Below, piece after piece: positions 1-64,000 of a DNA stretch of 64,000 nucleotides. The DNA is from Demequina muriae (GTDB lineage Bacteria; Actinomycetota; Actinomycetes; Actinomycetales; Demequinaceae), in assembly GCF_030418295.1 (NCBI RefSeq), contig NZ_JAUHQA010000001.1:930001-994000 (forward strand), given 5' to 3'. The notes under the pieces are model-generated. The model made no database searches and was not told the origin of the DNA. It saw only the letters and a program-made list of their open reading frames with translations. The number at the start of each line of letters is the position of its first letter. Position 1 is the first letter of the stretch. A program made the position numbers and the translations under genes.

Positions 1-118
1 GCGGCACCAAGGTCGAGGAGACGCCCTGGCTGCGCACCTGGCGACGGTGGACGACGGCGCCGATGGCGGCTCCCACAGCGAGCGCGACGGCAGCGACCAG
101 CCACATTTCGGGGGGCAT
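1..118 (-). CDS. Sensor histidine kinase, N-terminal start only (SenX3/PhoR-like), cut by window edge
   Basis: Only the first 39 codons are present, running off position 1. The ATG at 118 opens a peptide with one strong membrane segment (about residues 5-23, Ala/Val/Leu-rich) followed at once by basic residues, the usual start of a membrane-tethered SenX3/PhoR-type kinase. The identity rests mainly on context: in actinobacteria the phosphate sensor senX3 lies next to gpmA and phoU, both of which follow here, and the intergenic region carries a PHO box. A TACTGT hexamer (positions 125-130 complemented) ends 6 bases before the ATG, so the mRNA may be leaderless. No catalytic domain is in view, so the kinase call is inference. 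Confidence 0.6.
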   Translation of the reverse strand, partial: MPPEMWLVAAVALAVGAAIGAVVHRRQVRSQGVSSTLVP

Positions 119-124
119 GGGGTC

Positions 125-183
125 ACAGTAACCACACGCACCACGGTTCACCCAATGTTCAGGGGCGTCACCGAAAGTTCACC
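125..183. promoter_or_regulatory. PHO box (PhoP/RegX3 operator) between sensor kinase and phoU
   Basis: Direct repeats of the GTTCACC type occur at 146-152, 157-163 (GTTCAGG), 167-172 (GTCACC) and 177-183 (GTTCACC), that is at roughly 11-, 10- and 10-bp steps. This is the actinobacterial PHO-box layout. The array covers the expected -35 region of the leaderless kinase promoter (its -10-like TACTGT is at 125-130 on the minus strand) and lies about 80 bp upstream of phoU. It fits activation of both divergent genes under phosphate limitation. Confidence 0.75.
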
Positions 184-260
184 CATGCACCAGTGGGTTC
201 CTTCCGCGCCGCCGGGGGCGGATGACACACTAGGGGCAACGTCACACCCCGAGGAGAACC

Positions 261-920
261 ATGCGCACCCTGTTCACCGCAGAGATGTCGGAGCTTGCCG
301 ACGACCTGACGACGATGGCCCGCCACGTGGAGTCCGCCATCACGCGCGCATCCGAGGCGCTGCTCACTCAGAACGTCGAGCTCGCCCAGCAGGTCATCGC
401 CGACGACGCCAAGCTGGATGGTCTCGAGGAGACCGTCGACGAGCGATGCGTGCTGCTCATCGCTCAGCAGCAGCCCGTGGGCCTCGACCTGCGGAGCATC
501 GTCGCGTCGCTGAGGATCTCGGCGGCGCTCGAGCGCATGGGCGACCTCGCCCAGCACATCGCCGAATCCGCGCGCCGCGCTTACCCCGGCTCCGCGATTC
601 CCGCGGGCCACGAGGAGATCTTCGCCGGCATGGCGGAGGCGGCCAAGAAGGCCGCGACGGAGGTCATCGAGCTGCTCGAGACCCGCGACCTCAACGTCGC
701 GGCGGGGATCGTCTCGGATGACGACGCCCTCGACCAGCTCCACTCGCTGGCGTACAAGACGATGCTCTCCGACGAGTACTCCGGCTCCACGCAGGAGACG
801 CTGGACATCAGCCTGCTCGCGCGCTACTTCGAGCGGTTTGGCGACCACGCCGTGGGCGTGTCCCGCCGCATCGTGTACTTGGTGACCGGCGACGTGACGG
901 GCGAGCGCGGCCGCATCTAG
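261..920 (+). CDS. phoU: Phosphate-specific transport system accessory protein PhoU
   Basis: The 219-residue protein has the usual PhoU length and its two three-helix-bundle repeats. Each repeat ends in the diagnostic acidic metal-binding motif: ERMGD near residues 94-98 and ERFGDHA near 193-199. PhoU binds the phosphate transporter and the sensor kinase in the cytoplasm and keeps the phosphate response off when phosphate is ample. The ATG at 261 has a good ribosome site (GAGGAG, 249-254). The gene is divergent from a putative SenX3-like kinase across a PHO box and convergent with gpmA across a strong terminator. No pst transport genes are in view. The family call is secure; its exact partners here are inferred. 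Confidence 0.95.
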   Translation: MRTLFTAEMSELADDLTTMARHVESAITRASEALLTQNVELAQQVIADDAKLDGLEETVDERCVLLIAQQQPVGLDLRSIVASLRISAALERMGDLAQHIAESARRAYPGSAIPAGHEEIFAGMAEAAKKAATEVIELLETRDLNVAAGIVSDDDALDQLHSLAYKTMLSDEYSGSTQETLDISLLARYFERFGDHAVGVSRRIVYLVTGDVTGERGRI

Positions 921-965
921 CGCGCACCGCCCTCGCCGGCCCCCGCATCGGCCGTCGGGACAAGA

Positions 966-996
966 ACGGGCCCCCTGCCACTGGCAGGGGGCCCGT
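966..996. terminator. Bidirectional terminator hairpin between phoU and gpmA
   Basis: A perfect 15-bp inverted repeat (966-980 and 982-996) with a one-base centre lies between the convergent stops of phoU (920) and gpmA (1035). A T-rich run follows on the minus strand. It can end transcription from both sides. Confidence 0.85.
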
Positions 997-1034
997 CCTG
1001 TTCGGCCACGCGATGAGAGGGTGACCGAGAGTCC

Positions 1035-1778
1035 TTACTTCTTGCCCTGGTTGGCGACCGCCTGAATGGCCGCCGCGGCAGCGTCCGCATCCAGGTAGGT
1101 GCCGCCGGCCTTGACCGGCTTGAGGGTCTCCTCATCGAGCTCGTAGACGAGCGGGATGCCGGTGGGCACGTTCACGCCCACGATCTCGTCGTCGCCGATG
1201 CCGTCGAGGTACTTGATGATCGCGCGCAGCGAGTTGCCGTGCGCCGCCACCATGACGGTCTTGCCGTCCTTGAGGTCGGGCACGATCGCGTTGTCCCAGT
1301 AGGGCAGGGCGCGCTCGAGCACGTCCTTGAGGCACTCCGTCTTCGGGGTCGGCTCGCCGGCGTAGCGGGGGTCGCCCTCCTGCGAGTACTCGTTGTCGGC
1401 GGAGATCTCCGGCGGCGGCACGTCGTACGAGCGGCGCCAGGTCATGAACTTCTCCTCGCCGAACTGCTCGAGGGTCTCGGCCTTGTTCTTGCCCTGCAGG
1501 TCACCGTAGTGGCGCTCGTTGAGGCGCCAGTCGCGCTTGACGGGGATCCAATGACGGTCCGCCGAGTCGAGCGCCAGGTTGGCGGTCATGATCGCGCGGC
1601 GCAGCAACGAGGTGTGCACCACGTCGGGCAGCACGCCCTCGGCCTTCAACAGCTCGCCACCGCGGACGGCCTCGCCCCAGCCCTTCTCGTTGAGGGGCAC
1701 GTCGACCCAGCCGGTGAACAGGTTCTTGGCGTTCCATTCGCTCTCGCCGTGGCGGAGCAGGATCAGTGTGTAGGTCAT
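1035..1778 (-). CDS. gpmA: 2,3-bisphosphoglycerate-dependent phosphoglycerate mutase
   Basis: The enzyme interconverts 3- and 2-phosphoglycerate in glycolysis. The 247-residue product carries the histidine-phosphatase signature RHGES (9-13) with the phospho-accepting His10, a second Arg at 61, Glu88 ([12 protein letters not shown]) and the second catalytic His180 in AAHGNS. Length and motifs match the dPGM family closely. The ATG at 1778 begins directly with the first beta strand. In mycobacteria gpm1 adjoins senX3-regX3, and the same neighbourhood (kinase start, phoU) is kept here. It is convergent with phoU. Confidence 0.97.
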
Positions 1779-1837
1779 GAAAACAGCCTAGCGCCGATGC
1801 GCGGGCGGGGCTGTGGGCCCACGGTCCCGTCCCGCCC

Positions 1838-1898
1838 GGGTACAGATCCTTCCTCCCCGGCGCCCCATGAGCGCGAACTGGGTACAGAACCTTCCTCC
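1838..1898. repeat. Two 19-bp direct repeats, 42-bp period
   Basis: The 19-mer GGGTACAGATCCTTCCTCC (1838-1856) recurs with one change as GGGTACAGAACCTTCCTCC (1880-1898). The pair sits just 3' of the lactonase gene (stop at 1918) and upstream of gpmA. A copy of the dispersed CCGATGCG word follows at about 1794. Function unknown: tandem operator or a relic of a longer repeat are both possible. Confidence 0.7.
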
Positions 1899-1917
1899 AG
1901 GGAGGGGGCGAGGCGGG

Positions 1918-3009
1918 TCAGGCCGGGTGGGCGACGACGCAGGCGGGACTCGGCAAGGGGGCGGTCGAGAACGGCAGCGTGGCGATGTGGCCCACCTCAG
2001 GCTCGGGCGGCAGGGCGAGCACATCGGCCAGCGCGAACGTCCGGACCTCGTGCCCCCGCTCGGCGCCCACATGCAGGCGGTCGCCCACCACGGCGAAGTG
2101 GCGCGGCCAGTGCCCCGCGTCGAAGCACCCGCGGTAGCGGGGCTCGCCCTCCGGCGACAGGTCCACCACCGAGATCACGTCGCAGCCCCGCACTCCCAGC
2201 AGGAGCACATCGTCCGTCGCGAGCAGCACGTGGGAGTCGTTGATCTCGTCGCCGGTGCGCTGCGGTGCGGTGGTGCTCGCGATGTCGAACACCACGGCGG
2301 CGGTGCCCGATGCGGCGTCCCAGCGGAGCGCGCGCAGCCGGTGGTCGAGCTCGGACAGGACATAGATCCACTCGCCTCGCACCGCGAAGTGGCGCGGGCC
2401 CGCGCCGGGCGGCAGGGTGGCGGCGATGCCGTGATCCTCGAGCAGTCCGTCCTGCTGGATCGCGTACCGGCGCAGCTCGTCGGTGCCGAGATCGGCCACC
2501 AGCACGTGGTGCCCGCCGGGCCCGAAGCCGGCCGAGTGCGCGTGGGACGCCTCCTGGCGGTCCTCGCGCGGGCCGGAGCCCTCGTGACCGAACACCTGCG
2601 CCGGGACGTCGGCGAGCGGCATCCCCTGCTCGTCGAGCTGCACGACCGCGAGATCCCCGCTCATGTAGTGGCTCACGTACAGGGTGCGGGCGTCGCCGCT
2701 GAGAAGGAGGTGACAGCCCGAGGCGCCGCCGGTGAGCACCGTGGAGACCACGCGCGGCTGCTCGGGATCGCTCACGTCGATCGCGTGCACCTCCGTGTCG
2801 TCGGTCTCGCTGATCGCATAGAGCAGCGCACGATCCGGGTGCGCGACGACGAACGACGGGGTGGGGAGCTCGAGAGCGAGGTGAGCGTCGGCTGCAGTCT
2901 GTCGCCACAGGCCCTCGCCCAGTCCGGACGGGGTGCCCAGGCCGGCCTCGGGGTAGGTGCCCCACCAGACGGCGCCGTGCTCGGACACCTGAGGGATTGC
3001 GTCGGTCAT
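1918..3009 (-). CDS. Lactonase-family seven-bladed beta-propeller protein (6-phosphogluconolactonase-like)
   Basis: The product (363 aa) has the blade-like repeats of the YbhE/Pgl lactonase fold, with recurring motifs such as SHAHS, GPRHFA and WPRHFAV and strand pairs of the pattern VLVADLGTDELRRY. Members hydrolyse 6-phosphogluconolactone or act on other sugar lactones; no pentose-phosphate neighbour fixes the substrate. Two Met codons start the frame (3012 and 3009). An AGGAG site leaves only 1 base before the first but 4 before the second, so 3009 is chosen. It is monocistronic, between gpmA and the lsr2 terminator. No signal peptide is seen. Confidence 0.8.
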   Translation of the reverse strand: MTDAIPQVSEHGAVWWGTYPEAGLGTPSGLGEGLWRQTAADAHLALELPTPSFVVAHPDRALLYAISETDDTEVHAIDVSDPEQPRVVSTVLTGGASGCHLLLSGDARTLYVSHYMSGDLAVVQLDEQGMPLADVPAQVFGHEGSGPREDRQEASHAHSAGFGPGGHHVLVADLGTDELRRYAIQQDGLLEDHGIAATLPPGAGPRHFAVRGEWIYVLSELDHRLRALRWDAASGTAAVVFDIASTTAPQRTGDEINDSHVLLATDDVLLLGVRGCDVISVVDLSPEGEPRYRGCFDAGHWPRHFAVVGDRLHVGAERGHEVRTFALADVLALPPEPEVGHIATLPFSTAPLPSPACVVAHPA

Positions 3010-3027
3010 CATGCTCCTCTCACACGC

Positions 3028-3060
3028 GCGCGGCCCCGCCCGAAGTGGGCGGGGCCGCGC
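3028..3060 (-). terminator. Terminator of lsr2
   Basis: A 14-bp perfect G+C stem (3028-3041 with 3047-3060) and a 5-base loop start 9 bases after the lsr2 stop. There is no T-tract, which is usual for high-GC actinobacteria. Confidence 0.7.
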
Positions 3061-3069
3061 GACACGTGC

Positions 3070-3384
3070 TCAGTTGGCCTTGGTGTAGGCCTCTCGAATC
3101 TCAGACGAGATTCGACCACGTTCCGACACCTCGAAGCCGTTGTCCTTGGCCCACGCCCGCACCTTCGCGGAGTCCGAGCGGCGTGACCGCGTCGCCCCGC
3201 CGCGCTTGGACGTCACGCGGCGCGCGCGATCGGTCCAGGTCTGGAAGTCCGCACGCATCTGTGCCGCATTCTCTGCGGAGAGGTCGATCTCGTAGGAGAC
3301 ATTCTCGAGCGAGAAGCTCAAGGTCTCGGTGGCCTCGCCTCCATCAACATCATCGACGAGGACAACCTGCACTCTCTGTGCCAT
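3070..3384 (-). CDS. lsr2: Nucleoid-associated silencer Lsr2
   Basis: The product (104 aa) begins MAQRVQVVLVDDVDGGEA, the canonical Lsr2 start, followed by the N-terminal dimerisation domain, a basic linker (about 55-72) and the C-terminal DNA-binding domain with the RGR minor-groove hook at residues 89-91. Lsr2 is the actinobacterial H-NS analogue; it binds A+T-rich DNA and silences foreign genes. An upstream ATG at 3429 is rejected because a near-consensus promoter lies between it and 3384, while 3384 has the site AAAGGG. The gene lies next to lysS as in mycobacteria. The A+T-rich upstream region could allow autoregulation. Confidence 0.95.
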   Translation of the reverse strand: MAQRVQVVLVDDVDGGEATETLSFSLENVSYEIDLSAENAAQMRADFQTWTDRARRVTSKRGGATRSRRSDSAKVRAWAKDNGFEVSERGRISSEIREAYTKAN

Positions 3385-3413
3385 CTTCCACCCTTTCTGA
3401 AGCGGTGCGCTCA

Positions 3414-3442
3414 GAATTACACGCGCCATGGGAATCCGTCAA
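3414..3442 (-). promoter_or_regulatory. lsr2 promoter
   Basis: On the minus strand, TTGACG (3442-3437), a 17-bp spacer and TAATTC (3419-3414) form a near-consensus housekeeping promoter. Transcription would start near 3407, about 22 bases before the lsr2 ATG. It also rules out the longer open frame as the real gene. Confidence 0.8.
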
Positions 3443-3521
3443 ACAGTGCAGCATTCGCGCCTATGAGAATATTCCCGAGGGATTTGTCGAACGTTTCGAG
3501 AATGCACCGCCGCTATTGTGG

Positions 3522-3713
3522 TCAACCCTGCTGCGGGGCGTTCTCCGCTTCGTCGGGCGCCTCGTCGGAAGGGTGACCAGCGGCATCGTCGTTGCGCGCG
3601 AGCGCCGCGCGCTCGTGACGATCGGCACGCACCACCGCGCGCATCGCGAACCAGAACAGCAGACCGACGCCGATGCTCGGAATCAACCCGGCAAGAATGG
3701 CACCCCAGTCCAT
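3522..3713 (-). CDS. Small single-span membrane protein, unknown function
   Basis: The 63-residue product has one membrane helix (about residues 5-25) followed by an arginine-rich then acidic, probably disordered tail. GGAGGA lies 8 bases before the ATG, inside the end of lysS, and the start is 3 bases after the lysS stop, so it is likely translated by coupling to lysS. I do not recognise a family. The ribosome site and tight spacing argue that it is real. Confidence 0.65.
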   Translation of the reverse strand: MDWGAILAGLIPSIGVGLLFWFAMRAVVRADRHERAALARNDDAAGHPSDEAPDEAENAPQQG

Positions 3714-3716
3714 GCG

Positions 3717-5225
3717 TCAGTCCTCCGTGGGCTTCACGAGTGGAAAGGTGATGGTCTCGCGAATGCCGAGGCCGGTGAGCGCCATGAGCAGCCGGTCCAT
3801 GCCCATGCCCATGCCACCCGCGGGCGGCATCGCGTGCTCCATAGCGGTGAGGAAGTCCTCGTCCAGTCCCATCGCCTCGTCGTCGCCCTGCGCGGCCATG
3901 CGCGCCTGCTGCTCGAATCGTTCGCGCTGCACCACCGGGTCCACCAGCTCGGAGTAGGCGGTCGCGAGCTCGAAGCCGCGCACGTAGAGGTCCCACTTCT
4001 CCACGATTCCCTCATGGACCCGATGGTCACGGGTGAGGGGGCTGGTCTCCACAGGGAAGTCGCGCACGAACGTGGGGGCAGTCAGCGCGTCGCCCACGTA
4101 GTGCTCCCACAGTTCCTCGACGAGCTTGCCGTGGTTCACGCGCTTGGGGTCCACGGACACGTCGGCCGCGTCGCACCACCGCTGCAGCTGATCGATCGAC
4201 GTCCGTGGCGTCACCTCTTCGCCGAGTGCCGCGGACAGCGACCCGTACATGGTGAGCTCCGCCCACTCCCCCGACAGGTCGTATTCCTCGCCGCTCGCGA
4301 GCGTGACGATCTCACTGCCATACACGTCTCGCGCCGCGCCTTGAATGAGATCGCGCGTCAGCGTCGCCATGGTGTCGTAGTCGCCGTAGGCTTCGTACGC
4401 CTCCAGCATCGAGAATTCCGGCGAGTGCGACGAATCCGCGCCTTCGTTGCGGAAATTGCGATTGATCTCGAAAACCTTCTCGATTCCACCGACCACCGCG
4501 CGCTTGAGGAATAGCTCGGGGGCGATGCGAAGGAACAGGTCGATGTCGAACGCGTTCATGTGCGTGGTGAACGGGCGCGCCGCCGCACCGCCGTGCTGGG
4601 TCTGCAGCATCGGCGTCTCGATCTCGATGAATCCTCGCGAATGAAGCGACTCACGGAGGCTCCGCATCACCGAGGCGCGATTGCGCACCATGTCGCGCGC
4701 GATCGGCCGCGCAATGAGGTCGACATAGCGTTGGCGCACGCGCGTGTCCTCAGCGAGGTCCTTGTGCAGCACGGGCAGGGGACGCAACGCCTTGGCGGCG
4801 ATCTCCCAGCGGTCCGCGAAGACGGACACCTCGCCCCGGCGCGACTTGATGACGCGCCCGTGGGCGAACAGGTGATCGCCCAGATCGACGTCCGCCTTGA
4901 AGGCCGCCAGCGACTCCTCGCCCACCTCGGCCAGGCTCAGCATGATCTGCAGGCGCTCCCCCGCACCGTCCTGGATCGACGCGAAGCACAGCTTGCCGGT
5001 GTTGCGCACGAACACGACGCGGCCGGCCACGCCCACGACGTCGGCGGTCTCCTCACCGGTCTCGAGGCGGTCGTACTCGCGCTTGACGTCCGCGATCTCG
5101 TGGGTGCGAGGCACCGAGACCGGGTAGGCCTGTCGGCCCTCCGCGATGATGCGGTCGCGCTTGGCGCGGCGCACTCGCATCTGCTCGGGTACGTCGTCAG
5201 GAGTGGTGTTAGGCGCGTCAGTCAC
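3717..5225 (-). CDS. lysS: Lysine--tRNA ligase, class II
   Basis: This enzyme charges tRNA-Lys. The 502-residue protein has an N-terminal OB-fold anticodon domain (about 60-160) and a class II catalytic core: motif 2 ([14 protein letters not shown], about 257-270) and motif 3 ([13 protein letters not shown], about 470-482). It starts at a GTG (5225) encoding MTDAPN; an internal Met at codon 17 is a possible alternative. The gene precedes the small membrane ORF and lsr2, the order seen in many actinobacteria. Confidence 0.97.
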
Positions 5226-5282
5226 GCCCTCTAGGGTACCGGCGCGCCCGCTGCGGCCGATGCGCGGGCACCGGTCGACGCG

Positions 5283-6182
5283 TCAGCTCAGGTCGAGAGC
5301 AAGATCCAGGATGGGACTCGAGTGCGTGAGCGCGCCCACCGACATGAAGTCGACTCCGGTCTCGGCCACGTCGCGCGCGCCGCTCAGGCTGAGTCCGCCG
5401 GTGGCCTCGAGTCGCACTCGGCCCACCTCGGGCTCCCGCTCGCGCACGCCCCGGACCAGGTCGCGCATCTGCTCGAGGGACATGTTGTCCAGCATGAGGA
5501 ATCGTGCGCCTGCATCGATGGCCTCGTGCGCCTGAACGGCGCTCTCCACCTCGACCTGGATGGGCACGTCCGGGGAGTAGGCGCGGATCGCGTGGATCGC
5601 TCCCGCCACGGACCCGGCCGCGACGATGTGGTTGTCCTTGACCATGGCGCAGTCGAACAGGCCGAACCGCTTGTTCGTGCCGCCGCCCGCCCGCACCGCG
5701 TACTTCTCCAGCTCGCGCAGGCCCGGCGTGGTCTTGCGGGTGTCGAGCACGCGCGCTCCCGTCCCGTCGAGCGCATCGGCCCAGCGACGAGTGTGGGTCG
5801 CGATGCCCGAGGCACGCGACAGGAAGTTCAGCATGGTGCGTTCGGCGATGAGCACCACCTGCCCTGCACCCGAGACGTCGGCGACGGGGGCGCCTGCGTC
5901 GAGACGGTCGCCGTCGGAGGCGCGCAGGTGCACGGTGGGAACGGGAAGGTTGAGGCGCTCGGCGACCTGGTGGAGCGTCTCGGCGATCACGGGGATGCCC
6001 GCGACCACGCCGGCCTCTCGCACCACGATCTGACCCGTCACCACCGTGGACGCAGGAATGGTCGCCAGCGTCGTGACGTCGCGGCCGGGCTCAGCGCCGA
6101 GGTCCTCATCCAGCGCCTCACCCACCGATGAGGCGAGCCATGAGGCGCGCAGCCGGCGGTCCTGCGGAAGGTCTTCAGGCAT
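5283..6182 (-). CDS. nadC: Nicotinate-nucleotide diphosphorylase (carboxylating)
   Basis: NadC converts quinolinate and PRPP to nicotinate mononucleotide, CO2 and pyrophosphate in de novo NAD synthesis. The 299-residue frame from the ATG at 6182 shows the family signatures: TRKTTPGLR, KYAVRAGGG, KDNHI, EVEVES and LDNMS, which hold the phosphate- and quinolinate-binding Arg, Lys and Glu residues. An upstream in-frame ATG (6332) would add 50 low-complexity residues and is rejected. It lies 229 bp after nadB with a large hairpin between, so it may have its own promoter. nadA is not in the window. Confidence 0.96.
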   Translation of the reverse strand: MPEDLPQDRRLRASWLASSVGEALDEDLGAEPGRDVTTLATIPASTVVTGQIVVREAGVVAGIPVIAETLHQVAERLNLPVPTVHLRASDGDRLDAGAPVADVSGAGQVVLIAERTMLNFLSRASGIATHTRRWADALDGTGARVLDTRKTTPGLRELEKYAVRAGGGTNKRFGLFDCAMVKDNHIVAAGSVAGAIHAIRAYSPDVPIQVEVESAVQAHEAIDAGARFLMLDNMSLEQMRDLVRGVREREPEVGRVRLEATGGLSLSGARDVAETGVDFMSVGALTHSSPILDLALDLS

Positions 6183-6327
6183 GATCACGCCCACCAGAGT
6201 ACGACCGTTCGGCGCGCTCACGGACCATGCCCACTGCGGCTTCGACACGCCAAGAGTGGCCGATGTCACACGAGAGAGGTACCGTCTGACGGTGGGGCGT
6301 GGTCGATCGACGACGGCGCTGAGGGAC

Positions 6328-6375
6328 TGCACGCGGTGGCGCGCGTCGGCTGCGGTCGGCGCGCCGCCGCGTGCA
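6328..6375 (-). terminator. Large hairpin between nadB and nadC
   Basis: A 16-bp stem with one mismatch (6328-6343 with 6360-6375) and a 16-base loop lies 37 bp after the nadB stop and about 150 bp before nadC. It could be a terminator or partial terminator that sets the nadB:nadC ratio. No leader peptide or known riboswitch core was recognised. Confidence 0.5.
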
Positions 6376-6411
6376 GGCGAGTGGGCCGAGCCGACCCTGC
6401 CGCGGGCGCCG

Positions 6412-8106
6412 CTAGCCGAGTTCGAGCGGCGCGCGCATCAGCGCCAGTTCTCCATCGGAGTCCAGGGTGGCGGCCAGCCGCACTCGCCAGTGCGCATCGT
6501 CCGCCTCGGGGAAGTCCTCGCGCAGGTGTCCACCACGTGTCTCCTCGCGCTCGAGGGCCACCGCGGTCAGCACCGATGCGACGGCCAGGATGTTGCTCGT
6601 CTCCCACTCCGCGGTCTGCGGCGTCGGGGTGCGCAGCGCATCGGCGCGGAACTTGGCCCTCAGGGAGGCCAGTCGCTCCGCCGCGCGCTCGAGCTTGGCG
6701 GCCACCCGCACGGGGCCCGCGCCTCGGTGCGCGGCCGATTGGATCTGCGGCCGAGCCGTCGCCGGCACCAGCGCGGCCGGGCCGGAGCGCTCCACGGGCT
6801 CACGCTGGCTCACCACCCCGTCCGCCACGGCGCTCGCCGCATCGGCCGCCGCGCGGGTGGCGAAGACCAGGCCTTCGAGCAGCGAGTTCGACGCGAGCCG
6901 GTTCGCGCCGTGCACGCCGGTGCACGCGGCCTCGCCGATCGCATAGAGGCCGGCCTGGGTGGAGCGGCCGCGCAGATCGGTGAGGATGCCTCCTGAGTGA
7001 TAGTGCTGGGCGGGAGCCACCGGGATGAGGTCCCGCGCCATGTCGATGTTCCGCTCTTCGAGTCGCTCCCAGATGGTGGGGAACCGGTCCTTGAGGAACC
7101 CTTTGCCGAGGTGGCGGCAGTCAAGGAAGACGTTCTCGGAGCCCTCGTCCTCCATCATCGCGACGATGCCCTTGCTCACCACGTCGCGGGGAGCGAGCTC
7201 GGCCATGGGGTGACGGTCGACCATGAACCGCTCGCCGGTGGCGTTGAGCAGGTGTGCGCCCTCTCCCCGCACGGCCTCGGAGATCAGCGGCTGCTGACCG
7301 CGAGCCGCGGAGCCCTGCCACAGCACGGTCGGGTGGAACTGCACGAATTCGAGGTCCGCGATCGCGGCGCCTGCGCGCAGCGCCGCCGCGAGCCCGTCGC
7401 CGGTGGCAGAAGCGGGATTGGTGGAGGACAGAAAGACCTGGCCGATGCCACCCGTCGCAAGGATCACGGACTTGGCGAGCGCGGCGCCCACGCCGTCGCG
7501 AGAACCCTCGCCGATGATGTGCAGGGTGACGCCGCACACGGGCCCGGGCCTGCCGTCGCCATCCGGGGCTGAGGTGAGCAGGTCCACCACCATGGCGTGC
7601 TCGATCACCTCGATCCCGGGGTCGTTCTCCACCGCCGCGAGCTGGGCGATGAGCGCCCGAGAGATCTCGGCTCCCGTCGCGTCGCCGCCCGCGTGCGCGA
7701 TCCGGTCGCGCATGTGGCCGCCCTCCCGCGTCAGGGTGATATCGCCGTCGGGGCCGGTGTCGAAGTTGGCGCCGCGCGTGACGAGCTCCCGCACGCGGTC
7801 AGGGCCCTCGGTGACGAGCGCCCGCACGGCCTGCTCCGAGCACAGCCCGGCACCGGCGACGAGGGTGTCCTGCAGGTGCTCGTCGGGGGTGTCCTCGGGG
7901 TCGAGCGCCGCGGCGATGCCGCCCTGGGCCCACACGGTCGAGCCGGAGCTCAGCTCCCCTTTGGTCACCACCAGCACGCGATCGACCTTGGCGCGCAGCT
8001 CCAGCGCGGCGGTGAGGCCTGCGATGCCGGAGCCCACCACGATCACGTCGGCGTTGATGGTCCAGCCGGGCTGCGGCGCGGCGAGTCGGCGAACGAACGA
8101 ACTCAT
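6412..8106 (-). CDS. nadB: L-aspartate oxidase
   Basis: NadB oxidises L-aspartate to iminoaspartate using FAD, the first step of de novo NAD synthesis. The 564-residue product has the FAD dinucleotide fold GSGIAG (25-30), the succinate-dehydrogenase-like core with STVWAQGGIAA, the substrate-region motif HYHSGGI and the second FAD segment GVHGANRLASNSLLEG. Length is normal. The C-terminal helical domain follows. The gene is separated from upstream panD by a nested palindrome (8135-8239). The partner quinolinate synthase gene is absent here. Confidence 0.96.
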   Translation of the reverse strand: MSSFVRRLAAPQPGWTINADVIVVGSGIAGLTAALELRAKVDRVLVVTKGELSSGSTVWAQGGIAAALDPEDTPDEHLQDTLVAGAGLCSEQAVRALVTEGPDRVRELVTRGANFDTGPDGDITLTREGGHMRDRIAHAGGDATGAEISRALIAQLAAVENDPGIEVIEHAMVVDLLTSAPDGDGRPGPVCGVTLHIIGEGSRDGVGAALAKSVILATGGIGQVFLSSTNPASATGDGLAAALRAGAAIADLEFVQFHPTVLWQGSAARGQQPLISEAVRGEGAHLLNATGERFMVDRHPMAELAPRDVVSKGIVAMMEDEGSENVFLDCRHLGKGFLKDRFPTIWERLEERNIDMARDLIPVAPAQHYHSGGILTDLRGRSTQAGLYAIGEAACTGVHGANRLASNSLLEGLVFATRAAADAASAVADGVVSQREPVERSGPAALVPATARPQIQSAAHRGAGPVRVAAKLERAAERLASLRAKFRADALRTPTPQTAEWETSNILAVASVLTAVALEREETRGGHLREDFPEADDAHWRVRLAATLDSDGELALMRAPLELG

Positions 8107-8134
8107 GGGGTCAACCTACCGGCGACCCCTCCAC

Positions 8135-8239
8135 GCCCTTCACTACGAACCGCTGCGGCGCCGACACTCCGAACTCAGCCCCCGCATCGGCCGGTATGGA
8201 CGGCGTGTCAGGGGGAAATGGGGTTCGCAGTTGAAGGGC
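8135..8239. repeat. Nested palindromic repeat, copy A (3' of panD)
   Basis: Outer arms GCCCTTCACTACGAACC (8135-8151) and GGTTCGCAGTTGAAGGGC (8222-8239) are near-perfect complements. Inside are CGACAC, 10 bases after GAACC, and GTGTCA, 11 bases before GGTTC. The loop holds the word GCATCGGCC (8184-8192). It begins 12 bp after the panD stop. The same architecture recurs in five other intergenic sites in the window. Confidence 0.85.
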
Positions 8240-8250
8240 CTCGAGCGGGC

Positions 8251-8712
8251 TCAGGAGCGGAAGGCCTCCCAGCCCTTCTCGTGGAACTCGTGCACGGGCA
8301 CGCCCGACCGCTCGAGGCCATACCCGTCGGGCACCGTGCCGGGGTCGTCGCATTCGGACACGATCCGGTTGTCGCCGTCCACGAACACCACGTGGGGCTC
8401 GAACGTGCGCGCCTCGTCGTCCGCGAGCATCCCGTACGCGATCACGATGATGGTGTCGCCCGGGTTCACGAGGTGGGCTGCTGCGCCGTTGATGCAGATC
8501 TGCCCGGTGTCGGGCTCGCCGGGGATCGCGTACGTCGTGAGCCGCGCTCCGTTGGTCACATCCACCACGTCCACCTGCTGGCCCGGGAGCAGATCCGCGC
8601 GCTCCATCAGCGTGGCGTCGATCGTGATCGATCCCACGTAGTGCAGGTCTGCCTGGGTGACGGTGGCGCGATGGATCTTCGCGATCATCATGGGCCTGAC
8701 GAGGCTGGTCAT
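8251..8712 (-). CDS. panD: Aspartate 1-decarboxylase
   Basis: PanD makes beta-alanine for pantothenate. The conserved self-cleavage region [17 protein letters not shown] places the Gly27-Ser28 bond at which the proenzyme splits to form the pyruvoyl group; the conserved [18 protein letters not shown] segment follows. At 153 residues it is slightly longer than the usual 120-140, with a few extra residues at both ends. The start codon overlaps the panC stop by four bases (ATGA), so the two are coupled. A nested palindrome follows the stop. Confidence 0.95.
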
Positions 8713-9575
8713 GAGGGCGATCCTTCCGGTTCGATGAGGACGGACGTGTTGTCGATGAGCCGCGTTCCTCTCACGGTGGCCGCGACCGCGATCACGGCTT
8801 CTCCACGGTGATCCGCGGGCACCTCGTGCGCCGTCCGGGGGTCCAACGCCGCGACATAGTCCACGGTGATCCCGGCCGATGCGCGGGCTGCGCCTGCCAG
8901 CACGTCCATTCCTGAGCGGACAACGTCGGCGGCCGATGCGCCATTCCGGGCGGCCGCCTCCGCGGCGGCGAGCGCGCGGGACAGGGCGAGAGCGCTGTCG
9001 CGGTCGTCGGAGCTCAGGTGCGCGTTGCGGGAGCTGAGTGCCAGCCCGTCCGGGTCGCGCACCGTCGGCACCGCCTCGATCCGCACGGGGACGGCGAGGT
9101 CGCGGACCATGGTGCGCACGGCGATCACCTGCTGCGCGTCCTTGGCGCCGAACAGCGCGACGTCCGGCGAGGTGAGGTGCAGCAGCTTGAGCACCACCGT
9201 GAGCACTCCGTCGAAGTGGCCCGGACGGTGCTCTCCTTCGAACACGTCGCCGATGACTCCGGCGCTGACGGTCACGACCGGATCACCACCCGGATACATC
9301 TCGTCGACGGACGGCGCGAAGACCGCGTCCACGCCCTCGGCCGCCAGGAGCGCGCAGTCGGCTTCGAGCGTGCGCGGGTAGCGATCGAGGTCGCCGGGGT
9401 CGTTGAACTGCAGGGGGTTGACGAAGATCGTCACCACGACCTGGTCCGCGATCTGACGCGCGCGACGCACCAGAGTCAGGTGGCCCTCGTGCAGCGCCCC
9501 CATGGTCATGACGACGGCGCGAGTACCCTCGCTCGGCCGCTCGGGGAGCTCGGCGGCGGTCGGTGCCAGGATCAT
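8709..9575 (-). CDS. panC: Pantothenate synthetase
   Basis: PanC joins pantoate and beta-alanine with ATP. The 288-residue frame from the ATG at 9575 has the nucleotide-binding [10 protein letters not shown] (23-32), the LFGAKDAQQ segment and the KMSKS-equivalent LSSRN. An upstream ATG at 9698 would add 41 residues of arginine/serine-rich non-homologous sequence overlapping the next gene and is rejected; the chosen ATG has AGGAG 7 bases upstream. It follows the DUF2520 gene by 16 bp and overlaps panD, forming one operon for pantothenate synthesis. panB is not here. Confidence 0.96.
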
Positions 9576-9591
9576 GGCGTGGCTCCTGTCA

Positions 9592-10473
9592 TCAGTCGAC
9601 TCCGAGCGTGGCGATGATGTCCGCGTACGCGGCCGGTCCGATGCGCCCGCCCGAGAGCGCGAGGTCCGCTGTCGCCCGAGCCATGGCCCGGTAGGCATGC
9701 AGAGTCTCCGGCTGGTCCGCGAGCGCAGCCAGGTGCGCCGCGATGGTGCCGGCGTCGCCGCGCACGACGGGGCCGGTCAGCGACGCGACGGCGCCAGGCG
9801 CGTCGGTGAGCGCACCCTCGACCGAGGCGTGCACCAGCGGCCCCAGCACGCGCCCGGGCTCCTCCACGCCGATGCGCGCGAGCTGGGCACTGGCCTGGGT
9901 CACCGCAGTGACGACGTGGTTCGCGCCGTGCACCAGCGCCGCGTGATACGCGGGCCGCGAGGCGTCGTCGATCACCAGCGGCTCGCCGCCCATCTCCACC
10001 ACGAGCGCCTGGGCGATCGGCAACAGCGGGGCGGGCGCGGACACGGCGAACACCGCATCCGACAGCCGCTCCAGGTCCAGCGAGGTCCCGGTGAACGTCA
10101 TGGCGGGGTGAATCGCGAGAGGGAGCGCTCCCGCCGCGATCGCATCGGCCAGCGCTTCCGTCCCGTAGCGCCCCGAGGTGTGCACCACGATCTGCCCCGC
10201 GCGCCACGCGCCCAGCGATGCCAACCCGGCAGCGACGGGACGGATCTGGTCGTCAGGCACGGTCAGCAGCACCAGGTCGGCCTGCCCGACCAGGACGTCG
10301 GGCTCGACCACCGGCACGCCCGACAGCAGCGCATCGATCCGGTCCCGTGACTCCTCGGAGACCCCCGTCGCTCCCACGATGTCGTGACCCGCACGTCGGA
10401 GCGCCGCGCCCAGCACCGCGCCCACGCGGCCGGCGCCGAGGACGCCGATCGCGAGCCGTCCGGGCCTACTCAC
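9592..10473 (-). CDS. Rossmann-fold/DUF2520 oxidoreductase-like protein, pantothenate operon
   Basis: The product (293 aa) has an N-terminal Rossmann domain with GVLGAGRVG near residue 10 and a C-terminal helical DUF2520 domain (about 135-255) resembling the ketopantoate/6-phosphogluconate dehydrogenase helical fold (HPAMTF, AYHAALVHGANH). In actinobacteria this gene always sits between folate genes and panC. A role as a ketopantoate reductase has been suggested from that context, but the sequence does not prove it. The GTG start at 10473 overlaps the previous stop by 8 bp. The longer frame from 10659 lies inside the PH-domain gene and is rejected. Confidence 0.85.
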   Translation of the reverse strand: MSRPGRLAIGVLGAGRVGAVLGAALRRAGHDIVGATGVSEESRDRIDALLSGVPVVEPDVLVGQADLVLLTVPDDQIRPVAAGLASLGAWRAGQIVVHTSGRYGTEALADAIAAGALPLAIHPAMTFTGTSLDLERLSDAVFAVSAPAPLLPIAQALVVEMGGEPLVIDDASRPAYHAALVHGANHVVTAVTQASAQLARIGVEEPGRVLGPLVHASVEGALTDAPGAVASLTGPVVRGDAGTIAAHLAALADQPETLHAYRAMARATADLALSGGRIGPAAYADIIATLGVD

Positions 10474-12100
10474 GTATGCCCACCGCCGACATCCACTGCT
10501 CAGGGGTCTGGCGGCGGCGCCCCTCGGCGGCCCGCTGCGCCTGCGAGTCGAGCAGCGCAAGCGCATCGTCGACGTCCAGGTGCTCGGCGACGGGCTTGAC
10601 CGGTCCGTTGGTGGAGTGCACCACGAAGGTCGCGAGCCCGCGCCGTCGCTGCAGCGCACCCTGCTGCAGCTGCAGGGATTGAGTGCGCTCGTGCGGCACC
10701 ACGAACATCTCTCGCGACAGCCGGCCGCGCCGGATCAGCAGCGCCCGGTCCGTCGCGCGGACGCCGCGCTGACGCCACTGGATCGGGTCGAACAGCCGCG
10801 CCCGTCGCGGAGACGGGATGAATCCGTGCTCGTCTCCCGAGCCCGAGAGCGCCGTCGACACGGTGCCGGCCGGGTCGGGGTCGCCCAGGTCCGGCAGCAC
10901 GAGCCACAACGCTGTGAGCGCATCCTGGCGCGAGCCGACGGGCAGCAGAGTCGACACGTTCTCCTGATCGTCCTGGTAGCCCGCGACGTTGATGGTGACG
11001 CGCCACCAGTCCTTGTGGCGCCACAGCAGCGTCTGATGGAAGCGCACCGCCTGCACACGTCCCGGGGGCACCGTCTGGCGTCGCGTCTCGAGCGCTCCGT
11101 GCCGCAGCCGGATCCCGTCGGGTGACAGCGCGGCCTTGAAGCCGAAGCCGGAGTTGAAGCGCGACCAGAAGTACCCGAGGAGCGCAAACGCAGCGGGCAG
11201 CACGGTGAACAGGCTCGCGCCCACCGTCACAGCGAGGATGTCGCCGAGGTCGATCGGCAGTGCGAGGACCGCAATGCCGACCAGCGCCGGGACGGTGACG
11301 ATGAAGATGAACGGACCCGACAGCACGATGGACAGCGCCAGCCGGCTGAGCGGCACCGCGTAGACCTCGCGCTCAGGCGCGGCCGGCGTCTCCGCCTCGC
11401 CCTGCGGCATCCCGGCGATGTCGCGCAGGGAGGCCTCGCCCGCGTAGGCGACGCCCGCATCGGCCGCGTGTCCCGTCTCGGACTGGGCGGCGATGGCATC
11501 GACCGTCGCCTCCTTGCCTGCCGCCTTGGCGCGCTTCACGCCGGCGGCGAGGGCGAGCAGCTCGTTGCGCATCGCCTCGGCGTCGCCGAGCCGCAGGTAC
11601 TCGAGCGCGATGCCGGAGTTCTCCCCGCCGGCCACCTCGATCCGCAACACGGCGAAGCCGAAGATCCGTGCGAGCAGCGGCTGCACCACGTCGACGGCCT
11701 GCAGGCGGTCCAGGCGGGCCTGGCGCTGCTGACGGAACACGATGCCCTTGCGCTGGTGGACGGCCTCGTCGCCGAGCCGGTACTGATTGACGCGCCACTG
11801 GAGATACCCGAAGCCGATGGTCACGCCCAGGATCACGAACGCTCCGAGCGCGAACCAGCCGATCGAGCTCGTGAGGGCGTGCGCGATCTCGACCGCGTAC
11901 TCATCCGGACCGGACCAGCTCGGAGCGTAGTTGTAGAGCATGACCGATCCGACGACGCCGAGGACGGCCCATCCGCCCAGGAGCGGAGAGATCGGGTGCA
12001 GCCGGTGCCATTCGCGGGGTGCGCGATACACCGTGCGCCGCGAGGCAGGGGCAGCGTGCTCCGGCGCCCCAGGGGTCGCGGCCTCGGGCTCGCCGGTCAC
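10466..12100 (-). CDS. PH-domain membrane protein, YdbT-like
   Basis: The 544-residue protein has four or so membrane helices in two pairs (about 40-57, 80-100 and 250-310) and several bacterial PH (bPH2/DUF304) domains, each with the pattern of a basic tract then RxxRLQAVDVVQPLLARIFG. YdbT/YdbS-type pairs are membrane proteins of little-known function, in some bacteria tied to envelope stress or bacteriocin resistance. It overlaps the smaller YdbS-like gene by four bases (ATGA) and the next gene by 8 bp, so all are co-translated. The family is clear, the function is not. Confidence 0.88.
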   Translation of the reverse strand: MTGEPEAATPGAPEHAAPASRRTVYRAPREWHRLHPISPLLGGWAVLGVVGSVMLYNYAPSWSGPDEYAVEIAHALTSSIGWFALGAFVILGVTIGFGYLQWRVNQYRLGDEAVHQRKGIVFRQQRQARLDRLQAVDVVQPLLARIFGFAVLRIEVAGGENSGIALEYLRLGDAEAMRNELLALAAGVKRAKAAGKEATVDAIAAQSETGHAADAGVAYAGEASLRDIAGMPQGEAETPAAPEREVYAVPLSRLALSIVLSGPFIFIVTVPALVGIAVLALPIDLGDILAVTVGASLFTVLPAAFALLGYFWSRFNSGFGFKAALSPDGIRLRHGALETRRQTVPPGRVQAVRFHQTLLWRHKDWWRVTINVAGYQDDQENVSTLLPVGSRQDALTALWLVLPDLGDPDPAGTVSTALSGSGDEHGFIPSPRRARLFDPIQWRQRGVRATDRALLIRRGRLSREMFVVPHERTQSLQLQQGALQRRRGLATFVVHSTNGPVKPVAEHLDVDDALALLDSQAQRAAEGRRRQTPEQWMSAVGIRE

Positions 12101-12576
12101 AGTCCCGCCAGCTGCGCTTCGCCCCGCGAGGTGAGACGGTCGCGCAGACGCGCGGCCTCGGCCTCGGGCACGCCCGCGATGTTCGCGTCAGTGCCGGGCG
12201 AGGCCGTGTGGAGCTGGACGCGGGCGATGCCGAAGGCACGCGCGAGCGGCCCCGACTCGACCTCGACGTACTGCATGCGGCCGTACGGCACCACGGTGAC
12301 GGTGCGCAGGATGCGACCACGCTTCACCACCAGGTCGTCCTCACGCTCCGCCCACGCATGCGCCGTCACCTGACGCACGATCACCCAGGCGCTCCAGATC
12401 ATCGCGATCAGCAGCGCCCCTGCTCCCGTCCACACCCACGGACTCGTGAGCGCGCCGAGCACGATCAGGCCGATCAGCGGAATGCCCAGCCACAGGGCCA
12501 TCGTGATCAGGCGTGCGTAGATGAGAGTGCGGGAGACGTACTGCCACGGGGCGTCGTCGGGCTCGAACCAGGTCAT
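12097..12576 (-). CDS. PH-domain membrane protein, YdbS-like
   Basis: The product (159 aa) has two membrane helices (about 20-45 and 47-68) followed by a single bPH2 domain with the typical DDLVVKRGRILRTVTVVPYGRMQYVEV. It is the usual small partner of the larger YdbT-like protein encoded by the overlapping next gene (ATGA overlap, 12097-12100). The two probably form a complex in the membrane. Confidence 0.88.
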   Translation of the reverse strand: MTWFEPDDAPWQYVSRTLIYARLITMALWLGIPLIGLIVLGALTSPWVWTGAGALLIAMIWSAWVIVRQVTAHAWAEREDDLVVKRGRILRTVTVVPYGRMQYVEVESGPLARAFGIARVQLHTASPGTDANIAGVPEAEAARLRDRLTSRGEAQLAGL

Positions 12577-12624
12577 GGGCTCAGTCTGCCAGCCGCCGGC
12601 ACCGTGCCGCGCGCCGACCCGTGA

Positions 12625-13098
12625 TCAGGCGGTGGAGGGTTCCGTGCGGTCGCCGCGATCATCGTCGCCGTGGTGGCGACACCACCGCTCTGCGATGGCG
12701 CCCGCCGCCAGCAGTGCCCCACCCGCGACCGCCCCGAGCAGCGCCGAGATGACGACCTCGCGGCGCGGTCCGTGAGACCACTCGTCGAGCAGCCCGACCC
12801 CGTACCCGGCGAAGGCGCCCACCAGGATCGCGCCGGTGTACGCGCACGCCTGCGCGAACACGGCGGTGCGCGCCGCGCGAATGGGATCGAGACCGGGCTT
12901 GTCGCCCTTGACGTAGCGACGTACCTGCCAGCCGAGCCACAGCGCGGAGGTGCCGGCCGCCGCACAGACGACGAGCACGGTCCACGGCACGCGCTCAGGC
13001 GTCGCGCCGCCGCGCTCCATCACGAGCGTCACCAGCCACGTGAGCACCAGAGAGCACAGCGCCACGAGCGTGAGCCGCTGCCACGTGAGGTACGACAA
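12625..13098 (-). CDS. DUF3180 membrane protein
   Basis: Four predicted membrane helices in 157 residues (about 8-26, 38-55, 83-103 and 117-135) and the family signature LDPIRAARTAVFAQACAYTGAI identify DUF3180, found only in actinobacteria and always next to the folate genes. Function is unknown. It starts 8 bp after the folBK stop and is likely part of the same transcript. Confidence 0.9.
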   Translation of the reverse strand: MSYLTWQRLTLVALCSLVLTWLVTLVMERGGATPERVPWTVLVVCAAAGTSALWLGWQVRRYVKGDKPGLDPIRAARTAVFAQACAYTGAILVGAFAGYGVGLLDEWSHGPRREVVISALLGAVAGGALLAAGAIAERWCRHHGDDDRGDRTEPSTA

Positions 13099-13106
13099 GA
13101 GTCTGG

Positions 13107-14432
13107 CTACTGGTGCCCGGAGTGGCCGGACTCGTCGGCGGGAGGAGTCTGCCGTGCCACGCCGAACGAGGCGCGGCGCGGCACGCCGGGCTGCGAGGGT
13201 GCGGACGGTGCGCTCGGCCGATGCTCGGGCCCGGGCTCGGGGGCGTGTTCGCCCTGGCTCGGCTCGGGTGCGCCGGGCGCAGGCGACGCGGCCGAAGGCT
13301 GCTCGGGCTGCCAGTCGGCGACCTCGGGCTCGAGGCGCGGCGTGGGCGTCGCCTCAGCGGACCGCTGGGCCGGCGCGGACGGGACGGACGGCGCGGACGC
13401 GGGTGAGAGCGCATCGGGCGCAGGGACGTGCGGCCACTGGGGCCCGACGACCGTCACGCCGTCGAACGCAGCCTGGCGGGCCAGGTCAGCGACACGCCCG
13501 TACGGCTCGAGCGTCGCGTCGGGCTCCATGTGGGCCCACGGCAGCAGGACGAACCCACGGAGATGAGCACGCGGGTGCGGCAGCGTGAGATCGGGGCTCT
13601 CCCCCGTCACGCCGTCGTAGGTGATGAGGTCGAGGTCGAGCGTGCGCGCCGAGCCCGGCACCGTGCGGTCGCGGCCGTAGAGCATCTCGATCCCATTGCA
13701 CGCGGCGAGCAGCTGGCGAGGCGCGAGCGACGTGTGAATGCGGGCCACCGCGTTGAGATAGTCGGGCTGATCGGCGCCGCCTTCGGGCACGGACCTCACC
13801 AGCGGCGAGGCGGCGCGCACCTCGACCCCGGGGACGCGATGCAGCGCGGCGAGCGCTTCGCGGAAGGTCGGCTCGACATCGCCCAGATTGCCGCCCAGCG
13901 CGATGACGGCGGGCACCGGCTGTGCGGGGCGCTCGTCCATGATGTCGCGCGCCGGCCCGGCGCCCGGGTCCAGCGGGTCGTCGGAGAACCCCGCGGAGGA
14001 GCCGATGCGCTTGTCCGCGGAGAGCGAGCCGTCGCGCAGGTCGCGGCGAATGGTGATCGTCACGTCCTTGAACTCCACGTGCAGCGGCGCCTGCGGCTTG
14101 TGGACCGTGACATCCACGCATTCGGCGCCCTCGATCTCGAGCAGTTCGCGAGCGATGTGCTCGGCCACCGCCTCGATGAGCTTGAACGGAGAGCCCGCGA
14201 GGATCTCCGCGGTGCGGTCCGCGACCTCGGAGTAGTTGACCGAGCGCGACAGATCGTCGCCGACGGCGGCAGTCCTGGTGTTCACGTGAACGACCACGTC
14301 GGCCAGGAACAGCTGGCCGTCCTCGCGCTCGTTCGCGTTGACGCCGTGATATCCGGAGACCCGGATGCCGCGCACCGCGATCTGGTCGAACTCGATGCCG
14401 TCTCTGACGTAGGGCCTCGCTGCTGTGGTCAT
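13107..14432 (-). CDS. folBK: Bifunctional dihydroneopterin aldolase / HPPK (FolB-FolK fusion)
   Basis: Two folate enzymes are fused in one 441-residue chain. FolB (about 16-130) has SGYHGV and the catalytic Lys112 in VTVHKPQAPLHV. FolK (about 175-335) has ALGGNLGD, the Mg/ATP motif ARTLDLDLITYDG (262-274) and LPHPRAHLRGFVLLP. A linker of about 40 residues joins them. The last ~100 residues (340-441) are a Pro/Ala/Ser/Glu-rich tail with no domain. The ATG at 14432 is 4 bases after the folP stop; the longer frame from 14873 lies inside folP and is rejected. Such fusions occur in other Micrococcales. Confidence 0.95.
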   Translation of the reverse strand: MTTAARPYVRDGIEFDQIAVRGIRVSGYHGVNANEREDGQLFLADVVVHVNTRTAAVGDDLSRSVNYSEVADRTAEILAGSPFKLIEAVAEHIARELLEIEGAECVDVTVHKPQAPLHVEFKDVTITIRRDLRDGSLSADKRIGSSAGFSDDPLDPGAGPARDIMDERPAQPVPAVIALGGNLGDVEPTFREALAALHRVPGVEVRAASPLVRSVPEGGADQPDYLNAVARIHTSLAPRQLLAACNGIEMLYGRDRTVPGSARTLDLDLITYDGVTGESPDLTLPHPRAHLRGFVLLPWAHMEPDATLEPYGRVADLARQAAFDGVTVVGPQWPHVPAPDALSPASAPSVPSAPAQRSAEATPTPRLEPEVADWQPEQPSAASPAPGAPEPSQGEHAPEPGPEHRPSAPSAPSQPGVPRRASFGVARQTPPADESGHSGHQ

Positions 14433-14436
14433 AGCC

Positions 14437-15258
14437 TCATCGTTGCCGTTCGAGCGCGTTCTGCCAAGCGGACACGACCTGGATGGCGTCTCGCGCCGCT
14501 CTCGCATCGTGCACGCGCACGCCCCACACGTCCTGCTGGGCGCACAGCGTGGTGATCGCGGTGGTGGCGTGGTCGCGCGCCGCGGGGTCCGCGTCGGGGA
14601 CGCCGTCGCGTGCGATCGCGGCGCCGACGAACCGCTTGCGCGACGCGCCCACCAGGATCCGCGGGCCCATCGCTCGGAGCACGTCGAGGTGCGCGAGCAG
14701 ACCCCAGTTCTCGTCCGTTCCCTTGCCGAAGCCCAGGCCCGGATCGATGACGATGCGGTTCGAGTCGACACCTGCGTCCTGGAACGCGCGCACGCGCTGG
14801 AGCAGTTCGTGGCGCACCTCTGCGACCACGTCCCCGAACGCGTCGGGAGCATCGATCTGGTCATCGAAGGCACGCCAATGCCCGGCGATGTACTCGCACT
14901 CGAGCTCTGCCACGATGCGCGTCATCTCGGGGTCCGCGAGCCCGCCCGAGACGTCGTTGACGTACCGCGCGCCGGCGTCCACCGCAGCCCGCGCGGTGCG
15001 CGCGCGCATGGTGTCGATCGACACGGTGATTCCCTCGCCCGCCAGCGCCTCCACGACTGGCAGCACCCGAGTGACCTCCTCGCCAGGGTCGACCCTCGTC
15101 GCGCCCGGACGGGTGGACTCGCCGCCCACGTCGACGATGTCCGCGCCCTCCGCAGCGAGCGCCATCCCCCTGGCGATGGCCGCATCGGCCGTGTGCCAGC
15201 GACCGCCGTCGCTGAAGCTGTCCGGAGTGACGTTGAGGATGCCCATGACGAGCGTCAC
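14437..15258 (-). CDS. folP: Dihydropteroate synthase
   Basis: FolP condenses p-aminobenzoate with dihydropterin pyrophosphate and is the sulfonamide target. All signatures are present: GILNVTPDSFSDGG (6-19), VDVGGESTRPGA (43-54), DIND-equivalent YVNDVSGG, VIDPGLGFGKG and VGASRKRFVG. The 273-residue length is normal. It lies between folE (6 bp) and folBK (4 bp) in a tight folate operon. Confidence 0.97.
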   Translation of the reverse strand: MTLVMGILNVTPDSFSDGGRWHTADAAIARGMALAAEGADIVDVGGESTRPGATRVDPGEEVTRVLPVVEALAGEGITVSIDTMRARTARAAVDAGARYVNDVSGGLADPEMTRIVAELECEYIAGHWRAFDDQIDAPDAFGDVVAEVRHELLQRVRAFQDAGVDSNRIVIDPGLGFGKGTDENWGLLAHLDVLRAMGPRILVGASRKRFVGAAIARDGVPDADPAARDHATTAITTLCAQQDVWGVRVHDARAARDAIQVVSAWQNALERQR

Positions 15259-15264
15259 GGCGGC

Positions 15265-15957
15265 CTACTTCCCGACGATGAGGCTCATCGCCTCGGCGCG
15301 CGTCGCCACGTCGCGCATCACGCCTCGCACCGCACTCGTGACCGTGCGCGAGCCCGGCTTGCGGATCCCCCGCATCGACATGCACAGGTGCTCCGCCTCG
15401 ACGACGACGATGACGCCGCGGGCCCCGAGGTGCTCCACCAGCGCATCGGCGACCTGGGTCGTGAGACGCTCCTGGACCTGAGGGCGGCGCGCGTACATCT
15501 CAACCAAGCGAGCCAACTTGCTCAGTCCTGTGATGCGGCCGTCCTCGCCCGGGATGTACGCGACGTGGGCGACCCCGTGGAACGGCACCAGGTGGTGCTC
15601 GCACATCGAGTACAGCTCGATGTCCTTGACGAGGATCATCTCTTCGTGGCCCAGCTCGAAGACCGCGCTCAGCACGTCCTCGGGGTTCTGGGTCAGACCC
15701 GCGAAGAACTCGTCGTAGGCGCGCGCGACCCGGGCGGGGGTGTCCTTCAGCCCGTCACGGTCCGGGTCCTCGCCGATGGCGATCAGGAGCTCACGGACGG
15801 CGGCCTCGGCTCGCTCGGTGTCGACGCCGCGCCCGGCCGATGCGGGACGCTGGGGCTCCTCGTCGACCGGGGAGTGGCGCGTACCGCTCGGGGCGCACGG
15901 GGAAGGCTGGGCGACCCCCGCATCGGCCGACCGGTCGCTGCGTGACTGCTCGCTCAT
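15265..15957 (-). CDS. folE: GTP cyclohydrolase I
   Basis: FolE opens GTP to 7,8-dihydroneopterin triphosphate, the entry step of folate synthesis. The C-terminal ~185 residues are canonical, with the zinc ligands in [13 protein letters not shown] and [11 protein letters not shown] and the fingerprint [25 protein letters not shown]. About 45 residues of Ser/Pro-rich, likely disordered sequence precede the domain. The start at 15957 (ATG) or a GTG at 15966 is 1-10 bp after the ftsH stop, so translation is probably coupled. Confidence 0.96.
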
Positions 15958-15967
15958 GGTCGCCACG

Positions 15968-17986
<2,019 letters not shown>

Positions 17987-18057
17987 GGTGGTACAGAGCC
18001 TACGCGAGTGCGCAGGGCCGATTTCAAGGTTTCGCTGACGGCGTGGGGACGCTCCCG

Positions 18058-18159
18058 TCCGACAGTTTGAACCAAACGAAGCGCGACACGCCGACTACAA
18101 GAGCGACCGCCAACCCGACACGCGCGCAGCTGCCGCGATCTTGGTTCGAACTGTCGGGG
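18058..18159. repeat. Nested palindromic repeat, copy E (overlaps the DUF559 gene end)
   Basis: Outer arms TCCGACAGTTTGAACCAA (18059-18076) and TTGGTTCGAACTGTCGGGGA (18141-18160) are complementary. CGACAC lies 10 bases after GAACC, as in the other copies. The right arm forms the last ~20 codons of the DUF559 gene. It is in the same orientation as copy F, so the two directly flank that gene. Confidence 0.85.
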
Positions 18160-18985
18160 ATAGACGGCCGATGCGCAGGAGTGTCGCAACAACGTCCGCC
18201 ACGATCTCGTGGGGCCTTTCCGCGGCGTCATGGAACATGTAGCGCAAAGTGGGATACCCCTGAGTCGTCGCGGCTCGGTCTCGGTCGCCGTCGCGGGCGC
18301 GCGCTTCCTCCCCCGAATGGAACGCCTGCGAGTCGATCTCGACCACCACCACGCCCTCCACGAGGAAGTCGACTCGGCCCACGCCGCTGAGTCGGAACTG
18401 AGGCACCACGGTGAGGCCCGCCTCCACCATCTCGACCCGTGCGCACGTCTCTGAGAGCGACTCAGCCCGCGCATCGGCCATCCGAGCGAGCCAGCGACGA
18501 CGGTCGGAGGAACCGTAGACGAACCCCTGGATCGCACGCAGGTCGAGCGCCCCGACCCGGAGTGCGGCATCGATGAGTGCGAGTTGTTCGCGCGGTCCGC
18601 AGCAGAGCGCGGCGAGGTCGATGTGGTCCGCGGCCGTCCGCGGCATCGCTGGCACACGATGGACGACGACCTCCCGCACGGGTCGCTGCCGGACATGGCC
18701 CATCCCGCGCGGTTGGGGTACCGCGAGATGGACGGACCCAGGACTCGGGTAGACAGGCAGGGAGGCATCAGTGCACCACGACAGACAGCACACCTCACCG
18801 CGGAAGATACTCGCAAGCACGGTCGGCCGAGGTGTCAACGGGAGTGCGAACACACCGCGATGGGGTCGGAGGACGGTGCCGTCGCGGCAAGCATCCAGCA
18901 GCGTGCTGCGAGCGACGCCCGCTCGCTGGAGCTCAGTCCACCTCGCGACGCCTCGTCGTCGTTGCAGCGCTCGCACGGGGTCCAC
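18095..18985 (-). CDS. DUF559 endonuclease-fold protein with AbiEi-type N-terminal domain
   Basis: The product (296 aa) starts with a winged-helix-like segment (about 12-45, ARWTELQRAGVARSTLLDAC then GVFALP) of the AbiEi antitoxin-type domain and ends in a DUF559 domain (about 185-285) of the Vsr/restriction-endonuclease fold, with RVDFLVEGVVVVEIDSQAFH holding the acidic and E-x-D metal residues. The start is GTG. It interrupts the conserved hpt-ftsH order and is bracketed by repeats E and F; its last ~20 residues are encoded by repeat E. Such genes are scattered in actinobacteria and their function is unknown. An endonuclease role is inferred from the fold. Confidence 0.8.
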   Translation of the reverse strand: MDPVRALQRRRGVARWTELQRAGVARSTLLDACRDGTVLRPHRGVFALPLTPRPTVLASIFRGEVCCLSWCTDASLPVYPSPGSVHLAVPQPRGMGHVRQRPVREVVVHRVPAMPRTAADHIDLAALCCGPREQLALIDAALRVGALDLRAIQGFVYGSSDRRRWLARMADARAESLSETCARVEMVEAGLTVVPQFRLSGVGRVDFLVEGVVVVEIDSQAFHSGEEARARDGDRDRAATTQGYPTLRYMFHDAAERPHEIVADVVATLLRIGRLSPTVRTKIAAAARVSGWRSLL

Positions 18986-19088
18986 CGCGCGAGCCTGTCG
19001 CGCAGGGGATCACGCCTGCGCGATGCTGCCCGTCGGGCCGTGGATAGAACACCGTCAGCGCCGCCAGTGGACGTCGCGCGGGGCCCCT

Positions 19089-19192
19089 CCCCGACAGTCT
19101 GCACCAATCGCGGGCCGACACACCGAGTAACCTGCGTCAGATCCACGCGACCCGCAGGGCTTCGGACGGGTCTTGGTTCAAACTGTCGTGGC
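19089..19192. repeat. Nested palindromic repeat, copy F (3' of hpt)
   Basis: Outer arms CCCCGACAGTCTGCACCAA (19089-19107) and TTGGTTCAAACTGTCGTGG (19174-19192) pair with few mismatches, and CGACAC follows the left arm at the usual 10-base distance. It lies 28 bp after the hpt stop. It is a direct repeat of copy E on the other side of the DUF559 gene. The remaining ~100 bp (18986-19088) shows no gene. Confidence 0.8.
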
Positions 19193-19220
19193 GGGGCGGG
19201 CTCGGTCGGCGGCCGAGGGG

Positions 19221-19775
19221 TCAGTCTCCGTAGACCGCCGGGTTGAGGATCGCCACGAACGGCAGCGTCCGATACCGCTCCGCGTAGTCGAGGCCGTAGC
19301 CGACGACGAACTCGTTGGGGATCTCGAAGCCCAGGTACTTGACCGGGACCTCGACCTGGACGGCGTCGGGCTTGCGCAGCAGCGTCATCACCTCGACCGA
19401 GGCGGCGCCGCGCGAGCGCAGGTTTCCCAGCAGCCAGTGCAGCGTGATGCCGGTGTCGATGATGTCCTCCACGATGAGCACGTGGCGCCCGCTCAGATCG
19501 GCGTCGAGGTCCTTGAGGATCCGCACCACGCCGGAGGACTTGGTGCCCGAGCCGTAGGACGACACGGCCATCCAGTCCATCTGCACCGTGGGCGGCATGC
19601 GCCGCGCGAGGTCTGCCATCACCATGACAGCCCCCTTGAGAACGCCGACGAGCAGCAGGTCCTTGCCCTCGTAGTCCTCGCGGATCTGAGCCGAGAGAGC
19701 GTCGAGCTTGCGAGAGATGTCGTTCTCGCTGACGATCACCTTGGTGAAGTCGTCCATGTCGTACTGGGGTTCCAC
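19221..19775 (-). CDS. hpt: Hypoxanthine phosphoribosyltransferase
   Basis: The enzyme salvages hypoxanthine and guanine with PRPP. The 184-residue product has LLVGVLKGAVMVMADLAR, the flexible-loop SYGSGTKSSG, the PRPP motif VLIVEDIIDTGITL and the purine-binding KYLGFEIPNEFVVGYGLDY. The GTG at 19775 has GAGGAG 6 bases upstream, better than the internal Met at codon 7. It follows tilS by 29 bp, as in most actinobacteria, but ftsH is displaced by the DUF559 insertion. Confidence 0.97.
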   Translation of the reverse strand: MEPQYDMDDFTKVIVSENDISRKLDALSAQIREDYEGKDLLLVGVLKGAVMVMADLARRMPPTVQMDWMAVSSYGSGTKSSGVVRILKDLDADLSGRHVLIVEDIIDTGITLHWLLGNLRSRGAASVEVMTLLRKPDAVQVEVPVKYLGFEIPNEFVVGYGLDYAERYRTLPFVAILNPAVYGD

Positions 19776-19804
19776 GGCTGCTCCTCAGGGCGTCCTGAGC
19801 GTGC

Positions 19805-20800
19805 TCAGGTGCGGGGACTCGGGCGGGCGATGACCAGCCTGCCATATTCACGGCGCGCCTCGTAGCCCCCGGGAAGGGCCACGCCGCCCTGTCCGCGGAA
19901 GCCGGTGACGAGCTGATCGATCGCGACGACGTGGGCCGCCGTCAACGGGCCCGCGCCACGGTTCTCGGCGAGCATCTTGATCATGCGAGAACGGATCGCG
20001 TCCGGCAGGGCGGCGAGCATGTCGCACCGCCACTCCTCGCCCCGCACCTCGGAGACGCTCGCCCCCATCGCGGAGCGCGCCTGCCGGTCGAGCTCGTCCG
20101 CATCGGCCTGCAGCAGCGCCGCCGACCGCGCCAGGCCCGAGACGACGCCAGGGCCCAGGACGTCGACGAGCGCGGGCATCACCTTGGTGCGCAGCGCCGA
20201 CCGCTTGGGCCCGTCGGACACATAGTTGGACGGGTCGTGCCACGGGTCGAGCCCCAGCGCCTGACACGCGGCGATCGTGTCCTTGCGGCGCAGCGACAGC
20301 AGCGGACGGATGATGCGACCGCGCCGCGCCGGGATCCCCGACAGGGCCCGTGCCCCCGAGCCGCGAGCGAGTGCGAGCAGGACGGTCTCCGCCTGGTCGT
20401 CCATGGTGTGCCCCGTGAGCAGCACCGGCGACAGCCCGCCCTCGGCGTCCATGCGGTTGTTGAGCGCGGCGTATCGGGCGTTGCGGGCCGCCGATTCGAG
20501 TCCCCCCTCGCGCCCCACCTTCACCGTCTCGATGAACACATGATGGAGTCCGGCCCTGCGAACCTCTGCCGCCGCACGCTCGGCCACCGCCGCGGAGTCG
20601 CTCTGCAGGCCGTGGTCCACGATGATCGCGCCGGTGAGGTAGCCCTCCTTGCGGCCCACGAACGCCGTCGCCGCGGCGAGCGCCAGCGAGTCGGGCCCGC
20701 CCGAGCACGCGACCCAGACGCGGGTGCCGATCTCGGACTGGTCGAGGGCGGCGCGCACCGCCGTGCGCAGCGCGGCGACCGAGGGGTGGGGGCCGGTCAT
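19805..20800 (-). CDS. tilS: tRNA(Ile)-lysidine synthetase
   Basis: TilS converts C34 of the CAU-anticodon tRNA-Ile to lysidine, allowing AUA decoding. The N-type ATP pyrophosphatase domain has SGGPDS (33-38), IIVDHGLQ and GHTMDDQAET. At 331 residues it is the short actinobacterial form, with a reduced C-terminal substrate domain. It lies between dacB and hpt in the classical order. Confidence 0.96.
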   Translation of the reverse strand: MTGPHPSVAALRTAVRAALDQSEIGTRVWVACSGGPDSLALAAATAFVGRKEGYLTGAIIVDHGLQSDSAAVAERAAAEVRRAGLHHVFIETVKVGREGGLESAARNARYAALNNRMDAEGGLSPVLLTGHTMDDQAETVLLALARGSGARALSGIPARRGRIIRPLLSLRRKDTIAACQALGLDPWHDPSNYVSDGPKRSALRTKVMPALVDVLGPGVVSGLARSAALLQADADELDRQARSAMGASVSEVRGEEWRCDMLAALPDAIRSRMIKMLAENRGAGPLTAAHVVAIDQLVTGFRGQGGVALPGGYEARREYGRLVIARPSPRT

Positions 20801-20866
20801 CGACGCCTCCCCGGCACGGCCGATGCGCGGGCCGGCTTCCCGTGCCGCGCGCGGCCGTGCTCTCCG

Positions 20867-22288
20867 CTAGGGCTCACAGCCACAGTCTGCCAAAGCCGTG
20901 ACCATCTCGTCGAAGGCGACGCGGGGCGCGACGGGGCCGTAGGGCATCCCGTCGGCGAGGATCGCGAAGGCGAGCAGCCGACCATCGGCCGTCTGCACGG
21001 TTCCCGCCAGCGCCGTCACTCCGGTGAGCGAGCCGGTCTTGGCCCGCAATGCGCCAGCCGCCGACGTGTCGGCGTACCGAGAACCGACGGTGCCCTCGAG
21101 GCCTCCGACGGGCAGCCAGTCGAGGAGATCCTGGGTGGGCTCCGCGGCGAGCGCGGCGGTGATGGCGCCCGTCAGGTGCTCCGGGGACACCCGGTTGCGC
21201 TCGGAGAAGCCCGCACCGTCGTGCAGCACGAGTCCGCGCACCGGCGCACCGATGCCGTCCAGACCCGCGATGGTGGCCTGCGCCGCGCCCGCCGGCGTCG
21301 TGGGGCGGTCGGTCTCGAGCGCGTGCACGCGGGAGACGACCTCGGCGATCGTGTTGTCGGAATCCCGCAGCAGCAGATGGGCGACGTCGCTCAGCGGCGC
21401 GCTCTGCACCGATGCGACGGCCGATGCGGTGCCGGGGCTGGCGGCGCGCGTCACGCCCTCGGCGATGGTCGCGCCCCGCTCGGACAGGGCCGCCGCGAGG
21501 TGATCGCCCGCAGCGATCGACGGGTCCGGATAGCGCTGCGAGTACTGCTCGTCGCCGGTGCGCGCGACGTCCACGGCGAGACCGGTGGCGCCCACGACGT
21601 ATCCGTTGTCGAGTGCGTACTGGGGCCAGTCGGGGTTCACCGCGGGACCCTCGAAGGCCGTGTCGTCCACGGCGATCGTCACGGCACCGCCGGACAGCAC
21701 GTCGGGTGCCGCCAGGACCACGGCATCGGCCAGATCGGCGATGCCGGCGTATCCGTTCGCGTCGACGCCGTCCCCGCCGTGCCCTTCCCCTGCCGCCAGC
21801 ATCATGTCGCCGCCCGCGACGAGCGTCACGACGCGTCCGGCCGGCTCCCACGTCACGGTGGTCGTCATGCGGTGGTCGGGACCGAGATCGGCGATGGCGC
21901 TCACGGCGGTCAGCAGCTTCGTCGACGAGGCGGGCACCTGCACGTCATCGGCGTCGAGGTCCGCCAGCACGTCGCCGGTCACCACGTCCACGACCGACAC
22001 GTTCGTGGACGTGCCCGTGCGCTCGTCAGCGCGGACCGCCTCCGCGAGCGACTGGACGTAGTCCGCGGACGGACGTGGCGCATCGGCGCTCACCACGGAG
22101 ACGGCCGATGCGGGGGCCGAGGCCGCGGAGACGGGCAGCGGCGAGAGGAACGGGGCGGGCGCCACCGGGACGGGCTCCGCCGTGATCCACCCGGGGACGA
22201 CGTCGTAGGCATCCGCGACGGCGTAGGCACCAGCCCCACCCATCACGACGGCGGGGACAAGAATCCCCGCCAGCACCTTCCTGCGCAC
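20867..22288 (-). CDS. dacB: D-alanyl-D-alanine carboxypeptidase/endopeptidase, PBP4 (S13) family
   Basis: This exported penicillin-binding protein trims or splits peptidoglycan cross-links. The 473-residue chain has an N-terminal membrane signal (5-25), a Pro/Ala/Ser-rich linker (30-75) and the three S13 motifs: SSTK (121-124, catalytic Ser121), SDN in RDSDNTIAE, and KTG in AKTGSLTGV. The start is GTG with a strong GGAGGTGA site. It is divergent from ppa, exactly as in mycobacteria. Confidence 0.95.
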   Translation of the reverse strand: MRRKVLAGILVPAVVMGGAGAYAVADAYDVVPGWITAEPVPVAPAPFLSPLPVSAASAPASAVSVVSADAPRPSADYVQSLAEAVRADERTGTSTNVSVVDVVTGDVLADLDADDVQVPASSTKLLTAVSAIADLGPDHRMTTTVTWEPAGRVVTLVAGGDMMLAAGEGHGGDGVDANGYAGIADLADAVVLAAPDVLSGGAVTIAVDDTAFEGPAVNPDWPQYALDNGYVVGATGLAVDVARTGDEQYSQRYPDPSIAAGDHLAAALSERGATIAEGVTRAASPGTASAVASVQSAPLSDVAHLLLRDSDNTIAEVVSRVHALETDRPTTPAGAAQATIAGLDGIGAPVRGLVLHDGAGFSERNRVSPEHLTGAITAALAAEPTQDLLDWLPVGGLEGTVGSRYADTSAAGALRAKTGSLTGVTALAGTVQTADGRLLAFAILADGMPYGPVAPRVAFDEMVTALADCGCEP

Positions 22289-22352
22289 GCGTCACCTCCG
22301 GACTTACGACACACTAGTACCCAGCAGCACACTCCCCGACGCGAGGTAGAAC

Positions 22353-22877
22353 ATGGAATTCAATGTGACGATCGAGATCCCTAAGGGATCACGAAACAAG
22401 TACGAGGTGGACCACGAGACGGGCCGCATCATCCTCGATCGCATGTTGTTCACCTCCACTCGGTATCCCGACGACTACGGGTTCATCGACGGCACTCTCG
22501 GCCAGGATGGCGATCCCCTCGACGCGCTCGTCCTGCTGGAGGAGCCCACGTTCCCCGGCTGCATGATCCGTTGCCGCGCGCTCGGCATGTTCCGCATGAG
22601 CGACGAAGCCGGCGTGGACGACAAGGTGCTGTGCGTGCCCATGGGCGACCAGCGTCAGGCGTGGCGTCAGGAGCTCACGGACATCTCCGACTTCCACCGC
22701 CTCGAGGTGCAGCACTTCTTCGAGGTCTACAAGGACCTCGAGCCTGGCAAGTCCGTCGAGGGCGCGACCTGGGAGGGCCGCATCGAAGCAGAGGCCGAGA
22801 TCCAGCGCTCCTTCGAGCGCGCCCAGGGCACTGCCTTCGAGCACATGAACCCGCTCAACCCGCCAGCCGGGCACTGA
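22353..22877 (+). CDS. ppa: Inorganic pyrophosphatase
   Basis: Ppa hydrolyses pyrophosphate and so drives biosynthetic reactions. The 174-residue family I enzyme has the metal-binding YPDDYGFI, the signature [10 protein letters not shown] and the conserved [10 protein letters not shown]. The start is ATG 22353. It is divergent from dacB across 64 bp holding both promoters. Confidence 0.97.
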
Positions 22878-22878
22878 C

Positions 22879-22901
22879 CCGAGCCGGGTCCGTGGGCTCG
22901 G
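22879..22901. terminator. Hairpin between ppa and the convergent gene
   Basis: A 7-bp stem, CCGAGCC (22879-22885) with GGCTCGG (22895-22901), fills the 27-bp gap between the two convergent stops. Confidence 0.5.
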
Positions 22902-22904
22902 CGC

Positions 22905-23483
22905 TCACAGCGCCAGACGGTCCACCGGGATGGTGACAGCGCTCGACTGCGACGGTTGACCCGCGCCTGGAGTGCGGCTCCACATTCGCAGCGTGAGGCC
23001 ATCCGTCAGCTCGGCGCGCTCCGCCAGGGTGAGCTGGAAGGTCGCCTCGGCGAGCCCCCCGGCCGGCACGCGTCCGTGATGCGTGAGTGCGACGGTGGCG
23101 CGATCGTCCAGCGCCATGATGGTGAAGCTCCATCCTTCGGCGGGCTCGCACCAGCCCGCGGCTGACGCGCTGTCGTGGGCGAGGCACGCCGCCGGCACGT
23201 CGAACGTGACGTCGATGCCGGATGCGCCTCCGTGCTCCACGTCCCAGTGCTCGACTCCGACGGTCACCACGAGCGTGTGAGGCCTGCCGAGCAGTCCGTG
23301 CTGAGCGAAGGTGCGGTCCGGCCGAATGCGCACGTGCCCCGTCGCGGGGCTGACGCCCGGCACCGCGGAGTGACCGGCACCCACCGGCGCGGAGTGCACG
23401 ACTCTCAACGCCTGGCGACGCCACAGCGCTCCGCCCGTCAGCCCATCGGCAGCGACAGGATGCGGGATTCGTGACTCGATCAT
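22905..23483 (-). CDS. Hypothetical protein, probably beta-rich
   Basis: The 192-residue product has no signal peptide or membrane helix and I do not recognise a family. Residues 65-190 alternate short hydrophobic strands with Gly/Asp turns, suggesting a beta-sandwich; several His and Trp and two Cys occur. AAAAGG lies 5 bases before the ATG. It converges with ppa and is followed upstream by about 220 bp without a gene. Coding is supported by the ribosome site and the lack of a better frame on either strand. Confidence 0.55.
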   Translation of the reverse strand: MIESRIPHPVAADGLTGGALWRRQALRVVHSAPVGAGHSAVPGVSPATGHVRIRPDRTFAQHGLLGRPHTLVVTVGVEHWDVEHGGASGIDVTFDVPAACLAHDSASAAGWCEPAEGWSFTIMALDDRATVALTHHGRVPAGGLAEATFQLTLAERAELTDGLTLRMWSRTPGAGQPSQSSAVTIPVDRLAL

Positions 23484-23706
23484 GGGGACCTTTTCTCGCG
23501 GGGATCAGATTCACCACGTGGGACGGTCGGCGCCGCAGGTGATGACGAGGAAACCCCCACGAAGTGAGACATCTCATGTCGAAACGTCTCGGCGTGTCGC
23601 GGAGAGCCGGGCGTGTCGGCCCGGGAGTCGAACACGCGCCGCCCGGCGGTGCAGCGGTGCACGAGCACAGGGCCGATGCGCGGCCCGGCCTGGTGGCGCG
23701 AACGGA

Positions 23707-25131
23707 CTACGGGCGGCCGATGTACGGCATCATGTCGCCGACGGCCCACGAGTACAGGCTGCGCTGCTGCGCAGGCTTGCCGTGGGTCTGGGCCTCCATG
23801 ATCTGGCCGTTGCCGATGTAGATCGCGACGTGATAGATCGCCGATGCGCTGCGGTTCGATCCCCAGAACACCAAGTCGCCCTTGCGCAGCTGCGAGTACG
23901 GCAGCTTCGAGACTCCGGCGTACTGAGTGCCCGACGAGCGCGGGATCGAGATCCCGGCTGTGCGCCATGAGGCGGAGGTCAGCCCGGAGCAGTCGTAGGC
24001 CGGGCCATTGCCGCCCCATGCGTACGGGGCGCCCTTGAGCGTCAGCGAGTGCGAGGCGGCTCGAGAGCCCTGCGATGCGCTCGAGCGCCACGAGTTCGTG
24101 GGCTCCGGTTCGGGCTCAGGCTCCGGCTCCGGCTCCGGCTCGGGCTCAGGAGCCGGGTCAGGGTTCGACGGCTGCTGCGGCTCGGGGTCCGCAGTCTCGG
24201 TGGGGCGGGGGTTCGGCGCAGGCGTCACGGGGTTGTCGATCGGCGATGAGCCGCCCCCGTTCGAGCCACTGTTGTTCGAGCCACCGCTGTCCGACGCGGG
24301 GGGCGGCGTCGACTGCTCGGCGCGCTCCTGCTCCTCCTGGAACTGGGCCTGCTGTCGCGCCGCGCGCTCCGAGGCGAGTCCGTTCTGTCGCTCCTGCTCG
24401 AGCTCCGCGGTGACCCCGCGCATCTCTGCCAGTCGCGTGACCGCCGCGGCACGTGCCGTCGCGGCGTCTCCGACCGCACGTTCGGCGGACTCGCGAGCGC
24501 CCTTGGCGGTCTCGAGCGCGGTGGCGGCGTCCCCGGCTGCCTTCTCGGCGGTCACCGCGGCCTGCTCGGCGTACTCGCGCGTGGTCGCGGCGACGATTTC
24601 GGCGGCCTGGACCTGCTGCACGGTCGAGTCGGCATCGGCCGATGCGCGGGCGAGCCCCTCGGTACGGGTCATGACCTCGTCGAACCCGTCGGACTTCACG
24701 ATCGCCTCGATGTTTCCCATCGAACCGGCGTTGCGGTAGGACGCCATCGCGACGGCGGCGAGCCCGGTCTTGGCCTCTGCCAGTGCGGCGTCGGCTTCAT
24801 CGGCGCGGTTGTTGGCGGCGTAGAGCTGGCGCTCGGCGGCCACCGCGGCATCCTGGGCGAGGTGATAGTCCTCGTCGGCGAGGCGCGCGGCGACATCGGC
24901 CTGGTGCAAGGCGTCTTCGAGCTGGGCGATCGCGGCATCGAGCTGGGCGACTCCGGTGGCGGCGTCCGAGGCGGCGGCCTGAGCGGCAGCGATCTCGTCC
25001 TCGCCCGGGTAGTCAGCGGCGCGGGCAGGCGCGATGGGGAAGGCCACGAGCGCGGTGAACGCGAGCGCGATCACGAGCCCCATCGTGCCCACCGACTGGG
25101 GTGCACGGCGGAGCGTGTGCCATCGCGACAT
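23707..25131 (-). CDS. Secreted NlpC/P60 peptidoglycan hydrolase with coiled-coil domain
   Basis: The protein (474 aa) resembles the RipA/CwlO D,L-endopeptidases that cut peptidoglycan stems at division. It has a signal peptide ending ARA (36-38), a long Ala/Glu-rich coiled coil (about 42-270), a Ser/Gly/Asn linker, a run of Pro-Glu repeats (about 322-340) and a C-terminal NlpC/P60 domain with catalytic Cys in YDCSGLT (about 378) and His in YHVAIYIG. The ATG at 25131 has AGAAGG 8 bases upstream; earlier Mets lack a site. The promoter region carries three tandem TGTCACATG-like 9-mers, so it is probably regulated. Confidence 0.92.
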   Translation of the reverse strand: MSRWHTLRRAPQSVGTMGLVIALAFTALVAFPIAPARAADYPGEDEIAAAQAAASDAATGVAQLDAAIAQLEDALHQADVAARLADEDYHLAQDAAVAAERQLYAANNRADEADAALAEAKTGLAAVAMASYRNAGSMGNIEAIVKSDGFDEVMTRTEGLARASADADSTVQQVQAAEIVAATTREYAEQAAVTAEKAAGDAATALETAKGARESAERAVGDAATARAAAVTRLAEMRGVTAELEQERQNGLASERAARQQAQFQEEQERAEQSTPPPASDSGGSNNSGSNGGGSSPIDNPVTPAPNPRPTETADPEPQQPSNPDPAPEPEPEPEPEPEPEPEPTNSWRSSASQGSRAASHSLTLKGAPYAWGGNGPAYDCSGLTSASWRTAGISIPRSSGTQYAGVSKLPYSQLRKGDLVFWGSNRSASAIYHVAIYIGNGQIMEAQTHGKPAQQRSLYSWAVGDMMPYIGRP

Positions 25132-25158
25132 GTCGCCTGCCTTCTGAAGATCCATCGT

Positions 25159-25200
25159 TGTCACATGTGTCACATGCATCACATGAGACTCACCTGTCAA
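25159..25200 (-). promoter_or_regulatory. Promoter of the NlpC/P60 gene with three tandem 9-bp operators
   Basis: TGTCACATG (25159-25167), TGTCACATG (25168-25176) and CATCACATG (25177-25185) lie head to tail, 28-54 bases before the start codon. TTGACA (25200-25195, minus strand) is a -35 candidate, so the repeats cover the spacer and -10. Each pair also nearly fits TGTGA-N6-TCACA. MtrA, which controls such hydrolases through GTCACA-type repeats in mycobacteria, and a CRP/GlxR-type protein are the main candidates. Confidence 0.6.
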
Positions 25201-25296
25201 AGAGTAAACGCCGTTCTCACATCTGGCTACCCCCTGTGAGAAAGCGGACAGACTGCGCCACCGCATCGGCCTCGCGCGATCCCCTAGTGTGGCCGC

Positions 25297-26493
25297 ATGG
25301 ATGACGACGGCATCGAGACCGAGGCCTGGGCCGCCGACGAAGGCCCGGCCATCGGCGCCCCCATCCCCGCATCGGCCGCGTGGCGCGAGGGAGACCACCC
25401 TGGTCGCCGCCGATTCTTCGCCCTGGGAGACCTAGCGCTCGAGGCCGACCCCATGGGCGTGCTGCCGGACGTCACGCTCGCGTACGAGACCTGGGGCGAC
25501 CTGAACCCGGCGAAGGACAACGCGGTCTACATCGCCCACGCTCTGACCGGCGACAGTCACGTCTGGGGCCCTGCAGAGGACGGCCACATCACCGGCGGCT
25601 GGTGGAACGCGATGGTGGGGCCGGGCCGGCCCATCGACCCCGAGCGCCACTTCATCGTGTGTGCGAACGTCGTCGGCGGGTGCCAGGGCACCACCGGCCC
25701 GGCGAGCGCACACCCGGGCGACGGCCGGCCGTGGGGCTCGCGCTTCCCCTACGTCACCATGCGCGACATGGTGAACGCCGAGATCGCGCTCGCCGATCAC
25801 CTCGGGGTCGACCGCTGGCGCCTCATCACCGGGCCGTCCATGGGCGGCATGCGCGCGATCGAGTGGACCGTCATGGCGCCCGGGCGCGTGGGCGCGATCG
25901 CTCCTGTGGGCTCCACCGCCGCCGTGACCGCGGACCAGATCGCGTGGTCCACCACTCAACTCGCGGCCATCGCCGCGGACCCCAAGTACCGCGACGGCGA
26001 CTACTACGACGCCGCCGATGGGGATGGGCCGCATGTCGGCCTGGGGATCGCGCGCATGATCGCCCACACCACGTATCGATCCGAGCGCGAGCTCGCGGAC
26101 CGGTTCGGCCGCTCGTATCAGGGCGACTCGGACCCGCTCGGCAAGGGCGGGCTCTTCGCGGTGCAGAGCTATCTGCAGCATCACGCGCGCAAGCTCGCGC
26201 GCAGGTTCGACGCGAATACCTATGTACGTCTGGCGCAGGCGATCCAGAGCCACGACGTGGGGCGCGACCGCGGTGGGGTCGAGACGGCCTTGGCCCGCTA
26301 CACCGACCCCGCTCTCGTGATCGCCGTCGACTCGGACCGTCTCTACCCGCTGAAGAACTCTCAGCGCCTCGACTCGGCGCTGTCCGGCTCCGACGGCGTC
26401 AAGGTGGTGCACTCCCCGGTGGGCCACGACGGCTTCCTGGTCGAGTCCGGCCAGCTCAACGCCTTCATGCAGGAGTTCGAGCGGTCGTTGTAG
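25297..26493 (+). CDS. metX: Homoserine O-acetyltransferase, first copy
   Basis: MetX acetylates homoserine from acetyl-CoA for methionine synthesis. The 398-residue alpha/beta-hydrolase-fold protein has LAYETWG, ALTGDSHV, the nucleophile Ser in GPSMGG (about 181), the catalytic Asp in VDSDRLYP (about 345) and His in GHDGF (about 376). A TAGTGT hexamer ends 6 bases before the ATG, so the mRNA is probably leaderless. It opens a metX-metY-metX cluster; the second copy, 28179-29357, is a clear paralogue. Confidence 0.92.
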   Translation: MDDDGIETEAWAADEGPAIGAPIPASAAWREGDHPGRRRFFALGDLALEADPMGVLPDVTLAYETWGDLNPAKDNAVYIAHALTGDSHVWGPAEDGHITGGWWNAMVGPGRPIDPERHFIVCANVVGGCQGTTGPASAHPGDGRPWGSRFPYVTMRDMVNAEIALADHLGVDRWRLITGPSMGGMRAIEWTVMAPGRVGAIAPVGSTAAVTADQIAWSTTQLAAIAADPKYRDGDYYDAADGDGPHVGLGIARMIAHTTYRSERELADRFGRSYQGDSDPLGKGGLFAVQSYLQHHARKLARRFDANTYVRLAQAIQSHDVGRDRGGVETALARYTDPALVIAVDSDRLYPLKNSQRLDSALSGSDGVKVVHSPVGHDGFLVESGQLNAFMQEFERSL

Positions 26494-26548
26494 GACGGCC
26501 GATGCGGGGGCGGAGCGAGCCGCTCGGTGCGCCGGGGCGCGACCAGGT

Positions 26549-26578
26549 TTGGCAGCTTCCGACCCCGTGTCCTACACT
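26549..26578 (+). promoter_or_regulatory. Promoter for the metY leader transcript
   Basis: TTGGCA (26549-26554), an 18-bp spacer and TACACT (26573-26578) place the start of transcription at about 26585, next to the ATG of the leader peptide. It lies in the 335-bp gap between metX and metY. Confidence 0.75.
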
Positions 26579-26585
26579 CGCCAGC

Positions 26586-26609
26586 ATGTTCCGTCGAATG
26601 TGTCGCTGA
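26586..26609 (+). CDS. Leader peptide MFRRMCR upstream of metY (putative attenuator)
   Basis: A 7-codon frame starts at the predicted first nucleotide of the transcript (leaderless ATG) and reads MFRRMCR then TGA. It contains two Met and a Cys, the products and sulfur source of the downstream pathway. Short leaderless peptides with a near-terminal Cys-Arg are known before sulfur genes in actinobacteria. Four bases after the stop a hairpin begins: GCGCACG (26613-26619) with CGTGCGC (26625-26631). Sensing of Cys or Met supply by ribosome position is inferred. Confidence 0.6.
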   Translation: MFRRMCR

Positions 26610-26828
26610 CCAGCGCACGTTCGGCGTGCGCCCACACGGGCGCGCCTCACCATAGGCGAACCGCTCCCGGCATCGAGCCGGCAGCTGCCCCGCGGGCACA
26701 CCCTTCGTGACACCAGGCCCGAGCATGGGCCGTGGGCCAGCGGCGATCCCGTGGCGGCCGACGGGTGATGACGGGCACCACTCCCACTCCATCGCCACTC
26801 CCGGCACCCACCACCCAAGGAGCACCGC
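26610..26828 (+). promoter_or_regulatory. Long structured 5' leader of metY
   Basis: About 220 bp follow the leader peptide before the metY ATG. It holds the 7-bp-stem hairpin 26613-26631, a GGCCC/GGGCC hairpin near 26720-26740 and other G+C palindromes. I compared it by eye with the actinobacterial SAM-IV aptamer and could not match the core, so no riboswitch is called. AAGGAG (26815-26820) serves metY. Confidence 0.45.
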
Positions 26829-28175
26829 ATGTCCACCGAATGGGCCTTCGAGACCAAGCAGATCCACGCCGGCCAGAATCCTGACCCGGCCACCGGCGCT
26901 CGCGCGCTGCCGATCCACCAGACCACCTCGTTCGTCTTCGAGGACACGAACCAGGCCGCCGCACGCTTCGCTCTGGCGGAGCTGGGCCCCATCTACACGC
27001 GCATCGGCAACCCGACGCAGCAGGCCGTCGAGGACCGCGTCGCGGCGCTCGAGGGCGGCGTGGGCGCACTGCTGCTCGCGTCGGGCTCCGCGGCCAACAC
27101 GATCGCGATCCAGAACCTGGCCGAGGCCGGCGACCACATCGTGTCGTCTCCGTCGCTCTACGGCGGCACGTACAACCTGTTCCACTACACGCTTCCTAAG
27201 TTCGGCATCGAGGTCTCGTTCGTGGAGAACCCGGACGACCCCGAGTCGTGGCGCGCCGCGGCCCGGCCGAACACCAAGGCGTTCTTCGGCGAGTCGATCT
27301 CCAACCCCAAGCAGGACGTCCTGGACATCGAGGCCGTCGCGACGGTCGCGCACGAGATCGGCGTGCCGCTCATCATCGACAACACCGTGGCCTCGCCCTA
27401 CCTCGTCGAGCCCCTCAAGTGGGGCGCGGACATCGTCACGCACTCGGCGACCAAGTACCTGGGCGGTCACGGCACGGCCATCGGCGGCGTCATCGTCGAC
27501 GGCGGATCGTTCGACTACGCGCAGCACCCCGACCGCTTCCCGCAGTACAACACCCCCGACCCGAGCTACCACGGCCTCGTCTACGCACGGGACCTGGGCG
27601 TGGGCTCGGCCTTCGGCGCCAACCTCTCCTTCATCCTCAAGGCACGCGTGCAGCTCCTGCGCGACACCGGGCCCGCGATCTCGCCGTTCAACGCGTTCCT
27701 CATCGCCCAGGGCCTCGAGACGCTGTCGCTGCGCATCGAGCGTCACGTCGAGAACGCCGTGACCGTGGCGGACTACCTCGAGAGCCGGGACGACGTGCTG
27801 TCCGTCGCCTACTCGGGGCTCGCCTCGTCGCCGTGGCACGCGCTGCAGCAGAAGTACGCCCCGCGCGGCGGCGGCTCCGTGCTCGCATTCGAGATCGCCG
27901 GCGGCAAGGAGGCCGGTCAGGCCTTCGTCGACGCCCTCGAACTGCACTCGCTGGTGGCCAACATCGGCGACGTGCGCTCGCTCGTGATCCACCCCGCGAC
28001 CACCACCCACTCGCAGCTGACTCCGGAGGAGCAGGCAGCCGCAGGCGTGACGCCCGGGCTGGTGCGCCTGGCGGTCGGCATCGAGCACATCGGCGACATC
28101 CTGGCCGACCTCGAGCTGGGCTTCGCGGCGGCTGCAGTCGTCCGCGAAGGCGCCGGAGAGACCGCCGGGGTCTGA
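26829..28175 (+). CDS. metY: O-acetylhomoserine sulfhydrylase (aminocarboxypropyltransferase)
   Basis: MetY makes homocysteine directly from O-acetylhomoserine and sulfide using PLP. The 448-residue protein has the Cys/Met-metabolism PLP fold: LPIHQTTSFVF, YTRIGNPTQQAVE, SGSAANT, IIDNTVASPYL and the PLP lysine in HSATKYLGGHG (about residue 208). The ATG at 26829 has AAGGAG 8 bases upstream. It lies between two metX copies, which supply its substrate, and its stop is 3 bp before the second. Confidence 0.95.
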   Translation: MSTEWAFETKQIHAGQNPDPATGARALPIHQTTSFVFEDTNQAAARFALAELGPIYTRIGNPTQQAVEDRVAALEGGVGALLLASGSAANTIAIQNLAEAGDHIVSSPSLYGGTYNLFHYTLPKFGIEVSFVENPDDPESWRAAARPNTKAFFGESISNPKQDVLDIEAVATVAHEIGVPLIIDNTVASPYLVEPLKWGADIVTHSATKYLGGHGTAIGGVIVDGGSFDYAQHPDRFPQYNTPDPSYHGLVYARDLGVGSAFGANLSFILKARVQLLRDTGPAISPFNAFLIAQGLETLSLRIERHVENAVTVADYLESRDDVLSVAYSGLASSPWHALQQKYAPRGGGSVLAFEIAGGKEAGQAFVDALELHSLVANIGDVRSLVIHPATTTHSQLTPEEQAAAGVTPGLVRLAVGIEHIGDILADLELGFAAAAVVREGAGETAGV

Positions 28176-28178
28176 TCC

Positions 28179-29357
28179 ATGGCCGCAACCGGGGCGCCGT
28201 GGGCGCCAGCAGACATCGCGAGCGGCGAGCTGCCGCGCGCGACCGCTGCCTGGCGCCCCGGCGACCCGGTGGGCCGCCGCCAGTTCCTGGACATCGCCTC
28301 GCTTCCTCTCGAGGCCGATGCGCGGGGGGCGCTCGACGTGACGCTGGCCTACGAGACCTGGGGCGAGCTCAACGCCGCGCGCGACAACGCGGTCTACGTC
28401 GCGCATGCCTTCACGGGCGACAGCCACGTGCTCGGCCCTGCCGGGCCGGGACACGCCGGCCCCGGCTGGTGGCCAGGGCTCGTGGGCCCGGGACGGGCCA
28501 TCGACCCTGACCGGCACTTCATCGTCTCCGCCAATGTGGTGGGCGGGTGCCAGGGCACCACGGGACCCGCACACCCACACCCCGACGACGGCCACGCGTG
28601 GGGCTCGCGCTTTCCGTGGGTCACGGTGCGCGACATGGTCGGCGCGGAGGCACGGCTTGCCGATGCGCTGGGCATCGACCGCTGGCGTCTGGTGATCGGG
28701 CCGTCGCTCGGCGGGCTGCGGGCGCTCGAGTGGGCGGCCTCGTTTCCGGACCGCGTTCAGGGAATCGGCGTCATCGGCGCCACCGCCGCGACCACCGCGG
28801 ATCAGATCGCGTGGGGCTCCGCTCAGGCGCACGCCATCCGGCTGGACCCCGGCTTTCGCGGCGGCGACTACTACGACGTCGACGACGGCGCGGGGCCCCA
28901 CCGCGGTCTCGCCCTGGCGCGCGAGATCGCGCACACCACCTACCGAACGTCCGCCGAGCTCGACGCGCGGTTCGGTCGCACCGTCCAGCACGGCGATCCC
29001 TTGACGCCCGATGGCCAGTTCGCGGTGCAGAGCTACCTGGCCCACCACGGCACCAAGCTGGTCGGCAGGTTCGACGCGAACTCGTACCTGCGCATGATCC
29101 ACGCCGTGGACACCCACGACGTGGGGCGCGGTCGGGGCGGCGCCGCCCATGCGCTGTCGGCCTTCGCGGGCCAGGCGCTGGTGGTCGCGGTGGACTCCGA
29201 CCGCCTCTACCCCGTCGACGATGCGCGCCGCACCGCGGCGGCGCTCGGCAGGGACACCGCGGTCACCGTGCTCGAGGCCGCCAGCGGCCACGACAGCTTC
29301 TTGGCCGACTGGCCGGAGCTGGCGCAGGAGGTCGCCGCGTTCGAACGCGGGCTGTGA
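28179..29357 (+). CDS. metX: Homoserine O-acetyltransferase, second copy
   Basis: A paralogue (392 aa) of the first metX, with the same alpha/beta-hydrolase layout: LAYETWGELNAARDNAVYVAHAFTGDSHV, nucleophile Ser in GPSLGG (about 176), Asp in VDSDRLYP (about 339) and His in GHDSF (about 369). It starts 3 bp after the metY stop and is surely co-transcribed with it. Differences cluster near the active site (GPSLGGLRALEW versus GPSMGGMRAIEW). Homoserine acetylation is the default role; a related acyl acceptor, such as serine, cannot be excluded. Single metX genes are the norm. Confidence 0.85.
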   Translation: MAATGAPWAPADIASGELPRATAAWRPGDPVGRRQFLDIASLPLEADARGALDVTLAYETWGELNAARDNAVYVAHAFTGDSHVLGPAGPGHAGPGWWPGLVGPGRAIDPDRHFIVSANVVGGCQGTTGPAHPHPDDGHAWGSRFPWVTVRDMVGAEARLADALGIDRWRLVIGPSLGGLRALEWAASFPDRVQGIGVIGATAATTADQIAWGSAQAHAIRLDPGFRGGDYYDVDDGAGPHRGLALAREIAHTTYRTSAELDARFGRTVQHGDPLTPDGQFAVQSYLAHHGTKLVGRFDANSYLRMIHAVDTHDVGRGRGGAAHALSAFAGQALVVAVDSDRLYPVDDARRTAAALGRDTAVTVLEAASGHDSFLADWPELAQEVAAFERGL

Positions 29358-29408
29358 GCGGGTTCCGCACCCGGCAGTTCAGCGGGCCAGCGCCCGGCAG
29401 CCCACCGC

Positions 29409-30956
29409 TCAGTAGGCCCCGCGGCGGGCGACGACGGCGAACGCCGTGCGGAACAGGATCACCAGGTCTCCCGCGAGCGACCAGTTCTCCGTGTAATAGA
29501 GGTCGAGCCTGACGCTTTCCTCCCACGACAGATCGCTGCGACCCGAGACCTGCCACAGCCCGGTGATGCCGGGCTTCACGAGTTGACGGCGCGCGACGTC
29601 CGCGTCCCACGCATCGGCCTCACGGGACAGCGGCGGGCGAGGCCCCACCAGCGACATGTCGCCACGAATCACGTTGATGAGCTGCGGGAGCTCGTCGAGC
29701 GACAGGCGTCGCAGCATCGCGCCCACGCGGGTGATGCGGGGGTCGTCCTTCATCTTGAACGTGGCACCGTCCCCCTCATTAAGGTGGGCGATGTCGGCGA
29801 AGCGCTGCTCGGCGTCCGCATACATGGTGCGGAACTTGAGCATCTCGAACGGCGCGTGGTCGAGCCCCAGCCGCTGCTGACGGAACAGCACCGGGCCCGG
29901 GCTGTCGAGCCTGACCGCCAGCGCGATGATCGCCATCGGCACGGCCGCCACGAGGAGCAGAGCCACCGAGACGATCATGTCGAAGACCGTCTTGACGAAG
30001 TACTTGCGGCCCGAGAACTCCGGCGCGTCCACGTGCAGGAGCGGCAGTCCCTCGACCGGGCTCATCACCATCCGTGGTCCGGCGACATCGACGATCGCGG
30101 GCGCCACGATGAGTCCGATGTCCTGACCCTCGAGAGACCAGCCCAGCCGGCGCGACTCGGCGAGCGACATGTCGTCGTTGCCACACAGCACCACGAACTC
30201 CGCGCCGACGCTGCGGGCCTGAGCGACGGGATCGCGCAGCGGCCCGAGCAGCGGCACGCCGCGAATCTCGGCGCGGTCGGTGGGAGCGGCATGCGACGGC
30301 AGGCACGCGCCCACGACGTTGTAGCCAGCGCGGCGCGCGCGCTGCAGGCGCCGCACCATCTCGGACGCGGTCTCCTCATTGCCGACCACCAGCACCTGCG
30401 CCTGGAGCAGACCGCCGTCGCGCTGCGCGTGGATCCACAGCCGCCAGAGATACCGGTACCCGAGCAGCACCAAGGTGCCGAGCGGGACGGCCATGAGCAG
30501 GTACCCACGGGACAGCTGCCATTGGGTCAGGAACCCGAAAATCGCGATCGAGGCGAACACGAGCCACCCCGCGCGCACCACCCGGATGAACTCCTGAGGT
30601 CCGTGCCCGAGGATGCGGGCCTCACGGGAGTGCGTCCAGTGCAGGGCGACGATCCACAGCACGCCGATCGCGAGCGTCACGAACCAGTACGTGGGCGCGG
30701 ATGGTCCAGCCACGGGCTCGAGCAGGTCCGGTCCGAACCGCACGGCGTGTGCGCCGATCAGAACGAACGACACGACGAAGGCGTCGCTCCCCGCGAGCCG
30801 GCGCCCGTACTTGGCGGACCAGCCGTGGCGGCCGAGCATCGGCTCGGTCGAGGCAGGCTTCAGCGCCAGCTCCGCAGTGATCGGTCCCGCCTGCTCAGGC
30901 GCGGCCGCCCTCGGTTCGGACCGCACCGAGGTGACGCGGTCGTCGAGGTCGGTCAT
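29409..30956 (-). CDS. Polyprenyl glycosylphosphotransferase (WbaP/CpsE-type sugar transferase)
   Basis: This membrane enzyme moves a sugar-1-phosphate onto undecaprenyl phosphate to start a surface polysaccharide. The 515-residue chain has four N-terminal membrane helices (about 55-180), a nucleotide-binding-like central domain with VLVVGNEETASEM, a fifth helix (about 325-345) and the catalytic bacterial-transferase domain with SPGPVLFRQQRLG, FEMLKFRTMY, LDELPQLINVIRGDMSLVGPRPP and KPGITGLWQVSGRSDLSWEE. It overlaps the preceding secreted-protein gene by four bases (ATGA). The dTDP-rhamnose genes nearby suggest a rhamnose-containing product. Confidence 0.93.
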   Translation of the reverse strand: MTDLDDRVTSVRSEPRAAAPEQAGPITAELALKPASTEPMLGRHGWSAKYGRRLAGSDAFVVSFVLIGAHAVRFGPDLLEPVAGPSAPTYWFVTLAIGVLWIVALHWTHSREARILGHGPQEFIRVVRAGWLVFASIAIFGFLTQWQLSRGYLLMAVPLGTLVLLGYRYLWRLWIHAQRDGGLLQAQVLVVGNEETASEMVRRLQRARRAGYNVVGACLPSHAAPTDRAEIRGVPLLGPLRDPVAQARSVGAEFVVLCGNDDMSLAESRRLGWSLEGQDIGLIVAPAIVDVAGPRMVMSPVEGLPLLHVDAPEFSGRKYFVKTVFDMIVSVALLLVAAVPMAIIALAVRLDSPGPVLFRQQRLGLDHAPFEMLKFRTMYADAEQRFADIAHLNEGDGATFKMKDDPRITRVGAMLRRLSLDELPQLINVIRGDMSLVGPRPPLSREADAWDADVARRQLVKPGITGLWQVSGRSDLSWEESVRLDLYYTENWSLAGDLVILFRTAFAVVARRGAY

Positions 30957-31471
30957 GTCAATGCGCCTCGATACAGATCGACACGGCGGTTCTCCACGCC
31001 GCGCTTGCGCGCGCTGGCATAGACGACGATGGCGCCGACGGCGAGCGCCCCGAATGCGGTGCCTGCGACGGTGATGTTCGGCACGCCGAGCACCACAGGA
31101 TCGACCACCCCTGCCGCAGGCACGGAGACCACGGCGGAGGCGACCTCGGTGCCATCCACGAGGGCGAGCGCGATCACACGAGCTGCGCCATCGGGCACCG
31201 GCTCGGTGAACGTGGCGGTGGCGCCAGAGATCTGCTTGGAGGAGGCGACGGCCTCTTCGGCGCCGGCGGTGTCTTCGATGGCCAGGACCAGTGTCGCCTC
31301 AGCACCCTCGGGCCCAGTGACGGTGCAGGAGACCTGCGCCGGGGTACCGCCGCTCACGGATCCACAGACCAACGAATCGGTCTCCGCCCCTGCTGCTCCT
31401 GTGGAGAGTGCGACGCCCGCCGCAAGCCCCAGGCCGATCGATCCGATCAGAATGCGCGCTCGGTACCACAT
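30953..31471 (-). CDS. Secreted or membrane-anchored protein, co-translated with the sugar transferase
   Basis: The 172-residue product has a signal peptide (about 5-29, ending AGA), a ~95-residue Ala/Val/Thr-rich outer domain with a possible disulfide (two Cys near 36 and 49), a second membrane helix (about 128-152) and a short basic cytoplasmic tail. No LPXTG. I do not recognise a family. Its stop overlaps the sugar transferase start (ATGA), so the two are likely partners. Two CRP-like palindromes lie upstream. Confidence 0.7.
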   Translation of the reverse strand: MWYRARILIGSIGLGLAAGVALSTGAAGAETDSLVCGSVSGGTPAQVSCTVTGPEGAEATLVLAIEDTAGAEEAVASSKQISGATATFTEPVPDGAARVIALALVDGTEVASAVVSVPAAGVVDPVVLGVPNITVAGTAFGALAVGAIVVYASARKRGVENRRVDLYRGALT

Positions 31472-31535
31472 GTTTACCCCTCATCACCGACGTGAGTCCC
31501 GCCGCCAAGCGGTGGACCCTCACGCACTCCCTCAA

Positions 31536-31553
31536 CTGTGATGTATGTCACAG
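31536..31553. promoter_or_regulatory. CRP/GlxR-type operator
   Basis: CTGTGATGTATGTCACAG is a perfect TGTGA-N6-TCACA inverted repeat about 65 bp upstream of the secreted-protein start (31471). Next to it on the minus strand is TAGCGTCTGT, also found at the operator before the large secreted protein. Confidence 0.65.
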
Positions 31554-31705
31554 ACGCTACCACCGAGAGCTCTCGCTAGCGAGTGCTCGGGATGATTCGG
31601 CGAAGCGCCATCAACTGCGCCGAACATGGGAGGGGGCGCGACCGCATGGCGCGATCGCAACGTCCTCCCCTGACCGATCCCGCGAGGCTCAACGCCTCCG
31701 GAATC

Positions 31706-31727
31706 TCATGTGACATTCATCACATGA
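31706..31727. promoter_or_regulatory. CRP/GlxR-type operator with 8-bp arms
   Basis: TCATGTGA (31706-31713) and TCACATGA (31720-31727) are perfect arms around a 6-base spacer. The site is about 235 bp upstream of the secreted-protein gene and about 40 bp after the rfbD stop. The DNA between the two operators (31554-31705) holds overlapping palindromes CGAGAGCTCTCG and CTCGCTAGCGAG but no gene. Confidence 0.65.
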
Positions 31728-31765
31728 CCGTGACGCTAGCACGCGGAACCAGGGCGCGGAAGGGG

Positions 31766-32614
31766 TCAGACGAGAATCTCGGCGCTCGCCGTCTGCCAGC
31801 GTTCGCGCCACGGCCCGATGGGCGCGACGCCCGCGTAAACGAGCGCGTCGTGCGCCAAGACGGACCACGCGGGCCGCGTCGCCGGGCGCGGGAAGGCGTC
31901 CGATCCTACCGGCGTGAGCACCGCATCGAGGCCGGCCGAATCGAGCGCAGCACGCGCGAAATCGCACCACGTCGCCTGGCCGCTGGAGGTGGCGTGATAG
32001 ATGCCCGCGGGCGCATCGGCGCTCACCAGGTCGACGATGACTCGCGCGACATCGGCGGTCCACGTCGGCTGGCCGTGCTGGTCGTCGACCACGCTCACCG
32101 CGCCGCGGTCGCGCGCCAGCCCCACGATGGTGCGCGGGAAGCTTCGCCCATGCGCACCGTAGAGCCACGCGGTCCGCACGATCAGCGCATCGGCGCCCGT
32201 CTGCCGCACCAGCGCTTCGCCCTCCGCCTTGGTCCTGCCATAGGCGGAGGTCGGCGCCGTGGGCGCGGACTCCGGGTAGGGGGCGCGGGCGCGGCCGTCG
32301 AACACATAGTCGGTGGACACGTGCACCAGACGGACGCCCTCGTCGCGGCACGCCCGTGCCAACCGGCCCGCGGCCGTCGCGTTGACCGCACGCGCAGCGG
32401 GCTCGTCCGCTTCGGCATCATCCACGGCGGTGTACGCGGCGCAGTTCACCACGACGTCGCACCCACGGATCGCAGGGCCGATGTCGCCGTCGACGATGTC
32501 GAGATCCGCGCGCCCCCATGCCCGCACCGACTCCCCGCGGCGCTCGAGTTCCCGGACCACATCGCGGCCCAGCATGCCTGCGGCGCCGACCACGCCCCAC
32601 GTCTTCGCACTCAC
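31766..32614 (-). CDS. rfbD: dTDP-4-dehydrorhamnose reductase
   Basis: RmlD performs the last step of dTDP-L-rhamnose synthesis. The 282-residue extended SDR has GAAGMLGRDV (near 10-19), VVVNCAAYTAVDDAE, HVSTDYVFDG, the catalytic YGRTK and RTAWLYG. The GTG at 32614 is chosen; the frame from 32866 would overlap rfbC and is rejected. TACTCT ends 7 bases before the GTG, suggesting a leaderless mRNA. It is divergent from rfbC. Confidence 0.94.
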   Translation of the reverse strand: MSAKTWGVVGAAGMLGRDVVRELERRGESVRAWGRADLDIVDGDIGPAIRGCDVVVNCAAYTAVDDAEADEPAARAVNATAAGRLARACRDEGVRLVHVSTDYVFDGRARAPYPESAPTAPTSAYGRTKAEGEALVRQTGADALIVRTAWLYGAHGRSFPRTIVGLARDRGAVSVVDDQHGQPTWTADVARVIVDLVSADAPAGIYHATSSGQATWCDFARAALDSAGLDAVLTPVGSDAFPRPATRPAWSVLAHDALVYAGVAPIGPWRERWQTASAEILV

Positions 32615-32684
32615 ACTGGCGAGAGTAGCGCCACCGGCTACGCTGACCCCGAGGCCGAGGGGCCGCAGGCGACCGGGGGGCAGC

Positions 32685-34285
<1,601 letters not shown>

Positions 34286-34296
34286 CGAGGAGATCC

Positions 34297-35175
34297 ATGA
34301 AGGGCATCATCCTGGCGGGCGGCTCCGGCACCCGTCTGCACCCGATCACGCTCGGCGTCTCGAAGCAGCTGACGCCCGTGTACGACAAGCCGATGATCTA
34401 CTACCCCCTCTCGACGCTGATGCTCGCGGGGATCACGGACGTGCTGGTGATCACCACTCCGCATGACGCCGAGCAGTTCCGACGCCTGCTGGGCGACGGC
34501 TCGCAGTTCGGGATCTCCCTCACGTTCGCGACGCAGGACGCCCCCAACGGGCTCGCGCAGGCCTTCGTGATCGGCAAGGACTTCATCGGCGACGAGCCGG
34601 TGGCGCTGGTCCTCGGCGACAACATCTTCTACGGACCCGGCATGGGCCAGACCCTGACGCGCTTCTCCGACATCGACGGCGGGGCGATCTTCGCGTACCG
34701 GGTCACGGACCCGACCGCATATGGCGTGGTCGAGTTCGACGCTGCGGGCCGCGCGATCTCGCTCGAGGAGAAGCCCGCTCACCCGCGATCCACGTACGCC
34801 GTCCCCGGCCTGTACTTCTACGAGTCCGACGTCACCGAGGTCGCCGCCGGCCTCGCCCCGTCAGCGCGGGGCGAGTACGAGATCACGGACATCAACCGGC
34901 ACTACCTGGAGCAGGGGCGCCTCACGGTCGAGGTGCTCCCCCGCGGCACCGCATGGCTCGACACCGGCACGTTCGAGTCGCTGGTCGAGGCCGCCGAGTT
35001 CGTGCGCACGGTCCAGAATCGCCAGGGGCTGTCGATCGGCGCACCCGAGGAGGTCGCCTGGCGCCAGGGTCTGCTCACCGATGCCCAGCTCGCGGCGCGC
35101 GCCGAGCAGTTCGGCAAGTCGGGCTACGGCGCGTACCTGCTGGGGCTGCTCGAGGCGGAGCGCGACGAGCGGTAG
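34297..35175 (+). CDS. rfbA: Glucose-1-phosphate thymidylyltransferase
   Basis: RmlA forms dTDP-glucose, the first step of rhamnose activation. The 292-residue product begins [18 protein letters not shown], with [38 protein letters not shown] and WLDTGT. GAGGAG lies 6 bases before the ATG. It ends 9 bp from a convergent lipoprotein gene with no obvious terminator between. Confidence 0.97.
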
Positions 35176-35184
35176 CCGCTTCAG

Positions 35185-35694
35185 TCAGCCGAGCGTCTCG
35201 GACTGTCCAGGTCCCTGGAACACGACGGAGCACGCCATCCCGGCGAGCGCCTCGCCCTGCTCGGCCGCGCGGTTCGAGTCCTCGAACGAGACGCCCACAC
35301 AGCCCACGCCCGCATGCGTGAAGCCCTCGTCCACCAGGTTGGGGTATTGGAGGTCGTCCTCCGCCCATGTCGACACCACCTGGCCGGCGGTCAGCTCGGA
35401 ACGCGACACGTTCTCACCCGCGTAGTCGAAGTCGCCACAGTCGGCGGGCAGGTCCTCGCGGGGAGCGGCGTCGGCGCCGGGCAGCGCAGCGGCACGATCG
35501 CGCGCGTGGCCCGCCATGCAGGAATCGTCCTGCAGCCGCGGCGCGCCCACGCCGATCCGCAGCGCGTTGATCTCGTCGAGCAGCTGCGCCTCGAACACGT
35601 CCGGCGCGGGCAGGTCGACGGGCTCGCGCATCGCGCACCCGGCGAGGGCCGATGCAATCACGAGGGCGCCCAGCACGGCGGCGGTGCGTCTCAT
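35185..35694 (-). CDS. CAP (SCP/PR1)-domain lipoprotein
   Basis: The product (169 aa) has a lipobox LAGC (Cys20) after a short signal peptide, so it is anchored on the outer face of the membrane. The rest is a small CAP domain: LLDEINALR, CMAGHARDRA, YAGENVS, VSTWAED and HAGVGCVGV. Bacterial CAP proteins are surface proteins of uncertain activity. Four extra Cys could form disulfides. The start overlaps the stop of the upstream dehydrogenase by four bases (ATGA). Confidence 0.85.
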   Translation of the reverse strand: MRRTAAVLGALVIASALAGCAMREPVDLPAPDVFEAQLLDEINALRIGVGAPRLQDDSCMAGHARDRAAALPGADAAPREDLPADCGDFDYAGENVSRSELTAGQVVSTWAEDDLQYPNLVDEGFTHAGVGCVGVSFEDSNRAAEQGEALAGMACSVVFQGPGQSETLG

Positions 35695-38600
35695 CGGTCC
35701 ACGCTCGTCACCGCGGCGCCGGACTCGAGGCGTTCCGCGAGCAGTTGCGCGAGGTGACGGCCCCGGACTCCCGCGAGGTCATCGGCCTGGGTGCGGCAGC
35801 TGACGCCGTCGGCGAGGTAGATGCTGCCCTCGGGGGCATCGCGCAGCGCGGGCAGCAGGGAGTTCTCGGCGACCTTGACGGACGTCTCATAGTGGCCCTT
35901 CTCGGTGCCCCAGTTGCCCGCGAGTCCGCAGCAGCCCGAGGCCTCCGTGATCGTGGCTCCGAGGTCGCGCATGAGCTCCCGGTCCGCGCCGAACCCGACC
36001 ACCGAGTACTGATGGCAATGAGGCTGGACCACCGCGGTGACGTCCGCGAGGCTCGGGGGCGTCCAGCCGTCCGCGGGCTTCACGGGGGCCCGGCCGGTCA
36101 GGACCTCAGCGAGGGTGAAGGTCTGCTTGGCGACCGCGTAGGCACGCGGGTCATCGGGTAGCAGCTCGAGCAGGTCCGAGCGGAGCGTGGCGATGCAGCT
36201 GGGCTCGACCCCGATGATCGGGATGCCGTTGATCGCGAAGGGACCGAGCACCGTGAGAAGGTCGCGCATACGGCGCCGCGCGCCGTCGAGCTGGCCGGTG
36301 CTGATCCAGGTGACGCCGCAGCAGGCCTGCTGACCGGGGATGATGACATCGAGGCCCGCGGCCTCGAGCACCTTCACTATTGCCGTGGGGACCTCGGGGT
36401 CAAGGCCGTCGGTGAAGCTGTCGGCCCACAGGACCACGAGCGTGCGGGTAGGGGCCGTGGGCGCGTCGGACGCGGCCCTGCCGCCTGTCTGTGCGACATC
36501 GAAAGCGGGCGAGCCCGTCCTCACGTGGCTGAGCGCATCGGCCGTGGTGCCCGCCAAGTCCGTGGGAACGTCGGTCGCCGACGAGGCGGATCCCTCCGCA
36601 CCGGGCTCAACCCCACGCCCGCCGTCCAGACTCGACATCGGGCCGACCCGAACCGCGTCCGTGCCTTCCCGAACCGCCATGTCGCTCCAGCCGGGTCCCA
36701 CGTCGTTCGGAATATCATCCGCCGAGGGGCGCCTGGACTTGGCCACGTCGCTTCGCCGGAAGGGGGTCGTCGCGAACACCGGCAGGTTGCGGCGCGTATC
36801 CATGCCTGCCGCGCCGACCGCGAACTTCTGGACCCAGGCCGGCCGCAGGATCGCGTTCACGAACCTGGGAGCGACTCCCACCACCCTGAGCCAGCGCGGC
36901 AGCCAGCCGATGCTGTAGTGAGTCAGGGGCCTCACTTTGTTCTTGTAGCTGCGATGCAGCACTTCCGCCTTGTACGCCGCCATGTCCACACCAGAGGGGC
37001 AGTCCGAGCTGCAGGCCTTGCAGCTGAGGCACAGGTCCAGACTCTCGCGCACTTCCGGAGCGGTGAGGCCGCCGATGAGCGTGCCGTTGATCGCGTCCTG
37101 CAGCACGCGCGCACGGCCTCGCGTCACGTCCTTCTCGTCGCCCGTCGCCGCATAGCTGGGGCACATGAAGCCAGAACCCGAACCGATCGCATCGGCGCGG
37201 CACTTGCCCACGCCGGTGCAGCGGTGGACAGCCTCGGTCAGGTCGCCGTGGTCGTGCGCGAATGCCAGTCCCCCGCTGCTGGGCGTGGTGCGGGGAGCGG
37301 CCGGTCGGCGCAGGTCCTGGTCCAGCGGCGCAGGGTCGACGATGATGCCCGGGTTCAGATGACCGCGGGGGTCGAACAGCGCCTTGACCTGACCGAACAG
37401 TGCGATCGCCTCGGGCGAATACATGGCCTTGAGCAGCTCACCGCGCGCCCGCCCATCCCCGTGCTCCCCCGACAGCGACCCGCCGTGGCTCGCGACCAGT
37501 GACGCGGCGTCCTCCATGAAGGCACGCAGCGGGCGACCGTCGTGCTGCAGCGGGATGTCGAGCCGCACGTGAATGCAGCCGTCACCGAAGTGGCCGAAGG
37601 GCTGGCCCGTCACGCCGTGGCTCTCCATCAGCGCATCGAACTCGCGCAGGTACGTTCCCAGACGCTCGGGCGGCACCGCGGCGTCCTCCCAGCCCGGCCA
37701 GCACTCCTTGTTGTCGGCGCTTCGCCCCGCGAGCCCGGCGCCGTCGGCGCGAATGGCCCAGAGCCGTGCCGCCTCACGCGGGTCCTCGAGCACGCGCACC
37801 GAATCCGTGCCCGCATCGGCCGTCAATCCGGCCAGGATCGCGCGCGCCTCGTCCTCGGTGTCGGCGCCCACCTCGATGAACAGCCAGCCCGCTCCCGGCG
37901 GCAGGTCGGGGATCGCCGCGGCGCCCTTGGCGAGCCGGATCCGGTCCACGAGGCGCGCGTCGAGGCCCTCGACGGCGTGGGGCCGGTGCTTCATGATCGG
38001 CACCACCGCGTCGGCGGCTGCCGGCATGTCCGCGTATCCCAGCGCCGCCGTCAGCCGGACGGGCGCGATCGGGACCAGCCGCACCGTCGCCTCGACCGTG
38101 GTCGCCAGCGTGCCCTCGGTGCCCACCAGGAATCGGGCCAGGTCGGCGCCGCTCTCGGGGAGCAGGTGCTCCAGGCTGTAGCCGCTCACCTGGCGGTCGA
38201 ACCGTCCGAACTCCGTGCGGACCAGCGCCATGTTCGCGCGCACGAGGTCGCTCAAGCCGGGGATCGCATCGGCCGTCTTGGGGCCCGCCGTGATCCGGCG
38301 CCCGTCCCCGGTGATCGCTTGCAGGCCGAGGACGTTCTGCGCCGTCTTGCCGTGCGCGACCGCGTGGGGGCCGCACGCGTTGTTGCCGATCATCCCGCCG
38401 AGCGTCGCGCGGTTGGTGGTCGACGGGTCGGGGCCGAACCGCAGGCCGTGGGGCGCCGCGACCTTCTGCAGCTCGGAGAGCACCACGCCGGGCTGGACCC
38501 GGGCCGAGCCATCCTCGGCGTCGACCTCGAGAATCCTGTTCAGGTGGCGGCTGACGTCGACGATCACGCCGGGCCCGATGCTGTTGCCGGCGACCGAGGT

Positions 38601-38828
38601 GCCGCCGCCGCGCATCGTGACGGGCGCATCGGCCGAACGGGCGGCATCCAAGGTCGCGGCGAGGTCGGCGTCGTCCCGGGGGAAGACCACCACGGCGGGC
38701 GGCACGCGATAGTTGGAGGCGTCGGAAGAGAACTCGGCGCGGCGGCGCGTGGAGTCATCCACCTCGCCGTCGATGTGTGCGCGCAGGTGAGCCGCGAGTT
38801 GCGTCGTTTCAGTCGCGGCTGCAGTCAC
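35691..38828 (-). CDS. Three-part FAD/Fe-S/CCG dehydrogenase (D-lactate/2-hydroxyacid type)
   Basis: The 1045-residue protein joins three modules often separate elsewhere: a VAO-type FAD domain (about 30-500; RGGGTSVAGNSIGPGVIVDVSRHLN, FGPDPSTTNRATLGGMIGNNACG, FGHFGDGCIHVR, SGEHGDGRARGELL), a ferredoxin-like 4Fe-4S domain (about 530-630; CTGVGKC, CLSCKACSSDCPSG) and a CCG domain (about 795-1040; QQACCGVTWI, SGCCGLAGNWG). D-lactate or another 2-hydroxyacid is the likely substrate, passing electrons to quinone. A ~95-residue low-complexity segment (about 695-790) separates the last two modules and is unusual. Confidence 0.85.
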   Translation of the reverse strand: MTAAATETTQLAAHLRAHIDGEVDDSTRRRAEFSSDASNYRVPPAVVVFPRDDADLAATLDAARSADAPVTMRGGGTSVAGNSIGPGVIVDVSRHLNRILEVDAEDGSARVQPGVVLSELQKVAAPHGLRFGPDPSTTNRATLGGMIGNNACGPHAVAHGKTAQNVLGLQAITGDGRRITAGPKTADAIPGLSDLVRANMALVRTEFGRFDRQVSGYSLEHLLPESGADLARFLVGTEGTLATTVEATVRLVPIAPVRLTAALGYADMPAAADAVVPIMKHRPHAVEGLDARLVDRIRLAKGAAAIPDLPPGAGWLFIEVGADTEDEARAILAGLTADAGTDSVRVLEDPREAARLWAIRADGAGLAGRSADNKECWPGWEDAAVPPERLGTYLREFDALMESHGVTGQPFGHFGDGCIHVRLDIPLQHDGRPLRAFMEDAASLVASHGGSLSGEHGDGRARGELLKAMYSPEAIALFGQVKALFDPRGHLNPGIIVDPAPLDQDLRRPAAPRTTPSSGGLAFAHDHGDLTEAVHRCTGVGKCRADAIGSGSGFMCPSYAATGDEKDVTRGRARVLQDAINGTLIGGLTAPEVRESLDLCLSCKACSSDCPSGVDMAAYKAEVLHRSYKNKVRPLTHYSIGWLPRWLRVVGVAPRFVNAILRPAWVQKFAVGAAGMDTRRNLPVFATTPFRRSDVAKSRRPSADDIPNDVGPGWSDMAVREGTDAVRVGPMSSLDGGRGVEPGAEGSASSATDVPTDLAGTTADALSHVRTGSPAFDVAQTGGRAASDAPTAPTRTLVVLWADSFTDGLDPEVPTAIVKVLEAAGLDVIIPGQQACCGVTWISTGQLDGARRRMRDLLTVLGPFAINGIPIIGVEPSCIATLRSDLLELLPDDPRAYAVAKQTFTLAEVLTGRAPVKPADGWTPPSLADVTAVVQPHCHQYSVVGFGADRELMRDLGATITEASGCCGLAGNWGTEKGHYETSVKVAENSLLPALRDAPEGSIYLADGVSCRTQADDLAGVRGRHLAQLLAERLESGAAVTSVDR

Positions 38829-38927
38829 GCCGTCATTGTTCCACGCGCGCCGAACGGTCCTGACGGCTACGCCAGGCGCGCACGCCCTCGAGAAGTGGTC
38901 GTCACGACAACGCAGGAGGAGACGCGG

Positions 38928-39599
38928 TCAGGAGGTGGAGACTCGGTCCTCGATCTCGACGCCCAGCTCCGTCAGCAGCCCGCGCACGCGGGACTCGATC
39001 TCGTCGCGCACCGGTCGCACGTTCTCGATGCTCGTGCCCGGCAGCGCGTCGATCTCCCAGTCCAGGTAGCGCTTGCCCGGGTAGATGGGGCAGGCGTCGC
39101 CGCAGCCCATGGTCACCACGACATCGGCCGCCTTGAGGATCTCCTCTGTCCACGGCTTGGGGAACTCGCCCGAGATGTCGATGTCGACCTCACGCATCGC
39201 GGCCACCGAGTGCTCGTTGAGACTCGTGCCTGGCTCGGAGCCGCCCGACCAGCCGATCGCGCGGTCACCCGCCAGCTGCTTCATGAAGCCGAGCGCCATC
39301 TGCGACTTGCCGGCGTTGTGGACGCATAGGAACAGCACCACCGGCTTGCCGTCGTGGGGCTCGTTCTCGACGCGGCTGAGGGCGTGGAGGCGCTGGCGGG
39401 CGAAGCGCTCCGCGAGCAGCGGCAGGTAGTTGATCACCTTCGCGTGACCTGCGAACTGGTCGTACGAGCTGGCGAGGAACTTCTCGATGGTCTCGCGGTT
39501 GAAGACGCCAACGAACTCGGATTCGAGCTGGCGGGCGGCCACCTCGAGAGCGTAGGTCTGGTCGAGCGACAGTGTCTCGATGCGCTGGAGGTGACTCAT
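38928..39599 (-). CDS. arsC: Arsenate reductase, mycothiol/mycoredoxin type
   Basis: The enzyme reduces arsenate to arsenite. The 223-residue product has an N-terminal three-helix domain (about 10-75) and a low-molecular-weight phosphatase fold with LCVHNAGKSQM: the catalytic Cys with Lys in place of the usual P-loop Arg, as in corynebacterial mycothiol-linked enzymes. WSGGSEPG and MGCGDACPIYPGKRYLDWEID complete the family pattern. It starts 3 bp after the upstream ArsR fusion stop. No arsenite exporter is in the window. Confidence 0.92.
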   Translation of the reverse strand: MSHLQRIETLSLDQTYALEVAARQLESEFVGVFNRETIEKFLASSYDQFAGHAKVINYLPLLAERFARQRLHALSRVENEPHDGKPVVLFLCVHNAGKSQMALGFMKQLAGDRAIGWSGGSEPGTSLNEHSVAAMREVDIDISGEFPKPWTEEILKAADVVVTMGCGDACPIYPGKRYLDWEIDALPGTSIENVRPVRDEIESRVRGLLTELGVEIEDRVSTS

Positions 39600-39602
39600 G
39601 GC

Positions 39603-40307
39603 TTAGCTTCCATTCGTGAGGGCGGCAGCAAGGCGCTGCACGCGTGGTTCGATCTGGGCGAAGGCTTCGGCGAAGGCCGTGGTGGAGTCGTCGTCCTGAC
39701 TGCCACCGGCCGATGCGCGGGCGGGGTCAGGCACGGACCAGTGGAGCCGGGTGTGGCCGTCGATCGCTTCGCGAGCGTTGTCGCACACGGTGACCACGAG
39801 GTCGCCAGTGCGAAGCTCGCTGGCGAGCGCGGTCGGCACGGGCGACAGCGGGGCCAGACCATGACGCGCAAGCTCTGCGATGGCGTGCGGGTTGATCACT
39901 GGCGCGGGGGCGGTGCCGGCCGATGCGACAGGAAGGTCGGACTGGCGTGCGAACAGGCTCGCGGCGAACTGCGAGCGCGCGGAGTTGGCGGTGCAGACGA
40001 ACACCACGCGGCACGCGCCGATCGCGTCGCCGTGAGCCACCGTGGCCGCCACGAGCGGCTGGTCCCAGGCGAGCGCGAGGTACGAGCGGCGACCGTCGCC
40101 TTCTGACCGCCGGCGAACGACGGCGCCCGCCTCCACCAGGACGCCCACGTGGTGCGCGAGCAGGTTGCTGGGGAGGTCGAGTGCGTGCGACAACTCGGAA
40201 GGAGACCGGTCTGACAACGCGAGGGCATCGACGATCCGCAGCCGCTGGGGATCGGCGAGCGCGGACAGGATGGCCTTCCGATCGTCGGGCTGCGGGGTCG
40301 TCTCCAT
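39603..40307 (-). CDS. ArsR-type regulator fused to a low-molecular-weight phosphatase/arsenate reductase domain
   Basis: The N-terminal ~85 residues are an ArsR winged helix (ALADPQRLRIVDAL, SELSHALDLPSNLLAHHVGVLVEAGAVV). The C-terminal ~140 residues are a phosphatase-fold domain with VFVCTANSARSQ, a standard C-x5-R loop. The protein could thus both sense and reduce arsenate, or bind it as a signal. The second enzyme, arsC, follows in the same operon. The ATG at 40307 lies 6 bases after a TAATAT -10, so the mRNA is leaderless, and an inverted repeat sits in the promoter spacer. Confidence 0.88.
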   Translation of the reverse strand: METTPQPDDRKAILSALADPQRLRIVDALALSDRSPSELSHALDLPSNLLAHHVGVLVEAGAVVRRRSEGDGRRSYLALAWDQPLVAATVAHGDAIGACRVVFVCTANSARSQFAASLFARQSDLPVASAGTAPAPVINPHAIAELARHGLAPLSPVPTALASELRTGDLVVTVCDNAREAIDGHTRLHWSVPDPARASAGGSQDDDSTTAFAEAFAQIEPRVQRLAAALTNGS

Positions 40308-40313
40308 GGGGCG

Positions 40314-40343
40314 ATATTACCTCAACGCATGTTGAGATACCAA
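40314..40343 (-). promoter_or_regulatory. Promoter and ArsR operator of the arsenate operon
   Basis: On the minus strand, TTGGTA (40343-40338), an 18-bp spacer and TAATAT (40319-40314) end 6 bases before the ATG. The spacer contains CTCAAC-N4-GTTGAG (40321-40336), an inverted repeat of the ArsR/SmtB type. Repression by steric block is the simplest reading. Confidence 0.8.
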
Positions 40344-40546
40344 CCGCACGAGCCGATCGAGCAGGAGGCGTGGGGCGACGCGCCGGGGGCGCAAGGTCCC
40401 GGTGATGGACGGTGTGACGCACGTAACATGGGGCTCGACGTCCCCTAGGACCCCTGCACAAGCGTTGGTACGCGTGCAGTCCGGGTCGAAGATTGTTCAC
40501 TTCTGCCCCACCAGTTGACATGCGTCACTTGCGTCACACCTCCCCG
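40344..40546. other. Gene-free region upstream of the large secreted protein
   Basis: No convincing gene. The part near 40515-40540 carries two GCGTCAC direct repeats next to TTGACA-like hexamers, and GTGTGACGCACGTAAC lies near 40412. These resemble the GTCAC-rich sites before the NlpC/P60 gene. Confidence 0.5.
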
Positions 40547-40574
40547 TTGACAGTGTGAGAAATGTCACTAGCGT
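40547..40574 (+). promoter_or_regulatory. Promoter with embedded CRP-like operator, large secreted protein
   Basis: TTGACA (40547-40552), a 16-bp spacer and TAGCGT (40569-40574) form a promoter about 70 bp before the start codon. The spacer is filled by TGTGAGAAATGTCACT (40554-40569), a one-mismatch TGTGA-N6-TCACA. The position suggests repression unless DNA is bent. Confidence 0.65.
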
Positions 40575-40617
40575 CTGTACCAGCGGGGGAGCTGAGGGGA
40601 CTGCGGACAACGCGATC

Positions 40618-40640
40618 CATCCTCCGTGCTGGGGAGGATG
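40618..40640 (+). promoter_or_regulatory. Hairpin covering the ribosome site of the large secreted protein
   Basis: CATCCTCC (40618-40625) pairs perfectly with GGAGGATG (40633-40640) across a 7-base loop. The 3' arm is the only Shine-Dalgarno sequence of the gene starting at 40643, so the hairpin should hold translation down unless opened. Confidence 0.6.
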
Positions 40641-40642
40641 CA

Positions 40643-43558
40643 ATGAAGCTGGGGACCAAAATTCTCGCGACGCTGGCGGCTGCCGCTCTCGCGATCGTCG
40701 GTTGGGCGGTGCCATCCGCGTACGCGGACAGCACGGACAGCCCGAACACCGCAGGGTACTGGGAGAAGCAGTACCCCGACGCCGTGAAGTGTTGGAAGTT
40801 CGAGCGCGCCGAGACCTCGTCATACGGCGCGATCGCTGACGACGCGGAAGGCACCGAGGGCGTCAAGCTCGCCCAGTTCGACACGAACCTGCCGGGAGAC
40901 CGGTGGGAGGTGCTCATCGTCAAGGGTGGCGACGAGCGGAACGTCTACGAACGCCCCAACGCCGGTGAGGTGTACCACGCCCCCCTGAACGGGGGCGACA
41001 ACGTCGCTGACGTGTCCCACTGGATTGTCTGCGGGGGCGCCGACGGCGACGACTGGCGCTATGACGATCCCACCTGCACGAGCCTCACGGTCGACTATCC
41101 CGAGGGCGTCACTGGCGACGACGTGAACGTGCGCATCAAGGGGCAGGGCGCCGATGCCGGCGCCGAGGTCACGCTGAACTTCCACTCCGCGAACCCATGG
41201 CCGAGCCCCACCACCTTCGCGTTCACCGAGCACGCGAACTGGCCTGGCTGGGCCGAGTGGGCCGTCGACTGGGTCCAGGTGGATGGCACCAACTACCACT
41301 GGGACGACAACCTGTCATGCGGCGAGCCCGCACCTGAGCCCGAGCTGGTGGACATCTGCGTGTGGAACGCCGACAAGGGCGTGGCAGAGAAGACCGCGGT
41401 CGAGACCGCCGGCGACGACATCCTGTGGAGCGACGGCACCGAGTGCACCCCCCAGGACGAGCCCGAGCTGGTGGACATCTGCGTGTGGAACGCCGACAAG
41501 GGCGTCTCCGAGAAGACCGCGGTCGAGACCGCCGGCGACGACGACATCCTGTGGAGCGACGGCACCGAGTGCACGCCGCAAGACGACCCGGACCCGATCT
41601 TCATCTGCGTATGGAACGCCCAGACGGACAGCCCTGACAAGCAGGAAGTCGCGTCGATGGGCAACGGTGATGTCGCCTGGGTCGACGGCACCGAGTGCGC
41701 ACCTGACGAGCCCGAGGAGCCCCAGACCGTCGCCGTGTGCGACGCGATCAAGGTCAACGGCACCATCGTCGGATGGGAGCGGGCGGACAAGACTCCCGCC
41801 GAGGCCGCGAACTGGCCGTACTTCGACTGGAACCCGGAGCTTCCGAACAACGGCTGCTGGTACGAGACGTTCGTGTGCTGGGAGGTGACGGCGACCGACT
41901 TCCAGATGGCCGGCGGCCTTCCCGTCGCGAACGAGAAGCTCTTCACGCCCAAGCAGGAGTTCGTCATGGAGGCGGCGTCCTTCGCCGAGCTCCAGGACTG
42001 CTGGGACTACGTGGCCGAGTGCGGCACCACCACCTGGTATCAGCTCGACCGGTACATCGTGCACAACTACTCGGGCAACTCGTTGCTCGAACGGCTCAAG
42101 GTCGACGGGCTGGGGCAGGAGTACCGCATCAGCAGTCAGGGCATCCCCGTGGCCGTCGGGCCCGAGGACGCACCCATCCAGCGCGGCTACCAGTTCCGTT
42201 CCGCCGTCGGCGATGAGTGTGCGCCACCAGAGGTCACGATCTGCGCACAGGACGGCGACACGTGGTACGGACTGACCGTGCCTGAGGACCAGCTGCCCGC
42301 CGAGTACATCGTGTGGACCGGCGACCCCGAGGACTGCTTCACGACGGAGCCCAGCCTCGATGGATCCACCACCGTGGGGGTGTGCATCGACGGTGCGCCG
42401 TACCTCGACTACACGATCCGGCTGACGGACCCGGACGCCCAAGTGGCGGGCTCCGCACTGGAGTCGGCGACGCTGACGTTCGTGCACCCCACGGACTCGG
42501 CGCTCGACCACGCGGTCGAGGTGGACCTCGCCCCGGGCACCACGGAGTGGAGCGGGTCGCTGCTGTGGCCAGGAGCATCTCTCGACCCCGCCGCATGGCC
42601 GGGTTGGGAGCAGCTCGACAACGGCACCTACGTGCCGGTGGGCGAGGACAACTTCGGCTGGACCCGAGGCGGCGTCGACATCCGGATCGAGATCAACCCG
42701 GAGATCACGCTCGAGGGAGTCCTCTACCCGGACGCCAGCCCTGTGTGCGATACGCCTCCGCCGGTGGACATCTGCGTGTGGGACGGCAGTTCCGCACAGC
42801 AGGTGACGCTCTACGGTTCCGCCCCTGAAGGTGCGGTCCTGTGGGACGGCACCGGCGCCGCGTGCACCCCGACCGTCGACATCTGCGTCGAGGGCGATGC
42901 GTCCAACTCGTGGACGTCGAGCACGATCCCGGTGAACGAGTTCAAGGGCGACATGCGCCTGTGGGACTCGGAGCTCGCCGGAGGCGGATGCGGCGAGCCG
43001 CAGCAGCCCACGCTCGACGGTTCGCTGATCAGCGAGATGTGCATCGCGGACTCGCCGTGGATCTCGTACGACGTGAGGGTCTTCAATCCCGACAACCTCC
43101 CGCTTGAGGGCGTGCCCGCAGGCGAGGAGCCGGTCGCGACGATGACGTTCATCAACCCGAATGGTGAGGACCATGTCATCGACAACCTGCCACTCGGATC
43201 CGGCAGCTTCCTGTGGCCGGGCGCCGAGATCGAGCCGGCTGAGGGCTTCACCGTGGCGGACATCGACCCGTCACGTCCCGAGACCTTCGTCGCCACGAAC
43301 TGGCCTGGATGGTTCCAGGATGACGCGGGCGACTGGGTCGAGGTGACTGACCCCCAGGACCTCTTCGCATGGACTCGCAACGGGGTCCAGGTCACCGTCG
43401 AGGTGAACCCGGTCGACACCTTCACCATCAACTACCCGCCGCCCACGCCCACGTGCGCGGCGCGTCCCCCGGAGGAGTTCACGTCAGTCCTCGGCGCCCT
43501 GCCACTCGACGCCCCGGCTGCAACGCCGGTCGTCGCCGAGGCCACCTACACCGGCTGA
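40643..43558 (+). CDS. Large secreted repeat protein, unknown function
   Basis: The 971-residue product starts with a signal peptide (cleavage after AYA near 28). The N-terminal part (to about 230) has an SHWIVC region. Then come Cys-paired ~40-residue units of pattern DICVWN...W.DG..C: two nearly identical copies at 41342-41590, a diverged third and more distant ones later. Near the C-terminus are two ~120-residue modules containing WPGW, FGWTR/FAWTR and VEVNP. Many Cys suggest an outside location. No LPXTG or final membrane helix is present, so anchoring is unclear. Expression seems controlled by a CRP-like site and an RBS hairpin. Confidence 0.8.
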   Translation: MKLGTKILATLAAAALAIVGWAVPSAYADSTDSPNTAGYWEKQYPDAVKCWKFERAETSSYGAIADDAEGTEGVKLAQFDTNLPGDRWEVLIVKGGDERNVYERPNAGEVYHAPLNGGDNVADVSHWIVCGGADGDDWRYDDPTCTSLTVDYPEGVTGDDVNVRIKGQGADAGAEVTLNFHSANPWPSPTTFAFTEHANWPGWAEWAVDWVQVDGTNYHWDDNLSCGEPAPEPELVDICVWNADKGVAEKTAVETAGDDILWSDGTECTPQDEPELVDICVWNADKGVSEKTAVETAGDDDILWSDGTECTPQDDPDPIFICVWNAQTDSPDKQEVASMGNGDVAWVDGTECAPDEPEEPQTVAVCDAIKVNGTIVGWERADKTPAEAANWPYFDWNPELPNNGCWYETFVCWEVTATDFQMAGGLPVANEKLFTPKQEFVMEAASFAELQDCWDYVAECGTTTWYQLDRYIVHNYSGNSLLERLKVDGLGQEYRISSQGIPVAVGPEDAPIQRGYQFRSAVGDECAPPEVTICAQDGDTWYGLTVPEDQLPAEYIVWTGDPEDCFTTEPSLDGSTTVGVCIDGAPYLDYTIRLTDPDAQVAGSALESATLTFVHPTDSALDHAVEVDLAPGTTEWSGSLLWPGASLDPAAWPGWEQLDNGTYVPVGEDNFGWTRGGVDIRIEINPEITLEGVLYPDASPVCDTPPPVDICVWDGSSAQQVTLYGSAPEGAVLWDGTGAACTPTVDICVEGDASNSWTSSTIPVNEFKGDMRLWDSELAGGGCGEPQQPTLDGSLISEMCIADSPWISYDVRVFNPDNLPLEGVPAGEEPVATMTFINPNGEDHVIDNLPLGSGSFLWPGAEIEPAEGFTVADIDPSRPETFVATNWPGWFQDDAGDWVEVTDPQDLFAWTRNGVQVTVEVNPVDTFTINYPPPTPTCAARPPEEFTSVLGALPLDAPAATPVVAEATYTG
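41342..41590 (+). repeat. In-frame tandem repeat of about 123 bp, nearly identical copies
   Basis: The units 41342-41464 and 41465-41590 both encode ELVDICVWNADKG and continue with almost the same DNA; the second has one extra Asp codon and a VA-to-VS change. A third unit to about 41716 is diverged. The near identity implies recent duplication and possible copy-number change. Confidence 0.85.
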
Positions 43559-43575
43559 TCCCCCCTCAGCCGGCG

Positions 43576-43622
43576 GCGACGCCCGTCATCGCGCTCCTCA
43601 GCGGCGCGGTGGCGGGCGTCGT
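43576..43622. terminator. Possible terminator between convergent genes
   Basis: GCGACGCCCG (43576-43585) pairs with CGGGCGTCGT (43613-43622) across a loop with its own short stem, between the secreted protein stop (43558) and the transpeptidase stop (43695). The rest of the 136-bp gap shows nothing. Confidence 0.45.
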
Positions 43623-43694
43623 GCCGTCTGCTGGACCGCGCGCGGCGTGCGACGCGGCACCGACGGCCAGCGCCGGAGAGCTCCTGTGGAGGCG

Positions 43695-44504
43695 CTAAGC
43701 GTTCTCGCTCGCGAGCGGCTCGGCGTCGGCGCTGATCAGCACCGGCGTTCCGAGCGGCAGGCCGACCTCGTTCACGATCTGCGTGATGGTGTCGTTGGGG
43801 AGGCGGATGCAGCCGCTCGAGACGTACTGACCGATCGACTCCGGTTCATCGGTGCCGTGCAGACCGATGACCGCCTGGCCACCGTTGAACTCATCCAACA
43901 CCGGTGAGTAGCCCGACAATCCGTAGGCGTAGGGCCCGTAGACGCCGCTGGGGTCCGGGGGCTGCAGCAGCTCGCGAATGTAGTAGACGCCGCCAGGGGT
44001 CGGGCGATCCTCGCGTCCCACGGAGATGGGCGTGGTCAGGACTGCATCCTGGCCGTCGAACACCGTGAGCTCGAAGTCGACCAACGAGACCTCGACGGAG
44101 AAGTCAGTGGTGGCGAGCGTCACGTCGCCGGTCCGCACCCACCCCGTCGACCCGTTGGGCCGCACGGGGAGGTAGACCTCCAGCCAGCCGTCGGCGTCGT
44201 CCTTCACGAGGAAGACGAGGGGCGTCGCCTCGGGTGCAGTGAGCACGTCCTCGGCCGCGACCGTCTGCTGCACCTGTCCGTCAGGCGCGTCATAGACATC
44301 GATCGACGAGCCGAGTGCGGTGGCGATGCTCGACACTCCGCGAACCTCCGGGCCCTCGAACGGGGCCTCGGTCACCTCGGGGGCCGTGATCGCGGGGGTG
44401 ATGCTCGGTGACGGAGTGACGACGGGCTCGGGCTCGGCACTGCAGGCCCCAAGGGCGAGCGCGGCAGTGCCGACGAGCGCGAACCAGCGCGTCGATTGCG
44501 TCAT
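43695..44504 (-). CDS. L,D-transpeptidase (YkuD) lipoprotein
   Basis: The enzyme makes 3-3 peptidoglycan cross-links or attaches proteins. The 269-residue product has a lipobox ending LGAC (Cys about 20), a Pro/Thr-rich linker, an SH3-like region (about 65-130) and a YkuD domain with IGLHGTDEP and the catalytic motif SSGCIRLPN. The ATG at 44504 has GAGGA 6 bases upstream; a GTG just before it (44507) is possible. It is convergent with the large secreted protein. Confidence 0.92.
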   Translation of the reverse strand: MTQSTRWFALVGTAALALGACSAEPEPVVTPSPSITPAITAPEVTEAPFEGPEVRGVSSIATALGSSIDVYDAPDGQVQQTVAAEDVLTAPEATPLVFLVKDDADGWLEVYLPVRPNGSTGWVRTGDVTLATTDFSVEVSLVDFELTVFDGQDAVLTTPISVGREDRPTPGGVYYIRELLQPPDPSGVYGPYAYGLSGYSPVLDEFNGGQAVIGLHGTDEPESIGQYVSSGCIRLPNDTITQIVNEVGLPLGTPVLISADAEPLASENA

Positions 44505-44688
44505 CACGCATCCTCAGTCTCATGGGTCGGCAGCGCCGACTTTCGTCCCGAGACTATCGCTGAGGGCCCTGCGACAGCCAGCGTCCCGCCCAGGGCGAAG
44601 ACCCCCGACCCGCGCGCACCACGTCGGGAGCGCCCTCACCACCCGAGTTGTTGAATGATGGGCGGAAGGCACTGACGAAGGGGTGGTC

Positions 44689-46161
44689 ATGATCAGAGAC
44701 GACGAGGCGGCGCTGCTGAGCCGGGTCCCCGCAGGGCTGTTCATCGGCGGCACGCGGCGACCCGCGTCCGACGGGTCCACCCTTGACGTCCATGACCCGG
44801 CGACCGGAGACGTGATCCGCACCGTGGCATCGGCCACCGCCGCCGACGGGCACGACGCACTGGACGCCGCGTGCGACGCGTTCCCTTCCTGGGCGGCCAC
44901 GCCAGCTCGCGAGCGCGCGGAGATCCTGCGCCGGGCGTTCGATCTGCTGACGGCGCGATCCGAGGACTTCGCGCTGCTCATGACCCTCGAGATGGGCAAG
45001 CCACTCGCCGAGTCGCGCGCAGAGGTGACCTACGGCGCCGAGTTCCTGCGGTGGTTCTCCGAAGAGGCCGTGCGCATCCAGGGTCGTTATGGCACGAACC
45101 CCGAAGGCACGGGGCGCACCATCGTCACGCAGCACCCCGTGGGCCCGTGCTACCTGATCACGCCGTGGAACTTCCCGCTCGCGATGGCCACCCGCAAGAT
45201 CGCGCCCGCGCTGGCGGCGGGCTGCACTGCGGTCATCAAGCCCGCGTCGCTCACGCCGCTCACCACCGTGGCGTTGGCCGCGCTCCTCGACGAGGCCGGC
45301 CTCCCCGCCGGGGTGCTAAACGTCGTCACCACGTCCCAGTCAAGCGCCGTCTCCGAGCCGATCATTCGCGACCCACGACTGCGCAAGCTGTCGTTCACGG
45401 GCTCCACCCACGTCGGAAGGGAGCTCCTCAGGCAGGCGGCCGACGGCGTGCTCCGCACGTCGATGGAGCTCGGCGGCAACGCGCCGTTCGTGGTCTTCGA
45501 GGACGCGGACCTCGACAAGGCCGTCGATGGAGCCATCAGCGCGAAGTTCCGCAATGTGGGTCAGGCATGCACCGCTGCGAACAGATTCCTCGTGCACCGT
45601 GACGTGGTTGACGAGTTCGCGCGCCGCGTGACCGCACGGGTGGTGGCGATGCGCGTCGGTCGCGGGACTGACGACGGCGTGGAGATCGGCCCGCTCATCA
45701 ATGAGGAGGCCGTGCAGAAGGCGCACGCTCTCGTCACCGACGCCGTCGAACGCGGGGCCTCGGTGCTCGCAGGAGGGTCACCCCTGGATCGGCCGGGAAC
45801 GTTCCTCGCCCCGACGGTGGTGTCCGGGGTTCGACCAGGCTCCGACATCCTGCACGAAGAGATCTTTGGACCCGTGCTCGCAATCGCGCCCTTCGACTCG
45901 GAGGAGGAGGCGGTGTCGCTCGCCAACGACACGGAGTACGGGCTGGTCTCCTACGTGTTCACAGAATCCCTCCGCCGTGGACAACGCATGATCGATTCGC
46001 TCGAGACCGGAACGATGGGCCTCAACATGGGCGTGGTGTCGAATGCCGCAGCCCCGTTCGGCGGCTGGAAGTCCTCGGGGCTGGGCCGCGAGGGCGGCGC
46101 CGAGGGCATCCACGAGTACCTGGAGACCAAGTACACCCTCACGCCGGACCCCTTCCTCTGA
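44689..46161 (+). CDS. gabD: NAD(P)-dependent aldehyde dehydrogenase (succinate-semialdehyde type)
   Basis: The 490-residue protein has the aldehyde dehydrogenase core: PWNFPLAM, KPASLTPLT, FTGSTHVGR, the general base in ELGGNAPF (about 260) and the nucleophile Cys in GQACTAANR (about 294), and the C-terminal PFGGWKSSGLGREGG. Overall pattern is closest to succinate-semialdehyde dehydrogenases, so oxidation of succinate semialdehyde is the best guess; there is no gabT neighbour to confirm. The ATG at 44689 suits the AAGGGG site better than the GTG at 44683. Confidence 0.85.
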   Translation: MIRDDEAALLSRVPAGLFIGGTRRPASDGSTLDVHDPATGDVIRTVASATAADGHDALDAACDAFPSWAATPARERAEILRRAFDLLTARSEDFALLMTLEMGKPLAESRAEVTYGAEFLRWFSEEAVRIQGRYGTNPEGTGRTIVTQHPVGPCYLITPWNFPLAMATRKIAPALAAGCTAVIKPASLTPLTTVALAALLDEAGLPAGVLNVVTTSQSSAVSEPIIRDPRLRKLSFTGSTHVGRELLRQAADGVLRTSMELGGNAPFVVFEDADLDKAVDGAISAKFRNVGQACTAANRFLVHRDVVDEFARRVTARVVAMRVGRGTDDGVEIGPLINEEAVQKAHALVTDAVERGASVLAGGSPLDRPGTFLAPTVVSGVRPGSDILHEEIFGPVLAIAPFDSEEEAVSLANDTEYGLVSYVFTESLRRGQRMIDSLETGTMGLNMGVVSNAAAPFGGWKSSGLGREGGAEGIHEYLETKYTLTPDPFL

Positions 46162-46290
46162 CCCCACGCGGAGCGCAATGGTCGCGCATGGTCGTGCACG
46201 CGGCGCGAACCGGTCTGGCGAGGCCCCACATCATCGATCGCCTCGGCGACGCCTCGCGTGCTCCGAGAGGATCAACACTGCAGCGATGAG

Positions 46291-46530
46291 CTACTCCGTC
46301 GCGCCACCGCGGCTCTCCACGACGGCGAGGTCGCCGAGCGAATCCTTGGCTACCGGGGCACCCATGAGGCCCGCCACCATCACCGAGCTCGCTACTGGGG
46401 CGTCGGCAGGAGGGCCGCTCGCGGCGTCGAGCGTCAGGGCGGTGCCGTCAACCGACGTGGCGATGGTGGAGGTTCCGAACAGCGCGGTGACGAGAATGCC
46501 AAACCCAATGGCGCGGGTACTGCTGCGCAT
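46291..46530 (-). CDS. Small exported protein controlled by a c-di-GMP riboswitch
   Basis: The 79-residue product has a basic start and one hydrophobic segment (about 8-28), a likely signal peptide or membrane anchor, and a short Ala/Val/Gly-rich outer part with no Cys. I do not recognise it. The ATG at 46530 is 7 bases from GAGGGAG; another ATG at 46536 is too close. The ribosome site begins right after a c-di-GMP-I aptamer, which makes this a real gene despite its size. It converges with the aldehyde dehydrogenase gene across 129 bp. Confidence 0.65.
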   Translation of the reverse strand: MRSSTRAIGFGILVTALFGTSTIATSVDGTALTLDAASGPPADAPVASSVMVAGLMGAPVAKDSLGDLAVVESRGGATE

Positions 46531-46536
46531 GGTCAT

Positions 46537-46618
46537 ACTCCCTCTGTGGTAACCCGGCCGACCACTGGGGTCCCGTGGGCTTTGCGTCCCCGCCTTGCGA
46601 CGGGTTTGCCTTTGTCAC
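46537..46618 (-). promoter_or_regulatory. Cyclic di-GMP-I (GEMM) riboswitch with adjacent ribosome site
   Basis: Read on the minus strand, the GEMM-I core appears in order: GGCAAACC, a P2 hairpin closed by a GCAA tetraloop, GGGACGCAAAGCC, a P3 hairpin, and CGGGTTACCAC (46556-46546). These blocks match the known aptamer closely, including the G-N-R-A loop that docks in the receptor. GAGGGAG (46544-46538) follows directly, so ligand binding probably controls translation of the small exported protein. Confidence 0.93.
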
Positions 46619-47370
46619 TGCCCCGGCCGGTTGGCCGGAGAGGTAGGCCGCGATGGCCATAGTCCGACCGTACGTGACCCCACGCCCTCGGTGCACGTCT
46701 GTGCCCCGTCGACGCTGTTATCCGTGTCACACTCCCCGAGGCTTCGCTCCGGTGTGCCAGCGCCTCGCTCCCCCACCGCGTCGAGCGCCACGGCAGGCCG
46801 CTGGCACGGGGCACCGCGCACCGCGCCCCACGCCGACGCCACCTCGAGCACCGCGAGGCGCAGACAGAGACCGGCACGCCGTCACTGTTCTCGATGGCGC
46901 GCGGCCGCGGTCCGGCTGCTCCTCGCCGCCACGTCGATGCCCGAGGGGATCAACCCCACCACACGGCCAGCGGCGAGTTTCTACCAGGCACTTCCTCGAC
47001 ATGCCCCGGCCACGTAGACGCGAGAGCTGCCGGGATCTCCGCTCACCACGAATCAACCCGCACCACATCGTCGCTGTCGCGTCGCTCGGCGTGGAAGTGC
47101 GCACCGCCCGATGTCGACCCGAGCCCCACGCCGCCCACATCGCGGGCCCGGGCCCTTCCCAGCCGACCCATGACGACGGTGCTGGCGAGCCCACCGGCAT
47201 GCGCCACGGGCATCAGACGGAGCCGTAGGCACGGCCCGGCCTGCGCGCCCACGATGTGAGAAAGTCGGCACCGCAGAACGGGCTCTCACCCGGCCGCGCG
47301 CCCGGCGCGCGCGCATCCTGGCGGACGGTGAGTGTCGCATCGCCCCCGCATCGGCCCCGGGGAAAGCGAA
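46619..47370. other. Gene-poor region upstream of the riboswitch
   Basis: About 750 bp with no gene I can support. Open frames on both strands are Arg/Pro-rich with no ribosome sites or domains. It must hold the promoter for the riboswitch transcript (minus strand, above 46620). The 20-mer at 47318-47337 recurs at 61630-61649, and a GCATCGGCC word lies at 47348-47356. Confidence 0.55.
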
Positions 47371-47371
47371 A

Positions 47372-47395
47372 GGCCCCGGTCGCAGGACCGGGGCC
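47372..47395 (-). terminator. Terminator of tRNA-Thr
   Basis: A perfect 10-bp stem (47372-47381 with 47386-47395) and 4-base loop lie 5 bases after the tRNA 3' end, followed on the minus strand by a T-rich run. Confidence 0.85.
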
Positions 47396-47400
47396 AGACG

Positions 47401-47473
47401 AGCCGCCTAAGGGAATCGAACCCTTGACCTATTCATTACGAGTGAATCGCTCTGCCGACTGAGCTAAGGCGGC
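47401..47473 (-). tRNA. tRNA-Thr, anticodon CGT
   Basis: The 73-base cloverleaf has a 7-bp acceptor stem (GCCGCCU with AGGCGGC), a D arm with AGCTCAGTCGGCAGAGC, the anticodon loop CTCGTAA (anticodon CGU, reading ACG) and the T arm GGGTTCGAATCCC. CCA is not encoded. Its place after holB and the hydrolase is typical of Micrococcales. Confidence 0.96.
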
Positions 47474-47508
47474 GTGCGCCAAGGGGCGCGGTTAGTCATC
47501 TTAGCGGC

Positions 47509-49065
47509 TCAGCACTGAGTTCCCGAATCCGGCATCCGACCGTCCACGAGGAAGCCGTCGACGGCGTCGATGATGCACTGGTTCGACCGGCCGTAGGCGG
47601 TGTGGCCCTCACCGTCATACGTCAGCAGGGACGCGTCGAGACGCTCGGCGAGCGACTCGGACCACCAGTACGGCGTCGCGGGGTCGTTGGTGGTGCCGAT
47701 CACGAGCATCTGCTCGGCGGTCGCGGCAGCCTCCAGCGACGTGACGTGCTCGTTCGCAGTCCACGGCCATTCGTCGCACCCGGCGCCACTCGCGAACCAC
47801 CATCCGAACGTCGGAGAAGCCTCGACCATGGCGTCCCGGAACTCGTCGACATCATCGATGGTCCACGTGTCGCCCGGCACCTCGTCGAGGCAGCCGATCG
47901 CGGTGAACGCCCACGTCGAGTTGGTCTGATACTCGCCCGTCGCGGTGTCCCGGTCGAGGTAGAAGTTCGCCAGCTCGTACATGACGGCGGCCTCACCCGT
48001 GCCTGCGACCTCCTCGAGGGCGATCTCCAGGAACGGCCACGATGCCTCGTCGTACAGCGTGACGACCACGCCGTAGACGAACAGGTTGCCGTTGACGCCC
48101 CATTCGGTGCCGGAGTCGTAGGGCTCGTCGAGCGCCCGCTCCATCATGGCGCTGAGTTGGCTCTTCTGAGCATCGAGTCCGCCGTCGAGCGGGCACGTGT
48201 CCCGCTCTCCGCACCAGCGGAGGAAGTTAGTGAGCGCATTCTCAAAGCCCTCCGCCTGACCGCGGGCCTGGTCGATGCTCGGCAGCAGGAAGTCGACAGC
48301 GCCGTCGAGCACGAGCCGGCCCACGTTCTCGGGGTACAGCTCCGCGTAGGTGGCGCCCAGCTGGGTGCCGTAGGAGAAGCCCAGGAAGTTCAGCTGCTCG
48401 TCGCCCACGGCGGCTCGGATCACGTCCATGTCCCGAGCGGCGCTCACGGTGTCGACGTTCTCGATCACCGCGCCGGACTCGACCCGGCAGTTGGCGGCGA
48501 AGTCAGCCGCGCGCGCGTTCGCGGCGTCGAGGTCATCCTGCGTCTCGATCAGGGTGTCGGGGAGGTAGAAGGCATCGATCTCCTCGTCCGTCCCGCACTG
48601 CACCGGAGTCGAGGCGCCGACGCCACGAGGGTCGAAGCCCACCACGTCATAGGCGTCGAGCAGATCGTCGCCAGCGGTGGTCGCGAAGTACTCGGTGAGG
48701 TCCAGACCGGAGCCGCCAGGGCCGCCCGGGTTGATGAGAAGCGACCCGAGCCGGGCATCGGCGCTGCGGGCGGGGTGGCGGTTGAGCGCGACCTCGATCG
48801 TGTCGCCGTCGGGCTCGGACCAGTCGAGTGGCACCTGGATGGTCGCGCATTCGAGCTCGCCGCATTCGCTCCACTGGAGCTCCTGGTCGTACACGTCCGA
48901 TGCGCCCGTCGCGGGCGGAGCGGCGGTGCCCGATGCCGTGGGGGCGGGGTCGGCCTCATCGCTCGGGGACACCTGCGTCTTGTCCGGCGAGCAGGCCGCC
49001 AGGACGAGGACGGCGACGGCCGATGCGGCAACCAGGCGGGCAAGGGCGGGCACGCGTCGATTCAT
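47509..49065 (-). CDS. Secreted alpha/beta-hydrolase lipoprotein (TAP-type peptidase)
   Basis: The 518-residue product has a lipobox ending LAAC (Cys about 25), a Pro/Thr/Ala linker and an alpha/beta-hydrolase domain of the tripeptidyl-aminopeptidase (Streptomyces SlpD/SlpE) family: INPGGPGGSG oxyanion region, FDPRGVGAS, the nucleophile elbow GFSYGTQ (about 226-232), TNDPATPY and the catalytic His in GEGHTAYG. It likely removes short peptides at the cell surface. It lies downstream of holB, its usual place. Confidence 0.9.
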   Translation of the reverse strand: MNRRVPALARLVAASAVAVLVLAACSPDKTQVSPSDEADPAPTASGTAAPPATGASDVYDQELQWSECGELECATIQVPLDWSEPDGDTIEVALNRHPARSADARLGSLLINPGGPGGSGLDLTEYFATTAGDDLLDAYDVVGFDPRGVGASTPVQCGTDEEIDAFYLPDTLIETQDDLDAANARAADFAANCRVESGAVIENVDTVSAARDMDVIRAAVGDEQLNFLGFSYGTQLGATYAELYPENVGRLVLDGAVDFLLPSIDQARGQAEGFENALTNFLRWCGERDTCPLDGGLDAQKSQLSAMMERALDEPYDSGTEWGVNGNLFVYGVVVTLYDEASWPFLEIALEEVAGTGEAAVMYELANFYLDRDTATGEYQTNSTWAFTAIGCLDEVPGDTWTIDDVDEFRDAMVEASPTFGWWFASGAGCDEWPWTANEHVTSLEAAATAEQMLVIGTTNDPATPYWWSESLAERLDASLLTYDGEGHTAYGRSNQCIIDAVDGFLVDGRMPDSGTQC

Positions 49066-49112
49066 GCGCCTAGCCTAAGCGGCGGCACCGACTCTCCCTA
49101 GCGACGCTTCCT

Positions 49113-50303
49113 CTAGGAAATAGTGCGTGGCCGGAGCGCAAGCGCCATGGCCTCGAGCGCGAGCACGGGGGCGACGTTGCCGGCCAAGCGCGTGCGCGTC
49201 TGGGTGAGCGCGTCGAGGCACCGCATCGTCTCGGTGAGCGTGGTGCGTCCCGCGAGACCCTCGACGTGGCCGCGATGGGACTCGTTCACGAGGGGAACGG
49301 TCGCCCCCACCTGCAGGCACGCCACATCCCGGTAGAGCGACATGAGGTCCACGATGGCCCGGTCGAGCACGTCCCGCTTGAGTCGCGTCGCGCGTCGCTT
49401 CTGGTCCTCTTCGAGCTGCTTGACCTGCGAGCGCAGCGCGGGCGGGAGCCGACCGCCGTCATCGGCGCCCAGGGTGCGCAGCAGCTCGTTGCGCTCCTCG
49501 ACGTCGCGTTCCTCGGTCGAGGCCTTCGCGTCGGCCTCAGCGACGGCCGCGAGATCGGCCGCGGCGAGCACGGCGTCCCCGACTCCGCGGATCTCCGTGG
49601 CGAGCGCCAGCACCTGGTCGCGACGTCCGCGTGCTGCAGGGTCGCGAGCAAGGCGCCGGGCGATGCCGATGTGGCTCTGGGCGGCATACGCGCACTGACG
49701 CGCGAGCTCGGGTTCCACGCCGTCGCGGTCGACGAGGAGCTGCGCGACCACCTCCGGGTCCGGCACCCGCATACTCACGTGCCGGGAGCGGGAGCGGATG
49801 GTCACCGCGACGTCTTCCGCAGACGGCGCGCACATCACCCAGACGGTGCGCTGCGGCGGCTCCTCGATGGACTTGAGCAGCACGTTCGAGGTGCGCTCCG
49901 TCATGCGGTCCGCGTCCTCGACCACCATCACGCGCCACCTGCCCTCGCTGGGCGAGGACTGCGCGGTCGCGATGAGGTCACGCACCTCGTCGATGCTGAT
50001 GGTGACCTTCTCGGTGGCGAGCAGCGTCACGTCAGCGTGCGCACCACTGAGCGATGTGGTGCACGCCCGGCACTGACCGCACCCGCCCTCGAGGCACTGC
50101 AGCGCAGCCGCGAACGCGCGCGCAGCGTAGGAGCGCCCCGATCCCGGCGGACCAGTGATGATCCACGCGTGAGTCATGGCGGACGGGTCGGCGACTGCGG
50201 CCTTCAACGGCGCGACGGCCACCTCTTGGCCGACCACCTCATCCCACACGCTCGTCGCACGCGCGGCGCCCGCGAGAGGGACGGCGGTCACGGAGTGCCC
50301 CAT
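49113..50303 (-). CDS. holB: DNA polymerase III subunit delta'
   Basis: Delta' is part of the clamp loader. The 396-residue protein has the AAA+ domain with GPPGSGRS (about 51-58, an altered Walker A), a zinc module CLEGGCGQCRAC, VVEDADRMTERTSNVLLKSIEEPP (Walker B region) and sensor 1 IRSRSRHV. The start lies inside the end of tmk (16-bp overlap), the standard tmk-holB pairing. Confidence 0.94.
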   Translation of the reverse strand: MGHSVTAVPLAGAARATSVWDEVVGQEVAVAPLKAAVADPSAMTHAWIITGPPGSGRSYAARAFAAALQCLEGGCGQCRACTTSLSGAHADVTLLATEKVTISIDEVRDLIATAQSSPSEGRWRVMVVEDADRMTERTSNVLLKSIEEPPQRTVWVMCAPSAEDVAVTIRSRSRHVSMRVPDPEVVAQLLVDRDGVEPELARQCAYAAQSHIGIARRLARDPAARGRRDQVLALATEIRGVGDAVLAAADLAAVAEADAKASTEERDVEERNELLRTLGADDGGRLPPALRSQVKQLEEDQKRRATRLKRDVLDRAIVDLMSLYRDVACLQVGATVPLVNESHRGHVEGLAGRTTLTETMRCLDALTQTRTRLAGNVAPVLALEAMALALRPRTIS

Positions 50304-50977
50304 GGTTCGAGCCCCTCGGGCGAGGCGGCCGCGGACCCCGCCCGCACATCGGCCGTCCAGACGCCCGAGCGGGCCATCGCATCGGCCACGGCTCGCGTGA
50401 CATCTCCGGCGACGTCCTCGATCGAGCGCGCGGCATCGATCACCGCATACCGCGAGGGCTCGCGCGCCGCCAAGCCCAGAAACGCCTCGCGGATCAGGGC
50501 GGCGTGCTCCCCGGTCTCCCGCTCGACTCGGTCCAGCTCGCGCTCCATCCGCCCCGCGGCCGGCTCCATGTCGAGCACGACCGTCAAGTCCGGCAGCAGG
50601 TCCTCGGTGGCCCAGCGCGAGATGCGCTCGACCTCGTCGCCCAGGCCGCGCGCGCCGCCCTGGTAGACGATCGACGAGTCGACGTAGCGGTCCTGCACCA
50701 CCACGGCGCCGCGCTCGAGAGCGGGACGGACCTTGGTGGCGATGTGGTGCGCACGGTCGGCGGCATAAAGCAGCGCCTCGGCACGGGGGGCCACATGATC
50801 GCCATGCATGACGGCCTGCCGAAGCTCCTGCCCCAGCTGCGTGCCGCCCGGCTCACGCGTGGTGACGACCTCGAAGCCGCCCCCCGCGGGAGCGCGCAGA
50901 TGCCCGGCCAACAGGTCGATCTGCGTGGACTTGCCCACGCCGTCGCCGCCCTCGAACACCACGAAGAATCCGGTCAT
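50288..50977 (-). CDS. tmk: Thymidylate kinase
   Basis: Tmk phosphorylates dTMP. The 229-residue product has the P-loop FEGGDGVGKST (8-18), TREPGGT, the DRYVDSS motif and a lid region. A C-terminal extension of ~20 residues overlaps holB. Usually tmk follows topA directly; here a ~7-kb accessory block (51.0-57.9 kb) separates them. Confidence 0.95.
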   Translation of the reverse strand: MTGFFVVFEGGDGVGKSTQIDLLAGHLRAPAGGGFEVVTTREPGGTQLGQELRQAVMHGDHVAPRAEALLYAADRAHHIATKVRPALERGAVVVQDRYVDSSIVYQGGARGLGDEVERISRWATEDLLPDLTVVLDMEPAAGRMERELDRVERETGEHAALIREAFLGLAAREPSRYAVIDAARSIEDVAGDVTRAVADAMARSGVWTADVRAGSAAASPEGLEPWGTP

Positions 50978-51040
50978 GCGACCAACCTACCGGCGCACTC
51001 CGACGGCCGATGCGCGGGGCGTGCCCGCACGGACGTCCGG

Positions 51041-52069
51041 CTACTTCTCGTTCGGGTAGACGACGCCGACCTGCGCGCGGACCTCGTCCATGATGCGCAT
51101 GATCTCGAGCGAGTTGTCCAGCGTGTGCAGCGGGCTCTCCGTCTTGCCTGCGGCCACCAGGCGCGCGACCTCGGCGGCCTGCCACTGGAAGCCGTTGTCG
51201 AAGACGCCCTCGTAGGTCCACGAGGTGCCGTCGAGACGGAACAGCGTGAAGTTGGTGGGCTGGTAGAAGGTGCCCTCGATCTCGATCGCACCCTCCGTGC
51301 CGCCGATGTGGCCGGTGCACGGCGTGCGGGCCTCCATCGTGGTGGTGAGGCTGGCCTGCGCGCCGTCGTACTCGAAGATCATGGACACCTGGCCGTCGAC
51401 GCCGGTGTCGCGCAGGCGTCCCTTGGCGGTGATGGCCGTGGGCACTCCGAGCATGTCGTGCGCGAACGCGATCGGGTAGACGCCGAGGTCCAGCAGCGCA
51501 CCGCCCGCGAGCTCGGGGCGCACCATGCGCTCCACGTGGGTCAGCATCTGGCCGTGGTCGGCCTGAACCGAGACCACGTCGCCGATCTCGCCGCGGGCGA
51601 TGGCGGCACGGATCGCGTACATGTGCGGCAGGTGGCGGGCCCACATCGCCTCCATGACGAACACGCCCTTGGCGCGCGCGGCGTCCACGATCAGCTGGGC
51701 CTGAGCGGCGTTCTGCGTGAAGGCCTTCTCGACGAGCACGTGCTTGCCGGCCTCGATCGCGAGCAGCGCGGGCTCGTGGTGGTTGTTGTGAGTGGTCGCG
51801 ACGTAGACGATGTCGATGCTGTCATCTGCGAGCAGCTCCTCGTACGAGCCGTATGCGGCAGGGATGCCCTTCTCGTCGGCGAACTGCTGCGCGCGCTCCA
51901 CACCCGAGGCGGAGGCGACGCCCACGACCTCCGACTGCGTGTACCGGGTGACGGCGTCCGCGAGCTTGCGGGCGATGCCGCCTGCTCCCATGATTCCCCA
52001 GCGGAAGGCGGGGGCATCCATGGGGTTCGGTGCGATGGCGGTCTGCGAGGCGGTGTATTCGTGGCTCAT
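51041..52069 (-). CDS. Gfo/Idh/MocA-family oxidoreductase
   Basis: The 342-residue protein has an N-terminal Rossmann domain with WGIMGAGGIARKLADA (about 24-39), VATTHNNHHEPALLAIEAGKHVLVEKAF with the catalytic-site Lys of the EKP-type motif (here EKA), and a C-terminal GFO_IDH_MocA domain with LLDLGVYPIAFA. It is an NAD(P)-linked dehydrogenase of a sugar or cyclitol; the substrate cannot be told. No sugar genes are adjacent. Confidence 0.88.
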   Translation of the reverse strand: MSHEYTASQTAIAPNPMDAPAFRWGIMGAGGIARKLADAVTRYTQSEVVGVASASGVERAQQFADEKGIPAAYGSYEELLADDSIDIVYVATTHNNHHEPALLAIEAGKHVLVEKAFTQNAAQAQLIVDAARAKGVFVMEAMWARHLPHMYAIRAAIARGEIGDVVSVQADHGQMLTHVERMVRPELAGGALLDLGVYPIAFAHDMLGVPTAITAKGRLRDTGVDGQVSMIFEYDGAQASLTTTMEARTPCTGHIGGTEGAIEIEGTFYQPTNFTLFRLDGTSWTYEGVFDNGFQWQAAEVARLVAAGKTESPLHTLDNSLEIMRIMDEVRAQVGVVYPNEK

Positions 52070-52135
52070 GTTGCCAGCCTAGCGAGGCCGCGACGCCCGA
52101 CCCACCCGCGACGCATCGGCGTGCGAACCTGTCGC

Positions 52136-52810
52136 ATGAGTTCTCTGACCTCCCCGTCCACGCGCGCGCCTCGAACCCGAATGCTCGGCGTGATCGCGAT
52201 CGTCGGCGCTGTGGCCTGGATCGGCACGGTCGCGGCGTTCCACCTGATCCGTCCCGATCTCTCGCCCGGCGACGCCTACATCAGCAATTACGCGCGCGGC
52301 GACTGGGCGTGGGTGATGCAGACCGCGTTCCTGGTCAACGGGGCGGGCTGGGCGGCGGCGGGTCTCGGGCTGCGCCGCGCACTCGATGGTGCTCCTGGGG
52401 CCACGGCCCTGGCGGCGCTCGCCGTGCTCGCGGCCACCGGAATGGTGATGGCCGGAGTCTTCCGGGCAGACCCGCTCGGCACCACGTCATCGTCGCTCGA
52501 GGGGCTCGTCCACTCGCGGACCGCCGGGCTCGCGTTCCTGTGCTTCATCGCACTCGGCTTCGTGGGGTGGTGGGCCCTGCGCCGGGCCGATGCGTGGGCC
52601 GGCTGGGAGCTGCCCTCTCTCGCCTTCGGGTTCGTGACCCTCACCCTGTTCGTCACCTTCAACGCCTGGCCGTCCGTGGCCGGTGGCGGCTTCGGGTGGT
52701 GGCAGCGCCTGCTCGCCGCCGTCGTGATCCCGGGGGCGCTGGCAGCGATCGGATGGAGACTGACCCGACCCGCGCATCGGACGGTCGCCACCGGCCTCCG
52801 CGAGGAGTAG
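52136..52810 (+). CDS. DUF998 membrane protein, first of a tandem pair
   Basis: The product (224 aa) has six predicted membrane helices and the DUF998 pattern (RPDLSPGDAYISNYARGDWAWVMQTAFLVNGAGW near the first loop; FNAWPSVAGGGFGWWQRLLA in the last). Function unknown. The ATG at 52136 is chosen; the frame is open far upstream but that part is antisense to the oxidoreductase. A clear paralogue follows at 52852. Confidence 0.85.
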   Translation: MSSLTSPSTRAPRTRMLGVIAIVGAVAWIGTVAAFHLIRPDLSPGDAYISNYARGDWAWVMQTAFLVNGAGWAAAGLGLRRALDGAPGATALAALAVLAATGMVMAGVFRADPLGTTSSSLEGLVHSRTAGLAFLCFIALGFVGWWALRRADAWAGWELPSLAFGFVTLTLFVTFNAWPSVAGGGFGWWQRLLAAVVIPGALAAIGWRLTRPAHRTVATGLREE

Positions 52811-52851
52811 CGTCAGAGGTATCAGGCACGACCTCGTGAGAGGGGGCTGAG

Positions 52852-53544
52852 ATGACCGGCAACGACGCAGGTCCAGGCACGACGACGACGCCCACCCGAT
52901 CCACGCGCGTGCCGCTGTCCGCATCGGCCCTCGGTCTGGGCGCGATCTATGCCGCGATGTTCTGGCTCGCCGTGACGCTGGCCTTCCACTGGATCCGGCC
53001 CGAGCTCGACCCGTGCTGCAGCTATGTCAGCAACTACGGTCGCGGCGACTACGAGTGGCTGATGCAGGCAGCGTTCGTGGTGTTCGGCTTCGGCTGGATG
53101 GCCGCCGGCATCTCGCTGCGACGTGCACTGCGTGAGACCCGCGCCGCCGCCGTGTTGCGGACGCTGCTCTTCATCGTGGGATTCGGTCTGCTCGTCGCCG
53201 GGATGTGGCGGGCGGACGACCTGGGTGCCGCAGGCGACCCCTCCCCGGAAGACGTGTTCCACACGGTCGGCAGCCTCGCCGCCTTCGGTGGACTGATCGT
53301 GTTCGGGCTGCTCTCCGCGTGGCTGCTGCGGGGCACCAGGCTGAGCGGGCTCGCGGTGGTGCAGCTGGTGCTCGGCCTCGTCACCCTCGCCTTGTTCCTG
53401 ACGTTCAGCATCATGGCCGATGCCGGCGCCGACGGGTTCGGGTGGTGGCAGCGGGCGCTGACCATGGTCGTGATGCCCGGCTGGCTCATGTGGCTCGGCT
53501 GGCGCCTGGTGCTGACGGCCCGAGCCGCCGCCCGCCGCGCCTGA
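52852..53544 (+). CDS. DUF998 membrane protein, second of a tandem pair
   Basis: The 230-residue paralogue of the previous gene shares SNYGRGDYEWLMQAAFVVFGFGWMAAGISLRRAL with it and the FGWWQRAL motif at the C-terminus, with six membrane helices. GAGAGGGGG lies 5-6 bases before the ATG. It starts 41 bp after its neighbour's stop. A nested palindrome follows 13 bp after its own stop. Confidence 0.85.
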   Translation: MTGNDAGPGTTTTPTRSTRVPLSASALGLGAIYAAMFWLAVTLAFHWIRPELDPCCSYVSNYGRGDYEWLMQAAFVVFGFGWMAAGISLRRALRETRAAAVLRTLLFIVGFGLLVAGMWRADDLGAAGDPSPEDVFHTVGSLAAFGGLIVFGLLSAWLLRGTRLSGLAVVQLVLGLVTLALFLTFSIMADAGADGFGWWQRALTMVVMPGWLMWLGWRLVLTARAAARRA

Positions 53545-53556
53545 CGCGCCTCGCCC

Positions 53557-53653
53557 GTTCACTGCGAACCACTTTTCGCGCGACACGCCGCCATGAGGGG
53601 CCGATGCGGGCGCGCACTCGGGGTGTCGATCCCCACAGGGGTTCGCAGTTGAG
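53557..53653. repeat. Nested palindromic repeat, copy B (between convergent genes)
   Basis: Outer arms around CACTGCGAACC (53560-53570) and GGTTCGCAGTTG (53640-53651); inner CGACACGCC and GGGGTGTCG; loop with GGCCGATGC (53599-53607). It fills the gap between convergent stops at 53544 and 53668. Confidence 0.85.
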
Positions 53654-53667
53654 TCGGTGGGAGGCGG

Positions 53668-55053
53668 TCAGTCGGCCTCGCCCAGGTAGACCCACGTCTG
53701 GTAGCCGTCGCGGTCACCGCCGGGATCGGTGCCTGCCTCGTCGACCGCGTCCCAATCCACACCGTCGATCACCAGGAACACCGCGCCGTCGATCTCGGGA
53801 ATGGGCGCGTCGTAGGCGCAGTCGTCGCCCCGGAGCGGATCCGTGCCGCCGCTGCGGAGAATGAACTGGAGGCCCGGATGCCACTGGAGGTGCGGGTCCG
53901 GGATCCCGGCGCTGACCTCGTCCGCCACCAGCCACGCGTGGTGCTCGAGGTACCAGGGCGTGTCCCCTCCCGTGACGCTCACCACCCACTCGTCGCCCCA
54001 CAGTTCTCCCGTGAGCTCCTCGGTCAGGAACGGCAGTCTGACCGTGTACTCGGGCGCATCAGTGCTGGGGTGACCCGCATCCCGCAGGTCGGTCAGAGGC
54101 GAGCATCCTGGCTCGGGCCGCGGCACCGCGAACGCCTGGTGGGTCGGCCGGGTCCGGCTCAGCTCAGCCGAGTCCACGACGTCCGGCGAATCCCCATCGA
54201 TGCCCGGCGCCTCGGAGGAGTTGGCGGGCTCGTTGGGGTCCACGACGACCGTCGCGAGCAAGGTGCTCTCCCCGGTTTCGCTGGTCGACCAGTACTGAGC
54301 GACGAGCCGTGTGTCCATGGGGTCGCCCGGATCGTTGGACCACGAGTCGAGCGAGTCGTCGCACTGGCCGATGCGCGGGATGCCTGCGCCCGACTCCCCC
54401 ATCAGCATGGCGTCCTCATCGCCTCCCGCGCCGTATGCGCTCGACGCCACGACACCAGCGACGATGTCGTCATCCATCAGCAGCGTGGCGACACGGTAGG
54501 ACCGCACCTCGCCACCCCCCGCGATCCTCCACGAGGGCGAGTCCGGGTCCCAGCCGGTCATGATCCCGTCCGGATCGTCAGGATCCAAGGGCCTCGGCTC
54601 CGCGGTGGGGGTACCGAGCGTGTCCCCCAATGTGGTCAGCTCCGCCTCAAGGAACAGATCGCGGTCGAGCGCCTGCGCATCGTGCACCGTGAGCCCGGGC
54701 GTGAGGTCGAGCTCGTCGCCGCACATCACCGCATCGGCTCCCCGCAGCATCACCTCGGGCTCGCTGTCGCGCACGTCCCCGCCCGATTCGACCGAGTAGC
54801 GGAACGGGCCCGCGTCGGCGCCGGCCGGCTCTGCATCCCACACACCGCCGAGAGAGGGAACAAGCCATGCCGCCATCCCGATCGCGGTGACACCCAGGAC
54901 GGCGACTCCCGCCTGAGCCGTCGCCCTCCGCCGCCAACCCCGAGAGATGCCGTGGACGCTCGAGGCAACGACCGCATCGGCCGTCAGCGAGGGCGCGACC
55001 GCCTCGCCGTGCTGCTGGGCCGCGCGCCTCAACGCATCGTGAAAGTCGCTCAT
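53668..55053 (-). CDS. Membrane-anchored regulator-like protein paired with an ECF sigma factor, copy 1
   Basis: The 461-residue product has a ~40-residue cytoplasmic N-terminus, one membrane helix (about 48-68) and a large acidic outer domain rich in Asp/Gly with several Cys. Its start overlaps the sigma gene stop by four bases (ATGA). That pairing suggests an anti-sigma role, but no zinc-binding anti-sigma motif is seen, so it could also be a sensor or target. A paralogous arrangement follows at 55783-57758. Confidence 0.7.
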   Translation of the reverse strand: MSDFHDALRRAAQQHGEAVAPSLTADAVVASSVHGISRGWRRRATAQAGVAVLGVTAIGMAAWLVPSLGGVWDAEPAGADAGPFRYSVESGGDVRDSEPEVMLRGADAVMCGDELDLTPGLTVHDAQALDRDLFLEAELTTLGDTLGTPTAEPRPLDPDDPDGIMTGWDPDSPSWRIAGGGEVRSYRVATLLMDDDIVAGVVASSAYGAGGDEDAMLMGESGAGIPRIGQCDDSLDSWSNDPGDPMDTRLVAQYWSTSETGESTLLATVVVDPNEPANSSEAPGIDGDSPDVVDSAELSRTRPTHQAFAVPRPEPGCSPLTDLRDAGHPSTDAPEYTVRLPFLTEELTGELWGDEWVVSVTGGDTPWYLEHHAWLVADEVSAGIPDPHLQWHPGLQFILRSGGTDPLRGDDCAYDAPIPEIDGAVFLVIDGVDWDAVDEAGTDPGGDRDGYQTWVYLGEAD

Positions 55054-55586
55054 GGCTTGCTCCTCTCAACCACGGGCAGCCTTTCGGGTTCGTCGGCGCT
55101 CACTCCCAGCACCGGCGCGAGCCGTTGCCGGCCCTCTGCCAGGTACTTCTTGACGGTGCCATCGCTCAGGCGCATCGCCACCGCGATGTCCGCCACCGTG
55201 AGGTCGTCGTAGAAGCGCAGCGCGACGGCGGTGCGCACGCGCGGAGGCAGCTCGGCCAGCGCCCGGCTGATCTCGTCGTGCTCCTCGACGTCGGCGGCAT
55301 GGTCGTGCGGATCGCGCGACGCGACCTTGGGGACCAGCCGGCGCCACGTAGTGTCCCGGCGGATCCCGTCGATGTGGAGCGTGCGCATGGTCGCGCGGAC
55401 GTAGCCCTCGATCGCGCGGTGGTCGTCGAGCCGCCGGCGCTTGACGAGGGTCTTCACGACCGCCGCCTGCACCAGCTCCTCCGCATCGTGATGCGAGCCG
55501 GTCAGCACGTAGCCGTAGGCGGCCAGGCGCGATCCGCCCTCGCGGTACACGTCCGCGACCACCTCAGCGATATCCGGCCTGCTCAT
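55050..55586 (-). CDS. SigE-family ECF sigma factor, copy 1
   Basis: The 178-residue protein has region 2 (LAAYGYVLTGSHHDAEELVQAAVVKT, then YVRATMRTLHIDG) and region 4 (LAELPPRVRTAVALRFYDDLTVADIAVAMRLSDGTVKKYLAEGRQRL), the SigE-family ECF pattern of Streptomyces. The ATG at 55586 has GAGGG close by. It is overlapped by the membrane-protein gene, and is a clear paralogue of 57222-57758. Confidence 0.88.
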   Translation of the reverse strand: MSRPDIAEVVADVYREGGSRLAAYGYVLTGSHHDAEELVQAAVVKTLVKRRRLDDHRAIEGYVRATMRTLHIDGIRRDTTWRRLVPKVASRDPHDHAADVEEHDEISRALAELPPRVRTAVALRFYDDLTVADIAVAMRLSDGTVKKYLAEGRQRLAPVLGVSADEPERLPVVERSKP

Positions 55587-55647
55587 GTCCCTCACACCAT
55601 AGGGACGGTTGAGGGGTGCTCGGGGGTGGGGTGCGACTTCACGCCCG

Positions 55648-55748
55648 CTTTCACTACGAACCCCTCCTCTGGCGACACGCCGCAGCATCGGGCCGAAGCA
55701 GTTGCGCATTCGGGGTGTCGCGCCCAGAAGTGGTTCGCAGTTGAGGAG
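55648..55748. repeat. Nested palindromic repeat, copy C
   Basis: Outer arms CTTTCACTACGAACC (55648-55662) and GTGGTTCGCAGTTGAGG (about 55731-55747); inner CGACACGCC and GGGGTGTCG, and a loop with CATCGGGCCGA. It lies about 35 bp after the second regulator-like gene stop (55783). Confidence 0.85.
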
Positions 55749-55782
55749 GTGAGGGGCGGCCGATGCGCGGGCTGGGTCCCGC

Positions 55783-57225
55783 TCAGCCCTGCGCGTCGAT
55801 CTCGGGGATAGAGGGAACGCCGGAGACCACGGTGATGGCCGTGAGGTCGTACACATCCCCCATCTCAGGCACAACGAGACTGGCGGAGTACTCCCCCTCT
55901 GGGACGAGGTCTGGGCTGCCGCAGTCCCACACCTGGTTCAGTTCGACGAACCAGCCGGGCTCGTCGTGCGGGAGGTCGTCTCGCTCGGACCAGCGGGCGT
56001 TGAACACCCACGTCCCTTCCACGCCGCGCAGCAGGAGTCGCATGTCCCCGACGCCTGTCATGCGCTCGACCGAGTCGGGATCTCCATCGGCACGGCCGAC
56101 CGGAATCGGGTACCCGCCGACGAGAGCGTCGTCTCCGTAGCCATACAGGCGGCCTGTCTCGATGGTGTTGGGCACCGGGAGGCTGCCGACGACGTCCCCA
56201 GCGTCGCCCGTGCCTGTCACGAAGTCCGGATCGTCCAGCAGCGCGGCGCACTCGAGCCCGCCCGTCCACTCCCGCACGTCGATGACGGACGCGAGCGCGT
56301 CGTCGCCCCAGGTGTTTCCGAGCGAGTCGGGGTCATCGACCTCGGGCTCCCCCAGGCCGGTGTACTCAATCTCGCCCGCGCTGGCCACGATGGTGGCAAG
56401 CGGGCCGTCGTGGGTGGACAGCCACAGCTGCGTCACGAGCACCGGCTCGTAAGTGCCGTCGCTGGGTGAGCTGTCGGAGCATCCTTCTCCCGGCGCTGGG
56501 GTCCACGAGAAGCCGTCGGACGCGCCCGCCTCACCCATGCTCGTCGTCAGAGTGCCCGGCTCGGTGCCCACGACGACTCCGTCGCTCAGCACCAGCGCCT
56601 GCTCGAACACCAAGAGATCATCCGAGTTACTCGCCGCCAACGATGACGTCCATATGTGCGACGACAGCGCCCATTCGACATCGGCCGCGACGTCGATAGG
56701 GTCCACCAAAGTCTCCATGGTCAGGTTCCTCCAGAACTCATCAGTGATGGCCTGGTCGTATCCCGCCACTTCTTCTTGTGCGGGCCCCACCCACCACGAA
56801 GTGTCGAGCACAGCACCCGCGCCGAGCACCGACTCGTCGTGCACGGTGACGCCCGGATCGAGGCCCAATCCGTTTCCGCACTGCAGAGTCTCGCTCAAAT
56901 CGACGGGCACATCGGGGTCCACCCGCGCGTCGGCGTCCACCCGGTAGGTTTCTCCGGTGTTGTCCGACATCGGGATAGGCGTCGTGGCCGAGGGAGTCGC
57001 CGCAGGTTCAGCATCGAAGCCCAACCCTGGCAGCACGCTCCACGCACCCACCGCCACGAGCGCGATCCCAGCCACGGCACCCACACCCACACCGACCGCG
57101 CGCCGGCGACGCCCCTGGCGCACGCGAGAATTCAACGCAGAACGCACGTCGCGAGAACTCAGGCGCTGCGCGGACTCGTCGGCCGCATCGGCCCCGTGCC
57201 GTCCCAGCTCATCGTGAAGATTCAT
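55783..57225 (-). CDS. Membrane-anchored regulator-like protein paired with an ECF sigma factor, copy 2
   Basis: The 480-residue product has the same plan as 53668-55053: ~40 cytoplasmic residues rich in Arg near the membrane, one helix (about 44-64), then a large acidic Cys-containing outer domain with a C-DGLDPGVTVHDESVLG-like segment shared with copy 1 (LTPGLTVHDAQALD). The start overlaps the sigma gene stop (ATGA). Anti-sigma function is inferred only from pairing. Confidence 0.7.
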   Translation of the reverse strand: MNLHDELGRHGADAADESAQRLSSRDVRSALNSRVRQGRRRRAVGVGVGAVAGIALVAVGAWSVLPGLGFDAEPAATPSATTPIPMSDNTGETYRVDADARVDPDVPVDLSETLQCGNGLGLDPGVTVHDESVLGAGAVLDTSWWVGPAQEEVAGYDQAITDEFWRNLTMETLVDPIDVAADVEWALSSHIWTSSLAASNSDDLLVFEQALVLSDGVVVGTEPGTLTTSMGEAGASDGFSWTPAPGEGCSDSSPSDGTYEPVLVTQLWLSTHDGPLATIVASAGEIEYTGLGEPEVDDPDSLGNTWGDDALASVIDVREWTGGLECAALLDDPDFVTGTGDAGDVVGSLPVPNTIETGRLYGYGDDALVGGYPIPVGRADGDPDSVERMTGVGDMRLLLRGVEGTWVFNARWSERDDLPHDEPGWFVELNQVWDCGSPDLVPEGEYSASLVVPEMGDVYDLTAITVVSGVPSIPEIDAQG

Positions 57226-57758
57226 GACCGACCCTCCGTGTCCACCACCGCGACGCGTTCGACATCGAACGTCGCGTCGTCACCCACCTCGAGCGCCAAA
57301 CGGTCGAGGGCATCCGAGAGGTACCGCTTGACCGTCCCGACGGCCAGGCCCATCTCGTGGGCCACGTCCGCGACCGTGAGGTCGTCGTAGAAGCGCAAAA
57401 CGACAGCGGTGCGCTGGCGCGGACTGAGCGCGCCGAGCGCTCTGCCCACCGCATCGGCCGCATGGATCCGTTCCGTGGCATCGGGCTGCTCGTCGCGAAC
57501 GGCCTGCCCGGGCATGAGGCGACGCCACACCTTGTCGCGGCGCAGTCCGTCGAGGTGCAGGGTGCGCATCGCGGCGCGCACGTAGCCCTCGGCCGCGGCG
57601 GCGTTCGGGATGCGGCGGCGGCGCACGAACACCTTGACGATCGCGTCCTGGACCAAGTCCTCGCCCGTGTGCTGCGAGCCCGTCAGCAGGTAGCCGTAGG
57701 CCGCGAGACGCCGGGACGCGCGGTCGAGCATCTCGCCCAGCAGCTCGTCGTCGGTCAC
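57222..57758 (-). CDS. SigE-family ECF sigma factor, copy 2
   Basis: The 178-residue protein has region 2 (LAAYGYLLTGSQHTGEDLVQDAIVKVFVRRRR, YVRAAMRTLHLDGLRRDKVWRRL) and region 4 (LGALSPRQRTAVVLRFYDDLTVADVAHEMGLAVGTVKRYLSDAL). It is the same length as copy 1 and very similar. The start is GTG with GAGGGG upstream. Two sigma/membrane pairs in tandem point to local duplication. Confidence 0.88.
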   Translation of the reverse strand: MTDDELLGEMLDRASRRLAAYGYLLTGSQHTGEDLVQDAIVKVFVRRRRIPNAAAAEGYVRAAMRTLHLDGLRRDKVWRRLMPGQAVRDEQPDATERIHAADAVGRALGALSPRQRTAVVLRFYDDLTVADVAHEMGLAVGTVKRYLSDALDRLALEVGDDATFDVERVAVVDTEGRS

Positions 57759-57828
57759 TTATGGCCCCTCTCGTCGGCATACCAACGGCCGATGCGCGGA
57801 AAGGGTTGTGGCCGTCCCGCCTCGCGCG

Positions 57829-57930
57829 CCCTTAACTACGAACCACATCCTGACGCGACACCCCGTCAACCCGGCCGATGCGCGGGCTCAGCACGGGGTG
57901 TCGTCCCCCAAAGTGGTTCGCAGTTAAGGA
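57829..57930. repeat. Nested palindromic repeat, copy D (3' of topA)
   Basis: This is the clearest copy. Outer arms TTAACTACGAACCAC (57832-57846) and GTGGTTCGCAGTTAA (57913-57927); inner arms CGACACCCCGT and ACGGGGTGTCG; loop with GGCCGATGCGCGGGC (57873-57887). It lies about 10 bp after the topA stop (57939). Confidence 0.9.
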
Positions 57931-57938
57931 GGAGGGGG

Positions 57939-60599
57939 CTACTTCTTCTTGGGAGCGGCCTTCTTCGCGGCGGGCTTCTTCTTCGCCGGGGCGCGCTTCT
58001 TCTTGCCCGGACCCTTGGCGCGCTTCTCCTGCAGGAGCTCGATGGCACGCTCGGACGTCATGCCCTCAACGGTGTCGCCGCGCGGGATCGTCACATTGGT
58101 CTCACCATCGGTGATGTACTCGCCGAACCGGCCTTCCTTGATGACGATGGCCTTCTTGCTGACCGGATCCTCACCCAGCTCCTTGAGCGGCGGCTTGGCG
58201 GCGGGACGGCCGCGGCCGCGCTTGGGCTCGGAATAGATCTTCAGCGCCTCCTCGAGGGTGACGGTGAACATCTGGTCCTCGGTCTCGAGCGAGCGGGAGT
58301 CCGTGCCTTTCTTGAGGTACGGGCCATAGCGGCCGTTCTGCGCCGTGATGACGTCGCCCGACTCGGGGTCCTTGCCCACCTCGCGCGGCAGGCTCATCAG
58401 CTTGAGTGCGTCCTCGAGGCTCACGGTCTCGAGCGACATCGACTTGAGCAGGCTCGCCGTCGCGGGCTTGCCCTTGGCGTCCTCGGGCAGCACCTCGGTG
58501 ACGTAAGGGCCGTAGCGCCCGCCCTTGGCCACGATCTCGTGGCCGCTCTCGGGGTGCTTGCCGAGCGAGCGCTCGTCGCCGCCCTGGTTCTCGAAGAGCT
58601 CGAGCGCCTTGGCGACCGTGAGCTCGTCGGGAGCGAGGTCATCGGGGATCGAGGCAGTCTGCCGCTCACCGTCCACCATGCGCTCGACGTACGGGCCGTA
58701 GCGACCGGGACGGGCGGCGATGCCCTCGCCGATCTCAAACGTGTTGATGGCCTTGGCGTCGATGTCCCCCAGCGACTCGACCAAGTTCTTCAGGCCCTCG
58801 GGGCCGTCGCCATCGGCTCCGAAGTAGAACTCGTGGAGCCACGCCCGCTGGTCGCGCTCGCCCGTGGCGATGCGGTCCAGGCCCGCCTCCATCTCGGCGG
58901 TGAACGCGTAGTCCACCAGCGTGGGGAAGTGCTGCTCGAGCAGGCGCACGATCGCGAAGGCGATCCACGTGGGCACGAGCGTCTGCTTGTCGATCCGCAC
59001 GTACTCCCGTGCGACCAGCACATCCACGGTCGAGGCATACGTGGAGGGTCGGCCCAGCTTGCGGTCCTCGAGCTCCTGGATCATGCCGCCCTGCGTGAAG
59101 CGCGGCGGCGGCGTGGTCGCGTGGGTGATCGGCTCGAGGTCCTCGGCTTCGACCTTCTGTCCCTCGGCGAGCTGCGGCAGGCGCTTGTCCTTGTCCTGCG
59201 TGGCTTCCTTATTGTCGTCCTCGTAGCGCGAGCGCTCCTTGGACTCCTCGTACGCCGCCAGGAATCCCGGCGACGTGATGATGGTGCCGGACGCGGAGAA
59301 CTCCACCGCGTGGCCGGCCGCCGTCTTCGCGCCGATGCGCACGGTCGAGGTGCTGCCCACCGCATCGGCCATCTGCGAGGCGACCGTGCGCTTCCAGATC
59401 ATCTCGTACATGCGGAACTCGTCGCCCGACAGTTCCCCGCGCACCGAGGCCGGCGTGCGGAACTTGTCGCCGGCGGGGCGGATCGCCTCGTGCGCTTCCT
59501 GCGCGTTCGTGTCCTGGCTGGCGTAGACGCGCGGGGACGATGCGACGGAGTCGGAGCCGTAGAGCTCGGCGGCCTGCGCGCGGGCGGCGCGGATGGCCTC
59601 TCCCGACAGCGCCGGCGAGTCCGACCTCATATAGGTGATGTAACCGCGCTGGTACAGACCCTGCGCGACGCCCATCGCCTGCCGGGCGCCCAAGCGCATC
59701 TTGCGGCTGGCCTCCTGGATCAGCGACGACGTGATGAAGGGAGCGGCCGGCCTGCGCTTGTAGGGCTTGGACTCGACGCTCGACACGGAATAGGAGGAGT
59801 GGGCAAGGCCCGATGCGAGGGCACCGGCCTCTCCGGCCGTCACGTGGTGCACCTTGGCGTTCTTCAGCACGCCGCGGTCATCGAAGTCCTTGCCGGTCGC
59901 GACTCTCTTGCCGTCGACGGTGGTGAGACGCGCGGTGAAGCCCTTGCCCGCATCGGCGCCTTCGGAGGCCGTGAAGGTCGCGGTCAGGTCCCAGTACTCC
60001 GCGGACTGGAACGCCATGCGCTCCTTCTCGCGGTCCACGACGAGGCGCAGCGCGACGGACTGCACGCGACCGGCGCTCAGGCCCTGCTGGATCTTGCGCC
60101 ACAGCACCGGCGAGACCTCGTAGCCGTAGAGGCGGTCGAGCACGCGGCGCGCCTCTTGGGCCTCCACGAGCTCCATGTCGATGTCGCGCGGGTTCGCCAG
60201 GGCGCGCTCGATGCCCTCGCGGGTGATCTCGTGGAATGCCAGGCGCTTCACGGGGACCTTGGGCTTGAGCACTTCGAGCAGGTGCCACGCGATGGCCTCC
60301 CCCTCGCGGTCCTCATCAGTCGCGAGGTAGAGCTCGTCGGCGCCCTTGAGCGCGCGCTTGAGATCCGCCACGAGCTTCTTCTTCTCGGGGCTCACCACAT
60401 AGAACGGTGCGAAGCCGTTCTCGACGTCGACCGCGAACTTGCCGAGCGATCCCGTCTTCTTGTCGGCGGGCATCTCGGAGGGCTGCGGGAGGTCGCGAAT
60501 GTGGCCGACGGACGACACCACCTCGTAGTCGGCACCCAGGTAGCCGCCGATGGTGCGCGACTTGGTGGGTGACTCGACGATCACGAGCTTGTGGGTCAT
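57939..60599 (-). CDS. topA: DNA topoisomerase I
   Basis: TopA relaxes negative supercoils. The 886-residue protein has the TOPRIM domain (VIVESPTKSRTIGGYLG; DEDREGEAIAWHL), the active Tyr in GYITYMRSDS (about 322), and four C-terminal GRYGPYV-type repeats without zinc cysteines, as in actinobacteria. The end is a Lys-rich tail (KKKRAPAKKK) typical of mycobacterial-type enzymes, which aids processivity. A nested palindrome follows the stop. Confidence 0.97.
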   Translation of the reverse strand: MTHKLVIVESPTKSRTIGGYLGADYEVVSSVGHIRDLPQPSEMPADKKTGSLGKFAVDVENGFAPFYVVSPEKKKLVADLKRALKGADELYLATDEDREGEAIAWHLLEVLKPKVPVKRLAFHEITREGIERALANPRDIDMELVEAQEARRVLDRLYGYEVSPVLWRKIQQGLSAGRVQSVALRLVVDREKERMAFQSAEYWDLTATFTASEGADAGKGFTARLTTVDGKRVATGKDFDDRGVLKNAKVHHVTAGEAGALASGLAHSSYSVSSVESKPYKRRPAAPFITSSLIQEASRKMRLGARQAMGVAQGLYQRGYITYMRSDSPALSGEAIRAARAQAAELYGSDSVASSPRVYASQDTNAQEAHEAIRPAGDKFRTPASVRGELSGDEFRMYEMIWKRTVASQMADAVGSTSTVRIGAKTAAGHAVEFSASGTIITSPGFLAAYEESKERSRYEDDNKEATQDKDKRLPQLAEGQKVEAEDLEPITHATTPPPRFTQGGMIQELEDRKLGRPSTYASTVDVLVAREYVRIDKQTLVPTWIAFAIVRLLEQHFPTLVDYAFTAEMEAGLDRIATGERDQRAWLHEFYFGADGDGPEGLKNLVESLGDIDAKAINTFEIGEGIAARPGRYGPYVERMVDGERQTASIPDDLAPDELTVAKALELFENQGGDERSLGKHPESGHEIVAKGGRYGPYVTEVLPEDAKGKPATASLLKSMSLETVSLEDALKLMSLPREVGKDPESGDVITAQNGRYGPYLKKGTDSRSLETEDQMFTVTLEEALKIYSEPKRGRGRPAAKPPLKELGEDPVSKKAIVIKEGRFGEYITDGETNVTIPRGDTVEGMTSERAIELLQEKRAKGPGKKKRAPAKKKPAAKKAAPKKK

Positions 60600-60748
60600 C
60601 TGCTCCTGCTTTCGGGTGGGGGCGACTCCTGCACAACCGGCGAGAGACGCTCACAGAATACATACGGTGCGCGCCGTGTCGAACGGCGGCGGCTGCCCGG
60701 CCCTCCTGTGTTCACCCCGCGGCCACCCGGCTCTGTCACCATGGGGGT

Positions 60749-61579
60749 GTGAATAGTGAAGCAGTGGGACAGGCGATGCGAGACGTCGCGGATGACCTCA
60801 TTCGACCGAGGTTCCGAACTCTGGCGGACGGGGACGTCGACACCAAGTCAGGGCCGGATGATCTGGTGACGATCGCGGACGTCGAGGCGGAGCGCGCGCT
60901 GACGCCGCTCCTGGCCGCCATCGCCGACCAGCCCGTGGTGGGCGAGGAGGCCTCCGAGGCCGACCCGTCGCTTCCGGACGTGCTCGGGACCGCATCGGCC
61001 GCGTGGACGGTGGACCCGGTGGACGGGACCTGGAACTTCGCGCACGGCTCGATCGACTACGCGGTGATGGTCGCGCACGTCGAGGGCGGGGACGCGCACT
61101 CCGGCTGGATCCTCCACCCCGAGACGGGCAACCTCTTGTATGGCGGCGTCGACGCCGCAGTCACCGTGACGGACGATTCCGGCATGGTGCGGACGGTGGA
61201 CTCGGTCGCGAGCGCGCCGGTGCGCCCGGTATCGGACCTGCGGGGCATGGCGGTGCTGAAGTTCGCGCCGGACTCCGCGGCTCACGGACTCGTGGGGCTC
61301 GCCGAGGACGTCGCTGAGGTCACGCCGCCGCGCATGTGCGCCGGGTGGGACTACTGGGACATCATCGATGGCGGGCTCGACTTCCTGCTGTACTTCCGGG
61401 CCAAGCCGTGGGACCACGCACCTGGTGCCGCGATCTGCCGGGCCGCGGGCTACGCGGTGCGGCACCTCGACGGCGCCGAGTACCGACCCGGCGACCCGGG
61501 GCGTCCGTTCCTGGTGGCACGCGAGGGCGAATGGGACGCGCTGGCCGAGGCGATCAGGGCCCGCGCCGGCGAGCTCTAG
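60749..61579 (+). CDS. Inositol monophosphatase-family phosphatase
   Basis: The 276-residue protein has the metal-binding motifs of the family: GEEASEAD, WTVDPVDGTWNFAHG and CAGWDYWDIIDGG. Substrate could be histidinol phosphate, inositol phosphate or another sugar phosphate; no neighbour decides it. The GTG at 60749 is 6 bases after a CACCAT hexamer, so the mRNA may be leaderless; earlier codons are antisense to the topA region and rejected. It is divergent from topA. Confidence 0.85.
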   Translation: MNSEAVGQAMRDVADDLIRPRFRTLADGDVDTKSGPDDLVTIADVEAERALTPLLAAIADQPVVGEEASEADPSLPDVLGTASAAWTVDPVDGTWNFAHGSIDYAVMVAHVEGGDAHSGWILHPETGNLLYGGVDAAVTVTDDSGMVRTVDSVASAPVRPVSDLRGMAVLKFAPDSAAHGLVGLAEDVAEVTPPRMCAGWDYWDIIDGGLDFLLYFRAKPWDHAPGAAICRAAGYAVRHLDGAEYRPGDPGRPFLVAREGEWDALAEAIRARAGEL

Positions 61580-61890
61580 TCGCTCCCCGCATCCTCCCTC
61601 CCCGCATCCTCCCTCCCCGCCTTAGCGCGCTGGCGGGCGGTGAGTGTCGGAACTGAGCGGTCCACCGATTCTGGCGGACATCCGTTGTCGATCGTGCGGT
61701 GTGACGAGCCGCCAGCGTCCTCCCGGCCGATGCGGCATCGACCTGCGTCTCGCGTGAGGCACCTGGGGTGGTGCGCGGCGGGTGCGTGTCCTCAACGACA
61801 CTGAGGGCCCGCCAGGAGTCGTGAGCACCCCCGATGCGACACTGAGCGACCACTGGGGCGCTAAGGCGGAGACGGGGTGCGGGGACACGA
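61580..61890. repeat. Complex palindromic region between convergent genes
   Basis: No gene. It starts with two copies of CCCCGCATCCTCCCT (from 61585). Then CCGCCTTAGCGC (61618-61629) is mirrored by GCGCTAAGGCGG (61858-61869), a 12-bp arm pair 252 bp apart, and each arm is followed inward by a TGAGTGTCG/CGACACTGAG block. The 20-mer CTGGCGGGCGGTGAGTGTCG (61630-61649) recurs with one change at 47318-47337. A GGCCGATGC word lies at 61725-61733. Origin unknown; it shares the GTGTCG/CGACAC core of the six palindromes. Confidence 0.7.
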
Positions 61891-61892
61891 AA

Positions 61893-61916
61893 AGAGGGCC
61901 CCCGGAGGGGCCCTCT
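61893..61916 (-). terminator. Rho-independent terminator of the two-TM protein gene
   Basis: A 10-bp stem AGAGGGCCCC/GGGGCCCTCT with a 4-base loop is followed on the minus strand by TTTT, 12 bp after the stop at 61928. Confidence 0.9.
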
Positions 61917-61927
61917 TCGCGTCGTGA

Positions 61928-62626
61928 CTAGACCGTGACGGGCTCGCGGGCCGCCTTGGCGTCCGCTGCGTCGGTGGCGACGACCTTGTCTGCGCGGGTC
62001 GCCCACACCAGGCCGAGGCCGGTCAGGATCAGGGTGAGGCCCAGTCCGGCCGCGATCGCGGCGGTTCCGAGACCGAGCACCAGCACGTTGGCGGTGACCG
62101 ATCCGACGCCCAGCTCGCCGATCAGGGCGTGTGCGGTCGGGGTCCAGACCTGCTCGCGGGCAGCGCCCTCGAGGGGGTGCATGCGGTCGAAGTCGGCCCA
62201 GTAGCGACCGTCGGTGGGAACCTCGTAGGTGCCAGCTGCGAAGGTCTCGCCGTTGTACTCGACGTCCTCTTCAAGCACGACCTCGGTGGTGCCGTACAGC
62301 GTGTGGTAGGCCACGAGGCCCATCTGGTACATGTACTCGGAGCCGGTGTTGACCAGCGGGTTGTCGGGGTCCATCTCGTAGCCCTTGAGCGAGTAGCCCC
62401 AGTCGTCTTCGACGAGCGACTTGATGGCCTCTGCGCCCTCGACCTCGCCGCGGTCGACGAGCACGCCGTCCTCGTTGTAGGTCAGGGTGACGTTCTGCGC
62501 TGCGGAGAAGGCCTGCAGGGAGTCGTTGCCCGCCTTCACCTGGAGCGCGGCGAATGCGCCGACGCCGATGAAGCCGATGCCGATGATGGCGAGAATGATG
62601 CCGAGGAGCTTGAGTCGAGCAGTCAT
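61928..62626 (-). CDS. Two-span membrane protein of unknown function
   Basis: The 232-residue product has an N-terminal helix (about 7-29), an outer domain of ~150 residues (NEDGVLVDRGEVEGAEAIKSLVEDDWGYSL, then NTGSEYMYQMGLVAYHTLYG) and a C-terminal helix (about 184-210) with a short tail. Similar proteins occur in other actinobacteria, often mislabelled as dioxygenases; no catalytic motif is visible. The ATG at 62626 has AAAGGA 9 bases upstream. The frame upstream to 62956 lies in the methyltransferase gene and is rejected. Confidence 0.75.
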   Translation of the reverse strand: MTARLKLLGIILAIIGIGFIGVGAFAALQVKAGNDSLQAFSAAQNVTLTYNEDGVLVDRGEVEGAEAIKSLVEDDWGYSLKGYEMDPDNPLVNTGSEYMYQMGLVAYHTLYGTTEVVLEEDVEYNGETFAAGTYEVPTDGRYWADFDRMHPLEGAAREQVWTPTAHALIGELGVGSVTANVLVLGLGTAAIAAGLGLTLILTGLGLVWATRADKVVATDAADAKAAREPVTV

Positions 62627-62816
62627 GATGTGGGGTCCTTTCCCATCCGGGGTTGGTGTTGCGTGTGCCCCAAGACTGACGGCCCAAGAACGCCTCGGTA
62701 CGGGACCATGGGCCCAACGCGACCGATTTGTCACGAATCCAGGAGGAAAAAACTTCCAGGTCTCTTCCAGGGAGTTCTCCAAGAGGGGGGTGAGCACGCC
62801 CTCGCACGGGCCGCGC

Positions 62817-64000
62817 TCAGCGCAGCAGCAGCCCGTCGCGGACAAGGTCCCGCACGGCAGGCACGATCCCGCCGATGACGTCTCCCGGCGCCACGTCGAG
62901 CAGCGCCGCGAGGGCGTGAGCGATCTGGCCCACCGTGAGCTCGCCGTCGCTCGCACCCACGAGCCCCGCGAGCGCGGTGTCGGCCTTGATCACCCGGCCG
63001 AACCCACCACCTTGGCGCAGCAGGATGTGCTCGGGGTGCGCCTCGAGCGGGCGCCCGCGCGTCTCCTTCGTGACGTCGGGCGCGACGGCGAACGCGGTGT
63101 CCAGGACCTCGCCGTCCGAGGCCGACGCCAGCCAATCGTGCGCCTCCAGCGCGGCGGCGAGCGTGGGGCCCAGCGGCGTCGCCATGGTGCCCTCGTGCTC
63201 CTCGAACCGCCGCAGCGTCGGTGCGCCGGTCAGCGGCCTCCGCAGGACCACCAGACCGAAGCCGATCGCCTCCACGTCATCTGCGTCGAACGCCCGGAGG
63301 TACGCCTCGTAGGCACTCGCCCACAGGGCCGGGTCACGATCGGCGGTGATGCCGGCGTCCCGCAGCCACGTCTCCGCGTACTCCGCGGCATCGAGCGCAT
63401 CGCGTTGGACGATCCAGGCGTCGAGCGGCACCGGCGCGGCGTCGAGCCAGCTCTCGATGCGGGCGCGCCAGTCGCCGCCGTCTTCGCCGCGGCGGATCTC
63501 CCAGTTGCCGAGCAGCTGCGCCACGCCTCCCGGCCCCAGCACCGTCCCGACGTCGGAGACCAGTCCCGCGGTGACGCCGTCGCCTGCGACTCCGCCGTGG
63601 CGGTACTCGTACGTGGGGGCACCTGGGGGCGTGATGACGAACGGCGGGTTCGACACCACCAGATCGAACGACTCGCCCACGACCGGCTCGAGCATGGACC
63701 CGTCGCGCAGGTCCCAGGCCCGGTGTGCGGCCGCACCGGCGCCGAGCGCAGGCGCGTTGACCGTCTCGTTGAACCGTGCATACGCCAGTGCCCGCGCCGA
63801 GATGTCCGTCGCGACCACCGCATCGGCGTGCAGAGAGGCGTGCATGGCCTGGATGCCGCACCCCGTGCCGATGTCGAGCGCTCGGTGACGCGGCGTGCGC
63901 ATCGTCACCGACGCGAGGGTCGTGGCGGCGCCGCCGATCCCCAGGACGTGGTCCTGCCCCACGCCCTGCGCGGTCACCGCCTCACCCTGATCAGAGGCGA
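62817..64000 (-). CDS. Class I SAM-dependent methyltransferase, cut by window edge
   Basis: The frame is open to 64000, so the N-terminus is missing. At least 394 residues are seen. The SAM motif I is ALDIGTGCGIQAMHAS, followed by VVATDISARALAYAR and the NPPF (here VVSNPPFVITPPG) motif typical of N-methyltransferases acting on DNA, RNA or protein. A C-terminal winged-helix-like part (about the last 80 residues) follows. Related genes adjoin topA in other actinobacteria. The target is not known. Confidence 0.85.
   Translation of the reverse strand, partial: ASDQGEAVTAQGVGQDHVLGIGGAATTLASVTMRTPRHRALDIGTGCGIQAMHASLHADAVVATDISARALAYARFNETVNAPALGAGAAAHRAWDLRDGSMLEPVVGESFDLVVSNPPFVITPPGAPTYEYRHGGVAGDGVTAGLVSDVGTVLGPGGVAQLLGNWEIRRGEDGGDWRARIESWLDAAPVPLDAWIVQRDALDAAEYAETWLRDAGITADRDPALWASAYEAYLRAFDADDVEAIGFGLVVLRRPLTGAPTLRRFEEHEGTMATPLGPTLAAALEAHDWLASASDGEVLDTAFAVAPDVTKETRGRPLEAHPEHILLRQGGGFGRVIKADTALAGLVGASDGELTVGQIAHALAALLDVAPGDVIGGIVPAVRDLVRDGLLLR

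Follow-up and report, generated by a model that had tools for sequence, protein, structure and literature searches.

We found that a nuclease gene of Demequina and the two like-oriented palindromes of ~70-120 bp at its sides make up one cassette, as shown by the comparison of genomes. The two palindromes in a cassette are alike in arms and length, the arms differ from cassette to cassette, and the genome also contains, at other sites, solitary palindromes with the arms of its cassette. We consider it probable (about 70%) that these cassettes are a repeat-and-nuclease system which follows RAYT-REPIN logic with an unrelated enzyme; the binding, cutting and spreading in this reading are deduced from sequence.

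The nuclease gene and its two palindromes

The window, meaning the whole 64-kb stretch of DNA analysed, comes from a Demequina genome of 2.80 Mb (G000). Its nuclease gene (18095-18985, minus strand) encodes a protein of 296 aa. According to Pfam, the winged-helix N-terminus (residues 6-49) matches AbiEi_4 (PF13338) above the curated cut-off. The C-terminus (residues 185-269) is an MTES_1575/DUF559 Vsr-fold nuclease domain, with the matches to PF18741 and PF04480 just under their curated cut-offs, and a middle part lies between the two domains. The MTES_1575 REase is defined as a Vsr-fold domain in PMC3710099. E179, D206, D218 and H223 are identical in 85/85 homologues, and E216 in 80/85. In the remaining five (L071, L074, L083, L089 and L126), all of them upstream of ftsH, the nuclease E216 is replaced by Q, and these are natural candidates for a catalytically altered form.

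A Pfam scan of 11 family members (E<=0.01) detected MTES_1575 in 10, AbiEi_4 in 9, DUF559 in 7 and AbiEi_3_N in 2, and no other families; an HUH/Y1 tyrosine transposase domain was found in none of the 11. Profile comparison matched the nuclease to 3hrl (E 1.9e-4), with weak matches to 3r3p, a mobile intron protein (E 0.62, nuclease half), and to AbiEi 6y8q (E 1.4). The PADLOC AbiEi models matched 11/11 proteins scanned with weak scores, and the PADLOC 'homing endonuclease' model matched 1/11 members. Structure prediction for the window protein and the homologue L047 gave a mean pLDDT of 38 and was set aside. PF18741 was dropped as a phylum-wide query, since it returned mostly very long proteins from open frames >1000 aa. 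The window protein is 78% identical to its homologue in G030 and 60% to that in the sister species G002; the values for hpt are 93% and 97%, respectively. The nearest named homologue is that of Demequina sp. NBRC 110056, and a palindrome pair is also present in the named record NZ_BBRM01000003.1. Homologues were absent from 72,556 plasmid records, 50,697 phage records and viral contigs.

The whole cassette spans 18058..19190 (minus strand), as delimited by the identity break against G002. Its conserved neighbours are two minus-strand ORFs, ftsH on one side (15968..17986), which we used as an anchor, and hpt on the other (19221..19775), which has a match in 41/44 genomes. Palindrome E (18058..18158; arms 18060-18075 and 18141-18156) is the D copy at the 3' end of the gene, on the ftsH side. 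It overlaps the last ~20 codons and encodes the C-terminal PTVRTK stretch. Palindrome F (19090..19190; arms 19092-19107 and 19173-19188) is the U copy on the hpt side, with its near end 105 bp upstream of where the gene begins. Each is ~100 bp long and imperfect, with the inner motif CGACACnCCG and 16-nt outer arms (CGACAGTTTGAACCAA and CGACAGTTCGAACCAA in E, CGACAGTCTGCACCAA and CGACAGTTTGAACCAA in F), and the two have the same left-right order. Coordinates and arms agree with the earlier note, which had placed E at the 3' end of the gene and F beyond its 5' end, in one orientation and with one arm variant.

The arms of E and F are the only four matches in the window at 0-1 mismatch. When up to 3 mismatches were allowed, we counted 6 matches vs 1.62 expected, and 6 were reached in 1/100 shuffles. 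Within the window, the arm pattern alone is modest evidence; it is the comparative evidence across genomes, not these counts, that makes the arrangement far more than chance.

Four solitary palindromes lie elsewhere in the window, two of arm type TTCACTACGAACC (8137..8239 and 55650..55752), one of type TTCACTGCGAACC (53558..53660) and one of type TTAACTACGAACC (57830..57930). They have the outer arm TTMACTRCGAACC and the inner motif CGACACnCCG in common. The fold energy of the window copies was clearly better than that of shuffles in 3/6 (z of -3.30 for E, folded as ssDNA, -1.48 for F, and -0.91, -3.20, -1.26 and -7.06 for the copies at 8137, 53558, 55650 and 57830). Rfam had no match up to E 1 within 17900-19400.

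Some other repeats were observed in the same genome. The 10-mer GGCCGATGCG (CGCATCGGCC) occurs 50 times on both strands of the 64-kb window vs 0.96 expected and is its commonest 10-mer (e.g. at 944, 5255, 53599 and 57787). It is a genome-wide iterated oligomer, and several solitary palindromes contain it in their loops. Two tandem sigma-factor-like gene units (55105-55278 and 57283-57456, similar stretches 2178 bp apart) each adjoin a palindrome, and a third palindrome is ~2.1 kb off (palindromes 53558, 55650 and 57830). Two like-oriented palindromes of G000 (C1:216366-216446 and 216605-216685) are 160 bp apart, too close to enclose a gene, and may represent a collapsed cassette or a tandem insertion.

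Matched pairs and cassette borders at the ftsH place

Homologues were collected from 44 Demequina genomes (E<=1e-18, 87 rows) and 85 were scored, leaving out the two pieces of one broken gene in G011, which were merged. By fixed rules we searched for one inverted-arm element upstream and one downstream and scored mismatches within and between them, for same-orientation pairs. With the first criteria (score<=6), pairs were present at 39/85 homologues vs 86/7140 mispaired combinations, many of the latter between loci of one arm type, and at 0 in 5 shuffled sets of 85. The two elements differed in length by <=1 bp in 38/39 of these pairs, with lengths ranging over 81-118, and a length match was not required. 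The second criteria allowed up to 3 arm mismatches and imposed a length difference <=3. They gave pairs at 44/85 homologues vs 8/1500 mispaired at score<=6, and at 48/85 vs 23/1500 at score<=8. In the pairs listed, D lies at or past the 3' end of the gene.

Outside the genus, pairs were found at 13/27 homologues vs 2/702 mispaired. This sample came mostly from other families of the order, with one genome from another order of the class, and its count includes the re-fetched L167 and L183 in place of L134 and L136. On this point the numbers bear out the earlier note, which had proposed to look for matching inverted-arm repeats beside the homologues. It had also named homologues without such repeats as an argument against the idea. 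They do exist (41/85 miss the threshold at score 6 and 37/85 at score 8, the two closest paralogues in the window genome among them), which weakens 'always', but the association stands. Our analysis confirms that a pair at AbiEi_4/nuclease genes is the rule and not an accident, though it is not universal.

The gene is directly upstream of ftsH in 35/44 Demequina genomes. It had been taken for a break in an otherwise universal hpt-ftsH order, and this count contradicts that. A pair at score<=8 is present at 27/35 of the genes in this place. Their arms include GACAGTTTGAACC, CACTGCGAACC, CTCCGCACGG, TATCCACAC, CCGCTCAACACA, GTTTTGACACAA and CGGCTCCGCCACA, the same in both palindromes each time.

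We aligned the place between close genomes. Between G000 and G002, identity changes from 96% (18000-18049) to 60% (18050-18098) on the ftsH side and from 60% (19186-19235) to 94% (19236-19285) on the hpt side, and the drop coincides with the outer edges of the palindromes. Outside the cassette it is 88-100% in most 50-column blocks, with a lowest value of 76%. Inside, it is 38-56% over F, the promoter region and the 5' half of the gene, and 48-88% over the 3' half. G042 and G006 have an identity of 0.87-0.96 outside the cassette and 0.36-0.54 inside, G008 and G042 of 0.85-0.93 and 0.43-0.51. The ftsH-side border is less sharp for G015/G019 and G018/G023, where the outer 100 bp have 0.64 and 0.69. 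The alignments show cassettes with different arms replacing each other, or diverging very fast, at one chromosomal place, with their borders at the palindromes.

Precise empty sites had been proposed as something to look for, and empty hpt-ftsH junctions were found in G003, G016 and G007, where 99, 99 and 137 bp separate the two genes and the search rule detected no palindrome. These junctions are too diverged to define a target-site duplication. In G014 the gap is 192 bp and holds one degenerate palindrome. Its best alignments are with the D copies from six other genomes, at scores of 71-115 compared with a maximum of 51 after shuffling, and it is therefore a relict, one palindrome having remained and the rest having been lost or never having arrived.

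In G025, G031, G029 and G011 (L237, L238, L239 and L243), hpt is separated from the cassette by ~5-14 kb of other DNA, and the gene has kept its position next to ftsH (broken in G011). Because of these inserts, the cassette-side border may be an insertion hot spot. A CTCAACAC palindrome in G030 (C3:401217) was considered as an empty site of the G025/G029/G031-type cassette and ruled out, since their gene is still directly upstream of ftsH.

Arm types, protein halves and solitary copies

Next to the pairs themselves, we looked at how the arms relate to the protein parts in 1128 locus pairs, 53 of them same-arm; the locus pairs are not independent. Identity separated same-arm from other pairs with an AUC of 0.94 for the winged helix (wHTH), 0.96 for the middle part and 0.87 for the nuclease, and the logistic weights were 1.35, 1.25 and 0.27, respectively. 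The observed identity difference was reached by 0/2000 permutations for each of the three parts. The arms thus vary together with the protein, a point that the earlier note had put up for testing. At a nuclease identity of 0.7-0.9, the winged-helix identity was 0.73 in same-arm pairs (n=11) vs 0.39 in others (n=3). G002 and G026 dissociate the two parts in opposite directions. Compared with G000, G030, G041 and G001, G002, which has other arms, has a wHTH identity of 0.38-0.40 and a nuclease identity of 0.68-0.80; the values for G026, which has the same arms, are 0.60-0.65 and 0.44-0.50. Since the arms of G026 match those of G002 as well, in 11/12 positions, it is an intermediate type. In this comparison, arm type is tied more closely to the N-terminal half of the predicted protein, which resembles AbiEi, than to its nuclease half. 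An earlier measure of arm similarity was dropped, the arms being badly anchored (7/12 for same-arm loci) and the correlations ~0.1.

That the N-terminal half tracks the arm type best would also be expected if the palindromes were regulatory sites. U would be the operator of an AbiEi-like autorepressor, D a second site or a terminator, and the solitary copies other regulated sites; the arms would co-vary by co-evolution of regulator and site, with no nuclease-driven copying. AbiEi proteins bind inverted repeats and AbiEi antitoxins autoregulate that way, as described in PMC7319586, and U does lie upstream of the gene. However, U is 105 bp away from the start of the gene in the window, D is found at or past the 3' end of the gene in the pairs listed, and one genome can hold dozens of copies. 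A pure regulator would have no need of the nuclease active site, yet that site is conserved, and the replacement of whole cassettes with borders at the palindromes is left unexplained. We regard this regulatory explanation as unlikely.

The solitary copies were then counted across genomes. In the window genome, the pattern GAACC-N65-85-GGTTCG has 24 and 30 matches on the strands vs 6 and 6 in the reversed control; they comprise ~15 palindromes with the inner motif plus chance matches. The solitary copies of the window carry mostly the arms of the G002 gene, not those of their own gene, and one further complete copy with own arms was found elsewhere in the genome. The earlier note had compared the arrangement to RAYT and REP. 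This is apt as an analogy, but its suggestion of the gene as a candidate driver is not supported for the gene in its present form and the solitary copies of the window, because those carry G002-type arms.

CTSMGCACGG arms have 1-35 copies in 14/44 genomes and none in 30/44, and the reversed-pattern control was 0 in 44/44. The six genomes with a CTSMGCACGG-type gene hold 6, 10, 11, 12, 17 and 35 copies, pairs included. Copies (1-12) are also present in eight genomes with a gene of another arm type or one at which no pair was detected. G017 has 33 solitary palindromes. CTCAACAC arms have 4-5 copies in the three genomes with such a gene and 0 in 37; copies in the four relatives G027 (4), G030 (5), G041 (3) and G001 (1) were found with no matching gene. 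CGAACC matches number 6-25 in the eight genomes whose gene beside ftsH has arms of this type and 0-6 in 32 genomes, with 0-7 in the control; G021 (9), G043 (9), G039 (18) and G034 (20) have them too. In G034 and G039 these are CGAACC-N64-74-GGTTCG matches, yet a gene with arms of this type was not found in either genome. Among the copies in the matches listed, the outer arm bases that were absent from the search pattern fit the genome's own gene best in 7/7 genomes, with an agreement of 0.51-0.91 vs 0.10-0.51 for other genes. TTCGCTCCGCACGGT copies occur in G015, G018 and G010, whose ftsH genes have TATCCACAC-type arms (G015 and G018) or no detected pair (G010). We infer that such unmatched palindromes, i.e. 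these TTCGCTCCGCACGGT copies, the TTCACTACGAACC copies of the window and others, are remnants of a former specificity.

One orthologous solitary site (G000 C1:812261 and G002 C6:2223765) has different arm types in well conserved flanks, and a second has the same arm type in both genomes. At a third (window 8137 vs G030) the alignment is poor and the arms differ by eye only. Counting the first two of these, three solitary sites were compared between G000 and G002; two had a palindrome in both genomes and the remaining one an unbroken alignment, with no fresh insertion. Neither a target-site duplication nor a transposition event was found at the sites compared.

Copies spread in this way could also be terminators or 3'-end RNA hairpins dispersed by another enzyme (e.g. 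a RAYT elsewhere), with the gene merely travelling between two of them. By eye, the window copies lie ~10-35 bp from a stop codon, there is one terminator-like stem inside E, and PMC3733652 describes REPs as located mainly downstream of coding regions. We hold this to be quite improbable, since it leaves unexplained why arms and length are shared at the loci of one gene family and differ between loci, and why the arm type follows the AbiEi-nuclease protein. A grid control of 591 positions over ~256 kb also speaks against it, as its 2 matched pairs both belong to genes of the AbiEi_4/nuclease family; the grid was coarse and missed real cassettes too. We hold it to be very improbable that diversifying selection (e.g. 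on an anti-phage gene) led strains to swap cassettes through homologous recombination within hpt and ftsH, with the palindromes homogenised only by short-range gene conversion: this fits the shared place in 35/44 genomes, the sister species with different cassettes and the weak PADLOC AbiEi matches in 11/11 proteins, but leaves unexplained both the solitary copies of the cassette's arm type and the borders at the palindromes' edges.

Proposed mechanism and known systems

In the repeat-and-nuclease system that we favour, the N-terminal winged helix would bind the palindrome arms and the C-terminal Vsr/EDxHD-like nuclease would cut or nick at or near the bound palindrome. Repair of the break from another copy would then copy and homogenise the palindromes in the style of homing or gene conversion. 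This would keep the flanking copies alike and seed the solitary ones. A cassette of new specificity would take over the place of the old one, and solitary copies of the old specificity would remain as relics, as in the window. The protein itself would be the simplest agent, since cutting and repair would keep the copies alike, tie them to the protein and spread them. It joins a winged helix of the type with which AbiEi antitoxins bind inverted repeats (PMC7319586) to a nuclease that, going by a weak profile match, may have a homing endonuclease among its relatives.

A more specific version, which we put forward only tentatively, is a homing-like nuclease that targets its own dispersed palindrome. 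Its AbiEi-like half would set the arm specificity and its Vsr-fold half would break the palindromes, which repair would rewrite in place. Arm types would sweep the genome and cassettes would displace one another at a fixed place, and Actinomycetota might thus hold a second REPIN-type world that evolved independently.

What the cassettes display is the REP-RAYT signature, i.e. the flanking pair, the co-variation and the dispersed copies, for a protein that joins a PD-(D/E)XK/Vsr-type nuclease to a DNA-binding domain like that of antitoxins. If the favoured reading is true, it gives a function to widespread 'AbiEi / DUF559' proteins that are now filed as antitoxins or unknowns. It would also offer many natural protein-palindrome pairs of different specificities from which a recognition code could be read, and the copying and homogenising of palindromic repeats would become testable.

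We found no link between AbiEi_4/DUF559/MTES_1575 genes and palindromic repeats in the open-access literature searched. Among known systems, the EDxHD/Vsr-fold homing endonucleases (I-Bth0305I type) may be similar, going by the weak 3r3p match and the single PADLOC 'homing endonuclease' hit. Unlike them, the Demequina gene is without intron or intein, is joined to an AbiEi-like DNA-binding half and is flanked by palindromes. The AbiEi antitoxins (type IV TA) share the N-terminal AbiEi_4 domain, but the C-terminus of the Demequina protein is a nuclease and not an antitoxicity domain. There is also no adjacent AbiEii (DUF1814) toxin gene, the neighbours being hpt and ftsH (window, G030, G027 and G001). 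MITEs and IS elements resemble the cassette in having palindromic units at both gene ends and solitary copies. In contrast to theirs, the cassette ends are whole palindromes in direct orientation, and within the genus the gene stays at a single conserved position.

RAYTs belong to the HUH/Y1 enzymes (IS200/IS605 type), and to our knowledge it is with these HUH (RAYT) enzymes that REP-type palindromes have been associated until now. In RAYT-REP systems the gene is flanked by two palindromic repeats, repeats are dispersed in the genome, and repeat and protein co-evolve, according to PMC2817692 and PMC3116915. PMC2817692 further describes RAYT orthologues that keep their position while as many as three point mutations arise in their REPs, the gene evolving faster than its neighbours. 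The CGTC REPs are said in PMC3733652 to be without a dedicated transposase. The Demequina cassettes are alike in the flanking repeat pair, in repeats that differ between orthologues in place, in the co-variation with the protein and in the dispersed copies. As to the abundance of the cognate repeat, all six genomes with a CTSMGCACGG gene have 6-35 copies and 30/44 genomes have none, but eight more have copies with no such gene. They are unlike RAYT-REP in that the protein is AbiEi_4/MTES_1575/DUF559 and not HUH/Y1, that the ~100-bp units are like-oriented (same-orientation pairs alone were scored) whereas the RAYT flanking repeats are inverted, and that the arms change almost completely between loci. 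Classed by logic alone, the system could be filed as a REP-RAYT variant. Since its enzyme is unrelated to RAYTs and it lacks two defining RAYT-REP features, the HUH enzyme and the inverted repeats, we would call it categorically new; because enzyme and repeat orientation differ, it would be RAYT-REP-like in its working and not a member of that group.
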